Positions 1 to 64,000 of a DNA stretch of 64,000 nt are shown piece after piece. Position numbers and translations under genes: made by a program. Below the pieces are notes generated by a model. The model saw only the letters and a program-made list of their open reading frames with translations, was not told the DNA's origin and made no database searches. The stretch is from the NCBI GenBank assembly GCA_902632555.1, contig CACPCZ010000002.1, positions 62,001 to 126,000 of the forward strand. Reading direction: 5' to 3'. This DNA comes from an uncultured SAR86 cluster bacterium (GTDB taxonomy: Bacteria > Pseudomonadota > Gammaproteobacteria > Magnimaribacterales > D2472). Each line of letters begins with the position of its first letter. The stretch's first letter is position 1.

Positions 1-13
1 CTCAATCTTTCAT

Positions 14-691
14 TCATAAATCAGTGCCATCATTTGAAATCCCTGCCAACATTGGAACAAAAGATACATCATCAAATATCTTTTCCTCTACATGTTTGTC
101 TTTTTTTGAAATAACTTTTAAAACTTGAGAGGTACCGCCAACTGGGATAACTAATTTTGCTTCGTTTTTTAAAATGTTTATAAGATCATCTGGATAAGAT
201 CTTGGTGCTGCGGCACATAAAATGCCATCGTATTGGATTTTATTACTCCAGTCTGTATATCCGTCACCATGTTTAAATTTCACATTATGAATCTTTAAGT
301 TTGATAGATTTTCACGAGATTTATAAACTAATGGTTTTATTCTTTCTATGGCATCAATTTCTTCACAAAAAAAAGAAAGTACTGCAGATTGATATCCACA
401 TCCGGAACCTATCTCCAAAACTTTCTCAAATACTTTTCCCCTGGTGTTTGTATGAGATATTAATAATTCTGTCATTCTTGCAACAATGTATGGTTGTGAA
501 ATTGTTTGTTGGTAGCCTATTGTGAGGGATCTATTTTCATATGCTCGAGATCTCAAGGCTTCGTCAACAAAGATATGTCTGGGTACCTGTGAAATTGCAT
601 CGAGTACTCTAAAATCTTTAATTCCAAGATCAAGCAACTTCTCTATCATTTCCTCTCTTACTCTTCTAAATGTAAAACCAGAATTACTCAT
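14..691 (-). CDS. pcm: Protein-L-isoaspartate O-methyltransferase
   Basis: ORF with SAM-binding VLEIGSGCGYQSA and PRHIFVDEALRSRAYEN motifs; next to surE. Confidence 0.93.
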   Translation of the reverse strand: MSNSGFTFRRVREEMIEKLLDLGIKDFRVLDAISQVPRHIFVDEALRSRAYENRSLTIGYQQTISQPYIVARMTELLISHTNTRGKVFEKVLEIGSGCGYQSAVLSFFCEEIDAIERIKPLVYKSRENLSNLKIHNVKFKHGDGYTDWSNKIQYDGILCAAAPRSYPDDLINILKNEAKLVIPVGGTSQVLKVISKKDKHVEEKIFDDVSFVPMLAGISNDGTDL

Positions 692-1433
692 TTATTATTT
701 TTGATAAAGGATCGATGAAGGAATCAGAATTAAGGGAATAATCAAGGACTGATAGTGAGATAAATCCATTTTTTATTGACTCAGCATCAGTATCTAAATC
801 CTCTGAAATAGGTTCACCAGAATAATTATAACGATATCTTTTCTTATTTTTTTCATCAGAAGCTAAGCATATTGGTTTTGGTGGAACTCCTCTTTTTGAA
901 ACAACAGTGGCTTTAATTCCTTTGTACTCATTTTTAGAAATGTCTGGAAAATTAATATTTATAACCTTACCTTTAAATTCTTCAAAGTTATCAACAATCT
1001 TATGTATTATTTCAATAGACTTATTAGAAATAAATTCCAAATCTTTTGCTTCATAGGATGCTACTGATATAGCTATTGGTGGATATTTTAGATTTCTTCC
1101 TCCAACTGCTGCACCAACAGTTCCTGAATATAAAACATCGTTACCAATATTTGCTCCGTGATTAATGCCTGATATGACTATATCAAATTCAAAATCAACA
1201 ATACTTAATAAACCAAAGTATGTGCAATCTGCGGGCGTGCCATCAACCGCAAATACTTTATCTGATACTTGTTCAATCTCTATTTCTTTCAAGTAAGAAA
1301 TTGCTGCGCTCATCCCGCTGCAATTATTTTTTGGAGCAATTATCCATACATCATGATCTTTTGAGAGTTTTTCATAAAGATATTTAATATTCTTTGCATC
1401 AAAACCATCGTCATTCGTCAATAAAATTTTCAT
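684..1433 (-). CDS. surE: 5'/3'-nucleotidase SurE
   Basis: MKILLTNDDGFDAKNI N-terminus, SGINHGANIGNDVLYSGTVGAA motif. Confidence 0.96.
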   Translation of the reverse strand: MKILLTNDDGFDAKNIKYLYEKLSKDHDVWIIAPKNNCSGMSAAISYLKEIEIEQVSDKVFAVDGTPADCTYFGLLSIVDFEFDIVISGINHGANIGNDVLYSGTVGAAVGGRNLKYPPIAISVASYEAKDLEFISNKSIEIIHKIVDNFEEFKGKVININFPDISKNEYKGIKATVVSKRGVPPKPICLASDEKNKKRYRYNYSGEPISEDLDTDAESIKNGFISLSVLDYSLNSDSFIDPLSKIINE

Positions 1434-2578
1434 AATGAAGTCCTTAAGTTAACAGAACTCTGCACTGCTATTGCCTTGTTTCGACCTATAATTCCAATTT
1501 TCTCTGAAGTTGTAGCTTTTAAACCTATTTTTTCTTCTGGAATTTTTAAAATTTTCGATAAAGATTTTAAAACCTTATCTCTATGTGGATCTAGCTTGGG
1601 TTGTTCACATATTATGGTAGCGTCAACGTTATAGATCTCTAGATTTTTCTTTTTAATACTTTCTAAGCAAAAATTTATAATTTCTTTGCTATCAATATCT
1701 TTATTGAGTGGGTCTTTATCTGAAAAATATTTTCCTATATCACCAAGACCCGAAGCACCAAGAATTGAATCAGCTATTGAATGAAGTAAAACATCACCAT
1801 CAGAATGAGCTATGATCTTGAATTCACAATCAAGAAAATATCCACCTAGGATAATTCCTTTACCCTCCTCATATCTATGAAGATCAAATCCTGTTCCTGT
1901 TCTGGTATTAAATTTATTTAATAAATCTAAATCAGACTCTTCAGTAATTTTTATATTAGATCTTCTTCCTAAAATTTTAGACGAAGCCAAACCCGTATGT
2001 TCAAAAACAAAAGACTCATCGGGAATACTTATATTATTTTTTTCACATTCGATAATTCCGCTCTTGAGTTCTTTTAATTTGCAAATTTGAGGTGTTTGTA
2101 CCAATAAAAATTTATTTTTATCTTCAGTTTTATCAAGCTCAGTTGTATTTTTAATAGAGTCATATATTGGAATATAAAAATAGGAGCATAAAGATTTGCT
2201 AGAAATTATGTCTAAATAAAGATTTTCAATGTCTTCTTGGTGTATATTGGGCCTTGCAGCATCATGCGTTATTACATATTCATAATCTTCAACTGAAATA
2301 GATTTTATGCAATTTAAGATCGATCTTGATCTTGTATTTCCACCTATAACAAACTCTACTTTTTCATTATTGTAAAAACTTTGCTCTTTGATAAAAGAAT
2401 CATTCTCAGATGTAGCAATGATAATCTTTGAAACATATTGTGACAAAATAAAAGGTTCTGTTGCTCTTTCTATAACAGATTTTCCATCAAGTGACATATA
2501 TTGTTTTGGTATTTCTGAGCCAAACCTTTGACCTATTCCTGCAGCTGGAATAATTGCAAGTAGACTATTTTTTTTCAT
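1430..2578 (-). CDS. ispDF: Bifunctional IspD/IspF (MEP cytidylyltransferase / MECDP synthase fusion)
   Basis: N-terminal IspD motif IPAAGIGQRFGSEIPKQY, C-terminal IspF motif GTGFDLHRYEEGKGIILGG...HSDGDVLLHSIADSILGASGLGDIG, in one 382-aa ORF. Confidence 0.95.
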   Translation of the reverse strand: MKKNSLLAIIPAAGIGQRFGSEIPKQYMSLDGKSVIERATEPFILSQYVSKIIIATSENDSFIKEQSFYNNEKVEFVIGGNTRSRSILNCIKSISVEDYEYVITHDAARPNIHQEDIENLYLDIISSKSLCSYFYIPIYDSIKNTTELDKTEDKNKFLLVQTPQICKLKELKSGIIECEKNNISIPDESFVFEHTGLASSKILGRRSNIKITEESDLDLLNKFNTRTGTGFDLHRYEEGKGIILGGYFLDCEFKIIAHSDGDVLLHSIADSILGASGLGDIGKYFSDKDPLNKDIDSKEIINFCLESIKKKNLEIYNVDATIICEQPKLDPHRDKVLKSLSKILKIPEEKIGLKATTSEKIGIIGRNKAIAVQSSVNLRTSL

Positions 2579-2873
2579 TTTCAGGCTCTTTAATCTCTTC
2601 GAAGATTATAAATTCCTCATTCGGATATGATAAATTTAAATTTTCACGTGCAAAATTTTCAATATGATCATCTGAATTTTTTGCATTATTAATTTCAAAT
2701 TCTAGAATTTCATTTTCTTTTTTTAGTTCTTCATTTTTCTCAAGCTGTATCTCATTTTCTATTTGAAGTTGATTTCTTACTTCGTAGCTTTTGTCTCCAA
2801 AAAAAATATTATTCAATAACATCACAGAGATGCTTGCTAATGCCAAAATTAAAAAAAAATAAGGCCTTTTCAT
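2565..2873 (-). CDS. ftsB: Cell division protein FtsB (septum formation initiator family)
   Basis: Short TM plus coiled-coil protein between eno and ispD, the conserved FtsB position. Confidence 0.8.
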   Translation of the reverse strand: MKRPYFFLILALASISVMLLNNIFFGDKSYEVRNQLQIENEIQLEKNEELKKENEILEFEINNAKNSDDHIENFARENLNLSYPNEEFIIFEEIKEPENEKK

Positions 2874-4144
2874 TTAAGAAGAATATGGCTATTTTCTTCC
2901 TCAATCCATAGCAATCTATTATATTTAGAAACTCTATCGGATCTGCATGGAGCACCTGTTTTAATTTGACCAACTCCAAGCCCTACTGCTAAGTCTGAGA
3001 TTGTTGTATCTTCTGTTTCACCAGATCTATGAGAGATAATTGAGTTGTAACCATTTTCATTAGCACATGCAATTGTTTGCATTGTTTCAGTAATTGTTCC
3101 TACTTGATTAAATTTAATTAAAATTGCATTTGCTACATTTTTTTCAATGCCCTCTAGAAGTATTTTCTTATTCGTTACAAACAAATCATCTCCAACGAGC
3201 TGACATTTTTTTCCAATCTTTTCAGTCAATAGTTCCCATCCATCAATATCATTTTCATCCATACCATCTTCAATTGAAATTATTGGATATTTATTTACAA
3301 GATCAGTTAAGTATTCGACTAATTGTTCAGACGAAAATATTTTATCCTCTCCTTTTAATATATATTTTTTTCCGTCGTAAAATTCACTTGCCGCACAATC
3401 AAGAGCAATGTTAATGTCTTTACCAGGTTCCAAGCCTGATTCAGTAATTGCACTTATGATTAATTTGAGAGCCTCTTCATTATTTTTTAGGTTTGGTGCA
3501 AACCCACCCTCGTCTCCTACAGCTGAAGAATGTCCAAATTTTTCAATAATTTTTTTCAAATTCATATAAACTTCAGTTGACCATTGCATTGCCTGACTAA
3601 AAGATGACGCACCACTAGGAATAATCATAAATTCTTGGATATCTATATTATTATTTGCATGCTCTCCGCCATTTAAAATGTTAAGCATTGGCATTGGTAT
3701 AGACTGATCAATGTCCTTGCCATGAAACTTACTATACAAATGAGCAAAGTGTTCGTGTAAATTTGATCCATTTGATACAGACGCTGAATGAGAAACAGCC
3801 AATGATATAGCTAAAATTGCATTAGCTCCATATTCGGATTTATCGTCAGTACCATCAGATTTTATTAAAATTTCGTCAATTAATTGCTGCTCGATAGGAT
3901 TTTTACCAATAATTGAAGGTCCTAAAACATTATTAATATTATCTACTGCTTTGAGAACTCCTTTGCCAAGATATTCTTTCTTGTTATCTCTCAACTCTAA
4001 TGCTTCTTTAGATCCGGTCGATGCACCACTTGGTACCATTGCAAGACCCTCAGTGCCATCATCTAAAATAATCTTACATGAAATTGTAGGGATGCCTCTG
4101 GAATCAAAAACCTGAATTGCTTTTGTTTCAATTATATTTGCCAT
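2870..4144 (-). CDS. eno: Enolase
   Basis: VPSGASTGSKEALELRD, SHRSGETEDTTI motifs. Confidence 0.98.
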   Translation of the reverse strand: MANIIETKAIQVFDSRGIPTISCKIILDDGTEGLAMVPSGASTGSKEALELRDNKKEYLGKGVLKAVDNINNVLGPSIIGKNPIEQQLIDEILIKSDGTDDKSEYGANAILAISLAVSHSASVSNGSNLHEHFAHLYSKFHGKDIDQSIPMPMLNILNGGEHANNNIDIQEFMIIPSGASSFSQAMQWSTEVYMNLKKIIEKFGHSSAVGDEGGFAPNLKNNEEALKLIISAITESGLEPGKDINIALDCAASEFYDGKKYILKGEDKIFSSEQLVEYLTDLVNKYPIISIEDGMDENDIDGWELLTEKIGKKCQLVGDDLFVTNKKILLEGIEKNVANAILIKFNQVGTITETMQTIACANENGYNSIISHRSGETEDTTISDLAVGLGVGQIKTGAPCRSDRVSKYNRLLWIEEENSHILLK

Positions 4145-4147
4145 GAC

Positions 4148-4978
4148 TTATTTAATATTTAAATCTGTTTGGTTTTTTACAAATTCATCTAAATCTTTAA
4201 TTTGTCTCAAAAAGTCTCCAAGCATTGATAGTGGTAATGCGCATGGTCCATCACATTTTGCATTATCCGGATCAGGATGTGCCTCCAAGAAAAGACCAGC
4301 AATTGATTGAGATATTCCAGCTTTTGCAAGACTAAGAACATACTCCCTTCTTCCATCAGTTGCACTACCAAGGCCGCCTGGTAATTGTAGCGAATGAGTA
4401 ACATCAAAAATTACAGGTTTTGATAATTTTTTTAGGATTTGGAAATTTAAAGTATCAACAACTAAATTATTATATCCGTAAGAATTACCTCTCTCACATA
4501 ATGTTATATTCTCATTTCCAGCAGCAGAGCATTTCTCAACAATGTTTGCCATTTCAGGAGCAGACAGAAATTGTGGTTTCTTAAACTGTATTATTGAGTT
4601 AGTTTTTGCTGCTGCTTTAACCAGGTCAGTTTGTCTTGCTAAGAAAGCTGGTATTTGAATGACTTCACATACCTCACTTACAGGTTTTGCTTGATCGGGC
4701 TCATGTATATCAGTGATTACTGGAATATCGAACTCTTTTGAGATTTCTTCAAGTATTTTAAGACCCTCATCCATACCTGGTCCTCTAAATGAATTAATAG
4801 AGCTGCGATTAGCCTTATCAAAAGATGCCTTAAAAATATAATTAATATTTAGATCTCTTGATATTACTTTAAACTCTTCAGCGACCTTCATAGCTAAATC
4901 TTTTGATTCAAGAACATTAATTCCACCCATTAAGGTCATGTTTTCATTATTACCAATATTGAAGTTTCTTAATCTCAT
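4148..4978 (-). CDS. kdsA: 3-deoxy-8-phosphooctulonate synthase
   Basis: FRGPGMDEGLKIL, DVTHSLQLPGG motifs; eno-kdsA-pyrG synteny. Confidence 0.97.
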   Translation of the reverse strand: MRLRNFNIGNNENMTLMGGINVLESKDLAMKVAEEFKVISRDLNINYIFKASFDKANRSSINSFRGPGMDEGLKILEEISKEFDIPVITDIHEPDQAKPVSEVCEVIQIPAFLARQTDLVKAAAKTNSIIQFKKPQFLSAPEMANIVEKCSAAGNENITLCERGNSYGYNNLVVDTLNFQILKKLSKPVIFDVTHSLQLPGGLGSATDGRREYVLSLAKAGISQSIAGLFLEAHPDPDNAKCDGPCALPLSMLGDFLRQIKDLDEFVKNQTDLNIK

Positions 4979-4985
4979 GTAATTT

Positions 4986-6626
<1,641 letters not shown>

Positions 6627-6652
6627 TCATGATGGGATAACAGAATAACAGA

Positions 6653-7714
6653 TTAATTAATATTTTTATATATCTTTTTTACGCGAGATTTAACACTTGT
6701 CATCAAAAAATACGAAATTAAATCATTAGATTTAGCAATATTTGAAATAGGCAGTTTAGATGAAAAAAAAGTACACCAGTCTCCAACCTTACAGTCTTTG
6801 TTGTCACTTATGTCAATTGTTGTTATGTCCATGCTAACTTTGCCAAATACACTTGCTTCAGTATCATTAATATGAACTTTAGTACCATCTTTAATGGTTA
6901 CAGGCAGGCCATCTGCGTAACCTAAATAGACCGATGCAATTTTCATATCTTTTTCTGCAACTGCTCTACCATCGTAACCAACAGACTCGCCTTTTAATAT
7001 TTTTCTTATGTTTATAATTGGAGATCGGAGAGTCATTGCCGTTTTAAGATTATTATCGTTAATGTATCCACCGTATATTCCAATACCACATCTAACCCAA
7101 TCATATGATTTTTCAGGATAATTCATAATACATCCAGTATTTGCAACACTAAGTGATATTTTTGAATGTAATTTTTCTTTAAGATCTTCAAATAATGAAA
7201 ATTGTTTATCATTTGAAATAGAATTTTTATCATTTGAAGATGCTAGATGGGTCATGAGAGTAAATTTAGTGTCTTGAAGATATCTTGAATAAATATCTAG
7301 AAATTCGTCTGTCTCAAAACCTAATCTGTTCATTCCAGTATTAACTTTGAACCACAAATTATTATAATCTGAAAATTTCTTTGCAATATTAAATTGTTCT
7401 ATGTTATGAACAACCATATCCAAGTTATTTTTTCTGGCTAATTTAAAATCACTCTCGTTGTAAATTCCTTGCATTAATAATATTTTTTTATCTGAGAGCT
7501 CTCTTATCTTTAATGCCTCATCAGTCCTAACTACCCCATAACCATCTGCAAGGTCATCAATATCCCTAACAATATTTTCAAGATGATGGCCATAGGCATC
7601 AGACTTTATGATAGCCATAAAATTTGAAGATTTATTTAATTTTTTTTTTATATAGGATATGTTTTGCCTAAAAATATTAGGATCTATTATTAGTTCAGAG
7701 TTTAATGTTGTCAT
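6653..7714 (-). CDS. alr: Alanine racemase
   Basis: PLP motif AIIKSDAYGHH, GMNRLGF, follows dnaB. Confidence 0.93.
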   Translation of the reverse strand: MTTLNSELIIDPNIFRQNISYIKKKLNKSSNFMAIIKSDAYGHHLENIVRDIDDLADGYGVVRTDEALKIRELSDKKILLMQGIYNESDFKLARKNNLDMVVHNIEQFNIAKKFSDYNNLWFKVNTGMNRLGFETDEFLDIYSRYLQDTKFTLMTHLASSNDKNSISNDKQFSLFEDLKEKLHSKISLSVANTGCIMNYPEKSYDWVRCGIGIYGGYINDNNLKTAMTLRSPIINIRKILKGESVGYDGRAVAEKDMKIASVYLGYADGLPVTIKDGTKVHINDTEASVFGKVSMDITTIDISDNKDCKVGDWCTFFSSKLPISNIAKSNDLISYFLMTSVKSRVKKIYKNIN

Positions 7715-9081
7715 TCAAAAGATTCATAGAAACTATCAGTAGAAAAATTTTCAAATCGAGTAAATTCTTTTAAGAATGTAAGATTAATAGTTCCTATAGG
7801 GCCATTTCTTTGTTTGCCAATTATTATTTCGGCTTTATTTCCTTGTTCAGAGTCTTCGTTATAGACTTCGTCTCTATAAATAAAGAGTATGACGTCTGCA
7901 TCCTGTTCAATCGCCCCTGAATCTCTCAGATCCGCCATAATTGGTCTCTTGTTTGGTCTTTGTTCTACTGCTCTATTCAATTGTGACAATGCGATTACAG
8001 GAACATTAAGTTCTTTTGCAAGAGATTTAAGCGATCTTGATATTTCTGATATTTGGTTAACTCTATTTTCTGTTGATAATGGTAATTGCATAAGCTGAAG
8101 ATAATCAACAACAATTAAAGATAAGCCATTTTCCTCAGTTCTGGCCAATCGTCTGGCTTTTGCTCTTAACTCCATAGGTGACAATATTGAACTATCGTCG
8201 ATCCAGAGCGGAAGATTTTTTAGCTTTTCACTTTGTTGAAGCAAAATTCTTAACTCTTCATCTTTGAGCATACCTGATCGAACGTTTTGTTGATCGAGCT
8301 TACACATCCCAGATAACATTCTTGTTGTTAAAGATTCTCCAGGCATCTCTAAACTAAAAATCAGCACGGCTCCGTTTGAATCATCATCAAGTAAAACATT
8401 TTCAGCAATATTCATTGCGAAAGAGGTTTTACCCATGCTGGGCCTTCCCGCAACAACAATAAGATCGCCCTTTTGAACTCCTTGAAGTTTATTATCCAAG
8501 TCTTTAAACCCAGTTGAAGATCCTATTAGTCCTCCAGATTTATTAGATAGCTCATGTAATCTGTCCATTGTTGAGGGAACTAACTCTTTCATTGACTGCA
8601 GACTTGAATCATTTTTATTTGTTTCATCATTTAGAGCAAAAATCATGCTTTCTGCTTTATCGAGAAGTGAAACACCATCCTGACCTTGAGGATTAGAAAT
8701 TAACTCAGAAATATCTGAATTTGCTTTCATCAACTTTCTTGTAATAGATCTTTGTCTAATTATTTCAGCATATGCTTCAAGATTAGCAGCAGATGGAGTG
8801 GATGTAGCTAATTCAATTAAATACTCTTTTCCACCTACTTTGTTGAGTGAGTTTTTATTGTCAAGTTTTTCTGAGACTGTAAGAGGATCAAGAGGCTTGT
8901 TTTCCTCAATAAGTTCTGACATGGACTGAAATATAATTTGATGATCCTTACCATCAAAATCATTCTCTTTTATGACTTGGATGACTGTATCAAATCTTTG
9001 TGTTTCAAGCATTAAACCGCCCAAGACAGCTCTTTCAGCCTCCCTAGCTTGCTCATTTTGATTAATATTAATATCAGACAT
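7711..9081 (-). CDS. dnaB: Replicative DNA helicase DnaB
   Basis: Walker A VVAGRPSMGKTSFAMNIAEN, DYLQLM, SQLNRAVEQR. Confidence 0.97.
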   Translation of the reverse strand: MSDININQNEQAREAERAVLGGLMLETQRFDTVIQVIKENDFDGKDHQIIFQSMSELIEENKPLDPLTVSEKLDNKNSLNKVGGKEYLIELATSTPSAANLEAYAEIIRQRSITRKLMKANSDISELISNPQGQDGVSLLDKAESMIFALNDETNKNDSSLQSMKELVPSTMDRLHELSNKSGGLIGSSTGFKDLDNKLQGVQKGDLIVVAGRPSMGKTSFAMNIAENVLLDDDSNGAVLIFSLEMPGESLTTRMLSGMCKLDQQNVRSGMLKDEELRILLQQSEKLKNLPLWIDDSSILSPMELRAKARRLARTEENGLSLIVVDYLQLMQLPLSTENRVNQISEISRSLKSLAKELNVPVIALSQLNRAVEQRPNKRPIMADLRDSGAIEQDADVILFIYRDEVYNEDSEQGNKAEIIIGKQRNGPIGTINLTFLKEFTRFENFSTDSFYESFE

Positions 9082-9118
9082 GGAATATGATTTTTACATC
9101 ATATTTCAAAATATACAA

Positions 9119-9565
9119 CTACTCTGGAGATACTTTTACTAATACTTCGACACTAACCTCAGGATGAACACTGATGACAATATTATGTTCACCGGTTTCT
9201 TTAATTGGACCATCCGGTAGCTGTACTTCACTTTTATCTATAGAAATATCCATGTTTGAAAATGCATCAGATATCTCACGTGTGCCAACAGAGCCATAAA
9301 GAGCACCTTCTTCTGTGACAGGAACTAGAATTTCGCATTCTGAACCTTCAATCATCTCACCCCTTACTTTAGCTTTAGTTAAGATATCTTCGGACATTGC
9401 TGCAAGCTCATCTTTTTTTGATTCAACTTCCGCAATATTTGATTCGCTTGCAAATGCTGCTTTTTTTTGAGGGATTAAAAAGTTTCTTGCATAGCCTGAA
9501 TTGACCTCAACTATGTCACCAATTTCACCAAGTCTTTGAATTTTGTCTAAGAGTATAATTTTCAT
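9119..9565 (-). CDS. rplI: 50S ribosomal protein L9
   Basis: [36 protein letters not shown]. Confidence 0.97.
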   Translation of the reverse strand: MKIILLDKIQRLGEIGDIVEVNSGYARNFLIPQKKAAFASESNIAEVESKKDELAAMSEDILTKAKVRGEMIEGSECEILVPVTEEGALYGSVGTREISDAFSNMDISIDKSEVQLPDGPIKETGEHNIVISVHPEVSVEVLVKVSPE

Positions 9566-9759
9566 TATTTATGCATATCAGTATATGGTATTAAAGCTAA
9601 AAATCTTGCGATTTTAATATGTCTGGTAAGTTTTCTTTGATTAGATGCAGTAACACCAGTAACTCTTGCAGGAATTATTTTCCCTGTTTCTGTTATGAAT
9701 TGTTTTAATATATTTACATCTTTGTAATCGAAAGTTTTAGGAAGTTCATATTTACTCAT
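9565..9759 (-). CDS. rpsR: 30S ribosomal protein S18
   Basis: [50 protein letters not shown]. Confidence 0.97.
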
Positions 9760-10240
9760 CTTTTACCTCCTCATCAGGAACAGATGCATCTTCTGCTTTA
9801 TTGGGTGCCTCATTACTGTCTGTGTCATCAACTTCTTTGATTTTTTTTGCATCATTATCTTTTTTTATTTCAATGTCTTCAACATGATTGTCGTCAGAAT
9901 CTGCTTCCTTTTTCTTTGTTTTTGATTCAACCAATAAATGAGAGTCTTCACCGTTATGTTCTTTAACCACTATAAAAAGATGTCTAATAATTGAATCGTT
10001 ATATTTAATTTTATTTTCAATATCGATTAGTTTTGACGGATCTCCCTCAAGATTAAATAAAAGATAATGACCTTTATTGTGATTATTTATTGAGTATGAA
10101 AGTTGACGTCTGCCAACATCTTCAGTCTTTATAATGTTAAAGGAGTTATCTGATAGTAATGAATCAAAATCTTTCATAAAGGATTCCAATTTATTGGAAA
10201 GATTAGGATTTAATATTATGACTGCTTCGTATTTGTTCAT
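9752..10240 (-). CDS. rpsF: 30S ribosomal protein S6 with a long charged C-terminal extension
   Basis: [13 protein letters not shown]..., YLLFNLEG; rpsF-rpsR-rplI synteny; low-complexity D/E/K tail. Confidence 0.93.
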
Positions 10241-10243
10241 GTT

Positions 10244-10287
10244 TTCCTTATGGTTATAGATTTTTACCTAATGTAAAAACCAAGGAA
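10244..10287 (-). promoter_or_regulatory. Candidate structured rpsF mRNA leader hairpin sequestering the Shine-Dalgarno
   Basis: On the minus strand: TTCCTT-GG-TTTTTAC-ATTAG-GTAAAAA-(TCTATAA)-CC-AT-AAGGAA, giving 6+2+7 bp pairing; 3' arm AAGGAA is the SD 3 nt before the rpsF ATG. Confidence 0.5.
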
Positions 10288-10317
10288 GACGCATTCTAAT
10301 TGAATTAAAATCTAATT

Positions 10318-11541
10318 TCAATATTCGCTTTTTACAATTTTAAGAAGTTTTGAAAAAAAGCTTTGATTTTGCTCAGCTAAAATTTCATTATTCAGCTGTT
10401 TATTACCGTGTTCAATTAAGCCTATAGATGTAGAATAAATTGGATTTTGTAAGATTGTTTCCATACCTTGAAAATTTGAAGGAATTCCGAGTCTTACAGA
10501 TGTCTGAAAAATAGACTCTGCTAGCTCAACAACTCCCTCCATTTTTGAGGTCCCACCAGTAAAAACAATTCCAGCAGAAATTTTATCTTCAAAACCATTC
10601 CGTGTAATTTCTGCTTTTATTAAATCAAATAATTCAGAATATCGTGGCTGAATTATATCTGCCAAAGAACTTCTAGATAATTCTCTGGGTGGCCTACCTC
10701 CAACTCCAAGCACTTCAACAGTTTCATCGTCTTTGGTAAATTCTGTTACAGCGCAGCCATGCTTCTGTTTAATGTCTTCAGCCTGTGGTGTCGGAGTTCT
10801 TAGTGCTTGAGCAATGTCACTTGTTACTTGATCTCCAGCAATTGGAATAACACCTGTGAAAACAATTGAACCAGAATTAAATATAGCAATGTCTGTTGTT
10901 CCTCCTCCGATATCAACCATGCAAACACCAAGATCCTTTTCATCACTGGATAGAATTGAATGAGAACTTGCTAACTGCTCTAGGACAAACCCGTCTACAC
11001 TCAAACCACAATTTTTAATGCACTTTTCGATGTTTTTAATTGCGCTATTTGCACATGTTACTAGATGAACTTTAGCCTCTAATCTTACTCCTGACATACC
11101 TAAAGGATCGAGACTCACTTCTTGACCATCAATAACAAATTCCTGAGGCAAAACATGTAAAACTCTTTGATCAGATGGTATTGATACTGCTTGAGCAGAG
11201 TCAATTACTCTATCAATATCATACGAAGTTACCTCTTTATCTCTTATTCCAACAGCACCTTGAGAATTTAAACTTTTTATATGATTTCCGGCTATGCCTA
11301 CAAAAACAGATTTAATTTTTTCTTCAATCATTGATTGAGCTTGTTCGACAGCTTTACTAATGGCATCAGTTGTAGCATCAATATTTACAACAACACCTTT
11401 TTTTAACCCACTTGATGGATATGCTCCAAGAGCAACTATTTCTAATTTATTTTCGTTATTGTATTTGCCAACGATACAGACCACTTTAGATGTGCCAATA
11501 TCTAGGCCAACTATCATATTAGAATTTTTATTCAGTGCCAT
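10318..11541 (-). CDS. ftsA: Cell division protein FtsA
   Basis: IVGLDIGTSKVVCIVG, VDIGGGTTDIAIF; position after ftsQ. Confidence 0.96.
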   Translation of the reverse strand: MALNKNSNMIVGLDIGTSKVVCIVGKYNNENKLEIVALGAYPSSGLKKGVVVNIDATTDAISKAVEQAQSMIEEKIKSVFVGIAGNHIKSLNSQGAVGIRDKEVTSYDIDRVIDSAQAVSIPSDQRVLHVLPQEFVIDGQEVSLDPLGMSGVRLEAKVHLVTCANSAIKNIEKCIKNCGLSVDGFVLEQLASSHSILSSDEKDLGVCMVDIGGGTTDIAIFNSGSIVFTGVIPIAGDQVTSDIAQALRTPTPQAEDIKQKHGCAVTEFTKDDETVEVLGVGGRPPRELSRSSLADIIQPRYSELFDLIKAEITRNGFEDKISAGIVFTGGTSKMEGVVELAESIFQTSVRLGIPSNFQGMETILQNPIYSTSIGLIEHGNKQLNNEILAEQNQSFFSKLLKIVKSEY

Positions 11542-12142
11542 AATTTAAAGCAACCCCATCTTTATATCTAATGTCTATGATACTAGGTATTTTTCCATTC
11601 TCGAACAAATAATTCGAAGTATCTATAAAATTTTTTATTTTTGTATCTGATAAATCTTTTCCGAAACGTATTACAGTGCTATCAGTGAAAATCTCCCAAC
11701 CTTTTGAATGACTATATACAATTTTTCGAGTCTTATACTTTGACGAGACAAGATCAATGATCTGTAAAATTTCTTGAAGGTATTCTTCGGAGCTTTCAAC
11801 ATGAATTAAATCTCTTTTAGACATGTCAAAACTAAACTTATTTAGATTTTCATCATAAAAAAATTTGTTGTTTAATACAAAAATTGGTTTTTTATTTTTG
11901 ATATTAATAAATATTTTATTTCCAAAGGGTTTTGAAATAATTGAAAAATCCTGGATCCAATCCTGATCTTTAATTAATTTCTCAATATCACTTACTGATT
12001 GCATTTTTTGTAAATTTTTTATTAGTCTTGTCTGAGATTCAAACTCAAACCCAGATTCAAAATTTATACTGATATCAAGCTGTTTTGAATAGAGGTTTAT
12101 TGATGAGAAGCTTAATATAGATATAAAAATTATTTTAAACAT
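11528..12142 (-). CDS. ftsQ: Cell division protein FtsQ (divergent, short)
   Basis: Signal/TM N-terminus, POTRA-like region, between ddl and ftsA. Confidence 0.8.
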   Translation of the reverse strand: MFKIIFISILSFSSINLYSKQLDISINFESGFEFESQTRLIKNLQKMQSVSDIEKLIKDQDWIQDFSIISKPFGNKIFINIKNKKPIFVLNNKFFYDENLNKFSFDMSKRDLIHVESSEEYLQEILQIIDLVSSKYKTRKIVYSHSKGWEIFTDSTVIRFGKDLSDTKIKNFIDTSNYLFENGKIPSIIDIRYKDGVALNYGTE

Positions 12143-13049
12143 ATCTAAGAATTTTTTTAACGACCTCTTCGTATGATAATCCTAGAAAACTGCCAGATTT
12201 TGGAACGCAGCTGTGACTTGTCATACCTGGCACAGTATTAACTTCAATAACATGTAATTTTCCTTTTTCGTCTTGCATGAAATCAACTCTTGCCCAGCCA
12301 TTACATTCAAGGACATTAAATGCTTTTAATGCAACTTTGGATATTTTTGCAAAATCTTTATCTGATAAATCTGCCTCAGCAAGAATTGTTTCATTGGAAA
12401 CATACTTTGCATCATAGTCATAGAACTCATTATTTGTTTTTATTTCTATAGGAGGAAAGCACTCATTATTAATTATTGTTACAGTATATTCTCTTCCCAA
12501 AATTCTTTCTTCAAATATAAACTCCCTTGATTTGTTATGACACTTATTTTTAGCATCTTCAAATTCTTCAAAATTTGAAATTTTAAAAATATCTATACTT
12601 GAGCCGTCCTCAGACGGTTTCATAAAAAGTTCTGAATCGTATCCATGTTCCTCAAAAAATGATACAAAAGGATTGAATGACTCCTCTAGATTTTTACAAT
12701 ATATAAAATTTGGAGTTTGTATTGAGTTTTCGATTAGCAACTTTTTGCACAATCTTTTGTTCCAAGTATTCTCACATCCTCGTGAATTTGAACCGGTATA
12801 TTTAATCCCAATTGACTCTAGTTTTTCTTGAAGAATACCACTTTCACCTTCAAATCCGTGAAGAGCAATAAATATTACATCAAATTTATTAAATTCGTTT
12901 ATGCTTACTAAATCTTTAAAGTCAATTATCTGGGAATCATGACCGATCTGAATAAGTGCGTCATTAACTCCGTTTCCACTTTTTAATGATATTTCTCTTT
13001 CAGGTGAAGAGCCTCCGCATATTACAGCAAATTTTCTAATTTCATCCAT
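12135..13049 (-). CDS. ddl: D-alanine--D-alanine ligase
   Basis: GGSSPEREISLKSG, IEVNTVPGMTSHSCVP. Confidence 0.95.
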   Translation of the reverse strand: MDEIRKFAVICGGSSPEREISLKSGNGVNDALIQIGHDSQIIDFKDLVSINEFNKFDVIFIALHGFEGESGILQEKLESIGIKYTGSNSRGCENTWNKRLCKKLLIENSIQTPNFIYCKNLEESFNPFVSFFEEHGYDSELFMKPSEDGSSIDIFKISNFEEFEDAKNKCHNKSREFIFEERILGREYTVTIINNECFPPIEIKTNNEFYDYDAKYVSNETILAEADLSDKDFAKISKVALKAFNVLECNGWARVDFMQDEKGKLHVIEVNTVPGMTSHSCVPKSGSFLGLSYEEVVKKILRYV

Positions 13050-14427
13050 TTTTTATACTTTCGCAAACTTTTGAAATGCTCCCTGCCCCTTGAGTTACCA
13101 AAATATCATATGAGTCTTTTTTTAATTTTATAAAATCAATAATATCATCGTCATCTTTTAAATGGGTAACGTCCTTGTGGCCCTTTTTGATAATTGATTC
13201 TACAATCCTTTTGGAATTTATATCTTTAATTGGTTTCTCACTTGCAGAATATATATCAAGCAATATCAAGCAATCCGCCATCACCAGAACATCAACAAAG
13301 TCATTAAAAAGTTGTGCAGTTCTTGTATACCTGTGAGGCTGAAAAATCATACATATTCTTTTATTTGGATATTCTTCTTTTATTCCGTTTAAATTACATC
13401 TTATTTCAATTGGATGATGTCCGTAATCGTCAATAAGTGTTATCTTTTTTGATTCTATATTAACTTTATGTTTTTCATACCTTCTTCCTACACCAGAAAA
13501 ATCTGATATAGCTTTTCTTATTTTTTCAATACCAATTTGTTCCTCCAGCGCTACAGAAATTGCAGCAGATGCATTAAATACATTATGTTTGCCTGGTAAA
13601 TTTAATAAAAAATCATATTTAGAATTATTTTTACTGTCGTAGATTGTAAAATTTTGACTTCCTCCCTTGCTCTCAATATTTCTTATCACATAATTACAGT
13701 CAGTTTTTTCGCCAAAAGTTATCGTCTTTCTTGCGATTCTTTTTGAAACTTTCAAAACATCACTATCATCACCATTCATGACTACGTAACCCCAGAAAGG
13801 AATATTTTCAAGAAAAGTTACAAATGAATCTAATAAATTTTCAAAAATATTGTTGTAATGAACCAGGTGATCATTATCAATATTTGTTAATACGGCTACA
13901 TCAGGTTGTAAATGAATAAATGTTCCATCGCTTTCGTCTGCTTCTGCAATTAGATATTTGCCTTTTCCAAGATCAGAGTTCTCATTAGTGCTGAGAACTT
14001 TTCCTCCCACAACATATGTTGGACTTAAATCAGCAACGTCAAAAATTTTTGCAATCATGCTAGTTGTTGTAGTTTTTCCATGGCTTCCAGCTATCGCAAT
14101 ACTTTCATAACCAATCATCAAGCTTCCAAGCATCTCTGCTCTTGGTATTACAGTTATTGATTTATTTTTTGCTGCAATTAATTCTGGATTATCAGCTTCA
14201 ATTGCTGATGAAACAACCAACAAGTCAGCTCCATCAATGTTTTCCTTACAATGTCCATGAAAAACAACTGCACCATCTTTAGCAATTTTTTCTAATTCTT
14301 CAGAAAAATTAATATCAGACCCTGAAACTGAATACCCTTTTTGCAAAAGAACTCTTGCAATTCCTATCATGCCAGCACCACCAATACCCACAAAATGTAT
14401 ATTTTTTACTTTTTCTAATTTTTTCAC
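13042..14427 (-). CDS. murC: UDP-N-acetylmuramate--L-alanine ligase
   Basis: HFVGIGGAGMIGIARVL, AGSHGKTTTTSMI, GKHNVFNASAA. Confidence 0.97.
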   Translation of the reverse strand: MKKLEKVKNIHFVGIGGAGMIGIARVLLQKGYSVSGSDINFSEELEKIAKDGAVVFHGHCKENIDGADLLVVSSAIEADNPELIAAKNKSITVIPRAEMLGSLMIGYESIAIAGSHGKTTTTSMIAKIFDVADLSPTYVVGGKVLSTNENSDLGKGKYLIAEADESDGTFIHLQPDVAVLTNIDNDHLVHYNNIFENLLDSFVTFLENIPFWGYVVMNGDDSDVLKVSKRIARKTITFGEKTDCNYVIRNIESKGGSQNFTIYDSKNNSKYDFLLNLPGKHNVFNASAAISVALEEQIGIEKIRKAISDFSGVGRRYEKHKVNIESKKITLIDDYGHHPIEIRCNLNGIKEEYPNKRICMIFQPHRYTRTAQLFNDFVDVLVMADCLILLDIYSASEKPIKDINSKRIVESIIKKGHKDVTHLKDDDDIIDFIKLKKDSYDILVTQGAGSISKVCESIKNG

Positions 14428-15470
14428 TTTCTACTCAAGTAATGATTAATATTATCTAAGATTTTTTTCGATGCATTAATATGAATTTTCGAGTCATTTT
14501 TTTTCCAATCTTTATACAACTCATCATCAACAATTGTCTTAATCTTTGCTGTTAATGACTCTAATGATCCCTTTTGTTCATGAATTAATCCCATTTTTTG
14601 ATCAAAAATTAATTTTGCATTTTCAAGTTGATGATTATCAATTGAGTTTGATAATGGAATCATTAAGACTCCTCTTTTAAGAGAGGTAATCTCAGAAATA
14701 CTTAATGCTCCTGATCTAGATATAACAAAGTCAGACCATAAAATTTGTTCAACAGGGTTATCATAGAAATCTCTTACCTCAGCTTGCAAATTATATTTTG
14801 CATACTGCTCTGAAACTTCACTTGATCGACCACTTCCACTTTGATGTTTAATATTGATATTAGAAAAGTTTTTCAGTGCAGTTGGAACAGAGGAGTTTAT
14901 ATATTCAGCACCTTGGCTACCACCGGTAATATAGATATTAATTTTATGATCATCAATGATCATTTCATTCTCTTCGAACTTTATAAATGAGTCTCTTATT
15001 GGATTTCCAGTTACTATTGAATTTTTGATATTTTTGATAGGCATCCCTAAAAAATTTATTTTTGAAAAATTAGATAAAAGTTTATTAGCTGAACCTAAAA
15101 CTGAGTTTTGTTCATGAAGAAAAATTGGTTTTTTTAATATCCAACATGAAATTCCAGCTGGAACAGTAATAAAGCCTCCAAATCCTATCATGGCATCAAT
15201 TTTTTCAATTCTTAGAATATTTAATACTTTAAAAATATTTACGATAATTTGAAATATGACCCTTATCTTTTTAAATATACTTTTTCCTCGAAAGCCCTCA
15301 ATAGAAAGTTGATATGATTTTATATTCAAATCTTTAAAAGCAATTTTCTCTATATTTGACCCAGTTCCAATAACTATGACTTCGTGATTATTACTAATAA
15401 TTTCATTTGAAAGTGCCTGAGCTGGATACACATGACCTCCAGTCTTTGCAGCAACAATCATAAATTTCAT
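14424..15470 (-). CDS. murG: UDP-GlcNAc:undecaprenyl-PP-MurNAc-pentapeptide GlcNAc transferase
   Basis: AAKTGGHVYPAQAL, GGSQGAEYIN, SRSGALSISEI; dcw context. Confidence 0.95.
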   Translation of the reverse strand: MKFMIVAAKTGGHVYPAQALSNEIISNNHEVIVIGTGSNIEKIAFKDLNIKSYQLSIEGFRGKSIFKKIRVIFQIIVNIFKVLNILRIEKIDAMIGFGGFITVPAGISCWILKKPIFLHEQNSVLGSANKLLSNFSKINFLGMPIKNIKNSIVTGNPIRDSFIKFEENEMIIDDHKINIYITGGSQGAEYINSSVPTALKNFSNINIKHQSGSGRSSEVSEQYAKYNLQAEVRDFYDNPVEQILWSDFVISRSGALSISEITSLKRGVLMIPLSNSIDNHQLENAKLIFDQKMGLIHEQKGSLESLTAKIKTIVDDELYKDWKKNDSKIHINASKKILDNINHYLSRK

Positions 15471-15473
15471 AAT

Positions 15474-16583
15474 TTAAAATATCTTATTTTCATTATTAAT
15501 TCTCAGCGCGATTCCTATCAAAGACAACATAATTATAATACTTGTCCCTCCATAACTTATAAATGGAAGAGTAAGACCTTTTGTGGGCAAAAGACCAATA
15601 TTGACTGAAATATTAAAGATAGTTTGTATTGTAATTAAAAGAAAGATTCCAAAAACTGCATATCCTTGAAAAAGTCTACCCTTATTAAAAGATTCAAATG
15701 ATATAAATATTAATCCGACGAAAAGTAATGCAAACAAGGTTATTAAAAAAAGGCCGCCTATTATGCCAAGCTCCTCTACAAGTATTGCAAAAATAAAATC
15801 AGTATGTGCTTCAGGAAGATAGAAACTCTTCTGGAAGCTATTTCCAAGTCCAACTCCCAACCACCCACCTTGACCAATGCTAATGAGAGAATTTGATAGC
15901 TGCCAACCTGCATTAAGTACAACATCTGCTGCGAATGGATCTGTAAATGCCAGTACTCTTGCAAGCCTCATTGGTGATGAAGAGATCGCAAGATATCCCA
16001 AGAGCACTATTAAAAGAACCAATAGACATAATTGTGTAAAAGATATACCAGCATAAAAAAGTATTCCCACAACTAAAATACAAATAATTGCGGTTGTTCC
16101 TAGATCTGGTTGTCCCATTACTAAAATAGAAATTAAAAAAAGTAAAAATAAAGGTTTTAAAAATCCCCTCAAAGAATCAATCTCTGTAATTCTTCTTACA
16201 GAATATCCGGAAATATACAGTATAAGGCTGAATTTACAAATCTCAGATGGTTGAATATTAATTGGGCCAAGTCTAATCCATCTAATACTTCCATTGACGT
16301 TAGTGCCAACATCTGGAACAAAAAGGATAGCAAGCAAAAATATACTAACTAACATAAACAACCAATCGATTTTAAATAAAAAATCAGATGGTATGAATAA
16401 AAAAAATGTCATGATTAAAAGTCCAATCCCAATAAAAAGAATTTGTCTCTGTGCGAAATAAAAAGGATTGTTTGTCATGTCATCTGCTATATAGATACTT
16501 GATGAAGCTACCATGATTATCCCCATCATAAGTAAAAATATTACAGGAATAATTACAAAAACATCATTATTGTTTATCTTCAT
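15474..16583 (-). CDS. ftsW: Lipid II polymerase FtsW (SEDS family)
   Basis: Multi-TM, QPSEICKFSLILYISGY, EAHTDFIFAILVEELG, LPFISYGGTS. Confidence 0.95.
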   Translation of the reverse strand: MKINNNDVFVIIPVIFLLMMGIIMVASSSIYIADDMTNNPFYFAQRQILFIGIGLLIMTFFLFIPSDFLFKIDWLFMLVSIFLLAILFVPDVGTNVNGSIRWIRLGPINIQPSEICKFSLILYISGYSVRRITEIDSLRGFLKPLFLLFLISILVMGQPDLGTTAIICILVVGILFYAGISFTQLCLLVLLIVLLGYLAISSSPMRLARVLAFTDPFAADVVLNAGWQLSNSLISIGQGGWLGVGLGNSFQKSFYLPEAHTDFIFAILVEELGIIGGLFLITLFALLFVGLIFISFESFNKGRLFQGYAVFGIFLLITIQTIFNISVNIGLLPTKGLTLPFISYGGTSIIIMLSLIGIALRINNENKIF

Positions 16584-17618
16584 TTAAACTGAGTATTTTT
16601 TGAAAAGTTTGTTAAACGCATCGCCTCTCTCTTCAAAATTAGCAAAATCTTCACCGCTTGGATAACCAGGTGAAAAAAGAATATTCTTACAAATTTTCTT
16701 GTTATTTAATGATTTAAAAATTTCTTCAAGTGTCTCAAAAATCTTTTTATTAGTATGCTTTATACATTTATCTATCTGCTTAGAATGCTTACCAAATATA
16801 TAAATTTCCTCAGGCCCACATATCTCTATTTCTCTATTTCCCTCTTTTTTAGGATCACCACAAACTATCAAAACATATTCTGAATCAAAAAATTTTTTAT
16901 TAGTTTTTTCGATTGCATGTTTAAGTGCATGAAAATTAGTACATTTAGAGTCATTAATAACTTTCTCTGAAATTATCTGGTATCTGTAAGGTAAATTTTT
17001 AAAAATAATCTCTTTTGCATCAGTTTTAGTAATCCATTTAAATAACTTACAAGGATCTATTTCAGATTTTATAAATTTTTTTGATAAAAGAATCTTCTCT
17101 TTTGCTTCTTTATACGATTCAAAATCACCATGATAGTCTAAATGGTCAACATCTATATTGAGCAAAATTCCGAAATCTAAATTATTTGTAATCATTTTGT
17201 CCAACTGAAAACTTGAGAGTTCTAGAATTGAATATTTACTACTATTTATGCTATCCAGCATTGGATTTCCAATATTTCCAATTAAATTTACAGAATCAAA
17301 ATCCTTAAATAGCTGATAGAGATGATAGGCGGTTGTACTTTTTCTATTAGTTCCTGTAATTCCTATTTTTATTGAATTATCTTCTCGGAAAAATAAATCT
17401 AAATCTGTGAGAACATTTTTATTTTTGCATAAAATATCATGATAAATATCTTTTGGAATTCCTGGACTGCATAAAATTTGATCGTATTTAGTTAAATCAT
17501 ATTTTTTACTGTACTTTTTAATATTCTTATCAAATATGTCAAATTTTAAATTCTTGTTATTTAAGTATCTCTCAAATGATTCACCGGTCTTACCATAACC
17601 ATATATGAGAGATTTCAT
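16584..17618 (-). CDS. murD: UDP-N-acetylmuramoylalanine--D-glutamate ligase, shortened/divergent MurD
   Basis: SPGIPKD, ITGTNRKSTT (altered P-loop), LELSSFQLD, LNIDVDHLDYHG, NDSKCTN; mraY-murD-ftsW order; only 344 aa. Confidence 0.85.
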   Translation of the reverse strand: MKSLIYGYGKTGESFERYLNNKNLKFDIFDKNIKKYSKKYDLTKYDQILCSPGIPKDIYHDILCKNKNVLTDLDLFFREDNSIKIGITGTNRKSTTAYHLYQLFKDFDSVNLIGNIGNPMLDSINSSKYSILELSSFQLDKMITNNLDFGILLNIDVDHLDYHGDFESYKEAKEKILLSKKFIKSEIDPCKLFKWITKTDAKEIIFKNLPYRYQIISEKVINDSKCTNFHALKHAIEKTNKKFFDSEYVLIVCGDPKKEGNREIEICGPEEIYIFGKHSKQIDKCIKHTNKKIFETLEEIFKSLNNKKICKNILFSPGYPSGEDFANFEERGDAFNKLFKKYSV

Positions 17619-17623
17619 TGCAA

Positions 17624-18709
17624 CTACCTAATCTTTAAGGTTGATAAAGCAATTAAAATTAAAACTAACGTAATTATCCAGAACCTAACAATAATTTTTG
17701 GTTCAGCCAAACCTTTAAGTTCATAATGGTGATGAATTGGTGCCATTAGGAAAACTCTCTTACCTCTTGTCTTAAATGATATGACTTGAATTGCAACACT
17801 CAAAGTTTCAATTACAAAGACTCCTGCCATTATGGCAAACACAAGTTCATGTCTTAGTATGATTGCAATAATTCCTAAAATAGCTCCCAAGGCAAGAGAA
17901 CCAATATCGCCCATAAACACCTGAGCAGGATATGTGTTATACCATAAAAAACCTATGCCAGAACCTATAAGGGCACCACAAAATACTATCAGCTCTCCTG
18001 ATAATGGTAAGTGAGGAAGATATAGATAATCAGCAATTAATTGATTACCCATAGCATAAGCAATGAGGCCTAGTGCACCACCGATCAGAACGGAAGGCAA
18101 AATTGCCAGGCCATCAAGACCATCGGTTAAATTTACAGCATTTGAAGATCCAACAAGCACAAATACCCCAGTAAAAATAAATAAATATGGTGACATTGGA
18201 ATTATAAAATCTTTAAAAAAAGGAACTATGAATGAGATTTCTGGAATAATTTCTGCAGAAAAATATAAATAAGTTATTGATATTAATGAAATAAATGATT
18301 GAAAGATTATCTTCTGTTTAGAAGTAAGGCCGTCTGAGTTTTTATTTTTAATTTTTAAATAATCATCAAAAAATCCTATGACTGAAAAACCAACAGTAAC
18401 CCCAAGAACAACCCAAATATATCTATTTCCTAGATCTGCCCAAAGTAAAGTTGAGGTTACTAGAGAAAATAAAATTAACAGTCCTCCCATGGTTGGTGTA
18501 CCTGTTTTCTTATGATGAGAAGATGGACCATCTTCCCTTACGTACTGCTCGAACTGGAGCGATTTAAGAAAACTTATGATCACAGGACCCATTAAAATAG
18601 AAATTATTAATGCTGTAAGAGTACCTCCTATTGTGCGTACAGTAAGATATCTAAGAACATCAAATCCTGGATCAACTGAGACTAAAACTGTACCTAAATA
18701 CTCAAACAT
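17624..18709 (-). CDS. mraY: Phospho-N-acetylmuramoyl-pentapeptide-transferase
   Basis: [36 protein letters not shown]. Confidence 0.98.
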
Positions 18710-20042
18710 TAATAAATCTCTCCATCCTCATTCCTCTAGAACCCTTCATTAAGATAACATCATTTTTTGATATATTTTGAATTAAATAGTCTTTAAGTTC
18801 ATCTTCTTGATCAAAAAAAATTCCGTTTTTTCCAAAGCCGTCAACTGAATACTTTGTGAGCTCTCCAAAACCAATGAAAGTATCAATTTTTTTGGTGTAT
18901 GCATATTGACCAACCTCCTTATGCAAGCTTCGTTTATAGCGCCCTAATTCCAACATATCACCCAAAATCAAATAAGTTTTACCATTATAATTACTCAATA
19001 AATCAATAGATTTTTTTGTAGAATCCGGATTTGCGTTGTAGGTATCATCTATTAAGGTTGAATTGTTTATCCATTTTGATTTTTTTAATCTTGATACAAC
19101 AAACTTTAAGGAATTTATCTCCTTTGAAAATTCATTAAGATCCTTTTTTAAATAATAATGAGCTGCGCAACTAGCAAGAATATTCATAGCGTTATGTTTA
19201 CCCTCTAAATTCGAAGAAATTTGTATATTGTTTTCAAGATATTTTGATTCAATACAGAAATCTATTCCGATACTAGTTAATTTTATATTTGAAGGATAAA
19301 AATCTGCAGAATTTGTCAGTCCAAAAGTAATCACATCAATGTCATCTCTAATACTTTTCCAATATGCGAGATGTTTTTGGTTGCAATTTGGTACTATTAG
19401 ACATCCATTCTTTTTGATATTGCTAATAATTTCAGATTTAACTTTTAATACACCTTCAATATTTTTTAAATGCTCAAGATGGGAGTGTCCAATATTAGTA
19501 ATAATTCCGATATGAGGATTTAGTATTTTACTTAGATAATCAATATCTTTTAGTTTGGATGCACCTATTTCATATACTAGATACTTTGACTCTCTAGAAG
19601 AATTAAGAATACTTAATGGTAATCCAATTTGGTTATTAAAATTTTTTATAGTGCTTGAAGAATGATCAAGTGTTTTTGCTATGATATTAGTTGTTGTTGT
19701 TTTTCCATTACTGCCGGTTATTGCAATTACTTTCCCATCGTAATTTTTGATAATATTTCTACAGATTTTTTTGAGGGTCTGAATGGTATCTTTTACATAG
19801 ATAATTCTTTTGTTTGTATTATTTATAAATTTTTTATCATCGACAAAAGCAATTAGAGCTCCATTTTTTAGAGCATCTTCAGCAAAATCATTTCCATTAA
19901 AATTGTCGCCTTTTATTGCAAAAAATAAGGAGTTTTTCTTAATTTTTCTTGTATCTATTGAGATATTTTTAAAAGAAGAATATTTTCTTATTTTTATTTC
20001 AAGATATTTCTCAAGATCATGTGTGTTAGTTATAAATTTCAT
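18702..20042 (-). CDS. murF: UDP-MurNAc-tripeptide--D-Ala-D-Ala ligase
   Basis: [39 protein letters not shown]. Confidence 0.95.
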
Positions 20043-21510
20043 TTATAACCTCATGATCACTATAGTTGATAAACTCTCCTTCAATCTCCTGAAATTGTTC
20101 ATGGCCTTTTCCTAATACAACTAAGCAATCATCTTTGTTAAGCATATCGCTAGCTTTTATAATAGCCTTTTTTCTGTCTTTAATTGCAATCACCGAGTCC
20201 AATTTATTATCTTTTTTTGAATCCTCATAGATTTCTTCAAAGGTTTCATGCCTTATATTATCGCTCGTAAATATAACTTTTGAGGAATACTTTATGGCTG
20301 TTTTAAGCATTTTTGATCTTTTTCCTTTATCTCTACCACCGCCGCATCCAAATACAACTATAAGATTATCAAAATATTTTTCTATTGAGCTTAAAAGCGA
20401 ATCCATAGCATGCTCATTATGCGCATAATCAATGATGACATTATGAGAGATACCTTCTATGAGCTCTACTCTGCCAATTGGTAATTTTAAATACCGAAGA
20501 TTATTAGTTGAGCTATCAGAAAATTCATCAAAACCAATTGAACAAATAGCAAAAACTAAATTTTCAATGTTGAATTCAGGAAACAGATCGCATTTAAATC
20601 TATATTTTTTTCCTATTTCATGCTCCTGACTTTTAGGTGGATTATTAAGTAATATATAAAACTCAGATTGTTTAATTGAAGATTTTTCTATTTTGAAAAA
20701 AATATCTGCAAATAAATTAGTATCACAAATTGTTTTCAAATTAATTCTATTTTTCTTTAAATAACTATAATCGCTAAAATATTTTTCTAACTCAGCTTTT
20801 ATAAGCATCACATTTGACTTAGTCTGAAATATACCAAATTTTGCATCTCTATATGACTTCAAAGATTTATGATAATCAATATGGTCATTGGTTATATTTA
20901 ATATAGAAGCTGAATTAAAGTACTCAATGCCAAAAAGTCTATCCTGCTCGAGCGCATGTGACGAAACTTCAATACAAATGTTTAGGGAGTCCATGCCCCA
21001 ATTTGCAGAACTCACAATATCAAATAATTCAAAAACACTTGGAGTTGTTTTGGTCGAAAATGATGTTTGTATTTCTTTATTGTTATGCATAACTCCAAGA
21101 GTGCCTATATAAATCGATTCATAACCCGTATGGCTCAGTAATTGATGGCAAAGAAATGCAGAGGATGTTTTTCCATTTGTTCCTGTGAAAGTAAAAAAAT
21201 TATTATTATTTATGTCAATGCCTTTTAATTCATTTAGAAATTTAATAATTAACTTATTTAGATCTTTTATGTAAAAAACTTTATTGTTATCCGATTCATA
21301 AGTTTTATCATCATGAACTGCAATTGATGCTCCATGATTTAGTGCCTCCTCAACGAAATTACTTCCATGATCTTTTGTTCCCGGCAACCCAAAAAAAATT
21401 GAATCTTTTTTAATTTTTCTAGAATCATTAGTCGCATGAGAAATATTAGTTCCTTTTGGAAATTTCACTCCTAAAATATCTTCCAATTTACTCATCTTCA
21501 AAGTATCCAA
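20026..21510 (-). CDS. murE: UDP-MurNAc-L-Ala-D-Glu--2,6-diaminopimelate ligase
   Basis: FTGTNGKTSSAF, IEVSSHALEQDR, IIDYAHNEHAMDSLL, SDNIRHE. Confidence 0.94.
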   Translation of the reverse strand: MDTLKMSKLEDILGVKFPKGTNISHATNDSRKIKKDSIFFGLPGTKDHGSNFVEEALNHGASIAVHDDKTYESDNNKVFYIKDLNKLIIKFLNELKGIDINNNNFFTFTGTNGKTSSAFLCHQLLSHTGYESIYIGTLGVMHNNKEIQTSFSTKTTPSVFELFDIVSSANWGMDSLNICIEVSSHALEQDRLFGIEYFNSASILNITNDHIDYHKSLKSYRDAKFGIFQTKSNVMLIKAELEKYFSDYSYLKKNRINLKTICDTNLFADIFFKIEKSSIKQSEFYILLNNPPKSQEHEIGKKYRFKCDLFPEFNIENLVFAICSIGFDEFSDSSTNNLRYLKLPIGRVELIEGISHNVIIDYAHNEHAMDSLLSSIEKYFDNLIVVFGCGGGRDKGKRSKMLKTAIKYSSKVIFTSDNIRHETFEEIYEDSKKDNKLDSVIAIKDRKKAIIKASDMLNKDDCLVVLGKGHEQFQEIEGEFINYSDHEVINEIYN

Positions 21511-23107
21511 GATGGTTTAAGGAACTTTCTGCAATTTTTGCAAAAACTGGAGCAGCAACTACACCGCCTGAGTAAGAATTTAATCCAGGATTATCAATTG
21601 AAACAAATATTGTTAAAGATTTTTCACTTAATGGAGCTATTCCTATGAATGATGCTCTGTATACGTCCTCAACATATCCTGCACCTCTTCTGGTTTGATG
21701 AACAGTACCAGTTTTACCACCTTCTGAAAAACCTTTGATGTCTGCTGCCTTTCCAGTTCCATCTTTTACAACCTGTCTTAGTGCTTCTAAGACATAGTCC
21801 GCAGAATTAGCTGAAATTACTTTTCTAGAAATATCTTCATCATTTTTAAGTAATTTAAAATCTTTTAAATACCCATCATTTGCAAAAACCGAATATGCAG
21901 ATGCAATCTGAAATGGACTTATTGTTATACCATATCCATAACCCAAACTTGCTAATTCTTTATCAGCCACCTTTTCTTTAATATTCATATATCCAAATGC
22001 CGAAGATGGAAAATTAAGAGATACTGGTTTTGTGAATCCATATTCAAAATAATTATTCTTTAAGTTTGAATACCCTAATTGAAGTGCTATTTTTGATGCT
22101 CCGATCTGACTTGATACGGCAATAATTTCTTGTGGTGTTAATTGTTCGTGATTTTTAGAGTCCACAATTATCTTGTCATCTAAATTTAGTCTTCTTGGAA
22201 TATAAATCTCCTCATGTGGTGAAATTAAATTTAAATCAATAGCTTTTGATAGAACAATTGGTTTTATTACAGATCCTAGCTCATAAGCATCTACAAGTGC
22301 CCGATTCTTTTGAATTTTTCTGTTTGGATTATTTGGATTGTATGATGGATAGCTAGCAATTGCTAAAACTTCGCCTTTTTCATTATCGAGGATAACAACG
22401 GTTCCTGCTTCTGCTTTATTATTTTTGATTCCTTCAACCAGGTATTTATATGCATAAAATTGAAGAGTTGCATCAATTGTTAATTGAATATCTTTACCTT
22501 TAACAGCCTTTTTGATTTCAATTGGTTGGACAAATACTTCTTGTTTGGCGTTTTTAAAATATTGCTTTTTCCCATCTTTACCTGCTAACAAACTATCATA
22601 ACTTTTTTCAAGACCCTCTTGTGCTCCATCTTTTCCATAAAAACCAACCAAAGTTGCTATTTGGTCACCAAGTGGATAATGTCTACTATGTCTACTCTCT
22701 ATCTCAAAATTAGATAAGCTTAGTTTCTTTATAAGATTAATTTCTTTTTTTGAAATGTTTTTTTTAAGTAATGTCTTTTTTTGATAACCTTCATCGATGA
22801 GTTTAAATTCAAGCTCTATATTCTCAGCTAACTTCAACAAATCTGATTTCTTAAATCCCTTAAGAGCATATAAATCATAATTAACTATTGAGACGGCAAG
22901 AGGAAAGTTATTACGATCAAATATTGTTCCTCTAATTGGAATTATATTTTTATATTTTATATATCTTTTATTTCCCTCGTTTTGAAGGAAATTTCCCTCA
23001 CTTATTTGAATTTGAAAGATTTTAAAAATTATTGTTGAAAAGCAAAATAAAATACAAATAGATATTAATGAAAATCTCCAATTAAAATTTTTTATTTTAT
23101 TTTTCAT
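21488..23107 (-). CDS. ftsI: Peptidoglycan D,D-transpeptidase FtsI (PBP3)
   Basis: RGTIFDRNNFPLAVS, SVIK active site (ELGSVIKPIVLSKA), GGKTGTVHQT; between ftsL and murE. Confidence 0.94.
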   Translation of the reverse strand: MKNKIKNFNWRFSLISICILFCFSTIIFKIFQIQISEGNFLQNEGNKRYIKYKNIIPIRGTIFDRNNFPLAVSIVNYDLYALKGFKKSDLLKLAENIELEFKLIDEGYQKKTLLKKNISKKEINLIKKLSLSNFEIESRHSRHYPLGDQIATLVGFYGKDGAQEGLEKSYDSLLAGKDGKKQYFKNAKQEVFVQPIEIKKAVKGKDIQLTIDATLQFYAYKYLVEGIKNNKAEAGTVVILDNEKGEVLAIASYPSYNPNNPNRKIQKNRALVDAYELGSVIKPIVLSKAIDLNLISPHEEIYIPRRLNLDDKIIVDSKNHEQLTPQEIIAVSSQIGASKIALQLGYSNLKNNYFEYGFTKPVSLNFPSSAFGYMNIKEKVADKELASLGYGYGITISPFQIASAYSVFANDGYLKDFKLLKNDEDISRKVISANSADYVLEALRQVVKDGTGKAADIKGFSEGGKTGTVHQTRRGAGYVEDVYRASFIGIAPLSEKSLTIFVSIDNPGLNSYSGGVVAAPVFAKIAESSLNHLGYFEDE

Positions 23108-23372
23108 TTTTAATAATTTTTGTTGGTCTTTTTTTCACCATGCCAAGGTCTTGTTTGGCTATTTTTTCAATACTTGCTGGAGAATTTTCAACATAAAATT
23201 GTGTAATTAATTTCAAGTTAAGGTCTTTTAAGTTGTCATGTTCAATCTGTAAATTCTCAAAATTATTATGTAGCGTTGTTATTTCCCATGACAGCTTAAT
23301 TTTTTCAAGACTGAGAAATAGAACAAGAATATTCATAACAACAAAATAGGATATTTCTTTTCTATTGATCAT
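23097..23372 (-). CDS. ftsL: Cell division protein FtsL
   Basis: Small single-TM protein between rsmH and ftsI; DLGMVKKRPTK C-terminus. Confidence 0.8.
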   Translation of the reverse strand: MINRKEISYFVVMNILVLFLSLEKIKLSWEITTLHNNFENLQIEHDNLKDLNLKLITQFYVENSPASIEKIAKQDLGMVKKRPTKIIKNEK

Positions 23373-24262
23373 ATTTTTTGAAATACCCTCATAATTGCAC
23401 TTCTTGATCTTGTATTTGTTTTAATTTCTTTATTAGATGGCCTTATTTTTTTTGCAATACATTTGAACGTTATGATTCTTTCATTGTTTAATGGAATATC
23501 TCTTGGAAAATGTATTTCCTTTGGCTTGAAGAAGTTTTTAATAATATTATCCTCCAACGAATGGAAGGCGATTGTTACAATTATCCCATTCTTTTTAATA
23601 ATATGTTGAGCTGATCTTAATGATTCTTCCAATTCATCAAGTTCATTATTTATAAAAATTCTGAAAGCTTGGAATGATTTAGTAGCTGGATGATTTTTCT
23701 TTTGTTTTTCTGGATAAATATTTTTAATGAGGTCCGCTAATTGGATAGTTCTAAGAATAGGGGTTTTTTGTCTTTCAGAAATAATTTTTTTTGATATAAG
23801 CTTCCCATGCTTTTCATCGCCATAAGTATATAAAATTTTCATTATTTCAGATTCCGGGGCATTATTGATCCAATCAATTAATGATTCACCATTGGTATTA
23901 TCAAATCGCATATCAAGTGGACCATCTTTGTTAAAACTAAAGCCTCTATCAGGATCATCAAAATGTGTTGAGCAAGTTCCTAGATCGTATAATATGCCAT
24001 CAACACTATTTTCCTTAAAGTACTTATTTAAATTACAAAATGAATCATGAATAATTTTGAAGTTTTTATGAGTTATTTTTTTTGCAAATTTAATTGCATC
24101 AGGATCTTTATCGAAAGAGGTTAAGAATCCATTTCTATGTATTTTTTCTAAAATATTTTTTGAATGTCCGCCTCTCCCAAAAGTACAGTCTATAAAGGCA
24201 CCGTCATTGTTATGAATTAAAAAATCAATAGATTCTTCCAGTAAAACTGGAAAGTGAAGCAT
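23369..24262 (-). CDS. rsmH: 16S rRNA (cytosine1402-N4)-methyltransferase
   Basis: HFPVLLEESIDFL, DCTFGRGGHS, FSFNKDGPLDMRFD, IAFHSLEDNIIKNFF. Confidence 0.97.
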   Translation of the reverse strand: MLHFPVLLEESIDFLIHNNDGAFIDCTFGRGGHSKNILEKIHRNGFLTSFDKDPDAIKFAKKITHKNFKIIHDSFCNLNKYFKENSVDGILYDLGTCSTHFDDPDRGFSFNKDGPLDMRFDNTNGESLIDWINNAPESEIMKILYTYGDEKHGKLISKKIISERQKTPILRTIQLADLIKNIYPEKQKKNHPATKSFQAFRIFINNELDELEESLRSAQHIIKKNGIIVTIAFHSLEDNIIKNFFKPKEIHFPRDIPLNNERIITFKCIAKKIRPSNKEIKTNTRSRSAIMRVFQKI

Positions 24263-24263
24263 T

Positions 24264-25373
24264 TTAATCTACTTGTTTTCTCATAAAAGTCGGCACATCA
24301 AGGAAATCTATAGCCTCTGCAGACGATGTGCCAACTTTTTGACTTGTTTTATCTTTGTCTAAACCAACAGGGTTTAACTTCATAGATGGTTCATTGTCTA
24401 TCACTAGAGATGGTGCTCTTTGATCTACTCCAGTTGCGACAATAGTAACTTGCAAGTCATCTCCAAAACTATCATCGTAGACTAATCCGTAAATTATGTT
24501 TGCATCTTCGCTAACAATTTCATCAACAATATCTGCAACTTCAGTTTGATCCCCTAGTGTTGGTTTCTTAGCAGTGATATTTACTAAAACGCCTCGTGCA
24601 TTTTTTAAATTTATATCTTCAAGAAGTTCGCTTTTAACAGCCATTGTACCCGCTGCTTCAGCTCTGTTTTTACCACTTGCTCTGCCAGTTCCCATCATAG
24701 CAATGCCCTTTTCAGACATAACAGTTTTAACATCAGCAAAATCAACATTAATGTGTCCTTTTTTCATTATGATGTCAGAAATACCTTGAACTGCGCCCCT
24801 TAATACGTCATCTGCTTTTGCAAAAGCTTCTTGCATAGGCGTGTCTTCACCAAGAATTTCATAGAGTTTTTGATTTGGGATCGTAACGAGACTGTCAACT
24901 TCCTCAACCAAAGCTGCCAATCCTTTTTCAGCAGCTCCCATTCTTTTTTTACCTTCAAAACGAAAAGGCTTTGTTACAACAGCTACTGTTAGAGCACCAA
25001 GTTCTTTAGCAATAGATGCGATTACCGGTGCGGCTCCTGTGCCAGTACCACCACCCATTCCAGCTGTTATAAAAATCATATCCGCTCCGCTTAATAGTTC
25101 TTCTATTGCGGTCCTATCACTTTCTGCTGCTCGTCTACCAATATCAGGATCAGCTCCCGCTCCTAGTCCTTTGGTAAGGCCATTCCCTAGTTTAAGAGTT
25201 ATAGCACCATCTGCGGTTGAAAGTGCTTGCGTATCAGTATTTGCGCATATAAAGTCAACGCCATCAATATTATGGTTAATCATGTGAATTACAGCATTGC
25301 CGCCGCCGCCTCCAACACCAACAACTTTAATTTTTGCATTTTCAATAGCTTGTCCAATTACTTCAAAATTCAT
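24264..25373 (-). CDS. ftsZ: Cell division protein FtsZ
   Basis: IKVVGVGGGGGNAVIHMI, GMGGGTGTGAAPVIA, C-terminal LDVPTFMRKQ; SD AAAGGGGA upstream. Confidence 0.98.
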   Translation of the reverse strand: MNFEVIGQAIENAKIKVVGVGGGGGNAVIHMINHNIDGVDFICANTDTQALSTADGAITLKLGNGLTKGLGAGADPDIGRRAAESDRTAIEELLSGADMIFITAGMGGGTGTGAAPVIASIAKELGALTVAVVTKPFRFEGKKRMGAAEKGLAALVEEVDSLVTIPNQKLYEILGEDTPMQEAFAKADDVLRGAVQGISDIIMKKGHINVDFADVKTVMSEKGIAMMGTGRASGKNRAEAAGTMAVKSELLEDINLKNARGVLVNITAKKPTLGDQTEVADIVDEIVSEDANIIYGLVYDDSFGDDLQVTIVATGVDQRAPSLVIDNEPSMKLNPVGLDKDKTSQKVGTSSAEAIDFLDVPTFMRKQVD

Positions 25374-25384
25374 CGATTTCCCCT

Positions 25385-25852
25385 TTAAAATGACATTTCT
25401 TTTATGCTCTCAGGAAGAACAACATCTAATATCTCAGTAGATAATGATCCTCCTGTTTGTCTCATTTCCCAATTATTTATATTCCAAACTTCAAATTTAT
25501 TGCCCATACCAACCAGAGCAATCTGTTTTTGATCTTTTATTTCAGAGTATTCTCGAAGATCTGATGGGATCCTCACCAACATTCTTCCTTCAATATCTAT
25601 TTCGGTTTCGTATGCGTTTCCAAGTATTGTCCATTGTAAATTTCTTACAATTGGGTCTAACCCCTGTAGAGACTGAAGTTTCTTTGAGATTTTTTCCCAC
25701 TCTTTATCAGAATATATCTTTAAAGATGGATATTGAGGATCTTTTGTTATAACAAGTGCGTTCAGATTTTGATTTCTAAAATCATTTCTATATCTAGCAG
25801 GAATAGCTATTCTGCCTTTTGCATCCATAGATAATGAATTAAATCCAAACAT
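25385..25852 (-). CDS. mraZ: Transcriptional regulator MraZ
   Basis: SMDAKGRIAIPARYR and IDIEGRMLVRIPSDLREY (two AbrB-type repeats); start placed at MFGFNSLSMDAKGR, shorter than the ORF track. Confidence 0.94.
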   Translation of the reverse strand: MFGFNSLSMDAKGRIAIPARYRNDFRNQNLNALVITKDPQYPSLKIYSDKEWEKISKKLQSLQGLDPIVRNLQWTILGNAYETEIDIEGRMLVRIPSDLREYSEIKDQKQIALVGMGNKFEVWNINNWEMRQTGGSLSTEILDVVLPESIKEMSF

Positions 25853-25870
25853 CCACAAAATATAAAGACT

Positions 25871-25910
25871 TTTTGCACACATTGCAACACTTTTACACAC
25901 TTTTTCACAC
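25871..25910 (-). promoter_or_regulatory. Putative MraZ operator: four direct repeats at 10-bp periodicity
   Basis: + strand ttttgCACAC attgcAACAC ttttaCACAC tttttCACAC; minus strand GTGTG-N5-GTGTG-N5-GTGTT-N5-GTGTG directly upstream of mraZ. Confidence 0.8.
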
Positions 25911-25945
25911 TATGGAAACTATAAAAATGCTTAATAAAATAGTAT

Positions 25946-26270
25946 GAGTTGGTTTATAAGCCGGATTCTGTTAAATATGATCATCTATCTTGATATTATG
26001 TTGCCATAATATTCTAGCAACCTACCCAAATCCAAAACGAGCAGCTTTATAGGATTTCTATTTGGTCTTGCTTCGGGCTGGGGTTTACAATGCCATAGAT
26101 GTTACCATCTAAGCGGTAAGCTCTTACCTTACCTTTTCACCCTTACCAAAAAATGGCGGTATATTTTCTGTTGCACTTTCCGTAAGCTCACGCCTCCCAG
26201 GTGTTACCTGGCGCCCTGCTCTATGAAGTCCGGACTTTCCTCTAAAAATTAGCGATCATCCAACCAACTC
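25946..26270 (-). ncRNA. rnpB: RNase P RNA (bacterial class A)
   Basis: Minus strand has GAGGAAAGTCCGGACTTCATAGAGCAGGGCGCCAGGTAACACCTGGG, GCAACAGAAAATATACCGCC and 3' ACAGAATCCGGCTTATAAACCAACTC pairing with 5' GAGTTGGTT. Confidence 0.96.
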
Positions 26271-26289
26271 AAACAATATTATAAGGTCA

Positions 26290-27105
26290 TTATGATTCAT
26301 TTAGAAATTTATATATCTCTCGTTTATTTTGTTTAGTCAATAGAGATATTAGTCTTGCAGCATCTGAGGTAGATAGTTTTGAAAGAAATTCTTCTTTGAT
26401 TTTAGGATTTATTTTTAAATCTATTTTTTTATTAATTTTTCCTTCAACAATTAATACAACTTCGCCCTTAATTGGGATATTTCCTTCATCAATTGCATTA
26501 ATTACATTTATACATTTATCTGTAATTATCTGCTCATGTGCTTTTGTCATTTCTCTGCAGATTGAGATATTTCTATTTGGATCAATAAGAGTAGATAAAA
26601 TTACTAGAGAATCTCGCAGTCTTTTTATAGATTCAAAACATATTGATGTTTTATTATCATTTATAACTTTTTTTAAAAATTCTTTTTTTAAATTTTTTTT
26701 TCTAGGAATAAAGCCATAAAAAGAAAATTGATCAGTTGGAAGCCCAGACATTACAAGAGCATTTATAACAGCTGATGGACCAGGTAATAAAGTATATTTA
26801 ATTTTTAAGCTATTAAGTTCTCTAATTAATTTGTATCCCGGATCTGAGATAGCTGGAGTTCCAGCTTCAGAGGCAAGAACAACATTTTTTTTATCTTTAA
26901 GGTGTTTAATAATTTCTTGAGAAATTTTATCTTCATTATGTTCATGAAAACTATTGCATGCTTTATCACATTTAATATGTTTAAGAAGATTTTTAAAACT
27001 CCTAGTATCTTCAGCATAAATATAATCTGCAGATTTGATGACCTCTATTGCCCTCAATGATATATCATCTAAGTTACCAATTGGTGTTGATATTAAATTT
27101 AACAT
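26290..27105 (-). CDS. rsmI: 16S rRNA (cytidine1402-2'-O)-methyltransferase
   Basis: STPIGNLDDISLRAIEVIKSADYIYAEDTR, ASEAGTPAISDPGYKLI, LPGPSAVINAL. Confidence 0.97.
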   Translation of the reverse strand: MLNLISTPIGNLDDISLRAIEVIKSADYIYAEDTRSFKNLLKHIKCDKACNSFHEHNEDKISQEIIKHLKDKKNVVLASEAGTPAISDPGYKLIRELNSLKIKYTLLPGPSAVINALVMSGLPTDQFSFYGFIPRKKNLKKEFLKKVINDNKTSICFESIKRLRDSLVILSTLIDPNRNISICREMTKAHEQIITDKCINVINAIDEGNIPIKGEVVLIVEGKINKKIDLKINPKIKEEFLSKLSTSDAARLISLLTKQNKREIYKFLNES

Positions 27106-27126
27106 TTATGTAGGCATAATAATTAT

Positions 27127-28278
27127 ATGAAATTGAGCTTAACATTTATTTTAACTCTGTTAATAGTGTTTGTTACTTCATGTTCTACGATTCCATCTGA
27201 ATTTGATAGAAATGATGAGTTAATTCAAAAGGATAATAGTCCTTTTGTGAATAGGCATTTTAAAAATCCAGTTGACGCTGATGTAATTAATGCTCTTTCA
27301 AAAGGATACAACTTAAAAAAACTAAATGATGATGAAAAAGAATTAATAATCTCAAGCATCAGAAACGGAAACATCAAAAGAGCCTATATTAATAAAATAG
27401 ATATCATGCTTAAAGACCTGGACAAAGTATTTTCAAGTGAGCTTGAACTTAACATTAGCACTTCCGAAAAAAATAAAAAAATAATACTGGAGTCTCTTTT
27501 AAATGATGAAATGATTTTTTCTATTTTTTTTAATGAAAATACTGACAAGTCAATAAATAATGATGTCTTAAATGCAAAGTTAAGTTTTTTTTGTGAAAGT
27601 TTTGTTAGTGAGCAGAGAAACATAATTGAAAAACATATATTTAAAAATGAAACTTCAAACAACAAAATTTTAGTTATCTCTTCAGAAAAATTTTCAAATA
27701 CTGTCGGTAAATTAAAAGATAATTATCCGGATCAAATTTATTTAGAACTAAATAATCAAAACTTTGAGACTGGAATTCAGGAAGTACTTGAAATAAATGA
27801 AAGTAATCAAAGGAAATTGATGGTTTCTAAATTAGATAGCAGCATTCAAATCGAACATAATCCTCGAATAAGAAAAGATATTGATAGGGTATATTTTTTA
27901 GTTTCTTATGATTTAGGAAAAGCTGTTGCTCCACTGTTAAGAAATTATTCAGTTGACCTTGCTATTTTTTCATCAAGTGAAATTTTTCATGGCGCAAGTA
28001 ATTTAAATGACCTTGCAGATTTTGAGAATATATTAATTCCAATTTCCAGAAACTTTCTGATTTCGGCAAATCAAAAAAGTCTTAATAATTTTAAAGATAA
28101 ATTTGAAAATCTTTTATTAGAAGATTACTTAACTTTAGAAAAAATAACTCAGAATAATTTATATGACACGTCATATTTGCTAAATACTGGTGAAGTCAGT
28201 GTTAATGAAGGTCAATGCATAAATAGAAAAATGAATTTTTGGAATATAGATATTAGCCAGATTATTACTCAGCCTTGA
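27127..28278 (+). CDS. lpoA: LpoA/LppC-family lipoprotein (PBP activator), short form
   Basis: Lipoprotein signal FVTSCSTIP; divergent from rsmI as in E. coli/Pseudomonas; weak sequence recognition. Confidence 0.62.
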   Translation: MKLSLTFILTLLIVFVTSCSTIPSEFDRNDELIQKDNSPFVNRHFKNPVDADVINALSKGYNLKKLNDDEKELIISSIRNGNIKRAYINKIDIMLKDLDKVFSSELELNISTSEKNKKIILESLLNDEMIFSIFFNENTDKSINNDVLNAKLSFFCESFVSEQRNIIEKHIFKNETSNNKILVISSEKFSNTVGKLKDNYPDQIYLELNNQNFETGIQEVLEINESNQRKLMVSKLDSSIQIEHNPRIRKDIDRVYFLVSYDLGKAVAPLLRNYSVDLAIFSSSEIFHGASNLNDLADFENILIPISRNFLISANQKSLNNFKDKFENLLLEDYLTLEKITQNNLYDTSYLLNTGEVSVNEGQCINRKMNFWNIDISQIITQP

Positions 28279-28876
28279 GGTCTCTTTCAATGGATGAAAG
28301 GCTATCAAGAAAACCAGGTCTCTCAAAAATAGCTTTTTGATAATCTATAAGTGGCTTTAAATGCCTATTTACTGGAAGCTTTATTCCAATTGAGGGAAGC
28401 CTCCAAAGAATTGGAGCGAAACAACAATCTACAAGTGTAAATTCATCGCTCATAAAAAATTTAAATTCTTTGAATGTTGGTGCAATTGAAGATATTTCAT
28501 GGAGTAACTCCTCTCTAATTTTCATGAGCTCCTTTTCGGTTTTATTACCTTCAATTAAAGAATCTACCATTGGGCACCATTCTCTATCTATTCTTAACAT
28601 CAATGTTCTGCTGTTTGCTCTTGAAACTGGATACACAGGCAGTAAAGGAGGATGAGGAAATCTCTCATCAAGATACTCCATCATTACAGATGGATCGTGT
28701 ATTGCAAGATCCCTATCAACTAAAATTGGCAATTTATGATATGGACTAATTGACAGAATTTCATCTGGGGTTTCTTCAGGTTTAGCTTCATTTATTTCTG
28801 CTGATATGTCTTTTTCAGCAAGAACTATTCTTACCCTTTGGCTGTAATGATCGTCTCTGTCTGAATATAAAATCAT
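28265..28876 (-). CDS. sspA: Stringent starvation protein A (GST-like)
   Basis: LYSDRDDHYSQRVRIVLAEK, LPILVDRDLAIHDPSVMMEYLDERFPHPPLLPV; upstream petABC. Confidence 0.93.
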   Translation of the reverse strand: MILYSDRDDHYSQRVRIVLAEKDISAEINEAKPEETPDEILSISPYHKLPILVDRDLAIHDPSVMMEYLDERFPHPPLLPVYPVSRANSRTLMLRIDREWCPMVDSLIEGNKTEKELMKIREELLHEISSIAPTFKEFKFFMSDEFTLVDCCFAPILWRLPSIGIKLPVNRHLKPLIDYQKAIFERPGFLDSLSSIERDLKAE

Positions 28877-29718
28877 GCTTTCCCCTTTTTCATATTGTAA
28901 TCTTTATGGAACTCTCTATAAAGTAAAGATGATAATGCTGTAAAAATTAAAAAATAAAAAACTACATACCAGCCTATCCTTTCTCTTGTTGCTTTTATTG
29001 GCTCTCCAACGTATACCAAAAAATTTGTCAAATCATATATCAAAGAGTCAAATTCTTCTTTATTTAGTTGTCCAGTCCCCTCTTCAACTTCCAAAAAGCC
29101 GCACTTCTCTTTTGTTATAGTATTTCCCTGATCGTCTCTTTTTTCACCACCATTTCTGGCTAAAACAGGAATATTTTTACATACCAGTCTTTGGTTACCC
29201 TGAAGAGCCATTAAAACATTAGGCATTGCGGTTCCAGGATAAACTAAATTATTAACTCCATATTGTTTAGAGGCGTCCTCATAATAGGCTCTCAAATATG
29301 AATATATCCAATCGTCGCCTTTATATCTAGAAACTAAGGTTAAATCTGGAGGAGCAACACCAAACCATTTTGCTGATTCCTCTGCGGGCATAGAACCAGT
29401 CATCAAATCTCCGGGCTTAATTGATTTATCAAAAACTAAATTTTCAAAAAATATATCTTCGGGTATTTGAAGATCGCTAGCAACCCTTCCCCATCTCGAA
29501 TATTTTAAAGAATGACATCCATAGCAATAGTTAATGTATGTTGCAGCACCTCTTTGCAATGATTCAATATCATTAAGGGAATATTTGAATACATCACACT
29601 CTCCATAATCCTTACATGCGCCTCCTGCGGCAGCATTGATATTTAGAGAAAATAATAAAATACTAAAAAGAAAAATAAATTTATAAATTAAATCTTCTTT
29701 TAAATAACTTAGGATCAT
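28873..29718 (-). CDS. petC: Ubiquinol-cytochrome c reductase cytochrome c1
   Basis: Heme motif CYGCHSLKYSRW, C-terminal TM, downstream of petB. Confidence 0.95.
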   Translation of the reverse strand: MILSYLKEDLIYKFIFLFSILLFSLNINAAAGGACKDYGECDVFKYSLNDIESLQRGAATYINYCYGCHSLKYSRWGRVASDLQIPEDIFFENLVFDKSIKPGDLMTGSMPAEESAKWFGVAPPDLTLVSRYKGDDWIYSYLRAYYEDASKQYGVNNLVYPGTAMPNVLMALQGNQRLVCKNIPVLARNGGEKRDDQGNTITKEKCGFLEVEEGTGQLNKEEFDSLIYDLTNFLVYVGEPIKATRERIGWYVVFYFLIFTALSSLLYREFHKDYNMKKGKA

Positions 29719-30956
29719 AATCTATCTGGAACTTCTTTTGTGGTCTCATATTTTGTATATATCGGCATTAACAAAAAATATGCAAAATATATTACAGTAC
29801 ATACAACACTCATAATTTTTCTAACCTCAGTTACTCCAACTGTTCCCAAATATCCTAAAGTAAGAAAACTTACTCCAAATAATGTGATAGCTATTTTGCT
29901 GTATATACCTTTATATCTGATTGAAGCTACTTTACTTCTGTCTAACCATGGAACAACAAAAAATATTGCTACACCTGCGGCCATAACAATTAAACCACCT
30001 AGAGGATCAGGAATTGCTCTTAGCATTGTATAAAATGGTGCGTAATACCAAACTGGGGCAATGTGATCAGGAGTTACCAAAGGATTAGCCTCTTCAAAGT
30101 TAGCCATTTCAATAAAATAACCTCCTCCTTCAGGAAAGAAGAACATTATTATTGAAAAAACTGTCATAAATACACCTATAGCTACTAAGGCATTTAAAAC
30201 TTTATATGGAAAGAACGGAACACTATCTAGAGGGACGCCATCATCGTCAAGAAATTCTTCAATATCAACTCCCTCTGGATTACCAGCCCCAACTTCATGT
30301 AAAGCAACTAAATGTAAAAAAACTAAGGCTATTAACACAAGTGGAAGAGCAACAACATGTAAGGCAAAAAATCTTGACACAGTGATACCTGAAATATAAT
30401 AGTCACCTCTTACCCATAATTCTAGTGATTCTCCAATATATGGAATTGCTCCAAATAAAGAAATGATTACCTGTGCTCCCCAGTATGACATTTGACCATA
30501 TGGTAGAACGTATCCTAAGAATCCTTCTGCCATCATGGCAAGATAGATAGTGCACCCAAAAATCCATACAAGTTCTTTAGGCTTTTGATATGAGCCGTAT
30601 AAAAGACCTCTAAACATATGGAGGTATACAACTGCAAAAAATAATGAGGCGCCAGTGGTATGCATGTATCTTATAACCCACCCATAATCGACATCTCGCA
30701 TAATATATTCAATGGATGAGAAAGCCTGCTCCTCAGTATTTGAATATGGCATTATTAACCATATACCTGTAACTATTTGAATGATAAGAGTCACGGCTGC
30801 CAAAGCACCAAATAGGTACCAAAAATTAACTTTAGATGGAACGGGATGTTTTGAAAGATGTCTCTCAAAAGTATTAACTATAGGCAATCTTGTATTAAGC
30901 CATGAAAATAATTTGCCTGCTATTTCGGTCATTTTATAACTCCCTGTCCTCTCCAA
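29715..30956 (-). CDS. petB: Ubiquinol-cytochrome c reductase cytochrome b
   Basis: FWYLFGALAAVTLIIQIVTG, RYMHTTGASLFF, PDHIAPVWYYAPFYTMLRAIPD. Confidence 0.97.
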   Translation of the reverse strand: MERTGSYKMTEIAGKLFSWLNTRLPIVNTFERHLSKHPVPSKVNFWYLFGALAAVTLIIQIVTGIWLIMPYSNTEEQAFSSIEYIMRDVDYGWVIRYMHTTGASLFFAVVYLHMFRGLLYGSYQKPKELVWIFGCTIYLAMMAEGFLGYVLPYGQMSYWGAQVIISLFGAIPYIGESLELWVRGDYYISGITVSRFFALHVVALPLVLIALVFLHLVALHEVGAGNPEGVDIEEFLDDDGVPLDSVPFFPYKVLNALVAIGVFMTVFSIIMFFFPEGGGYFIEMANFEEANPLVTPDHIAPVWYYAPFYTMLRAIPDPLGGLIVMAAGVAIFFVVPWLDRSKVASIRYKGIYSKIAITLFGVSFLTLGYLGTVGVTEVRKIMSVVCTVIYFAYFLLMPIYTKYETTKEVPDRL

Positions 30957-31515
30957 TAGTTAATATACTCCCATCAAACATATGCGGTGGCACTAATAAA
31001 TTTGTTGATGCTGGAACACCTTTAAAAACTCTTCCTACAATATCGAACATTGAACCATGGCAAGGACAAAAAAATCCACCATTCCATGTAGCATCCCAAG
31101 GCTTGGGTTCAACCTCAGGAAAATATTTTGGAGCACATCCTAAATGAGTGCATACACCTGAAAAAACTGAATATTCTGGATTTTTTGATCTTGAAGGATT
31201 TAAGCCTTTATAAGGTTCTTCAATTAAATCTGAATTAGGGTCGGCTAATTTAGGTACACTCAGATCTAGAGATGCCAAGCTCTCTTTAGTATGTCTCACT
31301 ATGAAAACTGGCTGTTTTCTCCAGGCGACTTGTATTTGTTGTCCAAATTGCATTTTTGATACATCTAATTTTACTGCTGCACCTGCGGCTTTAGCTTTTG
31401 CACTTGGGTTCCATGCAGCAATAAAGGGTGTCGCTGCAAATGGAATACCAGAAAGACCAACGGCGCTTGTCAAGCCAATTAATACTTTTCTTCTTGTCTT
31501 ATCTTTTTCTTGCAT
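30934..31515 (-). CDS. petA: Rieske iron-sulfur protein
   Basis: CTHLGCAPKYFPE and FFCPCHGSMFD ligand motifs, N-terminal RRKVLIGLTSAVG signal. Confidence 0.97.
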   Translation of the reverse strand: MQEKDKTRRKVLIGLTSAVGLSGIPFAATPFIAAWNPSAKAKAAGAAVKLDVSKMQFGQQIQVAWRKQPVFIVRHTKESLASLDLSVPKLADPNSDLIEEPYKGLNPSRSKNPEYSVFSGVCTHLGCAPKYFPEVEPKPWDATWNGGFFCPCHGSMFDIVGRVFKGVPASTNLLVPPHMFDGSILTIGEDREL

Positions 31516-31614
31516 TCAGGCTGTGTGCTACTCAAATAACGCAAAAATTATAACATAATTATGCAATATAAAATTTAGTTATAATTGAAAATAAGTATTA
31601 AATATTTAGGATAA

Positions 31615-32022
31615 TTATCTTTTAGAAAACTGCTTACTTTTTCTAGCTTTAACAAGACCAGGTTTCTTTCTCTCTACCCTTCTAGGATCTCTAGTAAGAA
31701 GGCCTGCTTTCTTAAGTTGAGGCCTCAATTCCTCATCATATGAAGTTAAAGCTCTTGAAATACCATGACGAATTGCACCAGCTTGACCGAAACTACCACC
31801 GCCTTTAACTTTTACATCCAGATCAACTTTCTCAATTAAATCGACAAGCTCAAGTGGTTGCATAACAAGCATCTGCGCAACTTTTCTACCAAAGTATTCA
31901 TCAAGTTTTCTGTCATTTACTAAAATATTTCCTTTACCTTTTTTTAAATAAACTCTTGCTGAGGAAGTTTTTCTCCTACCTGTTGCGTAATGTACATCTG
32001 TGCTCATATAGTTGGGTTCCAC
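31615..32022 (-). CDS. rpsI: 30S ribosomal protein S9
   Basis: [20 protein letters not shown] ... [14 protein letters not shown]. Confidence 0.98.
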
Positions 32023-32444
32023 TCTTTAGGTTGTTGAGATTCATGATCATGACTGGGACCACGAAATACTTTTAATTTTTTTATAATAGATTTGCCTAAT
32101 TTATTTTTTGGTAACATTCCTTTAACAGCTTCTTCAATTATTTTTTCAGGATTTTTTTCATTAAGTTCTCTAAATGTTTTTGTTTTTAATCCCCCGGGAT
32201 AAAGTGAATGTGAATAATACTTCTTATTTTCAAATTTTGATCCCGTAACCCTTATCTTTTCAGCATTTATAACAACAACGTAATCTCCTCCATCTGTATG
32301 AGGTGTATACGTTGGTTTATCTTTGCCTCTTATTCTGTCAGCAATCTTTGTTGCAACCCTTCCTAAGACCATGTCAGCAACATCTATTACAAACCAATCT
32401 CTGTTAATGTTTTCTTTTTTTAATGAGAAAGTTTTCATATTCAT
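32004..32444 (-). CDS. rplM: 50S ribosomal protein L13
   Basis: [34 protein letters not shown], rplM-rpsI pair. Confidence 0.98.
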
Positions 32445-32519
32445 TTAAATTGAGATCGAATATTAATGTTTAGTGAGAAATATATCAATGTTTATAGGTA
32501 TTTTAATTAAAAAATTTGG

Positions 32520-33560
32520 CTAACTTAAATGGTGAAATGAAATCATTTCCTTCAGTCTGCTTTCACATCTATCCCAAATAATCCCTAATTTTTCTCCAGA
32601 ATAGGTCTTTGAAATATCATGGCTGTTAAAAAAGAATCTAACTTTTGATTTTTCTTTATATGCTATATCAACAAAAGAAATGAACCTTCTTATTATATCA
32701 AGCGAATCGTCATCACACTCCATGAAATCACTTATAAAAATCCAATCATATCTGTCACATATAAAAATATAGTCATCTGTGCCTGTTGCCTGTCTAAAGA
32801 AATTCGAAAATTCTATCCATAATAAATTATTAATAACCAGCTTACATTCAAAATCTCTATTATTGACTGCAAGTTTTGAACTCAAAAATTTCTCAGCATC
32901 AACATTGCCGCTAATTAGTTCTCTAATATCATTATCTGAATAATTTTTAGCATCAGCATTAAATTCCATAATTTTTTTTGTCCTATAGTCGGTTCCTGCA
33001 TCAAGTTCAAAAATCTCCAATTTCTGTTTTAGTATTTCCATAGAATCTAAAAATTTTTTTCTTTGTAAGCCGTCTTTGTATAAATCATTCGGATGTGCAT
33101 TTGATGTAATAATAATATTTAATCCGTCATGAATTAGTTCAGAGATCAGGTTGCCAATTATCATCGCATCAGCAACATCTTCAACTTGAAATTCATCAAT
33201 AAAAAGCAACTGACAATCTTTATAAAGCGCCTTCTTTACCTTGATTAGAGGATTTTTTTTGCCTGAATATTCAGAAAGTTTCTTATGAATAAATTTCATC
33301 AGATCAATATAGTGAAAGCTCTTTGTAACTATATTTGTGCAACTTTTTATAAAAGTTTGTGTAATAAGAGTTTTTCCTCTGCCTACATCACCCCAGATAT
33401 ATATTCCTGACTTTTTTATATTTTTTTTGATCCTAAGATTAAAAATACTCTTTTTATTAAATTCTATTGAGCAAAGATTATCTATTAAAATAATTTGTGA
33501 GGAATCGGGTTTAATACCTTGGTTTTTTAGTTCATCAATGATATTTTGTGAAGCTGGCAT
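32520..33560 (-). CDS. zapE: Cell division protein ZapE (AFG1-like ATPase)
   Basis: GIYIWGDVGRGKTLI, LLFIDEFQVEDVADAMI. Confidence 0.93.
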   Translation of the reverse strand: MPASQNIIDELKNQGIKPDSSQIILIDNLCSIEFNKKSIFNLRIKKNIKKSGIYIWGDVGRGKTLITQTFIKSCTNIVTKSFHYIDLMKFIHKKLSEYSGKKNPLIKVKKALYKDCQLLFIDEFQVEDVADAMIIGNLISELIHDGLNIIITSNAHPNDLYKDGLQRKKFLDSMEILKQKLEIFELDAGTDYRTKKIMEFNADAKNYSDNDIRELISGNVDAEKFLSSKLAVNNRDFECKLVINNLLWIEFSNFFRQATGTDDYIFICDRYDWIFISDFMECDDDSLDIIRRFISFVDIAYKEKSKVRFFFNSHDISKTYSGEKLGIIWDRCESRLKEMISFHHLS

Positions 33561-33561
33561 T

Positions 33562-34548
33562 ATGAAACAATCTCGAACATATGGATTAAATTATTTACTT
33601 GTTATTTTCTTAACATTTGCAGTCACATGGTACTTTATAACAGATAACAAAAACAAATTAGTTTCGGCCGTTGATAAATCTATAGAATCAGTAGTAACAA
33701 TTTCTTCACAAAACAATTCCTCATATTCAAAAAGTAAAAATGGAATTGGATCAGGTGTAGTTTTTTCAAATGAAGGCTATATTGTTACTAATCTGCACAT
33801 CCTTAATAGCCAAAATATAAATGTAAAGCTATCTAACGGAAAGAACTATCCTGCTAATATTATTGGAATTGATAAAAACGCTGATATCGCTGTTCTTAAA
33901 ATAACAACTGAAGATGACCTTAATCCTATAAATATTGCGGATAGCGACAATCTTAAAATTGGAGACAAAGTTTTAGCAATTGGCAATCCATATGGAATTG
34001 GTATATCAGTTTCTAATGGCATTATTAGTGCAACTGGTCGAGATTATGGAAATCCATATCTTCAATTAATTCAAACAGATGCAGCAATTAATCCTGGAAA
34101 TTCTGGTGGGGCTTTAATAAATGAAAACGGAAATCTTATTGGAATTAACTCAAAAATTTTTTCAAGCACTGGAGCATATCAAGGTATAGGTTTTGCAATT
34201 CCATCCAATCTTGTTGTGGAGATAGCAACACAACTGATTAGGTTTGGTAAGGTAAAGTCACTATGGATTGGCAATTTCAGAGTTTCTCAAATAAATCTTA
34301 AAATAAACAATAAGTTTACGCCGGGTCTAAGGATTGTAGAGATGGAAAAAATAGGGCCACTTTTCGAAAAAGGCATTAAAATTAATGACATTATAATCGG
34401 AATTAACGATCAGGATAGCAATTGGAATAATCTAATACAGTCTTTAAGATTTGCTACACTTGGAGAAAATTTAAAACTTGACTTTTACACTTACTCTAAT
34501 GAATTTCAAACATATGAATTTAAATACTTAGACGAAATGGTCAACTAG
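33562..34548 (+). CDS. degS: DegS/AlgW-type periplasmic serine protease (trypsin-like plus PDZ)
   Basis: N-terminal TM, GYIVTNLHIL, DKNADIAVLKI, TDAAINPGNSGGALIN; start corrected to 33562 (the ORF track extends into zapE). Confidence 0.88.
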   Translation: MKQSRTYGLNYLLVIFLTFAVTWYFITDNKNKLVSAVDKSIESVVTISSQNNSSYSKSKNGIGSGVVFSNEGYIVTNLHILNSQNINVKLSNGKNYPANIIGIDKNADIAVLKITTEDDLNPINIADSDNLKIGDKVLAIGNPYGIGISVSNGIISATGRDYGNPYLQLIQTDAAINPGNSGGALINENGNLIGINSKIFSSTGAYQGIGFAIPSNLVVEIATQLIRFGKVKSLWIGNFRVSQINLKINNKFTPGLRIVEMEKIGPLFEKGIKINDIIIGINDQDSNWNNLIQSLRFATLGENLKLDFYTYSNEFQTYEFKYLDEMVN

Positions 34549-35800
34549 GTAATCTCACAATATCAGCACCTAAATAATTAAGCTTCTCCTCAATTCGTTC
34601 ATATCCTCTATCGATATGATAGATTCTGTCTACTACAGTCTCGCCATTTGCACATAAGCCTGCCAAAATCAGACTAGCAGAAGCCCTAAGATCTGTTGCC
34701 ATTACTTGTGCACCATATATTGATTTAACTCCTTTAATCTTTGCATGATTGCCTTTGACCTCTATATTACATCCCATCCTATTCAACTCTAAAATATGCA
34801 TAAATCTATTCTCAAAAACAGTTTCATATATATTCGAAGTACCACTTGAAATTGCATTAATTACAGAAAATTGTGCCTGCATGTCAGTTGGAAATTCTGG
34901 GAAAGGAGCAGTTGTGATATCAACAGGACGTGGTGAATCCAAATCCATGTTAATTGATATTGAACTATCCTCATAATCGATATTTGCTCCTGCATTCCTT
35001 AATTTCTCAATTACTCTCATTAGTCTATTTGGATTTATTCCATTAATTGTAATATTGCCTTTTGTGACTGCAGCTGCAACAAGATAAGTTCCAGCCTCAA
35101 TTCTGTCAGCTGGAATGTCAAAAATTGTTCCAGAAAGTTTTTTGACACCATTTATTAATATTCTGTCTGATCCGGCTCCCTGAATGTCTGCACCCATAGA
35201 GTTTAGCATATTAGCTAGATCAACTATCTCAGGCTCTTTTGCAACATTTTCAAGTATTGTTGTACCTTCAGCAAGCGTCGCTGCCATCATTAAATTCTCT
35301 GTACCTGTAACTGTTATCCCATCAAATTTAATATTTGTGCCAAAAAGTTTTTTTGCCGATGCTTCAATGTAACCGTTTCTTAATTTAATAGAAGCGCCGA
35401 GCTGCTTTAGAGCATCCAAATGAAAATTTACTGGCCGAGTTCCAATGGCACAACCACCAGGTAACGCAATTTTAGCTTTTCCATATTTTGCTAAAAGTGG
35501 ACCGAGTACCAATATTGAAGCTCGCATTGTTTTTACTAGCTCATATCTAGCTTCAATGTCTTTGAGATTTGATGAAGATATTGTGAAATCCATGTTTTCA
35601 TCTAACAAGATTTCTGATCCCATTGAGCCTAATAGTTCAAACATTGTTGTAATATCTTGCAGATATGGAAGATTTTTTAAAACTACCTTTTCATCACACA
35701 AGATCGTAGCTGCTATCATTGGCAAAGCAGCATTTTTTGCACCAGAACAACTTATCTTTCCTGATAGGGAATTACCACCTTTGATGAGAAGTTTTTCCAT
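34541..35800 (-). CDS. murA: UDP-N-acetylglucosamine 1-carboxyvinyltransferase
   Basis: GGNSLSGKISCSGAKNAALPMIAA, PGGCAIGTRPVNFHLDAL. Confidence 0.97.
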   Translation of the reverse strand: MEKLLIKGGNSLSGKISCSGAKNAALPMIAATILCDEKVVLKNLPYLQDITTMFELLGSMGSEILLDENMDFTISSSNLKDIEARYELVKTMRASILVLGPLLAKYGKAKIALPGGCAIGTRPVNFHLDALKQLGASIKLRNGYIEASAKKLFGTNIKFDGITVTGTENLMMAATLAEGTTILENVAKEPEIVDLANMLNSMGADIQGAGSDRILINGVKKLSGTIFDIPADRIEAGTYLVAAAVTKGNITINGINPNRLMRVIEKLRNAGANIDYEDSSISINMDLDSPRPVDITTAPFPEFPTDMQAQFSVINAISSGTSNIYETVFENRFMHILELNRMGCNIEVKGNHAKIKGVKSIYGAQVMATDLRASASLILAGLCANGETVVDRIYHIDRGYERIEEKLNYLGADIVRLPS

Positions 35801-35802
35801 GA

Positions 35803-36018
35803 CTAGCTTGATCTAGTTTCTAGACTGAGTGCATGAAGCTCACCAGACTCAAATTTATTTTCTAAAAGCTTCATGATTTTCTTATGTTGATTTACAAGTG
35901 ACATATCTTTGAAAGCCTCTGAAACAACAATTAATCTAAGATTGCATGCATCTCCCTCAAATGTACACACTGCATCAGGAATGTTTTTTAGAATGGTACT
36001 TTCAATAATATCTCGCAT
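35803..36018 (-). CDS. ibaG: BolA/IbaG family protein
   Basis: 71 aa, CTFEGDACNLRLIVVSEAFKDMSLVNQHKKI; upstream of murA. Confidence 0.88.
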   Translation of the reverse strand: MRDIIESTILKNIPDAVCTFEGDACNLRLIVVSEAFKDMSLVNQHKKIMKLLENKFESGELHALSLETRSS

Positions 36019-36642
36019 TTAAGTGATTCCTGCAGTTCCAGCATCTGAAACCCAGTTCTCTAAAGTCAAAGCAATATTTTCATCATGTGTAATTGCTAAT
36101 GCTTGAAACTGATTTCTAAAAGTTAATCCCAAATTAACTCCATTGATAATAATATTAACTATTTTCCATCCATCTTTACTATTTCTAAGTTTGTATGAAA
36201 TTGGATATGTGCTCGTACCGGTATCAAGAATTTGTTTAACTTCAACATTTTGCAGAGTTATATCTTTATCATCCGGAAATTTTGTTGTAATTGTTGAATT
36301 TCCCCACTGTGCTAAAGTTTCTGCATAAGTATCTAACAGAGAATCTTTAAAAATGTTTACAAATTGTAATCTCTCATCTTTTGTTGCAAGAAGATAATAT
36401 TTTTTTCCCATTACGCTAGCAGCAACTCTTCTAAAGTCGATCATTGGCTCAAAAATTTCTTTAATTTTTTGTTCGTAAAGTTCTCTATTAGTTTCAAATA
36501 AAAATGCCTCGGTTGTTAGGATCTCAACCATTTTCTGAGCATTTGTATCTATGAAAAGATAAGGATTTTCCTCTGAGTAAAGTTTATATGAATTTAAAAG
36601 AATAAAAAAAAGAAGAAAATTATTTTTAAGTAGTTGTAACAT
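36019..36642 (-). CDS. mlaC: Phospholipid transport periplasmic protein MlaC
   Basis: Signal peptide, FDFRRVAASVMGKKYY-type motif (MIDFRRVAASVMGKKY), WKIVNIIINGVNLGLTFRNQF; start placed at 36642. Confidence 0.87.
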   Translation of the reverse strand: MLQLLKNNFLLFFILLNSYKLYSEENPYLFIDTNAQKMVEILTTEAFLFETNRELYEQKIKEIFEPMIDFRRVAASVMGKKYYLLATKDERLQFVNIFKDSLLDTYAETLAQWGNSTITTKFPDDKDITLQNVEVKQILDTGTSTYPISYKLRNSKDGWKIVNIIINGVNLGLTFRNQFQALAITHDENIALTLENWVSDAGTAGIT

Positions 36643-36691
36643 TAGTCTATTATAACATTTGAATATTTCATTATTTTCAAAAAACATAATT

Positions 36692-37660
36692 ATGAAAAAA
36701 AAATTTAACTACATTGCTTCTGCAAAAAGAACTCTAAAGATTGAGTCTGATTCAATTAAAAATATTTCAAATCAGTTAGATGGTTCATTTTCAAAATTAT
36801 GTGATCAAATTATAAACTCAAAAGGTATTTTGATTGTTATGGGTGTTGGAAAATCTGGGCATATTGGTCAAAAAATTGCTGCAACTTTGTCGAGCACTGG
36901 AACTGCATCAATATTTATTCATCCAACTGAGGCTGCTCATGGTGATATGGGTCTTATAAATAAAAGAGATCTAATTTTATTAATATCAAATTCTGGTGAG
37001 ACCGATGAAATTATAAATATCTTGCCCTCACTAAAAAGGCATTCTAAAAAAATTATTTCTTTAACGAGCAGTAAAAGTTCCTCTATATCAAAAAATGCTG
37101 ATATCTCTATAGTAATAAAATCTAGCAAGGAGGCATGTCCTTTAGATTTAGCTCCAACATCATCAACTACAAATGCTCTAGCATTTGGTGATGCGCTTGC
37201 AATAGCCTTACTAGAAGCAAAAGGCTTTTCCAAGAAAGATTTTGCATATTCACATCCAGCAGGAAAACTAGGAAAGAAGCTAATTACGAAAGTTAAAGAC
37301 CTAATGCATACCGGAAATTCTGTACCAAAAGTTGATCATAAAATGATTCTTGATAAAGCATTGATTGAAATAACAAAGAAAAATTTAGGCATAACTTTGG
37401 TTACGAATAAACATAAAGTAGTAGGAATTTTTACCGATGGTGATTTGAGAAGATGTATAAACAATAAAATAGATATTCAAACAACCAAAATTTCTGAAGT
37501 AATGACAAAAAATTTTAAAACTGTAAATGCAAATGACTTAGCAGTTGATGCAGCAGAAATTATGGAAAAAAATAAAATTTTTACAGTGGTTGTGAATAAA
37601 AATAATAAAAATATTGGGGTAATTTCAATGCATGATCTAATAGAAGCAAGGATTTTATAA
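36692..37660 (+). CDS. kdsD: Arabinose-5-phosphate isomerase (SIS + CBS)
   Basis: VMGVGKSGHIGQKIAATLSSTGT, FIHPTEAAHGDMG, two CBS domains. Confidence 0.96.
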   Translation: MKKKFNYIASAKRTLKIESDSIKNISNQLDGSFSKLCDQIINSKGILIVMGVGKSGHIGQKIAATLSSTGTASIFIHPTEAAHGDMGLINKRDLILLISNSGETDEIINILPSLKRHSKKIISLTSSKSSSISKNADISIVIKSSKEACPLDLAPTSSTTNALAFGDALAIALLEAKGFSKKDFAYSHPAGKLGKKLITKVKDLMHTGNSVPKVDHKMILDKALIEITKKNLGITLVTNKHKVVGIFTDGDLRRCINNKIDIQTTKISEVMTKNFKTVNANDLAVDAAEIMEKNKIFTVVVNKNNKNIGVISMHDLIEARIL

Positions 37661-38071
37661 TTGCAAAATTTAATAGCCCTATCCTTAACTGCCTGCGTTA
37701 TGAGCTTAGCAAATTTTGCTTTCGGAGATAATATAAATATCAGTTCTGATATTGTTGAAATTAATAAATCATCAAACTCGATATCATTTACTAATAATGT
37801 AAGAATCGATTCTGAGTATATAAATGTTTTGGCTAACCAAGCAGTATTAGATAATGATAAAGATACTATCTCTGTATATGGAAATCCATCTTTAATTTCA
37901 TCAAATAATCCTAATAATTTATTTAAAGGACAGGCAAAGAAAATAATAATATTTACAGATGAGAAAATACATTTAATTGGTGAAGCAAGTATGAACTATG
38001 AAAATATTAATATTTCCTCAAATAAAATATTATTTAATCCACAAACTGGTAGCTTGTCGTCACAAGAATAA
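37661..38071 (+). CDS. lptA: Lipopolysaccharide transport periplasmic protein LptA
   Basis: TTG start, signal peptide, OstA-like repeats; directly upstream of lptB. Confidence 0.78.
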   Translation: MQNLIALSLTACVMSLANFAFGDNINISSDIVEINKSSNSISFTNNVRIDSEYINVLANQAVLDNDKDTISVYGNPSLISSNNPNNLFKGQAKKIIIFTDEKIHLIGEASMNYENINISSNKILFNPQTGSLSSQE

Positions 38072-38784
38072 TGTTAAAAATAGATTCTATTTCAAAAAAA
38101 ATTAAAGGAAAGGCCATTTTAAAAGATCTTTCATTTGAAGTTAGTTTTGGAGAAATATGTGGTCTTCTCGGGCCAAATGGTGCTGGTAAAACATCAACAT
38201 TTTACATCGTAGCTGGCTTAAATAGTGCAGATAGAGGTCATATAGAATTAGATAAAAAAGACATTACAAATATACCGATGCATCAAAGATCAAAATTAGG
38301 TATTAAATATTTGCCACAAGAGCCATCAATATTTCAAAATTTAACTGTAAATGAAAATCTGATTGGATTGGCTGAATTAACATTTGATAATAAAAAAGAT
38401 ATTAAAGATTTTGTTGAAAAATCTATTGAGGAGTTTGGATTAAAAGAGATCTGCGACCTAAAAGGAAGAGAGCTTTCGGGTGGACAAAGAAGAAAAGTTG
38501 AGATTGCGAGAACTTTAGCGACTGATCCAAAATTGATATTACTTGACGAGCCTTTTGCTGGAATTGATCCAATGGCTATAGAAGATATTAAGGATGTCTT
38601 AAAGTCCCTTAAAAATAAAAATATTGGTATTTTAATAACTGATCATAATGTTCGTGAAACTTTAGAACTATGTGATCATGCAGCAATTATTAATGATGGA
38701 AAAATTATTGCACAAGGAACAAAAGATGATTTGATATCCAATCGCATCGTAAAAGAAGTTTATTTAGGAAATATGTACAATTAA
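38071..38784 (+). CDS. lptB: LPS export ABC transporter ATPase LptB
   Basis: GLLGPNGAGKTSTFYIVAGL, LSGGQRRKVEIARTLATDPKLILLDEPFAGIDP. Confidence 0.97.
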   Translation: MLKIDSISKKIKGKAILKDLSFEVSFGEICGLLGPNGAGKTSTFYIVAGLNSADRGHIELDKKDITNIPMHQRSKLGIKYLPQEPSIFQNLTVNENLIGLAELTFDNKKDIKDFVEKSIEEFGLKEICDLKGRELSGGQRRKVEIARTLATDPKLILLDEPFAGIDPMAIEDIKDVLKSLKNKNIGILITDHNVRETLELCDHAAIINDGKIIAQGTKDDLISNRIVKEVYLGNMYN

Positions 38785-40059
38785 ATGGGAATTGTTCTAT
38801 CTCAAAAATTTAAACAAAGTCAAAAACTCTCATTAACTCCATCTCTTAAAAAATCTATAGATTTACTTCAGCTTTCGAGATATGAGCTAATAAATAAAAT
38901 ACAGCAAGAGATTGAAGAAAATCCATTTTTAGAAAAAGTTGATGATTTTGAGATTTCTTCGACAAAGGAAAATTTTGATTTTGATCAAGAATCTTGTAAA
39001 AGTTTACGAGAAAGCATGCTTGACCAGGTTAACGATCTTAATTTAGATGATCATACAAAAAATATTGCAATTTTAATAATTGAAAATATAAATGAAATAG
39101 GAAGATTAGAGGAGCACACTGAAGAATTAGAATATATCTCAAAATTTAAATTTAAAGAAAAGGAAATAGAATCTGTCCTAAAAAATATAATTCATAATAT
39201 GGATCCACCTGGAATAGGATATAGAAATCATAAAGAATGTATTCACATTCAAATAAAAAGTAAAAACATAACCGATAGCTTGTTCGAAATATGTGAGCAA
39301 ATTATTTTCAATGATTACTTAGATGATCTTGATAAAATTGAAAAAAGTTTTATAGATGGGGGTGGCGATTTAAAATTATTTAACTTAGCTTTAAAAGAAA
39401 TAAGAAAATGTGACCTAAGTCCGGGATTGAACTTTGAAAAAACCAGATACGTTTATCCAGATCTTAAAATTTTAAAGGAAGATTCAGTAACAAAGATAAG
39501 ATTTATTGAGAGTAATTTTCCAAAAATACAAGTTGATGAAAATCTAATAAGTGATATCAAGAGAGATTTAAAAAAAAATAAAAATCCTAAAATTTCCGCG
39601 AAAATTGCAGATGCAAGATGGTTGTTATCTTCCATCAAAAAGAGAAATGATACCGTACTTAAAGTTGGTGAATACATTTTTAAAAAACAAATCAGCTTTT
39701 TTGAAAACAATCCTATGAAAATACAAACATTATCAAATAAAGAAATTTCTGAAAAATTAAATATCCATCCTTCAACAGTATCAAGAATTTTGAGAAATAA
39801 ATATGTTGAAACACCAAAGGGTGTAATTTCTTTAAGAACTTTGATGGTTTCATCTGTATCAAAATCTAGAGATATTACATCTACTCAATTAATGAAGCTA
39901 ATAGAAGAAATTATTAAACATGAAAGAAAGCCTAAAAGTGATAGACAAATTACATTAGAATTAAATAAAAAAGGTTTTAATTTGGCAAGGAGAACAATTA
40001 CTAAATATAGAAAGAAGAATAATATACCATCCTCAAGATACAGAAAATTATTAAGTTAA
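38785..40059 (+). CDS. rpoN: RNA polymerase sigma-54 factor
   Basis: LTPSLKKSIDLLQLSRYELINKIQQEIEENPFLE, HPSTVSRILRNKYVETPKG, RpoN box ARRTITKYRKK. Confidence 0.96.
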   Translation: MGIVLSQKFKQSQKLSLTPSLKKSIDLLQLSRYELINKIQQEIEENPFLEKVDDFEISSTKENFDFDQESCKSLRESMLDQVNDLNLDDHTKNIAILIIENINEIGRLEEHTEELEYISKFKFKEKEIESVLKNIIHNMDPPGIGYRNHKECIHIQIKSKNITDSLFEICEQIIFNDYLDDLDKIEKSFIDGGGDLKLFNLALKEIRKCDLSPGLNFEKTRYVYPDLKILKEDSVTKIRFIESNFPKIQVDENLISDIKRDLKKNKNPKISAKIADARWLLSSIKKRNDTVLKVGEYIFKKQISFFENNPMKIQTLSNKEISEKLNIHPSTVSRILRNKYVETPKGVISLRTLMVSSVSKSRDITSTQLMKLIEEIIKHERKPKSDRQITLELNKKGFNLARRTITKYRKKNNIPSSRYRKLLS

Positions 40060-40062
40060 AAT

Positions 40063-41409
40063 ATGGTCATGGATAGGACAGAGCAACAAAATAACCTTGA
40101 GACAATTTTAGATGATTCTTCAAATCTATCGCTAAATCAAATCAGAAGGTTATTAAATAAGATGTCTCCGTCTGAAATTGCTCATATGCTCGAATCGTCA
40201 CCACCGAAACAAAGAAACTTTTTATTTTCGCTATTAAAAACTGAAGAGGAAGGAGATGTTTTGTTTGAATTAGGAGAAGAAATTCAACAAGATCTAATTT
40301 CCAATATATCAAATGAAGAACTTACTGAAGCCGTCAAAGAATTAGAACTAGATGAGATTGTAGACATTCTTCAAAATTTGCCTGAAGAAAGAATGAAAAT
40401 GGTTCTTTCAAGCATGTCACAAGTTGATAGAAAAAGAATTGAAATGGGCTTAACATTTCCAGAAAATACAGCAGGTGGGTTACTTAATACAGATGTTATA
40501 AGCGTAAGGCCTGAAAATTCAATTGATGTTGTTATAAGCTATTTAAGGGGACAAAAAAAACTTCCAGATAATACAGATAAAATCTTTGTCGTAAATGACG
40601 AAAATGAATATTTGGGTGAAGTATCAATTGGTGAAATTATTACAAAAGATCCTTCTATGCTCGTCAGAGAAATAATGGAAACTGAATCTACTGCTCTTAA
40701 TGTAAATATGGATGATAAAGAAGTTGCAACACTTTTTGAGAGAAACGATTTGGTTTCTTCAGGAGTAATTGATGATAATAGAAGATTAATTGGAAGAATA
40801 ACAATTGATGATGTTGTAGATGTCATAAGAGAAGATGCAGATCAAAATTTATTGGGCATGGCTGGAGTAGCTGAGGATACATTTGCTCCACCAGGAAGGG
40901 CTGCAAAAAGCAGAGTTTTTTGGCTTAGTATGAATCTAATTACTGCTTTTATAGCTGCCAGTGCTATTAATCTTTTTCAAGATGCTCTTGATAAAATCGT
41001 TTATTTGGCTGTACTGATGCCAATAGTTGCAAGCATGGGAGGAGTGGCTGCAACTCAAACTCTTACAATTGTTCTCAGAGGATTAACATTGGAACAAATA
41101 AATACATCAAATATAGGTTGGTTATTTAAGCGCGAGCTAGCTGTCTCAATAATTAACGGAATTGTTCTATCTTTATTAGTTGGTGTGTCTACTTTTGTTT
41201 GGTTTGAAGATAAGATGTTAGCAATTTTAATATCATGTGCATTGGTAATAAACCTTATAAGCTCTGTAATTGCAGGAATACTAGTTCCATTAATTTTAAG
41301 AAAGCTTAATCAAGATCCAGCAATTGGAGGAAGTGTAGTAGTTACGACAGTTACAGATGTAATAGGCTTTATATCCTTTCTTGGCCTTGCAACAATATAT
41401 TTAATTTAG
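40063..41409 (+). CDS. mgtE: Magnesium transporter MgtE
   Basis: MgtE N domain, CBS, C-terminal TM with MPIVASMGGVAATQTLTIVLRGL. Confidence 0.95.
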   Translation: MVMDRTEQQNNLETILDDSSNLSLNQIRRLLNKMSPSEIAHMLESSPPKQRNFLFSLLKTEEEGDVLFELGEEIQQDLISNISNEELTEAVKELELDEIVDILQNLPEERMKMVLSSMSQVDRKRIEMGLTFPENTAGGLLNTDVISVRPENSIDVVISYLRGQKKLPDNTDKIFVVNDENEYLGEVSIGEIITKDPSMLVREIMETESTALNVNMDDKEVATLFERNDLVSSGVIDDNRRLIGRITIDDVVDVIREDADQNLLGMAGVAEDTFAPPGRAAKSRVFWLSMNLITAFIAASAINLFQDALDKIVYLAVLMPIVASMGGVAATQTLTIVLRGLTLEQINTSNIGWLFKRELAVSIINGIVLSLLVGVSTFVWFEDKMLAILISCALVINLISSVIAGILVPLILRKLNQDPAIGGSVVVTTVTDVIGFISFLGLATIYLI

Positions 41410-43764
41410 CCTTTTTATTTCTGGTTTTTGAATATTTCCAGTAACTTCGAATTTAAAAGTCGAAACATCATCTAAGCTCTCTTCAATAATATTTTCAAAT
41501 AATAATCCGCCAGCTAGTGCAGGAAATCCTCCGAAAATTGCAGCGTACCAGGGAATATTTTCAGAAACTTTTAATCTCATGCTTAGATCTAAATTCAAGT
41601 CATCTAAAATTCCATCTGAATTTTTAAGAATCTCACCGTACCATTCAATATTTGCTTCTGAAGTACTTAATTTTATTGGTTTATTTATAAAAGCTCGATT
41701 CTGACTAATTACAAAATCACCTTCTGCCCTATTTATAATCAAATCTGATGATGCGAGACTTGAGTCGTTGTTTATATTCTCAATAATCGCATTTAAATTT
41801 AGAATTCTAAGAGCTCTTAAAAAAGCAGAATCAGGTAAAGATGTTTTTGACTCAAGTCCCTTGATTAAAAAAGCGATCTCTCCCTCTAAATTTTTTAGTT
41901 CATTTAAGCTATTCCATTGGATACTTAAATCAGTAGATAAATAATCAAAATCATAATTAATTGAATCTTTGAAAGGAAAATTTTCTGCATCAATTACATA
42001 GGACCCTCGAACCTTGTATAAATCTTTTCTATTATCAAAACTTATATAAGCTTTTTTTTCATCTCTGAACGGTCCAATGTTAAGTTTTTCACTTTTTATA
42101 TTTATGTTGTCTATCGTAGTTATATTTTTGTTTCTTAGCAGATAGAAATCAACATCTTGAAAGGTATCATCATATGTTTGTATGTTTTTTCCAATAAACC
42201 TTATTCTTAGATTTTGATTTTCAAATGAATTGCCTGATTCAGCCAAGCTAAATCCATCAAATTCAAATTTGGTATCAAAAACCTCTATTCTAGTAAATCC
42301 TGTTTTATCAATTCTTATATTTCCATTTAGATTGACTCCAGAAAAGTTTGCATTAGTCTCATCAGAATCTAACTGAATAATAATTTTTTGATCTGGATAA
42401 TAATTATTAAATAAGTTTAATTCTTTTGTTTTAATAAAAATTGATCTTAGTTTTGATGAGTTATTATCACTAGAATCAACTATTAAATTCTCAATTTCAA
42501 TCTTTTCAAGATTAAGAAAAATGTTGAATCCATTAACATCATTGCTACTAAAAATTTGTTCATCGGTAAAACCATTTCCAAAATGGAAAAATCCATTACT
42601 TTCGTTATCAATAAATGCTTTGAACAAATTATTTGAAATAAGATATGAGGGATATCTCAAGTCGTCTATTACAACAGTTGTTTTTAGAGTTTCTTCAAAA
42701 TCTTTAGATATTTCATCAATAGCGGATGAGAATTTTGTTTTTTTTAAATCGCTTTCTAATAATAAGCTCAGTTTATTATTTTGCACTTTCAATAAAGCTT
42801 GAAATAATTCATTTCCTTGAATGCCAAAATATCTATCGTCATTAAAGATATTGTTAAGATTTACTGCTAATTTGGTTCTAAGTTCAATACCATCTTTTAC
42901 AGATAATGAGCCTTGTATATATTGATCTGGAATATCAGAATCAAAAGTTCCATGCAAACTTCCATTAACATCACTAAAAAGATCAATATCGATATTTCTT
43001 ATTAAGTAATTTGTATTAGTTTTGAGTGTAGATTCTCTGAATATGAATTTGTTAATATTTCTAATTTGTCCGGTTTCGATTGCATAGTAGCCTTTACTTT
43101 GAATATCCAAATTAATATCAGTATCAGAAAAACTGCTTAAATTTATTAAATTTTGATTGATTATCTCGGTTTCATCTAAATAGAATATCCCGTTATAAAA
43201 GATATTTTCTGATAGTCGTGGTATTAAAATATTTAATTTTTTAAATGGTGTATTGTTTATTTTTCCAGATTTAACATTTATTGAAGTTTCTCCATTCGAT
43301 TGAAAAACATAAGTTTTTGCGCTTATAAAGTAAAAATTATCGTTTTTAATTTCTATGTCTGTTAACTGAATCTTATTAGAATTTAAAATTTCTTCATTTG
43401 GTGGTTGTGAATTTAGAATAGAAATATTATCTATTTTTAACTTGCTTATAGACCAAAAATCCTCTGATATTGTTCTGTAAAGATTAAATCCTACTAGAAA
43501 TTCGTCAATTGAAAGCAAATCATTTTTATTATGATCTTTAACTTTCAATTCACTAAATGAATATTCAGGTTTAATAAAGTTTTTGTTTGATTGAACTGAT
43601 TTAAATTCAGCTTTATAGTCAAAAATTTCAAAATAATTATTTAAATTAATAATACTTTCCGGCTTAAATATTATTAATGAATATAAACCCATAAAAAAAA
43701 TCATAAATACAAGCATTGTATAAATCAGAAATTTAAAGCCCTTTTTAATTATTTCCATTTTCAA
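41401..43764 (-). CDS. yhdP: YhdP/AsmA-like (DUF3971) inner-membrane protein
   Basis: 787 aa, N-terminal TM, beta-rich; C-terminal PWYAAIFGGFPALAGGLLFENI; downstream of mreD as in other gammaproteobacteria. Confidence 0.72.
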   Translation of the reverse strand: MKMEIIKKGFKFLIYTMLVFMIFFMGLYSLIIFKPESIINLNNYFEIFDYKAEFKSVQSNKNFIKPEYSFSELKVKDHNKNDLLSIDEFLVGFNLYRTISEDFWSISKLKIDNISILNSQPPNEEILNSNKIQLTDIEIKNDNFYFISAKTYVFQSNGETSINVKSGKINNTPFKKLNILIPRLSENIFYNGIFYLDETEIINQNLINLSSFSDTDINLDIQSKGYYAIETGQIRNINKFIFRESTLKTNTNYLIRNIDIDLFSDVNGSLHGTFDSDIPDQYIQGSLSVKDGIELRTKLAVNLNNIFNDDRYFGIQGNELFQALLKVQNNKLSLLLESDLKKTKFSSAIDEISKDFEETLKTTVVIDDLRYPSYLISNNLFKAFIDNESNGFFHFGNGFTDEQIFSSNDVNGFNIFLNLEKIEIENLIVDSSDNNSSKLRSIFIKTKELNLFNNYYPDQKIIIQLDSDETNANFSGVNLNGNIRIDKTGFTRIEVFDTKFEFDGFSLAESGNSFENQNLRIRFIGKNIQTYDDTFQDVDFYLLRNKNITTIDNINIKSEKLNIGPFRDEKKAYISFDNRKDLYKVRGSYVIDAENFPFKDSINYDFDYLSTDLSIQWNSLNELKNLEGEIAFLIKGLESKTSLPDSAFLRALRILNLNAIIENINNDSSLASSDLIINRAEGDFVISQNRAFINKPIKLSTSEANIEWYGEILKNSDGILDDLNLDLSMRLKVSENIPWYAAIFGGFPALAGGLLFENIIEESLDDVSTFKFEVTGNIQKPEIKRLN

Positions 43765-44234
43765 ATTCGTCTACCAAACAAACCAGGAAAATAAACAGAG
43801 ATTATTGCAATGAGTAAACAAAAAACTATATTGAAAATTGTACTTATTAATAACGTTAGATATGAAAAGTTATATAGATTTACAATTAATTGCGAGAATC
43901 CAACGAATGCAGATGAGGACAATCCGAAGAAAATGCATATTTGCAAATAGGAAAATAGTTTAAAAGTATTTACATAAGTATTAACCACATACGAAGCAAA
44001 ACAAAATAAAATTGCGTTATGTCCGAGATAAGTATTGGTAATTAAATCAATAAATAAGCCAGTAAAAAATGATTCAAAAGGTCCAATATTATTATTAGAT
44101 TTATACAAATATAGTAAATAAGTTAAAAATGTTAAAGGGAGGATTACATATATTTGTGATAAAACAGCGGCTAATCTTAGGTCAAGATAACATACAAATA
44201 AAATAAGAATTAATTTTTTTATAAAGCTTGTCAT
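43761..44234 (-). CDS. mreD: Rod shape-determining protein MreD
   Basis: Multi-TM small protein after mreC. Confidence 0.83.
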   Translation of the reverse strand: MTSFIKKLILILFVCYLDLRLAAVLSQIYVILPLTFLTYLLYLYKSNNNIGPFESFFTGLFIDLITNTYLGHNAILFCFASYVVNTYVNTFKLFSYLQICIFFGLSSSAFVGFSQLIVNLYNFSYLTLLISTIFNIVFCLLIAIISVYFPGLFGRRI

Positions 44235-45070
44235 TACATCTTCAAAACGCCAAATAAATTATCCTTCAATGGATCATTAATCAGCTCTATTTTTAACACA
44301 GTTGAGGTTGAATCTATTTTATTTATAGATGCTATGTGTCCAATTTTAATATTCTTTGGATATATCCCGCCGAGTCCAGAGGAAAAAAACGGATCATTTA
44401 TTTCATGCTTTTCAGTCCAAACTAATTGACTAAAGGTACAAAAAATATATCCTGCTTTGCCGCCTCCTTTTGCATTGCAATAAAAATTTCCAGTAGAATC
44501 TATAAGGGGTATCGAAGATTTGATATCAGTTAAAAGCATAACTTCCTGATAAGATTTACTGTCGATAATTTGGCCAACGAGACCGGTAGAATTTAATACA
44601 ACACTCTCTTCAAAAGACTGGTCTTCTTCATCAATTATTTCAAGAAATAATCTATGCTTATCACAACAACTAAACATATTTGGGTCAACACTTCTGAGCT
44701 TTGCATAGAAAAAATCTCCATTTAGACGATTTTCTCTTAAAGAATTAATCAAAGAATTATGATCTGTAAAAAAACTATTTTCTTTTGAGATTATATAATT
44801 TTTAAGATAGCTCTCTTCAAGTTTATCTTTTAGCAAATTGTTTTCGATAATTAGTTTTTCTTTTGACTTGAAGATTTCTATAAATTCTGAGAAAGATTCA
44901 ATTATTGCTCTATTAAATATAAATGATGATGAAATCTGGAAAGAGTAGAGATTATTTTTAATTCCGACAAATTTTTTTGTATTAATATCTGTATACAAAA
45001 TTAATATGCCAAGTAGAATTACTAAAAAATATATAATTTTTTCACTAGGCTTGGGTGAATTCCTAGCCAT
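44234..45070 (-). CDS. mreC: Rod shape-determining protein MreC
   Basis: NSTGLVGQIIDSKSYQEVMLLTDIKSSIPL; mreBCD order. Confidence 0.93.
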   Translation of the reverse strand: MARNSPKPSEKIIYFLVILLGILILYTDINTKKFVGIKNNLYSFQISSSFIFNRAIIESFSEFIEIFKSKEKLIIENNLLKDKLEESYLKNYIISKENSFFTDHNSLINSLRENRLNGDFFYAKLRSVDPNMFSCCDKHRLFLEIIDEEDQSFEESVVLNSTGLVGQIIDSKSYQEVMLLTDIKSSIPLIDSTGNFYCNAKGGGKAGYIFCTFSQLVWTEKHEINDPFFSSGLGGIYPKNIKIGHIASINKIDSTSTVLKIELINDPLKDNLFGVLKM

Positions 45071-45075
45071 TATCT

Positions 45076-46149
<1,074 letters not shown>

Positions 46150-46208
46150 TTAATTAATTTGCTAGATAGGTTAATATCCACCCTCTAAACTATAATAATA
46201 TCCTATAT

Positions 46209-46490
46209 ATGGACAAGAAAACAGTAACAACCATATCTTACTTATCAAGGCTCAAAATTGATGCTGAAAAAGAAGATAAAATCATAAATGATTTAGACAA
46301 TATAATTGCGTTTGTAGATCAGTTGAATGATGCAGATACAAATAATATTGAGCCATTATCAAATCCTTTAGAAAAAACTGCAAAAACAAGAAAAGATGAT
46401 GTTACAGCAAAAAATCTTAAAAAGGAGCTCCTTGAAATAGCTCCCTCTTCTAATGAGGACTACTTTTTAGTTCCAAGGGTTGTTGAGTGA
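46209..46490 (+). CDS. gatC: Asp/Glu-tRNA amidotransferase subunit C
   Basis: Small ORF with LSRLKI ... NIEPLSNPLE, upstream of gatA. Confidence 0.93.
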   Translation: MDKKTVTTISYLSRLKIDAEKEDKIINDLDNIIAFVDQLNDADTNNIEPLSNPLEKTAKTRKDDVTAKNLKKELLEIAPSSNEDYFLVPRVVE

Positions 46491-47938
46491 CAATAAAATA
46501 TAAGTCAATTAAAGAGATTAAGAAAATGATTTCTAATAAAGAAATCTCAAATGTAGAAATTGTTAATGAAGTTTTTAAAAATATCACTGAAAATGAACAT
46601 CTAAATGCATTTATAACTCTTAATGAAGAAGATTCAATAAAAAAAGCTTTATATTTAGATAATAATCCTTCAGATTTAGCACTTTCAGGAATACCTGTCG
46701 CTCAAAAAGATCTTTTTTGTACAAAAGGCCTCAGAACAACATGTGGTTCGAATATTCTTAATAATTTTATACCTCCATACTCAGCAACTGTAATAGAAAA
46801 TCTTGAAAGTGCAGGTTGTATATCAGTTGGTAAAACTAATATGGACGAATTTGCAATGGGATCATCTAATGAGACTAGCTTTTTTGGTAATGTTCAAAAT
46901 CCTTGGGGTGAAAATCTAGTACCGGGAGGTAGCTCGGGTGGATCAGCTGCAGTTGTAGCAGCAGGTATAGTTCCAGCTGCGTCAGGAACAGACACTGGAG
47001 GATCAATAAGACAGCCTGCTTCACTATGTGGCATTACTGGATTGAAGCCTACTTATGGAAGAATTTCTAGATGGGGAATGATTGCTTTTGCGTCAAGTTT
47101 AGATCAAGCAGGACCAATGGCTCGTTCGGCTGAGGACTGTGCAATTATACTTAATGAAATGTGCTCGCATGATGAAAAAGATACAACATCTTTAAACGAA
47201 AATATTCCAAATTTTCAAAAACATTTGAATGAATCACTTAAAGGGAAAAAGATTGGCATTGTTAAAGATCTTGATCTTTCTAGTTTGGACAATGAAGTTG
47301 TTAAGGTATATGAGGAATCGTTAAATGAATTCACATCATTAGGAGCTGAATTGGTAGATATAACTTTGCCAAATCTTTCATTATCGGTTCCAACTTATTA
47401 CGTTATTGCTCCAGCTGAATGCTCATCCAATCTGTCAAGGTTCGACGGTGTAAAATTCGGGAGAAGATCTGAAAATCCAAAAAATTTAGAGGAATTATAT
47501 GTGCAAACTCGCTCTGAAGGATTTGGTGATGAAGTGAAACGAAGAATTTTAATTGGATCATATGTTCTTTCAGCTGGATATTACGATGCTTATTACAAAA
47601 AAGCTCAACAAGTACGAAGACTTATAAAAAATGATTTTGATAGTGCATTTACAAAAGTTGACGTAATAATGACGCCAACTACAAGAGGAACTGCTTTTGA
47701 AATGGGGTCTAAAGGAAGCGATCCCATACAAATGTATTTGGAAGATTTATTTACAATCTCTGCAAATCTTGCTGGTTTGCCAGCGATGTCGCTTCCTAAT
47801 GGAAACATTGATAATAAACCTCTAGGCTTACAAATTATTGGAAATTTTCTTGATGAAAGTTCAATTTTAAATTTTGCTCACATGTACCAAAATGTTACAA
47901 ATTGGCACATGCATACACCTGATGGATTACGAAAATGA
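46487..47938 (+). CDS. gatA: Asp/Glu-tRNA amidotransferase subunit A
   Basis: Amidase signature [35 protein letters not shown]. Confidence 0.98.
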
Positions 47939-49362
47939 GCTGGGAAACAGTAATTGGATTAGAAATCCACGTGCAACTATCAACGAAATCAAAATTATTT
48001 TCTGGCGGGTCAACTGAATTTGGTGCGGAATCTAACACTCATGTTGATCTTATAGACATGGGCTTGCCTGGAGTTCTGCCAGTTGCAAACAGAGAGGCAT
48101 TTTATAAAGCAATAAGATTTGGGCTTGCAATAGGCGCAGAAATAAACCAAACATCAACTTTTGATAGAAAAAATTATTTTTATCCTGATCTGCCTAAAGG
48201 CTACCAAATAACACAAATGACAAAACCAATTGTTGAAAAAGGTTCAATAAAAATAGTTATTGATAATGAAGAAAAGGTAATAAACATTACTAGAGCTCAT
48301 TTGGAGGAAGATGCAGGCAAGTCAATTCATGATCTTTTTGAAGGAGAAACTGGAGTAGATTTAAACAGAGCAGGTACTCCTTTACTTGAAATAGTTTCAG
48401 AACCTGAAATATCGAGTGCAAAAGAAGCGGTAGCGTATTTTAAAGCAATTCGGCAATTGGTAACTTTTCTCGATATATGCGATGGAAATATGGCAGAGGG
48501 ATCAATGAGATGTGATGTTAACGTATCTATTAAAAAAACTAATGAAAGTGAGTTAGGCACCAGAGCCGAACTAAAAAACATAAATTCTTTTAAGTTCATT
48601 GAAAAAGCTATTAATTATGAGATCGACAGACAAATAAGGGTCTTAGAGAATGGTGAATCAGTTGTTCAAGAAACAAGACTATATGATAGTGAAAAAAATG
48701 AAACAAGATCTATGCGTTCAAAGGAAGAAGCAAATGACTATAGATATTTCCCATGCCCTGATCTTCTTCCGGTTGTAATTTCGGACGATGAATTAAAAGA
48801 AATCATCAGTAATTTACCTGAGCTTCCTGAGGAGAAAGAAAAGAAATATATATCAGAAATTGGTTTAGAAGAATCCGAAGCAAAAATAATTTCATCTTCA
48901 AAGACTATGGCAAATATGTTTGAACAAGCTTCATCAAAAACAAATGATGCTAAGTTAGTTGCAAGATGGCTTGTTGGTGATGTGAGCGCCCTTCTCAATA
49001 AAGAAAACATTGAGATTGATGAATCAAACTTATCAGCAGAAAATTTTGGAAAACTGATTGAAAGGATTTCTGATAATACTATTTCAGGAAAAATTGCTAA
49101 ATCTGTCTTAGAAGAGATATGGGAAAATGGATCAGATGTTGACGAAATTATTGAGTCAAAAGGGCTTGTTCAAATTCAAGACGAATCGTTGCTAGAAGAA
49201 ATTGCTAATAAGATTATTAAATCTAATCCAGAACAGGTTTTAGCTTATAAAGGTGGAAAAGACAAATTATTTGGATTCTTTGTAGGACAAGTTATGAAAG
49301 AAACACAAGGAAAGGCTAATCCAAAGAGTGTCAACAAAATTCTAAAAAAATTATTAAGCTAG
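47935..49362 (+). CDS. gatB: Asp/Glu-tRNA amidotransferase subunit B
   Basis: [35 protein letters not shown]. Confidence 0.98.
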
Positions 49363-49364
49363 TC

Positions 49365-49826
49365 TTAAATCACAAACATACTTAATGTTTCAGCAACAAA
49401 TGCTGGCTTTTCAACACCTTTTATTTCCATGGTAACTTCAGTTTTTGCGAGAAATTGACCTGGGTTTTTTTCACTTATGTCAATGCATTTCATATGAATT
49501 CTTACTTCAGAATTTACAGGCACTGGACTCAAAAATCTAACTTTATCCAATCCATAATTAAGTCCCATCTTTGTTCCCTCTAAGACCATGCCAATTTCCT
49601 GATCAAAGGGTATTCCAGCAACTAATGATAAAGATAAAAAACCATGAGCAATTGTAGATCCGAAAACTGGTGTAGCTTGTTCAGGATCAACGTGTATAAA
49701 CTGATGATCCATTGTTGCATCTGCAAATTTATCAATTCTATCCTGATCTATTGTCACCCAATCTGAAACACCAACCTCAGTTCCAATAACTGAATCAATT
49801 TCGTCAGTCTTTACAACTTTTAACAT
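49365..49826 (-). CDS. MaoC-like (R)-hydratase
   Basis: ATMDHQFIHVDPEQATPVFGSTIAHGFLSLSLV hot-dog hydratase motif. Confidence 0.88.
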   Translation of the reverse strand: MLKVVKTDEIDSVIGTEVGVSDWVTIDQDRIDKFADATMDHQFIHVDPEQATPVFGSTIAHGFLSLSLVAGIPFDQEIGMVLEGTKMGLNYGLDKVRFLSPVPVNSEVRIHMKCIDISEKNPGQFLAKTEVTMEIKGVEKPAFVAETLSMFVI

Positions 49827-49827
49827 A

Positions 49828-51444
49828 CTACTTCTCCATATAGTGATTATTATATTCTTCCCTTAATTCAAATTTCTGTAGCTTTCCTGTTGCACCATGT
49901 GGCAACTCCTTTAAAAATACTATTTCATCAGGAAGCCACCATTTAGCAACTTTATCACTCAAAAAATCTATAATGCTGTCTTTTTCAATTGGCTCCCCTG
50001 AATTAGTGACAACAAAAAGCATTGGCCTTTCATCCCATTTAGGATGAGGAATACCCACCACACATGCTTCAGCTATTTCAGGATGTCCAAAGGCTGCATT
50101 CTCTAAATCTATAGAACTTATCCACTCTCCTCCAGATTTAATAACGTCCTTTGCCCTATCCTTAATGGTCATATATCCGTCTTCATCTAAGACTGAGATA
50201 TCTCCTGTATCAAACCAGCCATCGGCATCAACAGCATCTTTTTCCGCTTTAAAATATTTTTTAAGAATCCATGGACCTCTTACTAACAAATGCCCTTGCG
50301 ATTCTCCATCTTTTGGAAGTTCATTACCTTCATCATCAACAACTTTCAGCTCAACTCCATATATAGGCCTACCCTGCTTTAGCTGAATGGCGTATTTTTC
50401 TTCTTTTGACATATTTTTCATTTCAGGCGTTGGTACATTTGTGGTACCAAGAGGACTCATTTCAGTCATGCCCCATGCATGGATAACATTTACATCATGA
50501 ACTTCATCAAACTCCTGCAGTGTTGAAAGAGAAAGAGCTGATCCACCTATAATAGTATTTCTAACTGAAGTTAAAATTTTATTATTTTCTCTACAGTAAG
50601 CTAACAGACCCATCCATATTGTTGGTACACCAAAAGCTAATGTTACATCTTCTTTGTCAATAAGTTCATATAACGGTTCACCCTCCATCTGCATACCAGG
50701 CATTACAAGCTTCAATCCATTCATTGCACCAAAATAAGGTATACCCCATGCCAAAACATGAAATAAAGGCACTACCATTAAAATCGAATCATCTTGTTGG
50801 ATTGTAAGAGCTGTCAATGAAGCTTGAGCATGAAGAATATTTGATTTGTGACTATATAAAACACCTTTAGGATTTCCTGTTGTTCCTGATGTATAGCATA
50901 GTGCACAAGCAGCATCATCAGCCAGATGAGGCCAAATGTAATTTTCATCTCCGTTGGAAATATATTCTTCATATGAAACTGCATTTTTAAGAGAGGTTTC
51001 AGGCATTTCATTTACATCGCAAAGCACAATGTATTTTTCGACAGTAGTTAAATTTTCTTGTAGAGCTTCGAGAATTGGAACAAATGGCAATTCTACAAAT
51101 ATCATCTTATCTTCAGCATGATTAATAATATAAACAGCCTGCTCTGGATGAAGTCTAAAATTAAGCGTATGTGTCACAGCTCCCATGCCAGATATCCCAT
51201 AATACATTTCTAGATGTCTGTAGGTATTTAAAGCCAACGTAGCAACGACATCGCCATGCTTAACTCCGTCCTTTTCTAGTGCCGATGCCAATTTTCTAGA
51301 TCTGATACACACTTCTTCGTAATTTGATCTATGTATTTCTCCTGATACCAGTCTACTTATAATTTCTGTCTTTGGATGAATTTCTCTAGCGTGCTCAATA
51401 ATGCCAGCAATATTAGGCGTCCATGTTTGCATATCTCCAATCAT
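49828..51444 (-). CDS. Acyl-CoA synthetase (AMP-binding, AlkK-like)
   Basis: [55 protein letters not shown]; start at [10 protein letters not shown] with SD GGGAGC. Confidence 0.92.
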
Positions 51445-51512
51445 TTGAATTGCTCCCTTAAGATGTTTGATATAAATTATATAAGAACCAACATTATTTG
51501 ATAACAAAAATT

Positions 51513-52178
51513 ATGAATATTAGAGAAGCTATAGAAAAGAGGTTTTCAGTTAGGGCTTTCACTGAAAAAGTCCCAGAGATAGATACGATTAAAGAAATAT
51601 TGAAAACTGCGGGTACTGCTCCATCGGGCGGCAATATCCAACCATGGAAAGTTTATGTATTAAGTGAAAATGCAAAAAAAGAATTATCTGATAAGACTTT
51701 ATATAACTTTGATAATGGAGTTCAAGAAGAAATCGAATATAACATCTATCCAAAACCTTTGGCAGATGAATATAAAAAAAGAAGATATGAGTGTGGTGCT
51801 GACATGTATAGTGCGCTTTCAATAGAAAAGGATGATTTGGATTCTCGTTTCAAGCAAATTAGAGAAAATTATAATTTTTTTGGTGCTCCACTTGGAATGA
51901 TAATTACAATAGATAGATCTTTTGGCAAAAATGGATGGGGGCATGTTGGAATGTTCCTTGAAAATCTTTGGCTTAGCGCAATCGATCACGGACTAGCTAT
52001 GTGCTTACAAGAATCATGGTCAATATATCCTAAAACAGTAAAAGAATTTATAAAACATCCTGATAATGAGATTGTATGGTGTGGTATTGCTATTGGATAT
52101 GAAGATTCTTCAAAACCAATAAATCAATATAGAACAAGAAGAGAAAATCTAGATTCTTTTGTTTCATTTATTGAATAA
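51513..52178 (+). CDS. Nitroreductase family protein
   Basis: RFSVRAFTEKVPE...GTAPSGGNIQPWKVYV, C-terminal GYEDSSKPIN. Confidence 0.92.
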   Translation: MNIREAIEKRFSVRAFTEKVPEIDTIKEILKTAGTAPSGGNIQPWKVYVLSENAKKELSDKTLYNFDNGVQEEIEYNIYPKPLADEYKKRRYECGADMYSALSIEKDDLDSRFKQIRENYNFFGAPLGMIITIDRSFGKNGWGHVGMFLENLWLSAIDHGLAMCLQESWSIYPKTVKEFIKHPDNEIVWCGIAIGYEDSSKPINQYRTRRENLDSFVSFIE

Positions 52179-52183
52179 AATCT

Positions 52184-53641
52184 GTGAGCAAATCTTCAAA
52201 TAATATTTTTTTTAAGAATTCTTATGCAGATGAGCTTCAAAGTTTGTGTGAGAGATGCTCTCCTTCTCCTTTTGAAAAATCAGAAGTTCTTTTAAAGAAT
52301 TATGAACTAGCAGCTGAACTGGGAATAAACAAATCATTTTTAGATTCTAAACAGTGTTTGGATATATTTTCTGGATGTGCCATTTCAAATAGTTCAATTC
52401 CTATAGCTCAAGCGTATTCTGGACATCAATATGGAAATTTCAATCCAAATATGGGTGATGGAAGAGCAATTTTATTGGGTGAAATTAATAACAGAGATAT
52501 TCAATTAAAGGGAAGTGGTCAAACACCTTTTTCAAAGAATGGAGATGGAAAATCAGCTTTAGGTCCGGTTTTGAGAGAATATTTGATAAGTGAATTTATG
52601 AACTCAATCAATATACCGACTACTAGATCTTTATTAGCAATTAAATCAAATGAAACTGTTTATAGAGAAAAGGAAATACCGGGAGGTATTCTTACAAGGG
52701 TTGCAAAAAGTCATATTAGAATTGGTACTTTTGAGTACGTATATAACTTTAAGCCTAAAAGTTTGAAACTTCTTGCCGATTACACCTTAAAAAGACATTT
52801 TCCTGAGCTATCTAATGTTAATAATAAGTATTTAAGTCTTTTTGCAGCCATTTGCGATAAACAATCTTATTTAATTTCAAAGTGGATGAGTATAGGTTTT
52901 GTTCATGGTGTCATGAATACAGATAACATGACAGTATCTGGTGAAACCATTGATTATGGTCCATGTGCTTTTATGGATGGATATGATCCAAATATCTATT
53001 ACAGTTCAATTGATAAATATGGAAGATATTCATACAAAAATCAGCCAGCAATCTTGATATGGAATTTAACAAAGCTAGCAGAAACTTTTATTCCTTTAGT
53101 AAATGAAAATATTGATAAAGCTGTAAAAGATCTCTCTGAAGTTCTTAATATAACAATGCCAACCTATGAAGAATATTTCTATACAGAGATGTCAATTAAG
53201 TTAGGAATAAAAGATGTTAATGAAAAAATAATAAGACTCATTGATAAATATTTAGATATCTTAAAAACTGAAAATATTGATTACACAATATCTTTCAGAG
53301 ACCTATCAATGATTCATTCAAATAAAATCAAAGTTTCTGAATCAATTTTTAAAAAGATCAAGGTTTTTGAGAAATGGTACGAAGATTTTTCTAACACTGT
53401 AAATATTAAGAATGTCCCGAAAGACATAGTTTCTGAACATATGGACGGATATAACCCATGCTATATTCCAAGAAATTATATTATTGAGAATGCTCTTAAA
53501 GAGGCGATAAATGGAAATATGTCAGAAATAGAAATGATGAATGAATACTTAAAAATGCCTTATAAAAAACAAAAAATTAATTCAAGGTACTATTTTTCAT
53601 CTGACTATAATCAGCCATATATTACTTTCTGTGGTACTTAG
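52184..53641 (+). CDS. selO: Protein adenylyltransferase SelO (YdiU family)
   Basis: GTG start; YSGHQYGNFNPNMGDGRAILLGE, LKGSGQTPFSKNGDGKSALGPVLREYL, VHGVMNTDNM; C-terminal Cys (FCGT). Confidence 0.94.
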   Translation: MSKSSNNIFFKNSYADELQSLCERCSPSPFEKSEVLLKNYELAAELGINKSFLDSKQCLDIFSGCAISNSSIPIAQAYSGHQYGNFNPNMGDGRAILLGEINNRDIQLKGSGQTPFSKNGDGKSALGPVLREYLISEFMNSINIPTTRSLLAIKSNETVYREKEIPGGILTRVAKSHIRIGTFEYVYNFKPKSLKLLADYTLKRHFPELSNVNNKYLSLFAAICDKQSYLISKWMSIGFVHGVMNTDNMTVSGETIDYGPCAFMDGYDPNIYYSSIDKYGRYSYKNQPAILIWNLTKLAETFIPLVNENIDKAVKDLSEVLNITMPTYEEYFYTEMSIKLGIKDVNEKIIRLIDKYLDILKTENIDYTISFRDLSMIHSNKIKVSESIFKKIKVFEKWYEDFSNTVNIKNVPKDIVSEHMDGYNPCYIPRNYIIENALKEAINGNMSEIEMMNEYLKMPYKKQKINSRYYFSSDYNQPYITFCGT

Positions 53642-53642
53642 A

Positions 53643-54458
53643 TTAAATCTTCAAAGTCCCAATTGTTATTCTTGGAATACTGCTGAGATCTTTTAAACAT
53701 AATATGTTTGAAAAGTTACTCGCACTAAAAATATTTTTAACCTCAAATTCTTGGTCATGACCATGTTCAATCATTAGAACACCTCCCTCTCTAAGAATCG
53801 AAGTTGACTGTGATACTATTTTTTTAATGTCCCCTAAACCATGATCTTTTGCCACCAAAGCACTATAGGGTTCATGTTTTAAATTATTCAAATGATCATC
53901 ATTCTCATCAATGTATGGAGGATTACTTACAATAAGATCAAATGATTTATTCGTAAAACATGATAACCAGTTTGCATGAATGAGTAAGAAATTATCAGCA
54001 TTCAAATTTCTTTTGTTAATTGAGGCTACTTCTAATGCACCAATTGAATTGTCAGAACCATAAACAGTAGCACTTAAATTTTTTAAAGCAATTGAGATTC
54101 CAATGCATCCTGAACCTGTTCCAACATCTAGCAGTTTCAGTGAAGATGTAAAGTGATTGTTTACATATTCAACTAAAATTTCTGTTTCTGGTCTAGGAAT
54201 TAATACTCTGTTATCAATATAAAAATTATTTTCATAAAATTTACTCGAATTTAAAATATAATCGAGTGGCGTACCTTCTTCTTTTTTCTTTTTAAAATCT
54301 TTTATTAAATTCTCTTCTTGTTCTGTTAAAAAACGTTCCGAATTAAGATAAATATCATTGTAATTAAAACCTAAACTTTCTTTTAAATAATAAATAAATT
54401 CATCTTTTGCCTCATGGCTATAAAACATTTTTTGATAATGACTTAATTTATTTTTCAA
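53643..54458 (-). CDS. prmC: Release factor glutamine methyltransferase
   Basis: RVLIPRPETEILVE, LDVGTGSGCIGISIAL, VSNPPYI. Confidence 0.96.
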   Translation of the reverse strand: MKNKLSHYQKMFYSHEAKDEFIYYLKESLGFNYNDIYLNSERFLTEQEENLIKDFKKKKEEGTPLDYILNSSKFYENNFYIDNRVLIPRPETEILVEYVNNHFTSSLKLLDVGTGSGCIGISIALKNLSATVYGSDNSIGALEVASINKRNLNADNFLLIHANWLSCFTNKSFDLIVSNPPYIDENDDHLNNLKHEPYSALVAKDHGLGDIKKIVSQSTSILREGGVLMIEHGHDQEFEVKNIFSASNFSNILCLKDLSSIPRITIGTLKI

Positions 54459-55550
54459 TTATTCGGATTCGAGTTGTGAAAGCATAGCTAGCTGATTTTC
54501 TGCAAGAAGAGCATCACAAATTGTTTTTATGTCACCATCCATAATTTGATCTAGATTATGCTGGGTAAGTTTAATTCTATGATCTGTCATTCTGCCTTGA
54601 GGGAAGTTGTATGTCCTTATCTTCTCGCTTCTGTCTCCAGTGCCAACGAGAATTTTTCTCTCACTAGCAATACTCTCTTGTTGGCTGTCAATCTCTTGCT
54701 GCTTAAGTTTAGCTGCCAAGAGGGAAAGTGCTTTTTCTTTATTTTTGTGTTGAGATCTGCCGTCTTGACACTCGACTACTAATCCTGTGGGAATATGTGT
54801 TAGACGAACAGCGGAATCAGTTTTATTTACATGCTGACCTCCAGCACCAGAAGCCCTAAAAGTATCAACTCTTAAATCATTTTTATCAATATAAATGTCT
54901 TTAACTTCCTCTACCTCAGGCAAAATGGCAACTGTACAAGTAGATGTATGAATTCTTCCTTGTGACTCCGTCTCTGGCACTCTTTGGACCCTATGAACGC
55001 CTGATTCAAATTTAAGTACCTTGAATACACTCTTACCATTTAACTTTGCAACAACTTCTTTTAAACCACCTTGCTCAGAAGGTTTTATATCAATTATTTC
55101 AAGATTCCATCCTTCTCTTTCGACTAATCGGGAATACATTCTAAATAAATCACCAGCAAAAATACTTGCCTCATCTCCACCTGCTCCAGCTCTAATTTCA
55201 AGATAAGCAGAGCCATCATCTGCAGAATCTTTAGGAAGAAGCATTAACTTTAACTCTTGCTCGAGAATTTCTGGTTTATCTGAAAATTTCTTTAAATCAT
55301 CTTCTGCAAGTATTTTAAGATCTTCATCATCGGAATTGATTATTTCATTGGCATCTTTAATACTTTCTATAACCTCGTTATATTCATGAAATTTTTCGAC
55401 GATAGGTTTTAGTTCTGAAAATTCTTTATTTAACTTGGTATATTTATCAATATCTTTAACTGTTTCAGAATCAACTAATAGGCTTTCGATTTCATTAATC
55501 CTATTTTGAAGCTGATCTAGCTTCTTGAGCATTGAATCATGCATTATCAA
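54459..55550 (-). CDS. prfA: Peptide chain release factor 1
   Basis: [40 protein letters not shown]. Confidence 0.98.
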
Positions 55551-56769
55551 AATAATTTTTGATCATAGACTCAATAATATGATCATCAATATTCTTTATA
55601 TCATTAAAATTATTTAAATCTTTATCGCTAATTTTCATGGTCTTTATAGCTTTTACTAGTTCAGAAAAGTCTTTTGACTGTTTGAACTGACTAACTTCTT
55701 CTATTGATAAACTTTTTAAGAATGCTTCAAGCTGAATATTAATGTTATCCTTCGAAGCTTTATTGATAAATGAATCTAAAGCTGCCTGAGCTTGAAGAAC
55801 AATTATATTCATTGCTTTTTCGGCCTCAATGGAGCGTTGGCCATAGTTATCTTGTGTAATTTTTTCTATATCATCAATAGAGAAAAGATATGCTTGTTCA
55901 ATATTTCTAATTTCCTCTTCGATGTTTCTGGGCACTCCCAAATCAATAAGAAGCATTGGTTTATTTTTCCTTATCTTTAAAGCATTTTCTATAGCACCTT
56001 TTCCTATTAAAGGTAGATCAGTTGAAGAAGATGCAATAACTATATCTGCTATCTCTAGCTGATCATGCAAAGATTCTAGGGAGGAGGACAATATTTCATA
56101 ATTATCATCCAGCTGAATCTTACGAACTGTCCTATTTACAGATTTAATATTATTTATTCCCTTTTTATAAAGATTATCAATGACGCTCTGCGCCAATGAT
56201 CCTGCGCCAACAACTAGTACATTTTGCTCGTTAGGGTTTTCAAAAATATTTTTTACTAGCTTAAGGGCTAATCCACTTACAGATAAAGAATTTAGTCCTA
56301 TATTAGTTTCTGTTCTTGCTTTTTTTGAAATCTCAATAACTTTATCTGATAAAAAAGCTAAATTTCTCCCAACAATACCGATATCTTTTGCCTTTTTAAG
56401 AGCAGATTTAAACTGACCAAATATTTCTTGCTCCCCAAGAACTTGTGAATCAATTCCTGATGCAACCTTGCTCATGTGAACGAGAGCATCATGATTGTCT
56501 AAAAAATAAAAACTTTCTAATGGCACATCACTTATCTTTAGAACTTTAAAAACTTCCTTTAGAACACTTTTTCCAATATTTTTTTTACCGATAAAATAAA
56601 TTTCGGTTCTATTACAAGTAGAAATTCCATAAAAAGATTCAATGTCTTTCTTAAAAAATTCTTTTAAATGATTATCTAATAAAATTTGATTGGACTCATT
56701 TATAATAAACTTTTCTCTTTCAGAAACATTTGAGGTCTTGTGATTAATGCCAAAAAGTTGTAATTCCAT
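55537..56769 (-). CDS. hemA: Glutamyl-tRNA reductase
   Basis: [43 protein letters not shown]. Confidence 0.96.
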
Positions 56770-57229
56770 TTCAATAGTATTTTGTTATGTTTTTGTTATT
56801 ATTTTTATTTCGTCATGTGCAAGTGTCATTGATGATAAAAATACTTCGCAGTTTAAAGGAAAAGTAATAATAAACGAGAAAAATTCTGAATCATTATCTT
56901 TTAATATTAACGTAAGTATCTATAAAAACTCATCTATTATACAGATTAAGAGACCATTTTATGGAAATGTATTAAAAATTGAGCTTAATCAAGGGGAAAA
57001 GGCCTCTATTTTCACTACTCAATATGCTAACCAATTTTATCTACCTGATTATATTGATCAAAACTTAAGATATTGGCTAGTACAATGTTTGTTCTCAAAG
57101 GATTTTAATATATTTGAATCAACCGAAGATCTGACCTTTCAATTTCTTTGTAACAAAAACAAAGATAATACAAACATAATAATTGAATATAATGAATTTT
57201 ATATTGAGGGTTTTTTAATAAGACAATGA
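56747..57229 (+). CDS. lolB: Outer-membrane lipoprotein LolB-like
   Basis: Lipobox IFISSC; position divergent from hemA and upstream of ispE as in Pseudomonas. Confidence 0.75.
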   Translation: MPKSCNSISIVFCYVFVIIFISSCASVIDDKNTSQFKGKVIINEKNSESLSFNINVSIYKNSSIIQIKRPFYGNVLKIELNQGEKASIFTTQYANQFYLPDYIDQNLRYWLVQCLFSKDFNIFESTEDLTFQFLCNKNKDNTNIIIEYNEFYIEGFLIRQ

Positions 57230-58038
57230 GTATGATAGAAACTAAATGTCCTTCTAAATTAAATCTTTTTCTTAAAGTAGGTAGCAAGAGAAATGATGGA
57301 TATCATGAAATTGAGACCTCTTTTCAACTGATTGATTTGAGTGATCAAATGACTTTTGAAGTTTGTGAAGGAAATATAGTAATTGAATCAAATGAGGAGT
57401 TGTTAAGAGGAACTGATAATACAATTTATAAGTCTGCTGAAAAGCTCAAAAAAATGTTTAATGTCTCTGATGGAGCTAAAATTAATATTAAGAAAAATAT
57501 ACCTCTAGGTGCCGGTCTTGGTGGAGGAAGTTCAAACGCAGCAACAACAATTGTTGCGCTTAATAGGCTTTGGAATTTAAATCTTGAAAAAAAAGATATG
57601 TTTGACATAGCAAAAAACATTGGAGCAGATGTTCCACTTTTCATATATGGAAAAAATTCAATTGGTAAGGGAATAGGTGAAAAATTAGAATTTACAGAGT
57701 CTATCAAAGAAAATTTGCTTTTGATTTGCCCAGATATACAGAATTCTACAAAGGAAATGTTTGATGAGCTTGATATTCTTAGAATTAAAAATAAATTAAT
57801 TGTTAGCTCAGATCAAAATGATTTTTGGGGTGTTTATATTTCTCGAAGTAAGCAAGTTGAAGAGTTTTACAACAATTTCTCACAAGACTATGAATTAAAC
57901 CTTTCTGGAAGCGGTTCGTGTATATATTTAAGGTTCAACAAAAAAAACGAAATTGATAAAATTTTAAAAAAAATACCAACTAATTGGAGACTCTTTTTCT
58001 GTAAACCATTACAATATTCGCCGATATGTTATATCTAA
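57226..58038 (+). CDS. ispE: 4-diphosphocytidyl-2-C-methyl-D-erythritol kinase
   Basis: CPSKLNLFLKVGSKRNDGYHEIETSFQLID, NIPLGAGLGGGSSNAATT. Confidence 0.96.
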   Translation: MSMIETKCPSKLNLFLKVGSKRNDGYHEIETSFQLIDLSDQMTFEVCEGNIVIESNEELLRGTDNTIYKSAEKLKKMFNVSDGAKINIKKNIPLGAGLGGGSSNAATTIVALNRLWNLNLEKKDMFDIAKNIGADVPLFIYGKNSIGKGIGEKLEFTESIKENLLLICPDIQNSTKEMFDELDILRIKNKLIVSSDQNDFWGVYISRSKQVEEFYNNFSQDYELNLSGSGSCIYLRFNKKNEIDKILKKIPTNWRLFFCKPLQYSPICYI

Positions 58039-58044
58039 TAGCTT

Positions 58045-58119
58045 TGGGGTGTCGCCAAGCGGTAAGGCAACGGGTTTTGATCCCGTCATGCGTAGGTTCG
58101 AATCCTACCACCCCAGCCA
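58045..58119 (+). tRNA. tRNA-Gln (anticodon TTG)
   Basis: TGGGGTG...CGGGTTTTGATCCCG...GTAGGTTCGAATCCTAC...CACCCCAGCCA cloverleaf with encoded CCA. Confidence 0.96.
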
Positions 58120-58147
58120 TGTTTTATAATAGATCTTGGGGGAAATT

Positions 58148-59104
58148 ATGAAAAATAATAACGGCTTAGACATTTTCACAGGAACATCAAATCCTGAATT
58201 GGCTTCAGAGGTATCAAAAATACTTGGAATTGCAATTGCGCCAGCAGATGTTGGCTATTTCTCTGATGGTGAGCTTAAAGTTGAGATACAAGGAAATGTC
58301 AGAGGTCATGATACTTTTATAATTCAGTCTACGTGTGCTCCAACAAATAAAAATGTTATGGAAGTTATGTTGATTGCTGATGCACTAAAAAGATCATCTG
58401 CATCAAAAATTACCGCAGTTGTTCCCTATTATGGATATGCAAGACAAGATAGAAGAGTAAGATCAGCTAGAGTGCCTATAAGTGCAAAAGTAGTAGCTGA
58501 TATGTTTGCTTCTGTTGGAATAGATAGAGTACTAACAATTGATCTCCACTCTGAGACTATTCAAGGCTTTTTTGACATGCCTGCAGATAATGTTTACGCA
58601 ACTAAGTTTATGGTCGACGATATCAAAGATAATAATGAAAGGAATGAAGTTGTAGTAGTATCTCCGGATGTGGGCGGTGTAGTCAGAGCAAGAGCTTTAG
58701 CAAAATTACTTGATGATACTGATTTAGCAATAATTGATAAAAGAAGAGCTGCTGCAAATCAATCAGAAGTAATGAATATAATTGGTGATATTGATGGAAA
58801 AGTTTGTATTGTGCCAGATGATATTATTGATACAGCTGGGACACTTTGTAATGCAGCAAATGCTTTGAAAGAAAATGGAGCAAAGGCTGTAAAAGCATAT
58901 ATCACTCATCCTGTTTTATCTGGACCGGCAATAGAGAGACTTGAAAGCTCAGCTATAGATGAATTAGTTGTAACAAATTCTATTCCATTGTCCCAAGAAG
59001 CTAAAAAATGCAGTAAAATACGCGTCATTTCAATTGCGAATATAATTGCTGAGTGTATCAAAAGACTTAGCAATGAAGAGTCACTAAGTGAAATGTTTTT
59101 ATAG
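58148..59104 (+). CDS. prs: Ribose-phosphate pyrophosphokinase
   Basis: [30 protein letters not shown]; start at 58148 after SD GGGGGAAA. Confidence 0.98.
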
Positions 59105-59112
59105 AGATAATT

Positions 59113-59829
59113 ATGACAGACCAAATAATTTTAAATGCTGATTCAAGAGAAAGAACTGGATCAAATAAAGCTAGAGTCATTCGAAAAATCGATGGAATGG
59201 TTCCAGCGATTGTTTATGGAGACGAAAAAGAGACTCTTAACATTAAACTTAAGCTAAATGAATTAACAAAAGCTGCAGAAAATGAGCTTTTTTATACTCA
59301 AGTACTTCTTATAAAAACAGGTGAAAACGAAGAAAAAGTTGTTTTAAAAGAACTTCAAAAAGATCCGGCAAAAGGTAAATTCCTTCATGCTGATTTTCAA
59401 AGAGTTTCTAGGAAGACAAAGCTAAAAGTTGTAATACCCGTAAATTTTGTCAACGAAGATGAATGTGTTGGCATTAAAGAGGATGGTGGCGTTGTAGCTA
59501 AAGCTATCAGAGAAATTGAAATTATGTGCTTAGCAGGAAATATTCCTGAATCAATTGATGTTGATATCGAAAATTTACATCTTGGAGAATCTTTAAGACT
59601 CACTGAAGTATCATTACCTGAAGGGTCCGAAATACCTGGATTATCTGAGGAAACTGATCAAATGGTTGTTTCTATTAATGCGCCTAAAGCAGTTGAAGAG
59701 GATCCAATTGAAGATGTATTAGAAGATGGTGAAGCACCTGAGGGCGAGGAAACATCTGAAGAGACTACTGGGGATGAATCTGCAACTACTGAAGAAACTA
59801 CTGAAAAAGAAAATTCCGAAGAGGGATAA
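59113..59829 (+). CDS. rplY: 50S ribosomal protein L25 (Ctc form, acidic C-terminal tail)
   Basis: RERTGSNKARVIRKIDGMVPAIVYG; prs-rplY-pth order. Confidence 0.96.
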   Translation: MTDQIILNADSRERTGSNKARVIRKIDGMVPAIVYGDEKETLNIKLKLNELTKAAENELFYTQVLLIKTGENEEKVVLKELQKDPAKGKFLHADFQRVSRKTKLKVVIPVNFVNEDECVGIKEDGGVVAKAIREIEIMCLAGNIPESIDVDIENLHLGESLRLTEVSLPEGSEIPGLSEETDQMVVSINAPKAVEEDPIEDVLEDGEAPEGEETSEETTGDESATTEETTEKENSEEG

Positions 59830-59833
59830 TTTC

Positions 59834-60400
59834 ATGTATAAGCTCTGTATTGTTGGATTAGGCAATCCGGGCACTAAATATAATAATACTCGTCATAATA
59901 TCGGAAAAGATTGGATCTTAAGCCTATCAAAAAATCAAAGAATAGATTTCAGAAAAAAGGTCAAATTTGAGGCCGAAATTGGAGAATCGCTTTCAGGCGA
60001 TATTCTATGGGTAATTCCCTCTAATTATGTAAACAATTCTGGAAAGACAGTTTCAAGAATTATTAAGTCAACAAATCTTCAGCCCAAAAATTTTTTAATT
60101 ATTCACGACGAGCTCGATCTAGAGGTTGGACATATTAAACTTAAAGATTCTGGCGGCCATGGTGGGCATAATGGAATAAGAGATATAATTAATCGAATTG
60201 GTACTGAAAAATTTTATAGACTTAGAGTTGGTATAGGTCATCCAGGCTCAAAGGATGAAGTTACTGATTGGGTATTAAATAAATTTACGCCAAAAGAAAA
60301 AATTCAACTTGAAAAACCTTTTTTAAAATTTGTTGATGTATTTGAATTAATTAAATCTAATAAGATTTCCGAAGCTCAAAAATTTCTTCATACGGAATAA
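59834..60400 (+). CDS. pth: Peptidyl-tRNA hydrolase
   Basis: CIVGLGNPGTKYNNTRHNIG, HDELDLEVGHIKLKDSGGHGGHNGIRDI; start corrected to 59834. Confidence 0.97.
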   Translation: MYKLCIVGLGNPGTKYNNTRHNIGKDWILSLSKNQRIDFRKKVKFEAEIGESLSGDILWVIPSNYVNNSGKTVSRIIKSTNLQPKNFLIIHDELDLEVGHIKLKDSGGHGGHNGIRDIINRIGTEKFYRLRVGIGHPGSKDEVTDWVLNKFTPKEKIQLEKPFLKFVDVFELIKSNKISEAQKFLHTE

Positions 60401-60405
60401 TTCTT

Positions 60406-61494
60406 ATGGGATTTAAATGCGGGATAATTGGACTTCCTAATGTTGGAAAATCAACATTATTTAATGCTTTAACCAAATCGAATATTCCAGCCGAAAATTT
60501 TCCCTTCTGTACTATAGATCCAAATATTGGTCGAGTACCCCTACCAGACAAAAGACTAAATGAACTAAATAAGATTGTTAACTCAGATAAGATTATTCCT
60601 GCATCATTAGACCTTGTCGATATTGCTGGGCTTGTTAAAGGTGCTGCCGATGGAGAAGGCCTGGGAAATTCGTTTTTGTCAAATATTAGAGAAATGTCGG
60701 CACTTGCACATGTTGTTAGATGTTTTGATGACGAAAATATTACTCATGTTGATGGCATGGTTGATCCTATAAGAGATATTGAAGTTATAAACTTAGAGTT
60801 AATATTTGCAGACCTTGAAACTATTTCTAAAAGAATTACTAAATGTGAAAAACTTTTAAAAACAAATGATAAGAATAATAAAGCTCAATTTGATATGTTG
60901 CTGCACCTAAAGAATATCTTAGAAAATGGTAGTCTTATTGACCTTAAAAATTTTAATGAAGAAGAAATAAAATTAATTAAAAGTTTTCAATTATTATCGT
61001 CAAAGCCAACTTTTTTTATCGGCAACACCAACGATAGTGATGTATCAAAGAAACACATTGAGGAAGTTGAAAAAGTTGCTGAGGAATTAAATACATTTGT
61101 AATTCCAGCCTCTATTAAAATAGAACAAGAAATTTCTGTTCTTGGTGAGAGTGAAAAGTTAGAATATCTTGAATTACTTGAGATGGATGAGCCTGTTATA
61201 AATAAAATCATTTTTGAAGGTTATAAAATGTTAGGTCTCAAGACCTTTTTTACAGCAGGGCCATCAGAAATTAGAGCATGGACCATTAAAAATGGCTTTA
61301 CCGCCCCCAATGCTGCAGGGGTAATTCATACTGATTTTGAGAAAGGTTTTATTAAAGCAGAAGTGATAGATTTTGATGACTTTATTAAAAATAATGGTGA
61401 GCTTGGAGCAAAAGAAAATGGCAAAATGCGTTTAGAAGGTAAAGATTACCTGGTAAAAGATGGAGATGTAATACATTTCAAATTTAATGTGTAA
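60406..61494 (+). CDS. ychF: Ribosome-binding ATPase YchF
   Basis: GIIGLPNVGKSTLFNALTKSNIPAENFPFCTIDPN. Confidence 0.98.
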   Translation: MGFKCGIIGLPNVGKSTLFNALTKSNIPAENFPFCTIDPNIGRVPLPDKRLNELNKIVNSDKIIPASLDLVDIAGLVKGAADGEGLGNSFLSNIREMSALAHVVRCFDDENITHVDGMVDPIRDIEVINLELIFADLETISKRITKCEKLLKTNDKNNKAQFDMLLHLKNILENGSLIDLKNFNEEEIKLIKSFQLLSSKPTFFIGNTNDSDVSKKHIEEVEKVAEELNTFVIPASIKIEQEISVLGESEKLEYLELLEMDEPVINKIIFEGYKMLGLKTFFTAGPSEIRAWTIKNGFTAPNAAGVIHTDFEKGFIKAEVIDFDDFIKNNGELGAKENGKMRLEGKDYLVKDGDVIHFKFNV

Positions 61495-61545
61495 TGAAAC
61501 AAAAAATATTGACTCTTATATATTTCGGCTTATCATTCAACGATT

Positions 61546-61622
61546 GGCTATGTAGCTCAGATGGTTAGAGCACAGCACTCATAACGCTGGGGTCGGTGGT
61601 TCAATTCCACCCATAGCCACCA
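61546..61622 (+). tRNA. tRNA-Met, elongator (anticodon CAT)
   Basis: GGCTATGTAGCTCAGATGGTTAGAGCACAGCACTCATAACGCTGGGGTCGGTGGTTCAATTCCACCCATAGCCACCA; follows ychF as in Pseudomonas. Confidence 0.95.
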
Positions 61623-61630
61623 ATTTTAAT

Positions 61631-61864
61631 CTACTTTTTTCTAAGAAAAGCCAAAATTATTATTAACGAAACTAATGCAAGTAGAGCATCTTCACCAAGC
61701 ATGTTTAAAACATCAGAGACATTTTTATAAACGTCGCCCACAAATGGTGTATCTATACCCAAAATGATTCCTAAAAGCAAAGAAGATGCTACTAGTGGAA
61801 CAAGTAATTTAGTAATTTTATTTAGTAGATTAGTAAGAGTTGTAAGTGTGACTTTAAAATTCAT
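61631..61864 (-). CDS. Small two-TM membrane protein of unknown function (paralogue of 61918..62136)
   Basis: 77-aa ORF MNFKVTLTTLTNLLNKITKLLVPLVASSLLLGIILG...LLALVSLIIILAFLRKK; aligns with the neighbouring ORF. Confidence 0.7.
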   Translation of the reverse strand: MNFKVTLTTLTNLLNKITKLLVPLVASSLLLGIILGIDTPFVGDVYKNVSDVLNMLGEDALLALVSLIIILAFLRKK

Positions 61865-61870
61865 ATTTTT

Positions 61871-61899
61871 AAAAAAACTGGAAGGGGTTTCCCCCTTCC
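61871..61899 (-). terminator. Rho-independent terminator
   Basis: Minus strand GGAAGGGG-GAAA-CCCCTTCC-AG-TTTTTTT: 8-bp GC-rich stem, GNRA-type loop, U tract; 18 bp after the 61918 ORF. Confidence 0.93.
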
Positions 61900-61917
61900 A
61901 TTAAGTTGTTAAGTTAA

Positions 61918-62136
61918 TTACTTAACAAGACTCATTAAGATTGCAATTACTATTAGTCCTACAACACCCATTGAAGTTAAGTTTTCAACAAGAGAAGTTA
62001 TATTTCCAATAACATCTATCCCCATACCCATATCGCCGAATACCAATGCTCCTACGATACCAAGTCCTAGAACAGCAACAAGCACTTCAGTAAGTTTTCC
62101 AACTAAACCAAGTACCATCTTAAATGCATTATCCAT
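61918..62136 (-). CDS. Small two-TM membrane protein of unknown function
   Basis: MDNAFKMVLGLVGKLTEVLVAVLGLGIVGALVFGDMGMGIDVIGNITSLVENLTSMGVVGLIVIAILMSLVK; purine-rich SD GGGGGGAAA ~6 nt upstream of 62136 ATG; dedicated terminator downstream. Confidence 0.78.
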   Translation of the reverse strand: MDNAFKMVLGLVGKLTEVLVAVLGLGIVGALVFGDMGMGIDVIGNITSLVENLTSMGVVGLIVIAILMSLVK

Positions 62137-62287
62137 AATATTTCCCCCCATAGGTTTTTTTATGTTTTGCAGGAACAATGAGAACATAATTTCTGTCTCG
62201 AATCAAATTATGTAAACAAAATTTAGACACAATATTTGACATTTGAAAATATATCTAATACGAATAAAAAAAGTGTTTTTTAGAAAC

Positions 62288-64000
62288 TTATTCTTTATTT
62301 TCAATTAAAGCTTTCATTGAAAGCTTCATTTTACCTCTATCAAATCCAATAAGCTTTACCTCTACCTCCTGACCTTCTTCGAGAACATCATTAACGTCTT
62401 CTGTTCTCTCCGAAGAAATTTCTGAAATATGAAGCAGTCCATCTTTACCAGGTAATATATTTACAAAGGCACCAAATTCAACAATTTTTACCACGGTGCC
62501 TTTATATACTTTATTAAGCTCAGGCTCTTCTAATATTCCCTCTATAATAGCTAAACATTCTTGCATAGAAGATTGATTTTGACCAAAGACTGAAACAACA
62601 CCATCATCATTGATATCGACTGTAGCCCCAGTTTTTTCTTGCATTGACTTTATTACTGCTCCGCCTTTGCCGATAATTTCTTTAATCTTTTCTTTGTCAA
62701 CCATAAATGACTTCATAGCAGGAGCATTCTCTGATAATTCTTTTGGTTTTGATATAACTTCATTCATAATACCAAGAATATGATCTCTTGCAGCTTTAGC
62801 CTTAATTAGAGCTGTTTCCATAATAGACTCATTTATACCGGATATCTTTATGTCCATTTGCAAGGCTGTAATGCCTGATTCTGTTCCAGCAACTTTAAAG
62901 TCCATATCACCTAAATGATCCTCATCTCCGAGAATATCAGTCAAAACGGCAAATTCTTCGCCTTCTTTAATTAGTCCCATCGCAATGCCTGCTACAGGAC
63001 TTGAAAGGGGTACTCCAGCATCCATTAGAGACAAAGAGGTTCCACATACAGATGCCATTGAACTAGAACCATTAGATTCTGTAATTTCAGATACTACTCT
63101 CATCGTATATCCAAATTCGTCAACATCTGGTAGTACAGCTTTAATTGCTCTTTTTGCTAAATTTCCATGACCAATTTCTCGTCTCTTTGGACCCATTGGC
63201 ATTCCAATTTCTCCAACACTATACGCGGGAAAATTGTAATGCAACATAAAGTTATCACTACCCTCTCCTTCAATTGATTCTATTCTTTGCGCATCTCTGG
63301 AGGAACCAAGAGTTGCAACAACTATTGCTTGAGTCTCTCCTCTTGTAAACAGAGCTGAGCCGTGAGCTCCAGGTAAAACATCTGTTTCAACAAAAATTGG
63401 TCTGACAGTATCTAGGTCTCTTCCATCTATTCTTGGTTGATTATTAAGAACATTTCCTCTAACAATATCTTTTTCTAGTTTCTTGAAATCTCCCATCAAT
63501 TTTCCCATTTCCGTCTCGTCAAGTTCTTCGTATTTCTCTTGAATTTGAGCTCTAATCTCCCTCAAAGCTTCATTCCGATCAGATTTAATTGATATTTTAA
63601 AAGCTTCTGAAATTTGTGGCTTGTAGTTTGTTTCAAGATCTTGATAATAACTATGCTGATCTTCAGGAATCTCAATATCCCAAATTTCGTTTCCGGTCTT
63701 TTCTTTTAATTCATTGCAAGCATTTATGACAGCTTTCATTTCTTGATGTCCAAAAAGTACTGCACCAAGCATTAAATCTTCATTTAACTCTTTTGCTTCA
63801 GATTCAACCATCAAAACAGCATCATCTGTTCCGGCAACTACCATATCTAAGTACGAATCATCTAACTCCTCAAAATTTGGGTTAAGAACGTATTCACCAT
63901 CTATGAATCCAACGCGAGCTGCTCCCATAGGACCATCAAATGGAACACCTGAAATCGTAAGAGCAGCAGATGCACCAATCATAGCTGCAATGTCAGGATT
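62288..64000 (-). CDS. pnp: Polyribonucleotide nucleotidyltransferase, 5' part outside the window
   Basis: [26 protein letters not shown] domain [23 protein letters not shown]1 domain; the 63982 Met is internal. Confidence 0.96.

Follow-up and report, generated by a model that had tools for sequence, protein, structure and literature searches.

Introduction

T4-like cyanophages carry psbA and hli, host-derived genes for membrane proteins, and in the puf operon of purple bacteria (pufBA, hairpin, pufLM) an intercistronic hairpin is thought to set unequal amounts of the products. The locus described here lies in a window from a SAR86 genome, i.e. the whole stretch of 64,000 nucleotides that was analysed, and holds two small genes, termed A and B. 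Like puf, it encodes small membrane polypeptides and has a hairpin between cistrons; however, the hairpin here sits between the paralogues themselves, and both proteins lack the histidines that act as bacteriochlorophyll ligands. SAR86 and SUP05-type bacteria rank among the most common marine cells, and phage gene content gives an indication of the factors that limit infection. A is so small and hydrophobic that routine annotation misses it, yet it occurs in nearly all SAR86, is apparently abundant and lies on at least about 139 viral contigs, which marks a real gap, and since it is one short gene it is directly testable. Its carriage by marine T4-like phages is the main point that goes beyond the sequence-only reading of this locus.

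Results

A paralogous gene pair conserved in SAR86

A and B are located between tRNA-Met (61546–61622, plus strand) and pnp (from 62288, minus strand). The following features are referred to throughout:

61918–62136, minus strand: gene A, ORF of 72 amino acids encoding a protein with two transmembrane (TM) segments; candidate major subunit, family member also found in phages
61631–61864, minus strand: gene B, ORF of 77 amino acids; paralogue of A, candidate minor subunit
61879–61900, minus strand: hairpin between A and B with a 9 bp stem containing six GC pairs, followed by a T-run
62137–62290, minus strand: conserved region upstream of A, from an alignment of 29 SAR86 upstream regions

The sequence-only reading had proposed two short hydrophobic ORFs of 77 and 72 amino acids on the same strand, related by duplication. 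Both ORFs are present, and profile–profile comparison (hhalign 98%, E 2.8e-13 over 70 columns, with profiles of 17 homologues each) confirmed their relationship, though in pairwise BLASTP the match (25% over 55 aa, E 0.15) falls short of significance. The profile of A additionally picks up B within the same genome, and A and B are real genes and true paralogues. An ORF finder reads A from an upstream ATG at 62187, giving 89 amino acids; the 72-residue start, which we favour, is supported by the conserved G-rich Shine-Dalgarno sequence just 5' of the shorter ORF, by the boundary of conservation and by the relatives.

The relatives of the window genome are SAR86 genomes, for example SAR86A and D2474-A1-1. 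A single-sequence search recovered A in 48 of 60 relatives, and the profile search found A and B together in 37 of the 40 SAR86 genomes that are at least 90% complete, covering 14 of 15 genera; the two matches were adjacent in every case. The tandem pair is present in every family of the order, with A preceding B in the SAR86 loci fetched, and dN/dS values of 0.03–0.22 for A and 0.03–0.19 for B indicate purifying selection in cells. Within the family of the window the neighbourhood is kept, with A–B between ychF/tRNA-Met and pnp, while in other SAR86 families the same unit has different neighbours. The earlier description of the pair as an unexplained insertion consequently has to be given up: since the order is kept where neighbours differ, A–B is a transcription unit of its own. 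No functional partner was seen among the neighbours in the loci of cellular genomes read; tRNA-Met, pnp and ychF, and likewise ubiA and dapD (see below), were considered for this role and look like bystanders.

Protein anatomy and family searches

As anticipated from the sequence, each protein has two hydrophobic segments (residues 15–33 and 53–71 in A, 20–38 and 56–74 in B) and a mildly amphipathic N-terminus. AF2 models of moderate confidence place helices at 2–33, 42–55 and 58–71 in A (mean pLDDT 78) and at 3–35, 42–56 and 58–76 in B (mean pLDDT 81), so that both proteins are predicted to have a long first helix, a short amphipathic one and then a final helix. The termini are basic and the loop is acidic in A and B, and both ends would accordingly be expected in the cytoplasm with the acidic loop in the periplasm. 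The helices are glycine-rich and tightly conserved and are devoid of catalytic, cofactor or ligand residues, which suggests that A is a self-assembling structural or pore protein.

Pfam, NCBIfam, PHROGs, PADLOC, PDB sequences and Foldseek (PDB, BFVD) yielded no family match above noise, in agreement with the earlier statement that no named family was recognisable. PADLOC has no model for A, and its best hit for B was a partial match to a candidate model (E 0.0079, 13.6 bits). Plasmids and cultured phages gave no match, nor did any of 50,697 phage records, and no description of the family was found in the literature. The A/B family thus appears to be unrecognised and is absent from the databases searched. 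The sequence-only reading had made itself dependent on homologues under purifying selection and on the lack of a characterised family, and on both counts it stands. Type IV secretion pilins (PF18895, VirB2-like) are also small, glycine-rich two-TM proteins, and pilins polymerise; however, PF18895 was matched below threshold in single members only (E 0.87 and 0.12, far below the curated cut-off), and A and B have neither a signal peptide nor secretion genes nearby.

Intercistronic hairpin, upstream region and codon bias

The hairpin of the window has a folding free energy of −17.9 kcal/mol (z −3.3). A GC-rich stem is found in 74 of 75 distinct A–B intergenic stretches, compared with 1.9% of dinucleotide shuffles. 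Stem sequences vary by lineage (GGAAGGGG, AAAGGGAG, GAGCCGGAG and others) while the stem itself is constant, so that it is structure and not sequence which is kept. As a perfect U-run is missing from many of these hairpins, the element may act as a leaky terminator or as a stabiliser of the 3' end of the A message.

Upstream of A, the conserved region contains inverted TCAAAT..ATTTGA elements, a possible leader stem (TTATGTT..AACATAA) and the G-rich Shine-Dalgarno sequence beside the ATG. The inverted elements look like a regulator site or an unusual promoter; a consensus scan found no promoter 5' of A, and Rfam gave no match in the upstream region, returning only tRNAs and sub-threshold noise. 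The spacing of the inverted elements varies by about 10–11 bp, one helical turn, among lineages.

As an indirect proxy for expression we used the fraction of C-ending codons among two-fold codons plus Ile. Pooled over 34 genomes this fraction is 0.33 for A, 0.24 for B, 0.18 for pnp and 0.17 for ychF; genes of the window average 0.174 (sd 0.042), with MreB at 0.34 and ribosomal genes mostly at 0.2–0.3. Judged by these values, A would be expressed very highly and B less so, and from the stronger bias in A we infer that A would be the major and B the minor subunit.

A-type genes in other cells

A-type genes were found in 46 of 80 genomes of a presumed Thioglobaceae-type (SUP05-type) order of Gammaproteobacteria, where they lie between ubiA and dapD as a single gene or as two to three tandem copies. 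The tandem copies were seen in the order of genome G381, genus g476 (e.g. loci L052 and L057). A is missing from one Thioglobaceae-like genus with small single-contig genomes, symbiont-like in appearance. Thioglobaceae-like cells carry A without B, so B is outside the core function in some lineages. Distant B-like partners exist in two families beyond SAR86; the arrangement of A, hairpin and B is present in family f105, and a related tandem pair in genome G397. A Woeseia-like genome and an SP335 genome also contain A-type genes, and in G284 (L035) an A-like domain is fused to a long tail rich in Lys and Thr (KTKT), which can be likened to histone H1-like tails. Phylum-wide searches outside Gammaproteobacteria gave borderline matches at most, none beyond noise.

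Phage copies of A

In IMG/VR, A-type contigs were retrieved with the SAR86 profile (9 contigs), a phage-derived profile (9), another phage sequence (49) and the Thioglobaceae profile (152, of which 80 were kept). After removal of repeats this amounts to at least about 139 distinct A-bearing contigs, probably more than 200, with viral calls taken from IMG/VR and many contigs being short. In 146 viral loci we observed exactly one A-type ORF per locus and no B-type ORF, the latter being sought inside A-bearing loci. By PHROG, the genes near A include those for terminase, the major head protein and the tail tube, for DNA polymerase, helicase and DNA ligase, and for PhoH, Hsp20 and ribonucleotide reductase. 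The contigs are genuine phage genomes, many of them with T4-like hallmarks.

The position of A differs from clade to clade: it is found directly behind gp23 in 23 loci, before gp19 in 20, at a distance of 60 nt before terL in 22 and before a Gcw_chp porin gene in 5, and further near pstS, before a gene for a BMP-type binding protein or beside Hsp20. One phage clade has a perfect sigma70-type promoter (TTGACA-16-TATAAT) about 44 nt upstream of A, and a terminator-like hairpin follows A in many loci; in several clades promoter, gene and terminator make up a cassette. The promoter class, considered as a way to tell a holin from an auxiliary gene, gave a mixed picture: some copies lack an obvious promoter, and some may use late TATAAATA promoters, so that the timing would differ among copies. 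In L271 and L278, which belong to phage group 3 and have the order gp23–A–gp19, GC-rich hairpins flank A on both sides and a late-promoter-like TATAAATA site lies between A and gp19.

Omega values of 0.05–0.17 for the viral clades indicate purifying selection in phages as well. In a tree of 178 sequences and 76 columns, in which many forks are unresolved and support is modest, SAR86-like phage copies fall on the side of SAR86 A and Thioglobaceae-like phage copies with Thioglobaceae A, suggesting that several phage clades branch next to the hosts presumed for them. The group-3 copies form two clades, and no host for this group was found in the cellular genomes searched.

The surroundings of viral A hold further membrane and transport genes. 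In presumed SAR86 phages (L146, L147, L157, L162, L163 and others) Gcw_chp/TorF-type porin genes lie beside or near A, possibly as an outer-membrane auxiliary gene. L288 and L289 encode IscU- and IscA-like proteins together with an NMT1/ABC transporter set and a BMP-type binding protein; these genes are either a rich auxiliary cargo or a piece of host DNA inside a viral contig; an IscU-encoding SAR86 phage has been reported (PMC5332604). In 27 loci of Thioglobaceae-like phages a conserved small membrane protein adjoins A:

L193 3191–3625, L205 1239–1697, L179 7132–7569: phrog_38283-like small membrane protein, candidate holin

This neighbour was first thought to be a 3TM holin, but matched no named family.

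Discussion

In this study, we explored a pair of small membrane-protein genes of SAR86 and followed one of them into marine phages. We propose that A and B constitute an undescribed, abundant, oligomeric inner-membrane complex of hairpin proteins, whose A gene T4-like phages carry as an auxiliary gene, a reading to which we give about even chances. A and B would be two subunits of one complex, each with an amphipathic N-terminal helix leading into TM1 and then, ahead of TM2, a short periplasmic loop that is acidic and holds a further amphipathic helix. A strong transcription unit would provide much A, and the hairpin would halt or stabilise most messages after A and thereby lower the amount of B, leading to major and minor subunits. 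The A oligomer could then contribute to the structure or the permeability of the membrane. Of the earlier proposal of a duplicated small membrane protein that possibly forms a homo- or hetero-oligomer (a holin-like pore, a respiratory or transport accessory subunit, or a stress peptide), the duplication holds and a hetero-oligomer is plausible, while a holin has become less likely because the chromosomal copies are strongly conserved and seem to be highly expressed.

Marine T4-like phages would have taken the A gene several times from hosts, or exchanged it with them, and expression from the phage's own cassette would let the membrane function continue or rise during host shut-off. The gene has chromosomal homologues at conserved loci in SAR86 and Thioglobaceae-like cells, the presumed host lineages, it lies on phage genomes with terminase, major head, tail tube and DNA polymerase genes, and it is under purifying selection there. 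The many insertion sites, the cassette form, the selection and the apparent branching beside presumed hosts together give the pattern of a host-derived auxiliary gene, for which the 76-column tree is suggestive but no proof with respect to direction and number of transfers. This suggests that A provides something which cells and viruses alike need in quantity. The wider statement, that planktonic Gammaproteobacteria need a membrane function of an unnamed, abundant and self-assembling inner-membrane family, and that many T4-like (perhaps also jumbo) phages independently take over this function during infection, we put at slightly below even chances.

A rather unlikely alternative is that A serves superinfection exclusion or innate anti-phage defence, hindering injection of phage DNA in the manner of T4 Imm, with the phage copy being a moron directed against rivals. 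A small two-TM protein encoded by an autonomous cassette of promoter, gene and terminator at many sites in lytic phages would fit this role, as would the absence of A from the Thioglobaceae-like genus that resembles sheltered symbionts. However, the cellular sequence is highly conserved and shows no arms-race diversification, its high expression appears constitutive, PADLOC has no model for A, and the phages would need to be insensitive to the copy of their own host. T4 Imm and the class II holins resemble A in size, in their two TM segments and in the phage cassette, but A and B are a conserved chromosomal pair and no sequence similarity to either was found.

We consider it unlikely that A serves a respiratory or transport complex as an accessory subunit. 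The gene next to A encodes a Gcw_chp porin, a pstS-like protein or a BMP-type binding protein with NMT1/ABC genes in some phages, which hints at envelope transport, but such neighbours are confined to a few phage lineages, and in the genomes read cellular A is never beside a respiratory or transport operon and forms its own transcription unit everywhere.

That A makes pores for phage lysis, and that the cellular copies are domesticated holins, is very unlikely, because A is conserved, paired with B and apparently abundant in nearly all SAR86. The size, the two TM segments and the basic C-terminus would suit a holin, some group-3 copies lie behind gp23 among the late structural genes, and an M15 peptidase gene is located downstream of A in 10 group-3 loci. 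Against this, in most phages A does not sit in a lysis cassette, since the genes around it vary between clades and belong mostly to structure, nucleotide metabolism or transport; one clade has a promoter of sigma70 type, not a late one; and A is far more conserved than is usual for holins.

Equally doubtful is a small mechanosensitive or osmotic channel, like MscL in action but much smaller: A resembles MscL in its anatomy (amphipathic N-helix, glycine-rich TM1, periplasmic loop, TM2, basic C-terminus) and MscL is absent from 60 SAR86 relatives and 80 Thioglobaceae-like genomes, but it is equally missing from genomes without A, which makes its absence uninformative and led us to reject A as an MscL replacement, A has 72 residues compared with about 136 in MscL, its members do not match the Pfam profile PF01741, and we see no reason for a lytic phage to carry such a channel. 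The exclusion, holin and osmotic-channel readings are less probable than an auxiliary inner-membrane protein.

For the auxiliary inner-membrane protein, the closest described systems are hli and psbA. As in these, a host gene for a membrane protein is found on T4-like marine phages, some phage clades seem to lie beside those of presumed hosts, the copies are under purifying selection, and Hsp20 and PhoH are encoded nearby. In contrast to these, the hosts of A are not photosynthetic, A has no pigment-binding motif and its sequence is unrelated. If our reading is correct, A would be a widespread non-photosynthetic counterpart of psbA and hli.
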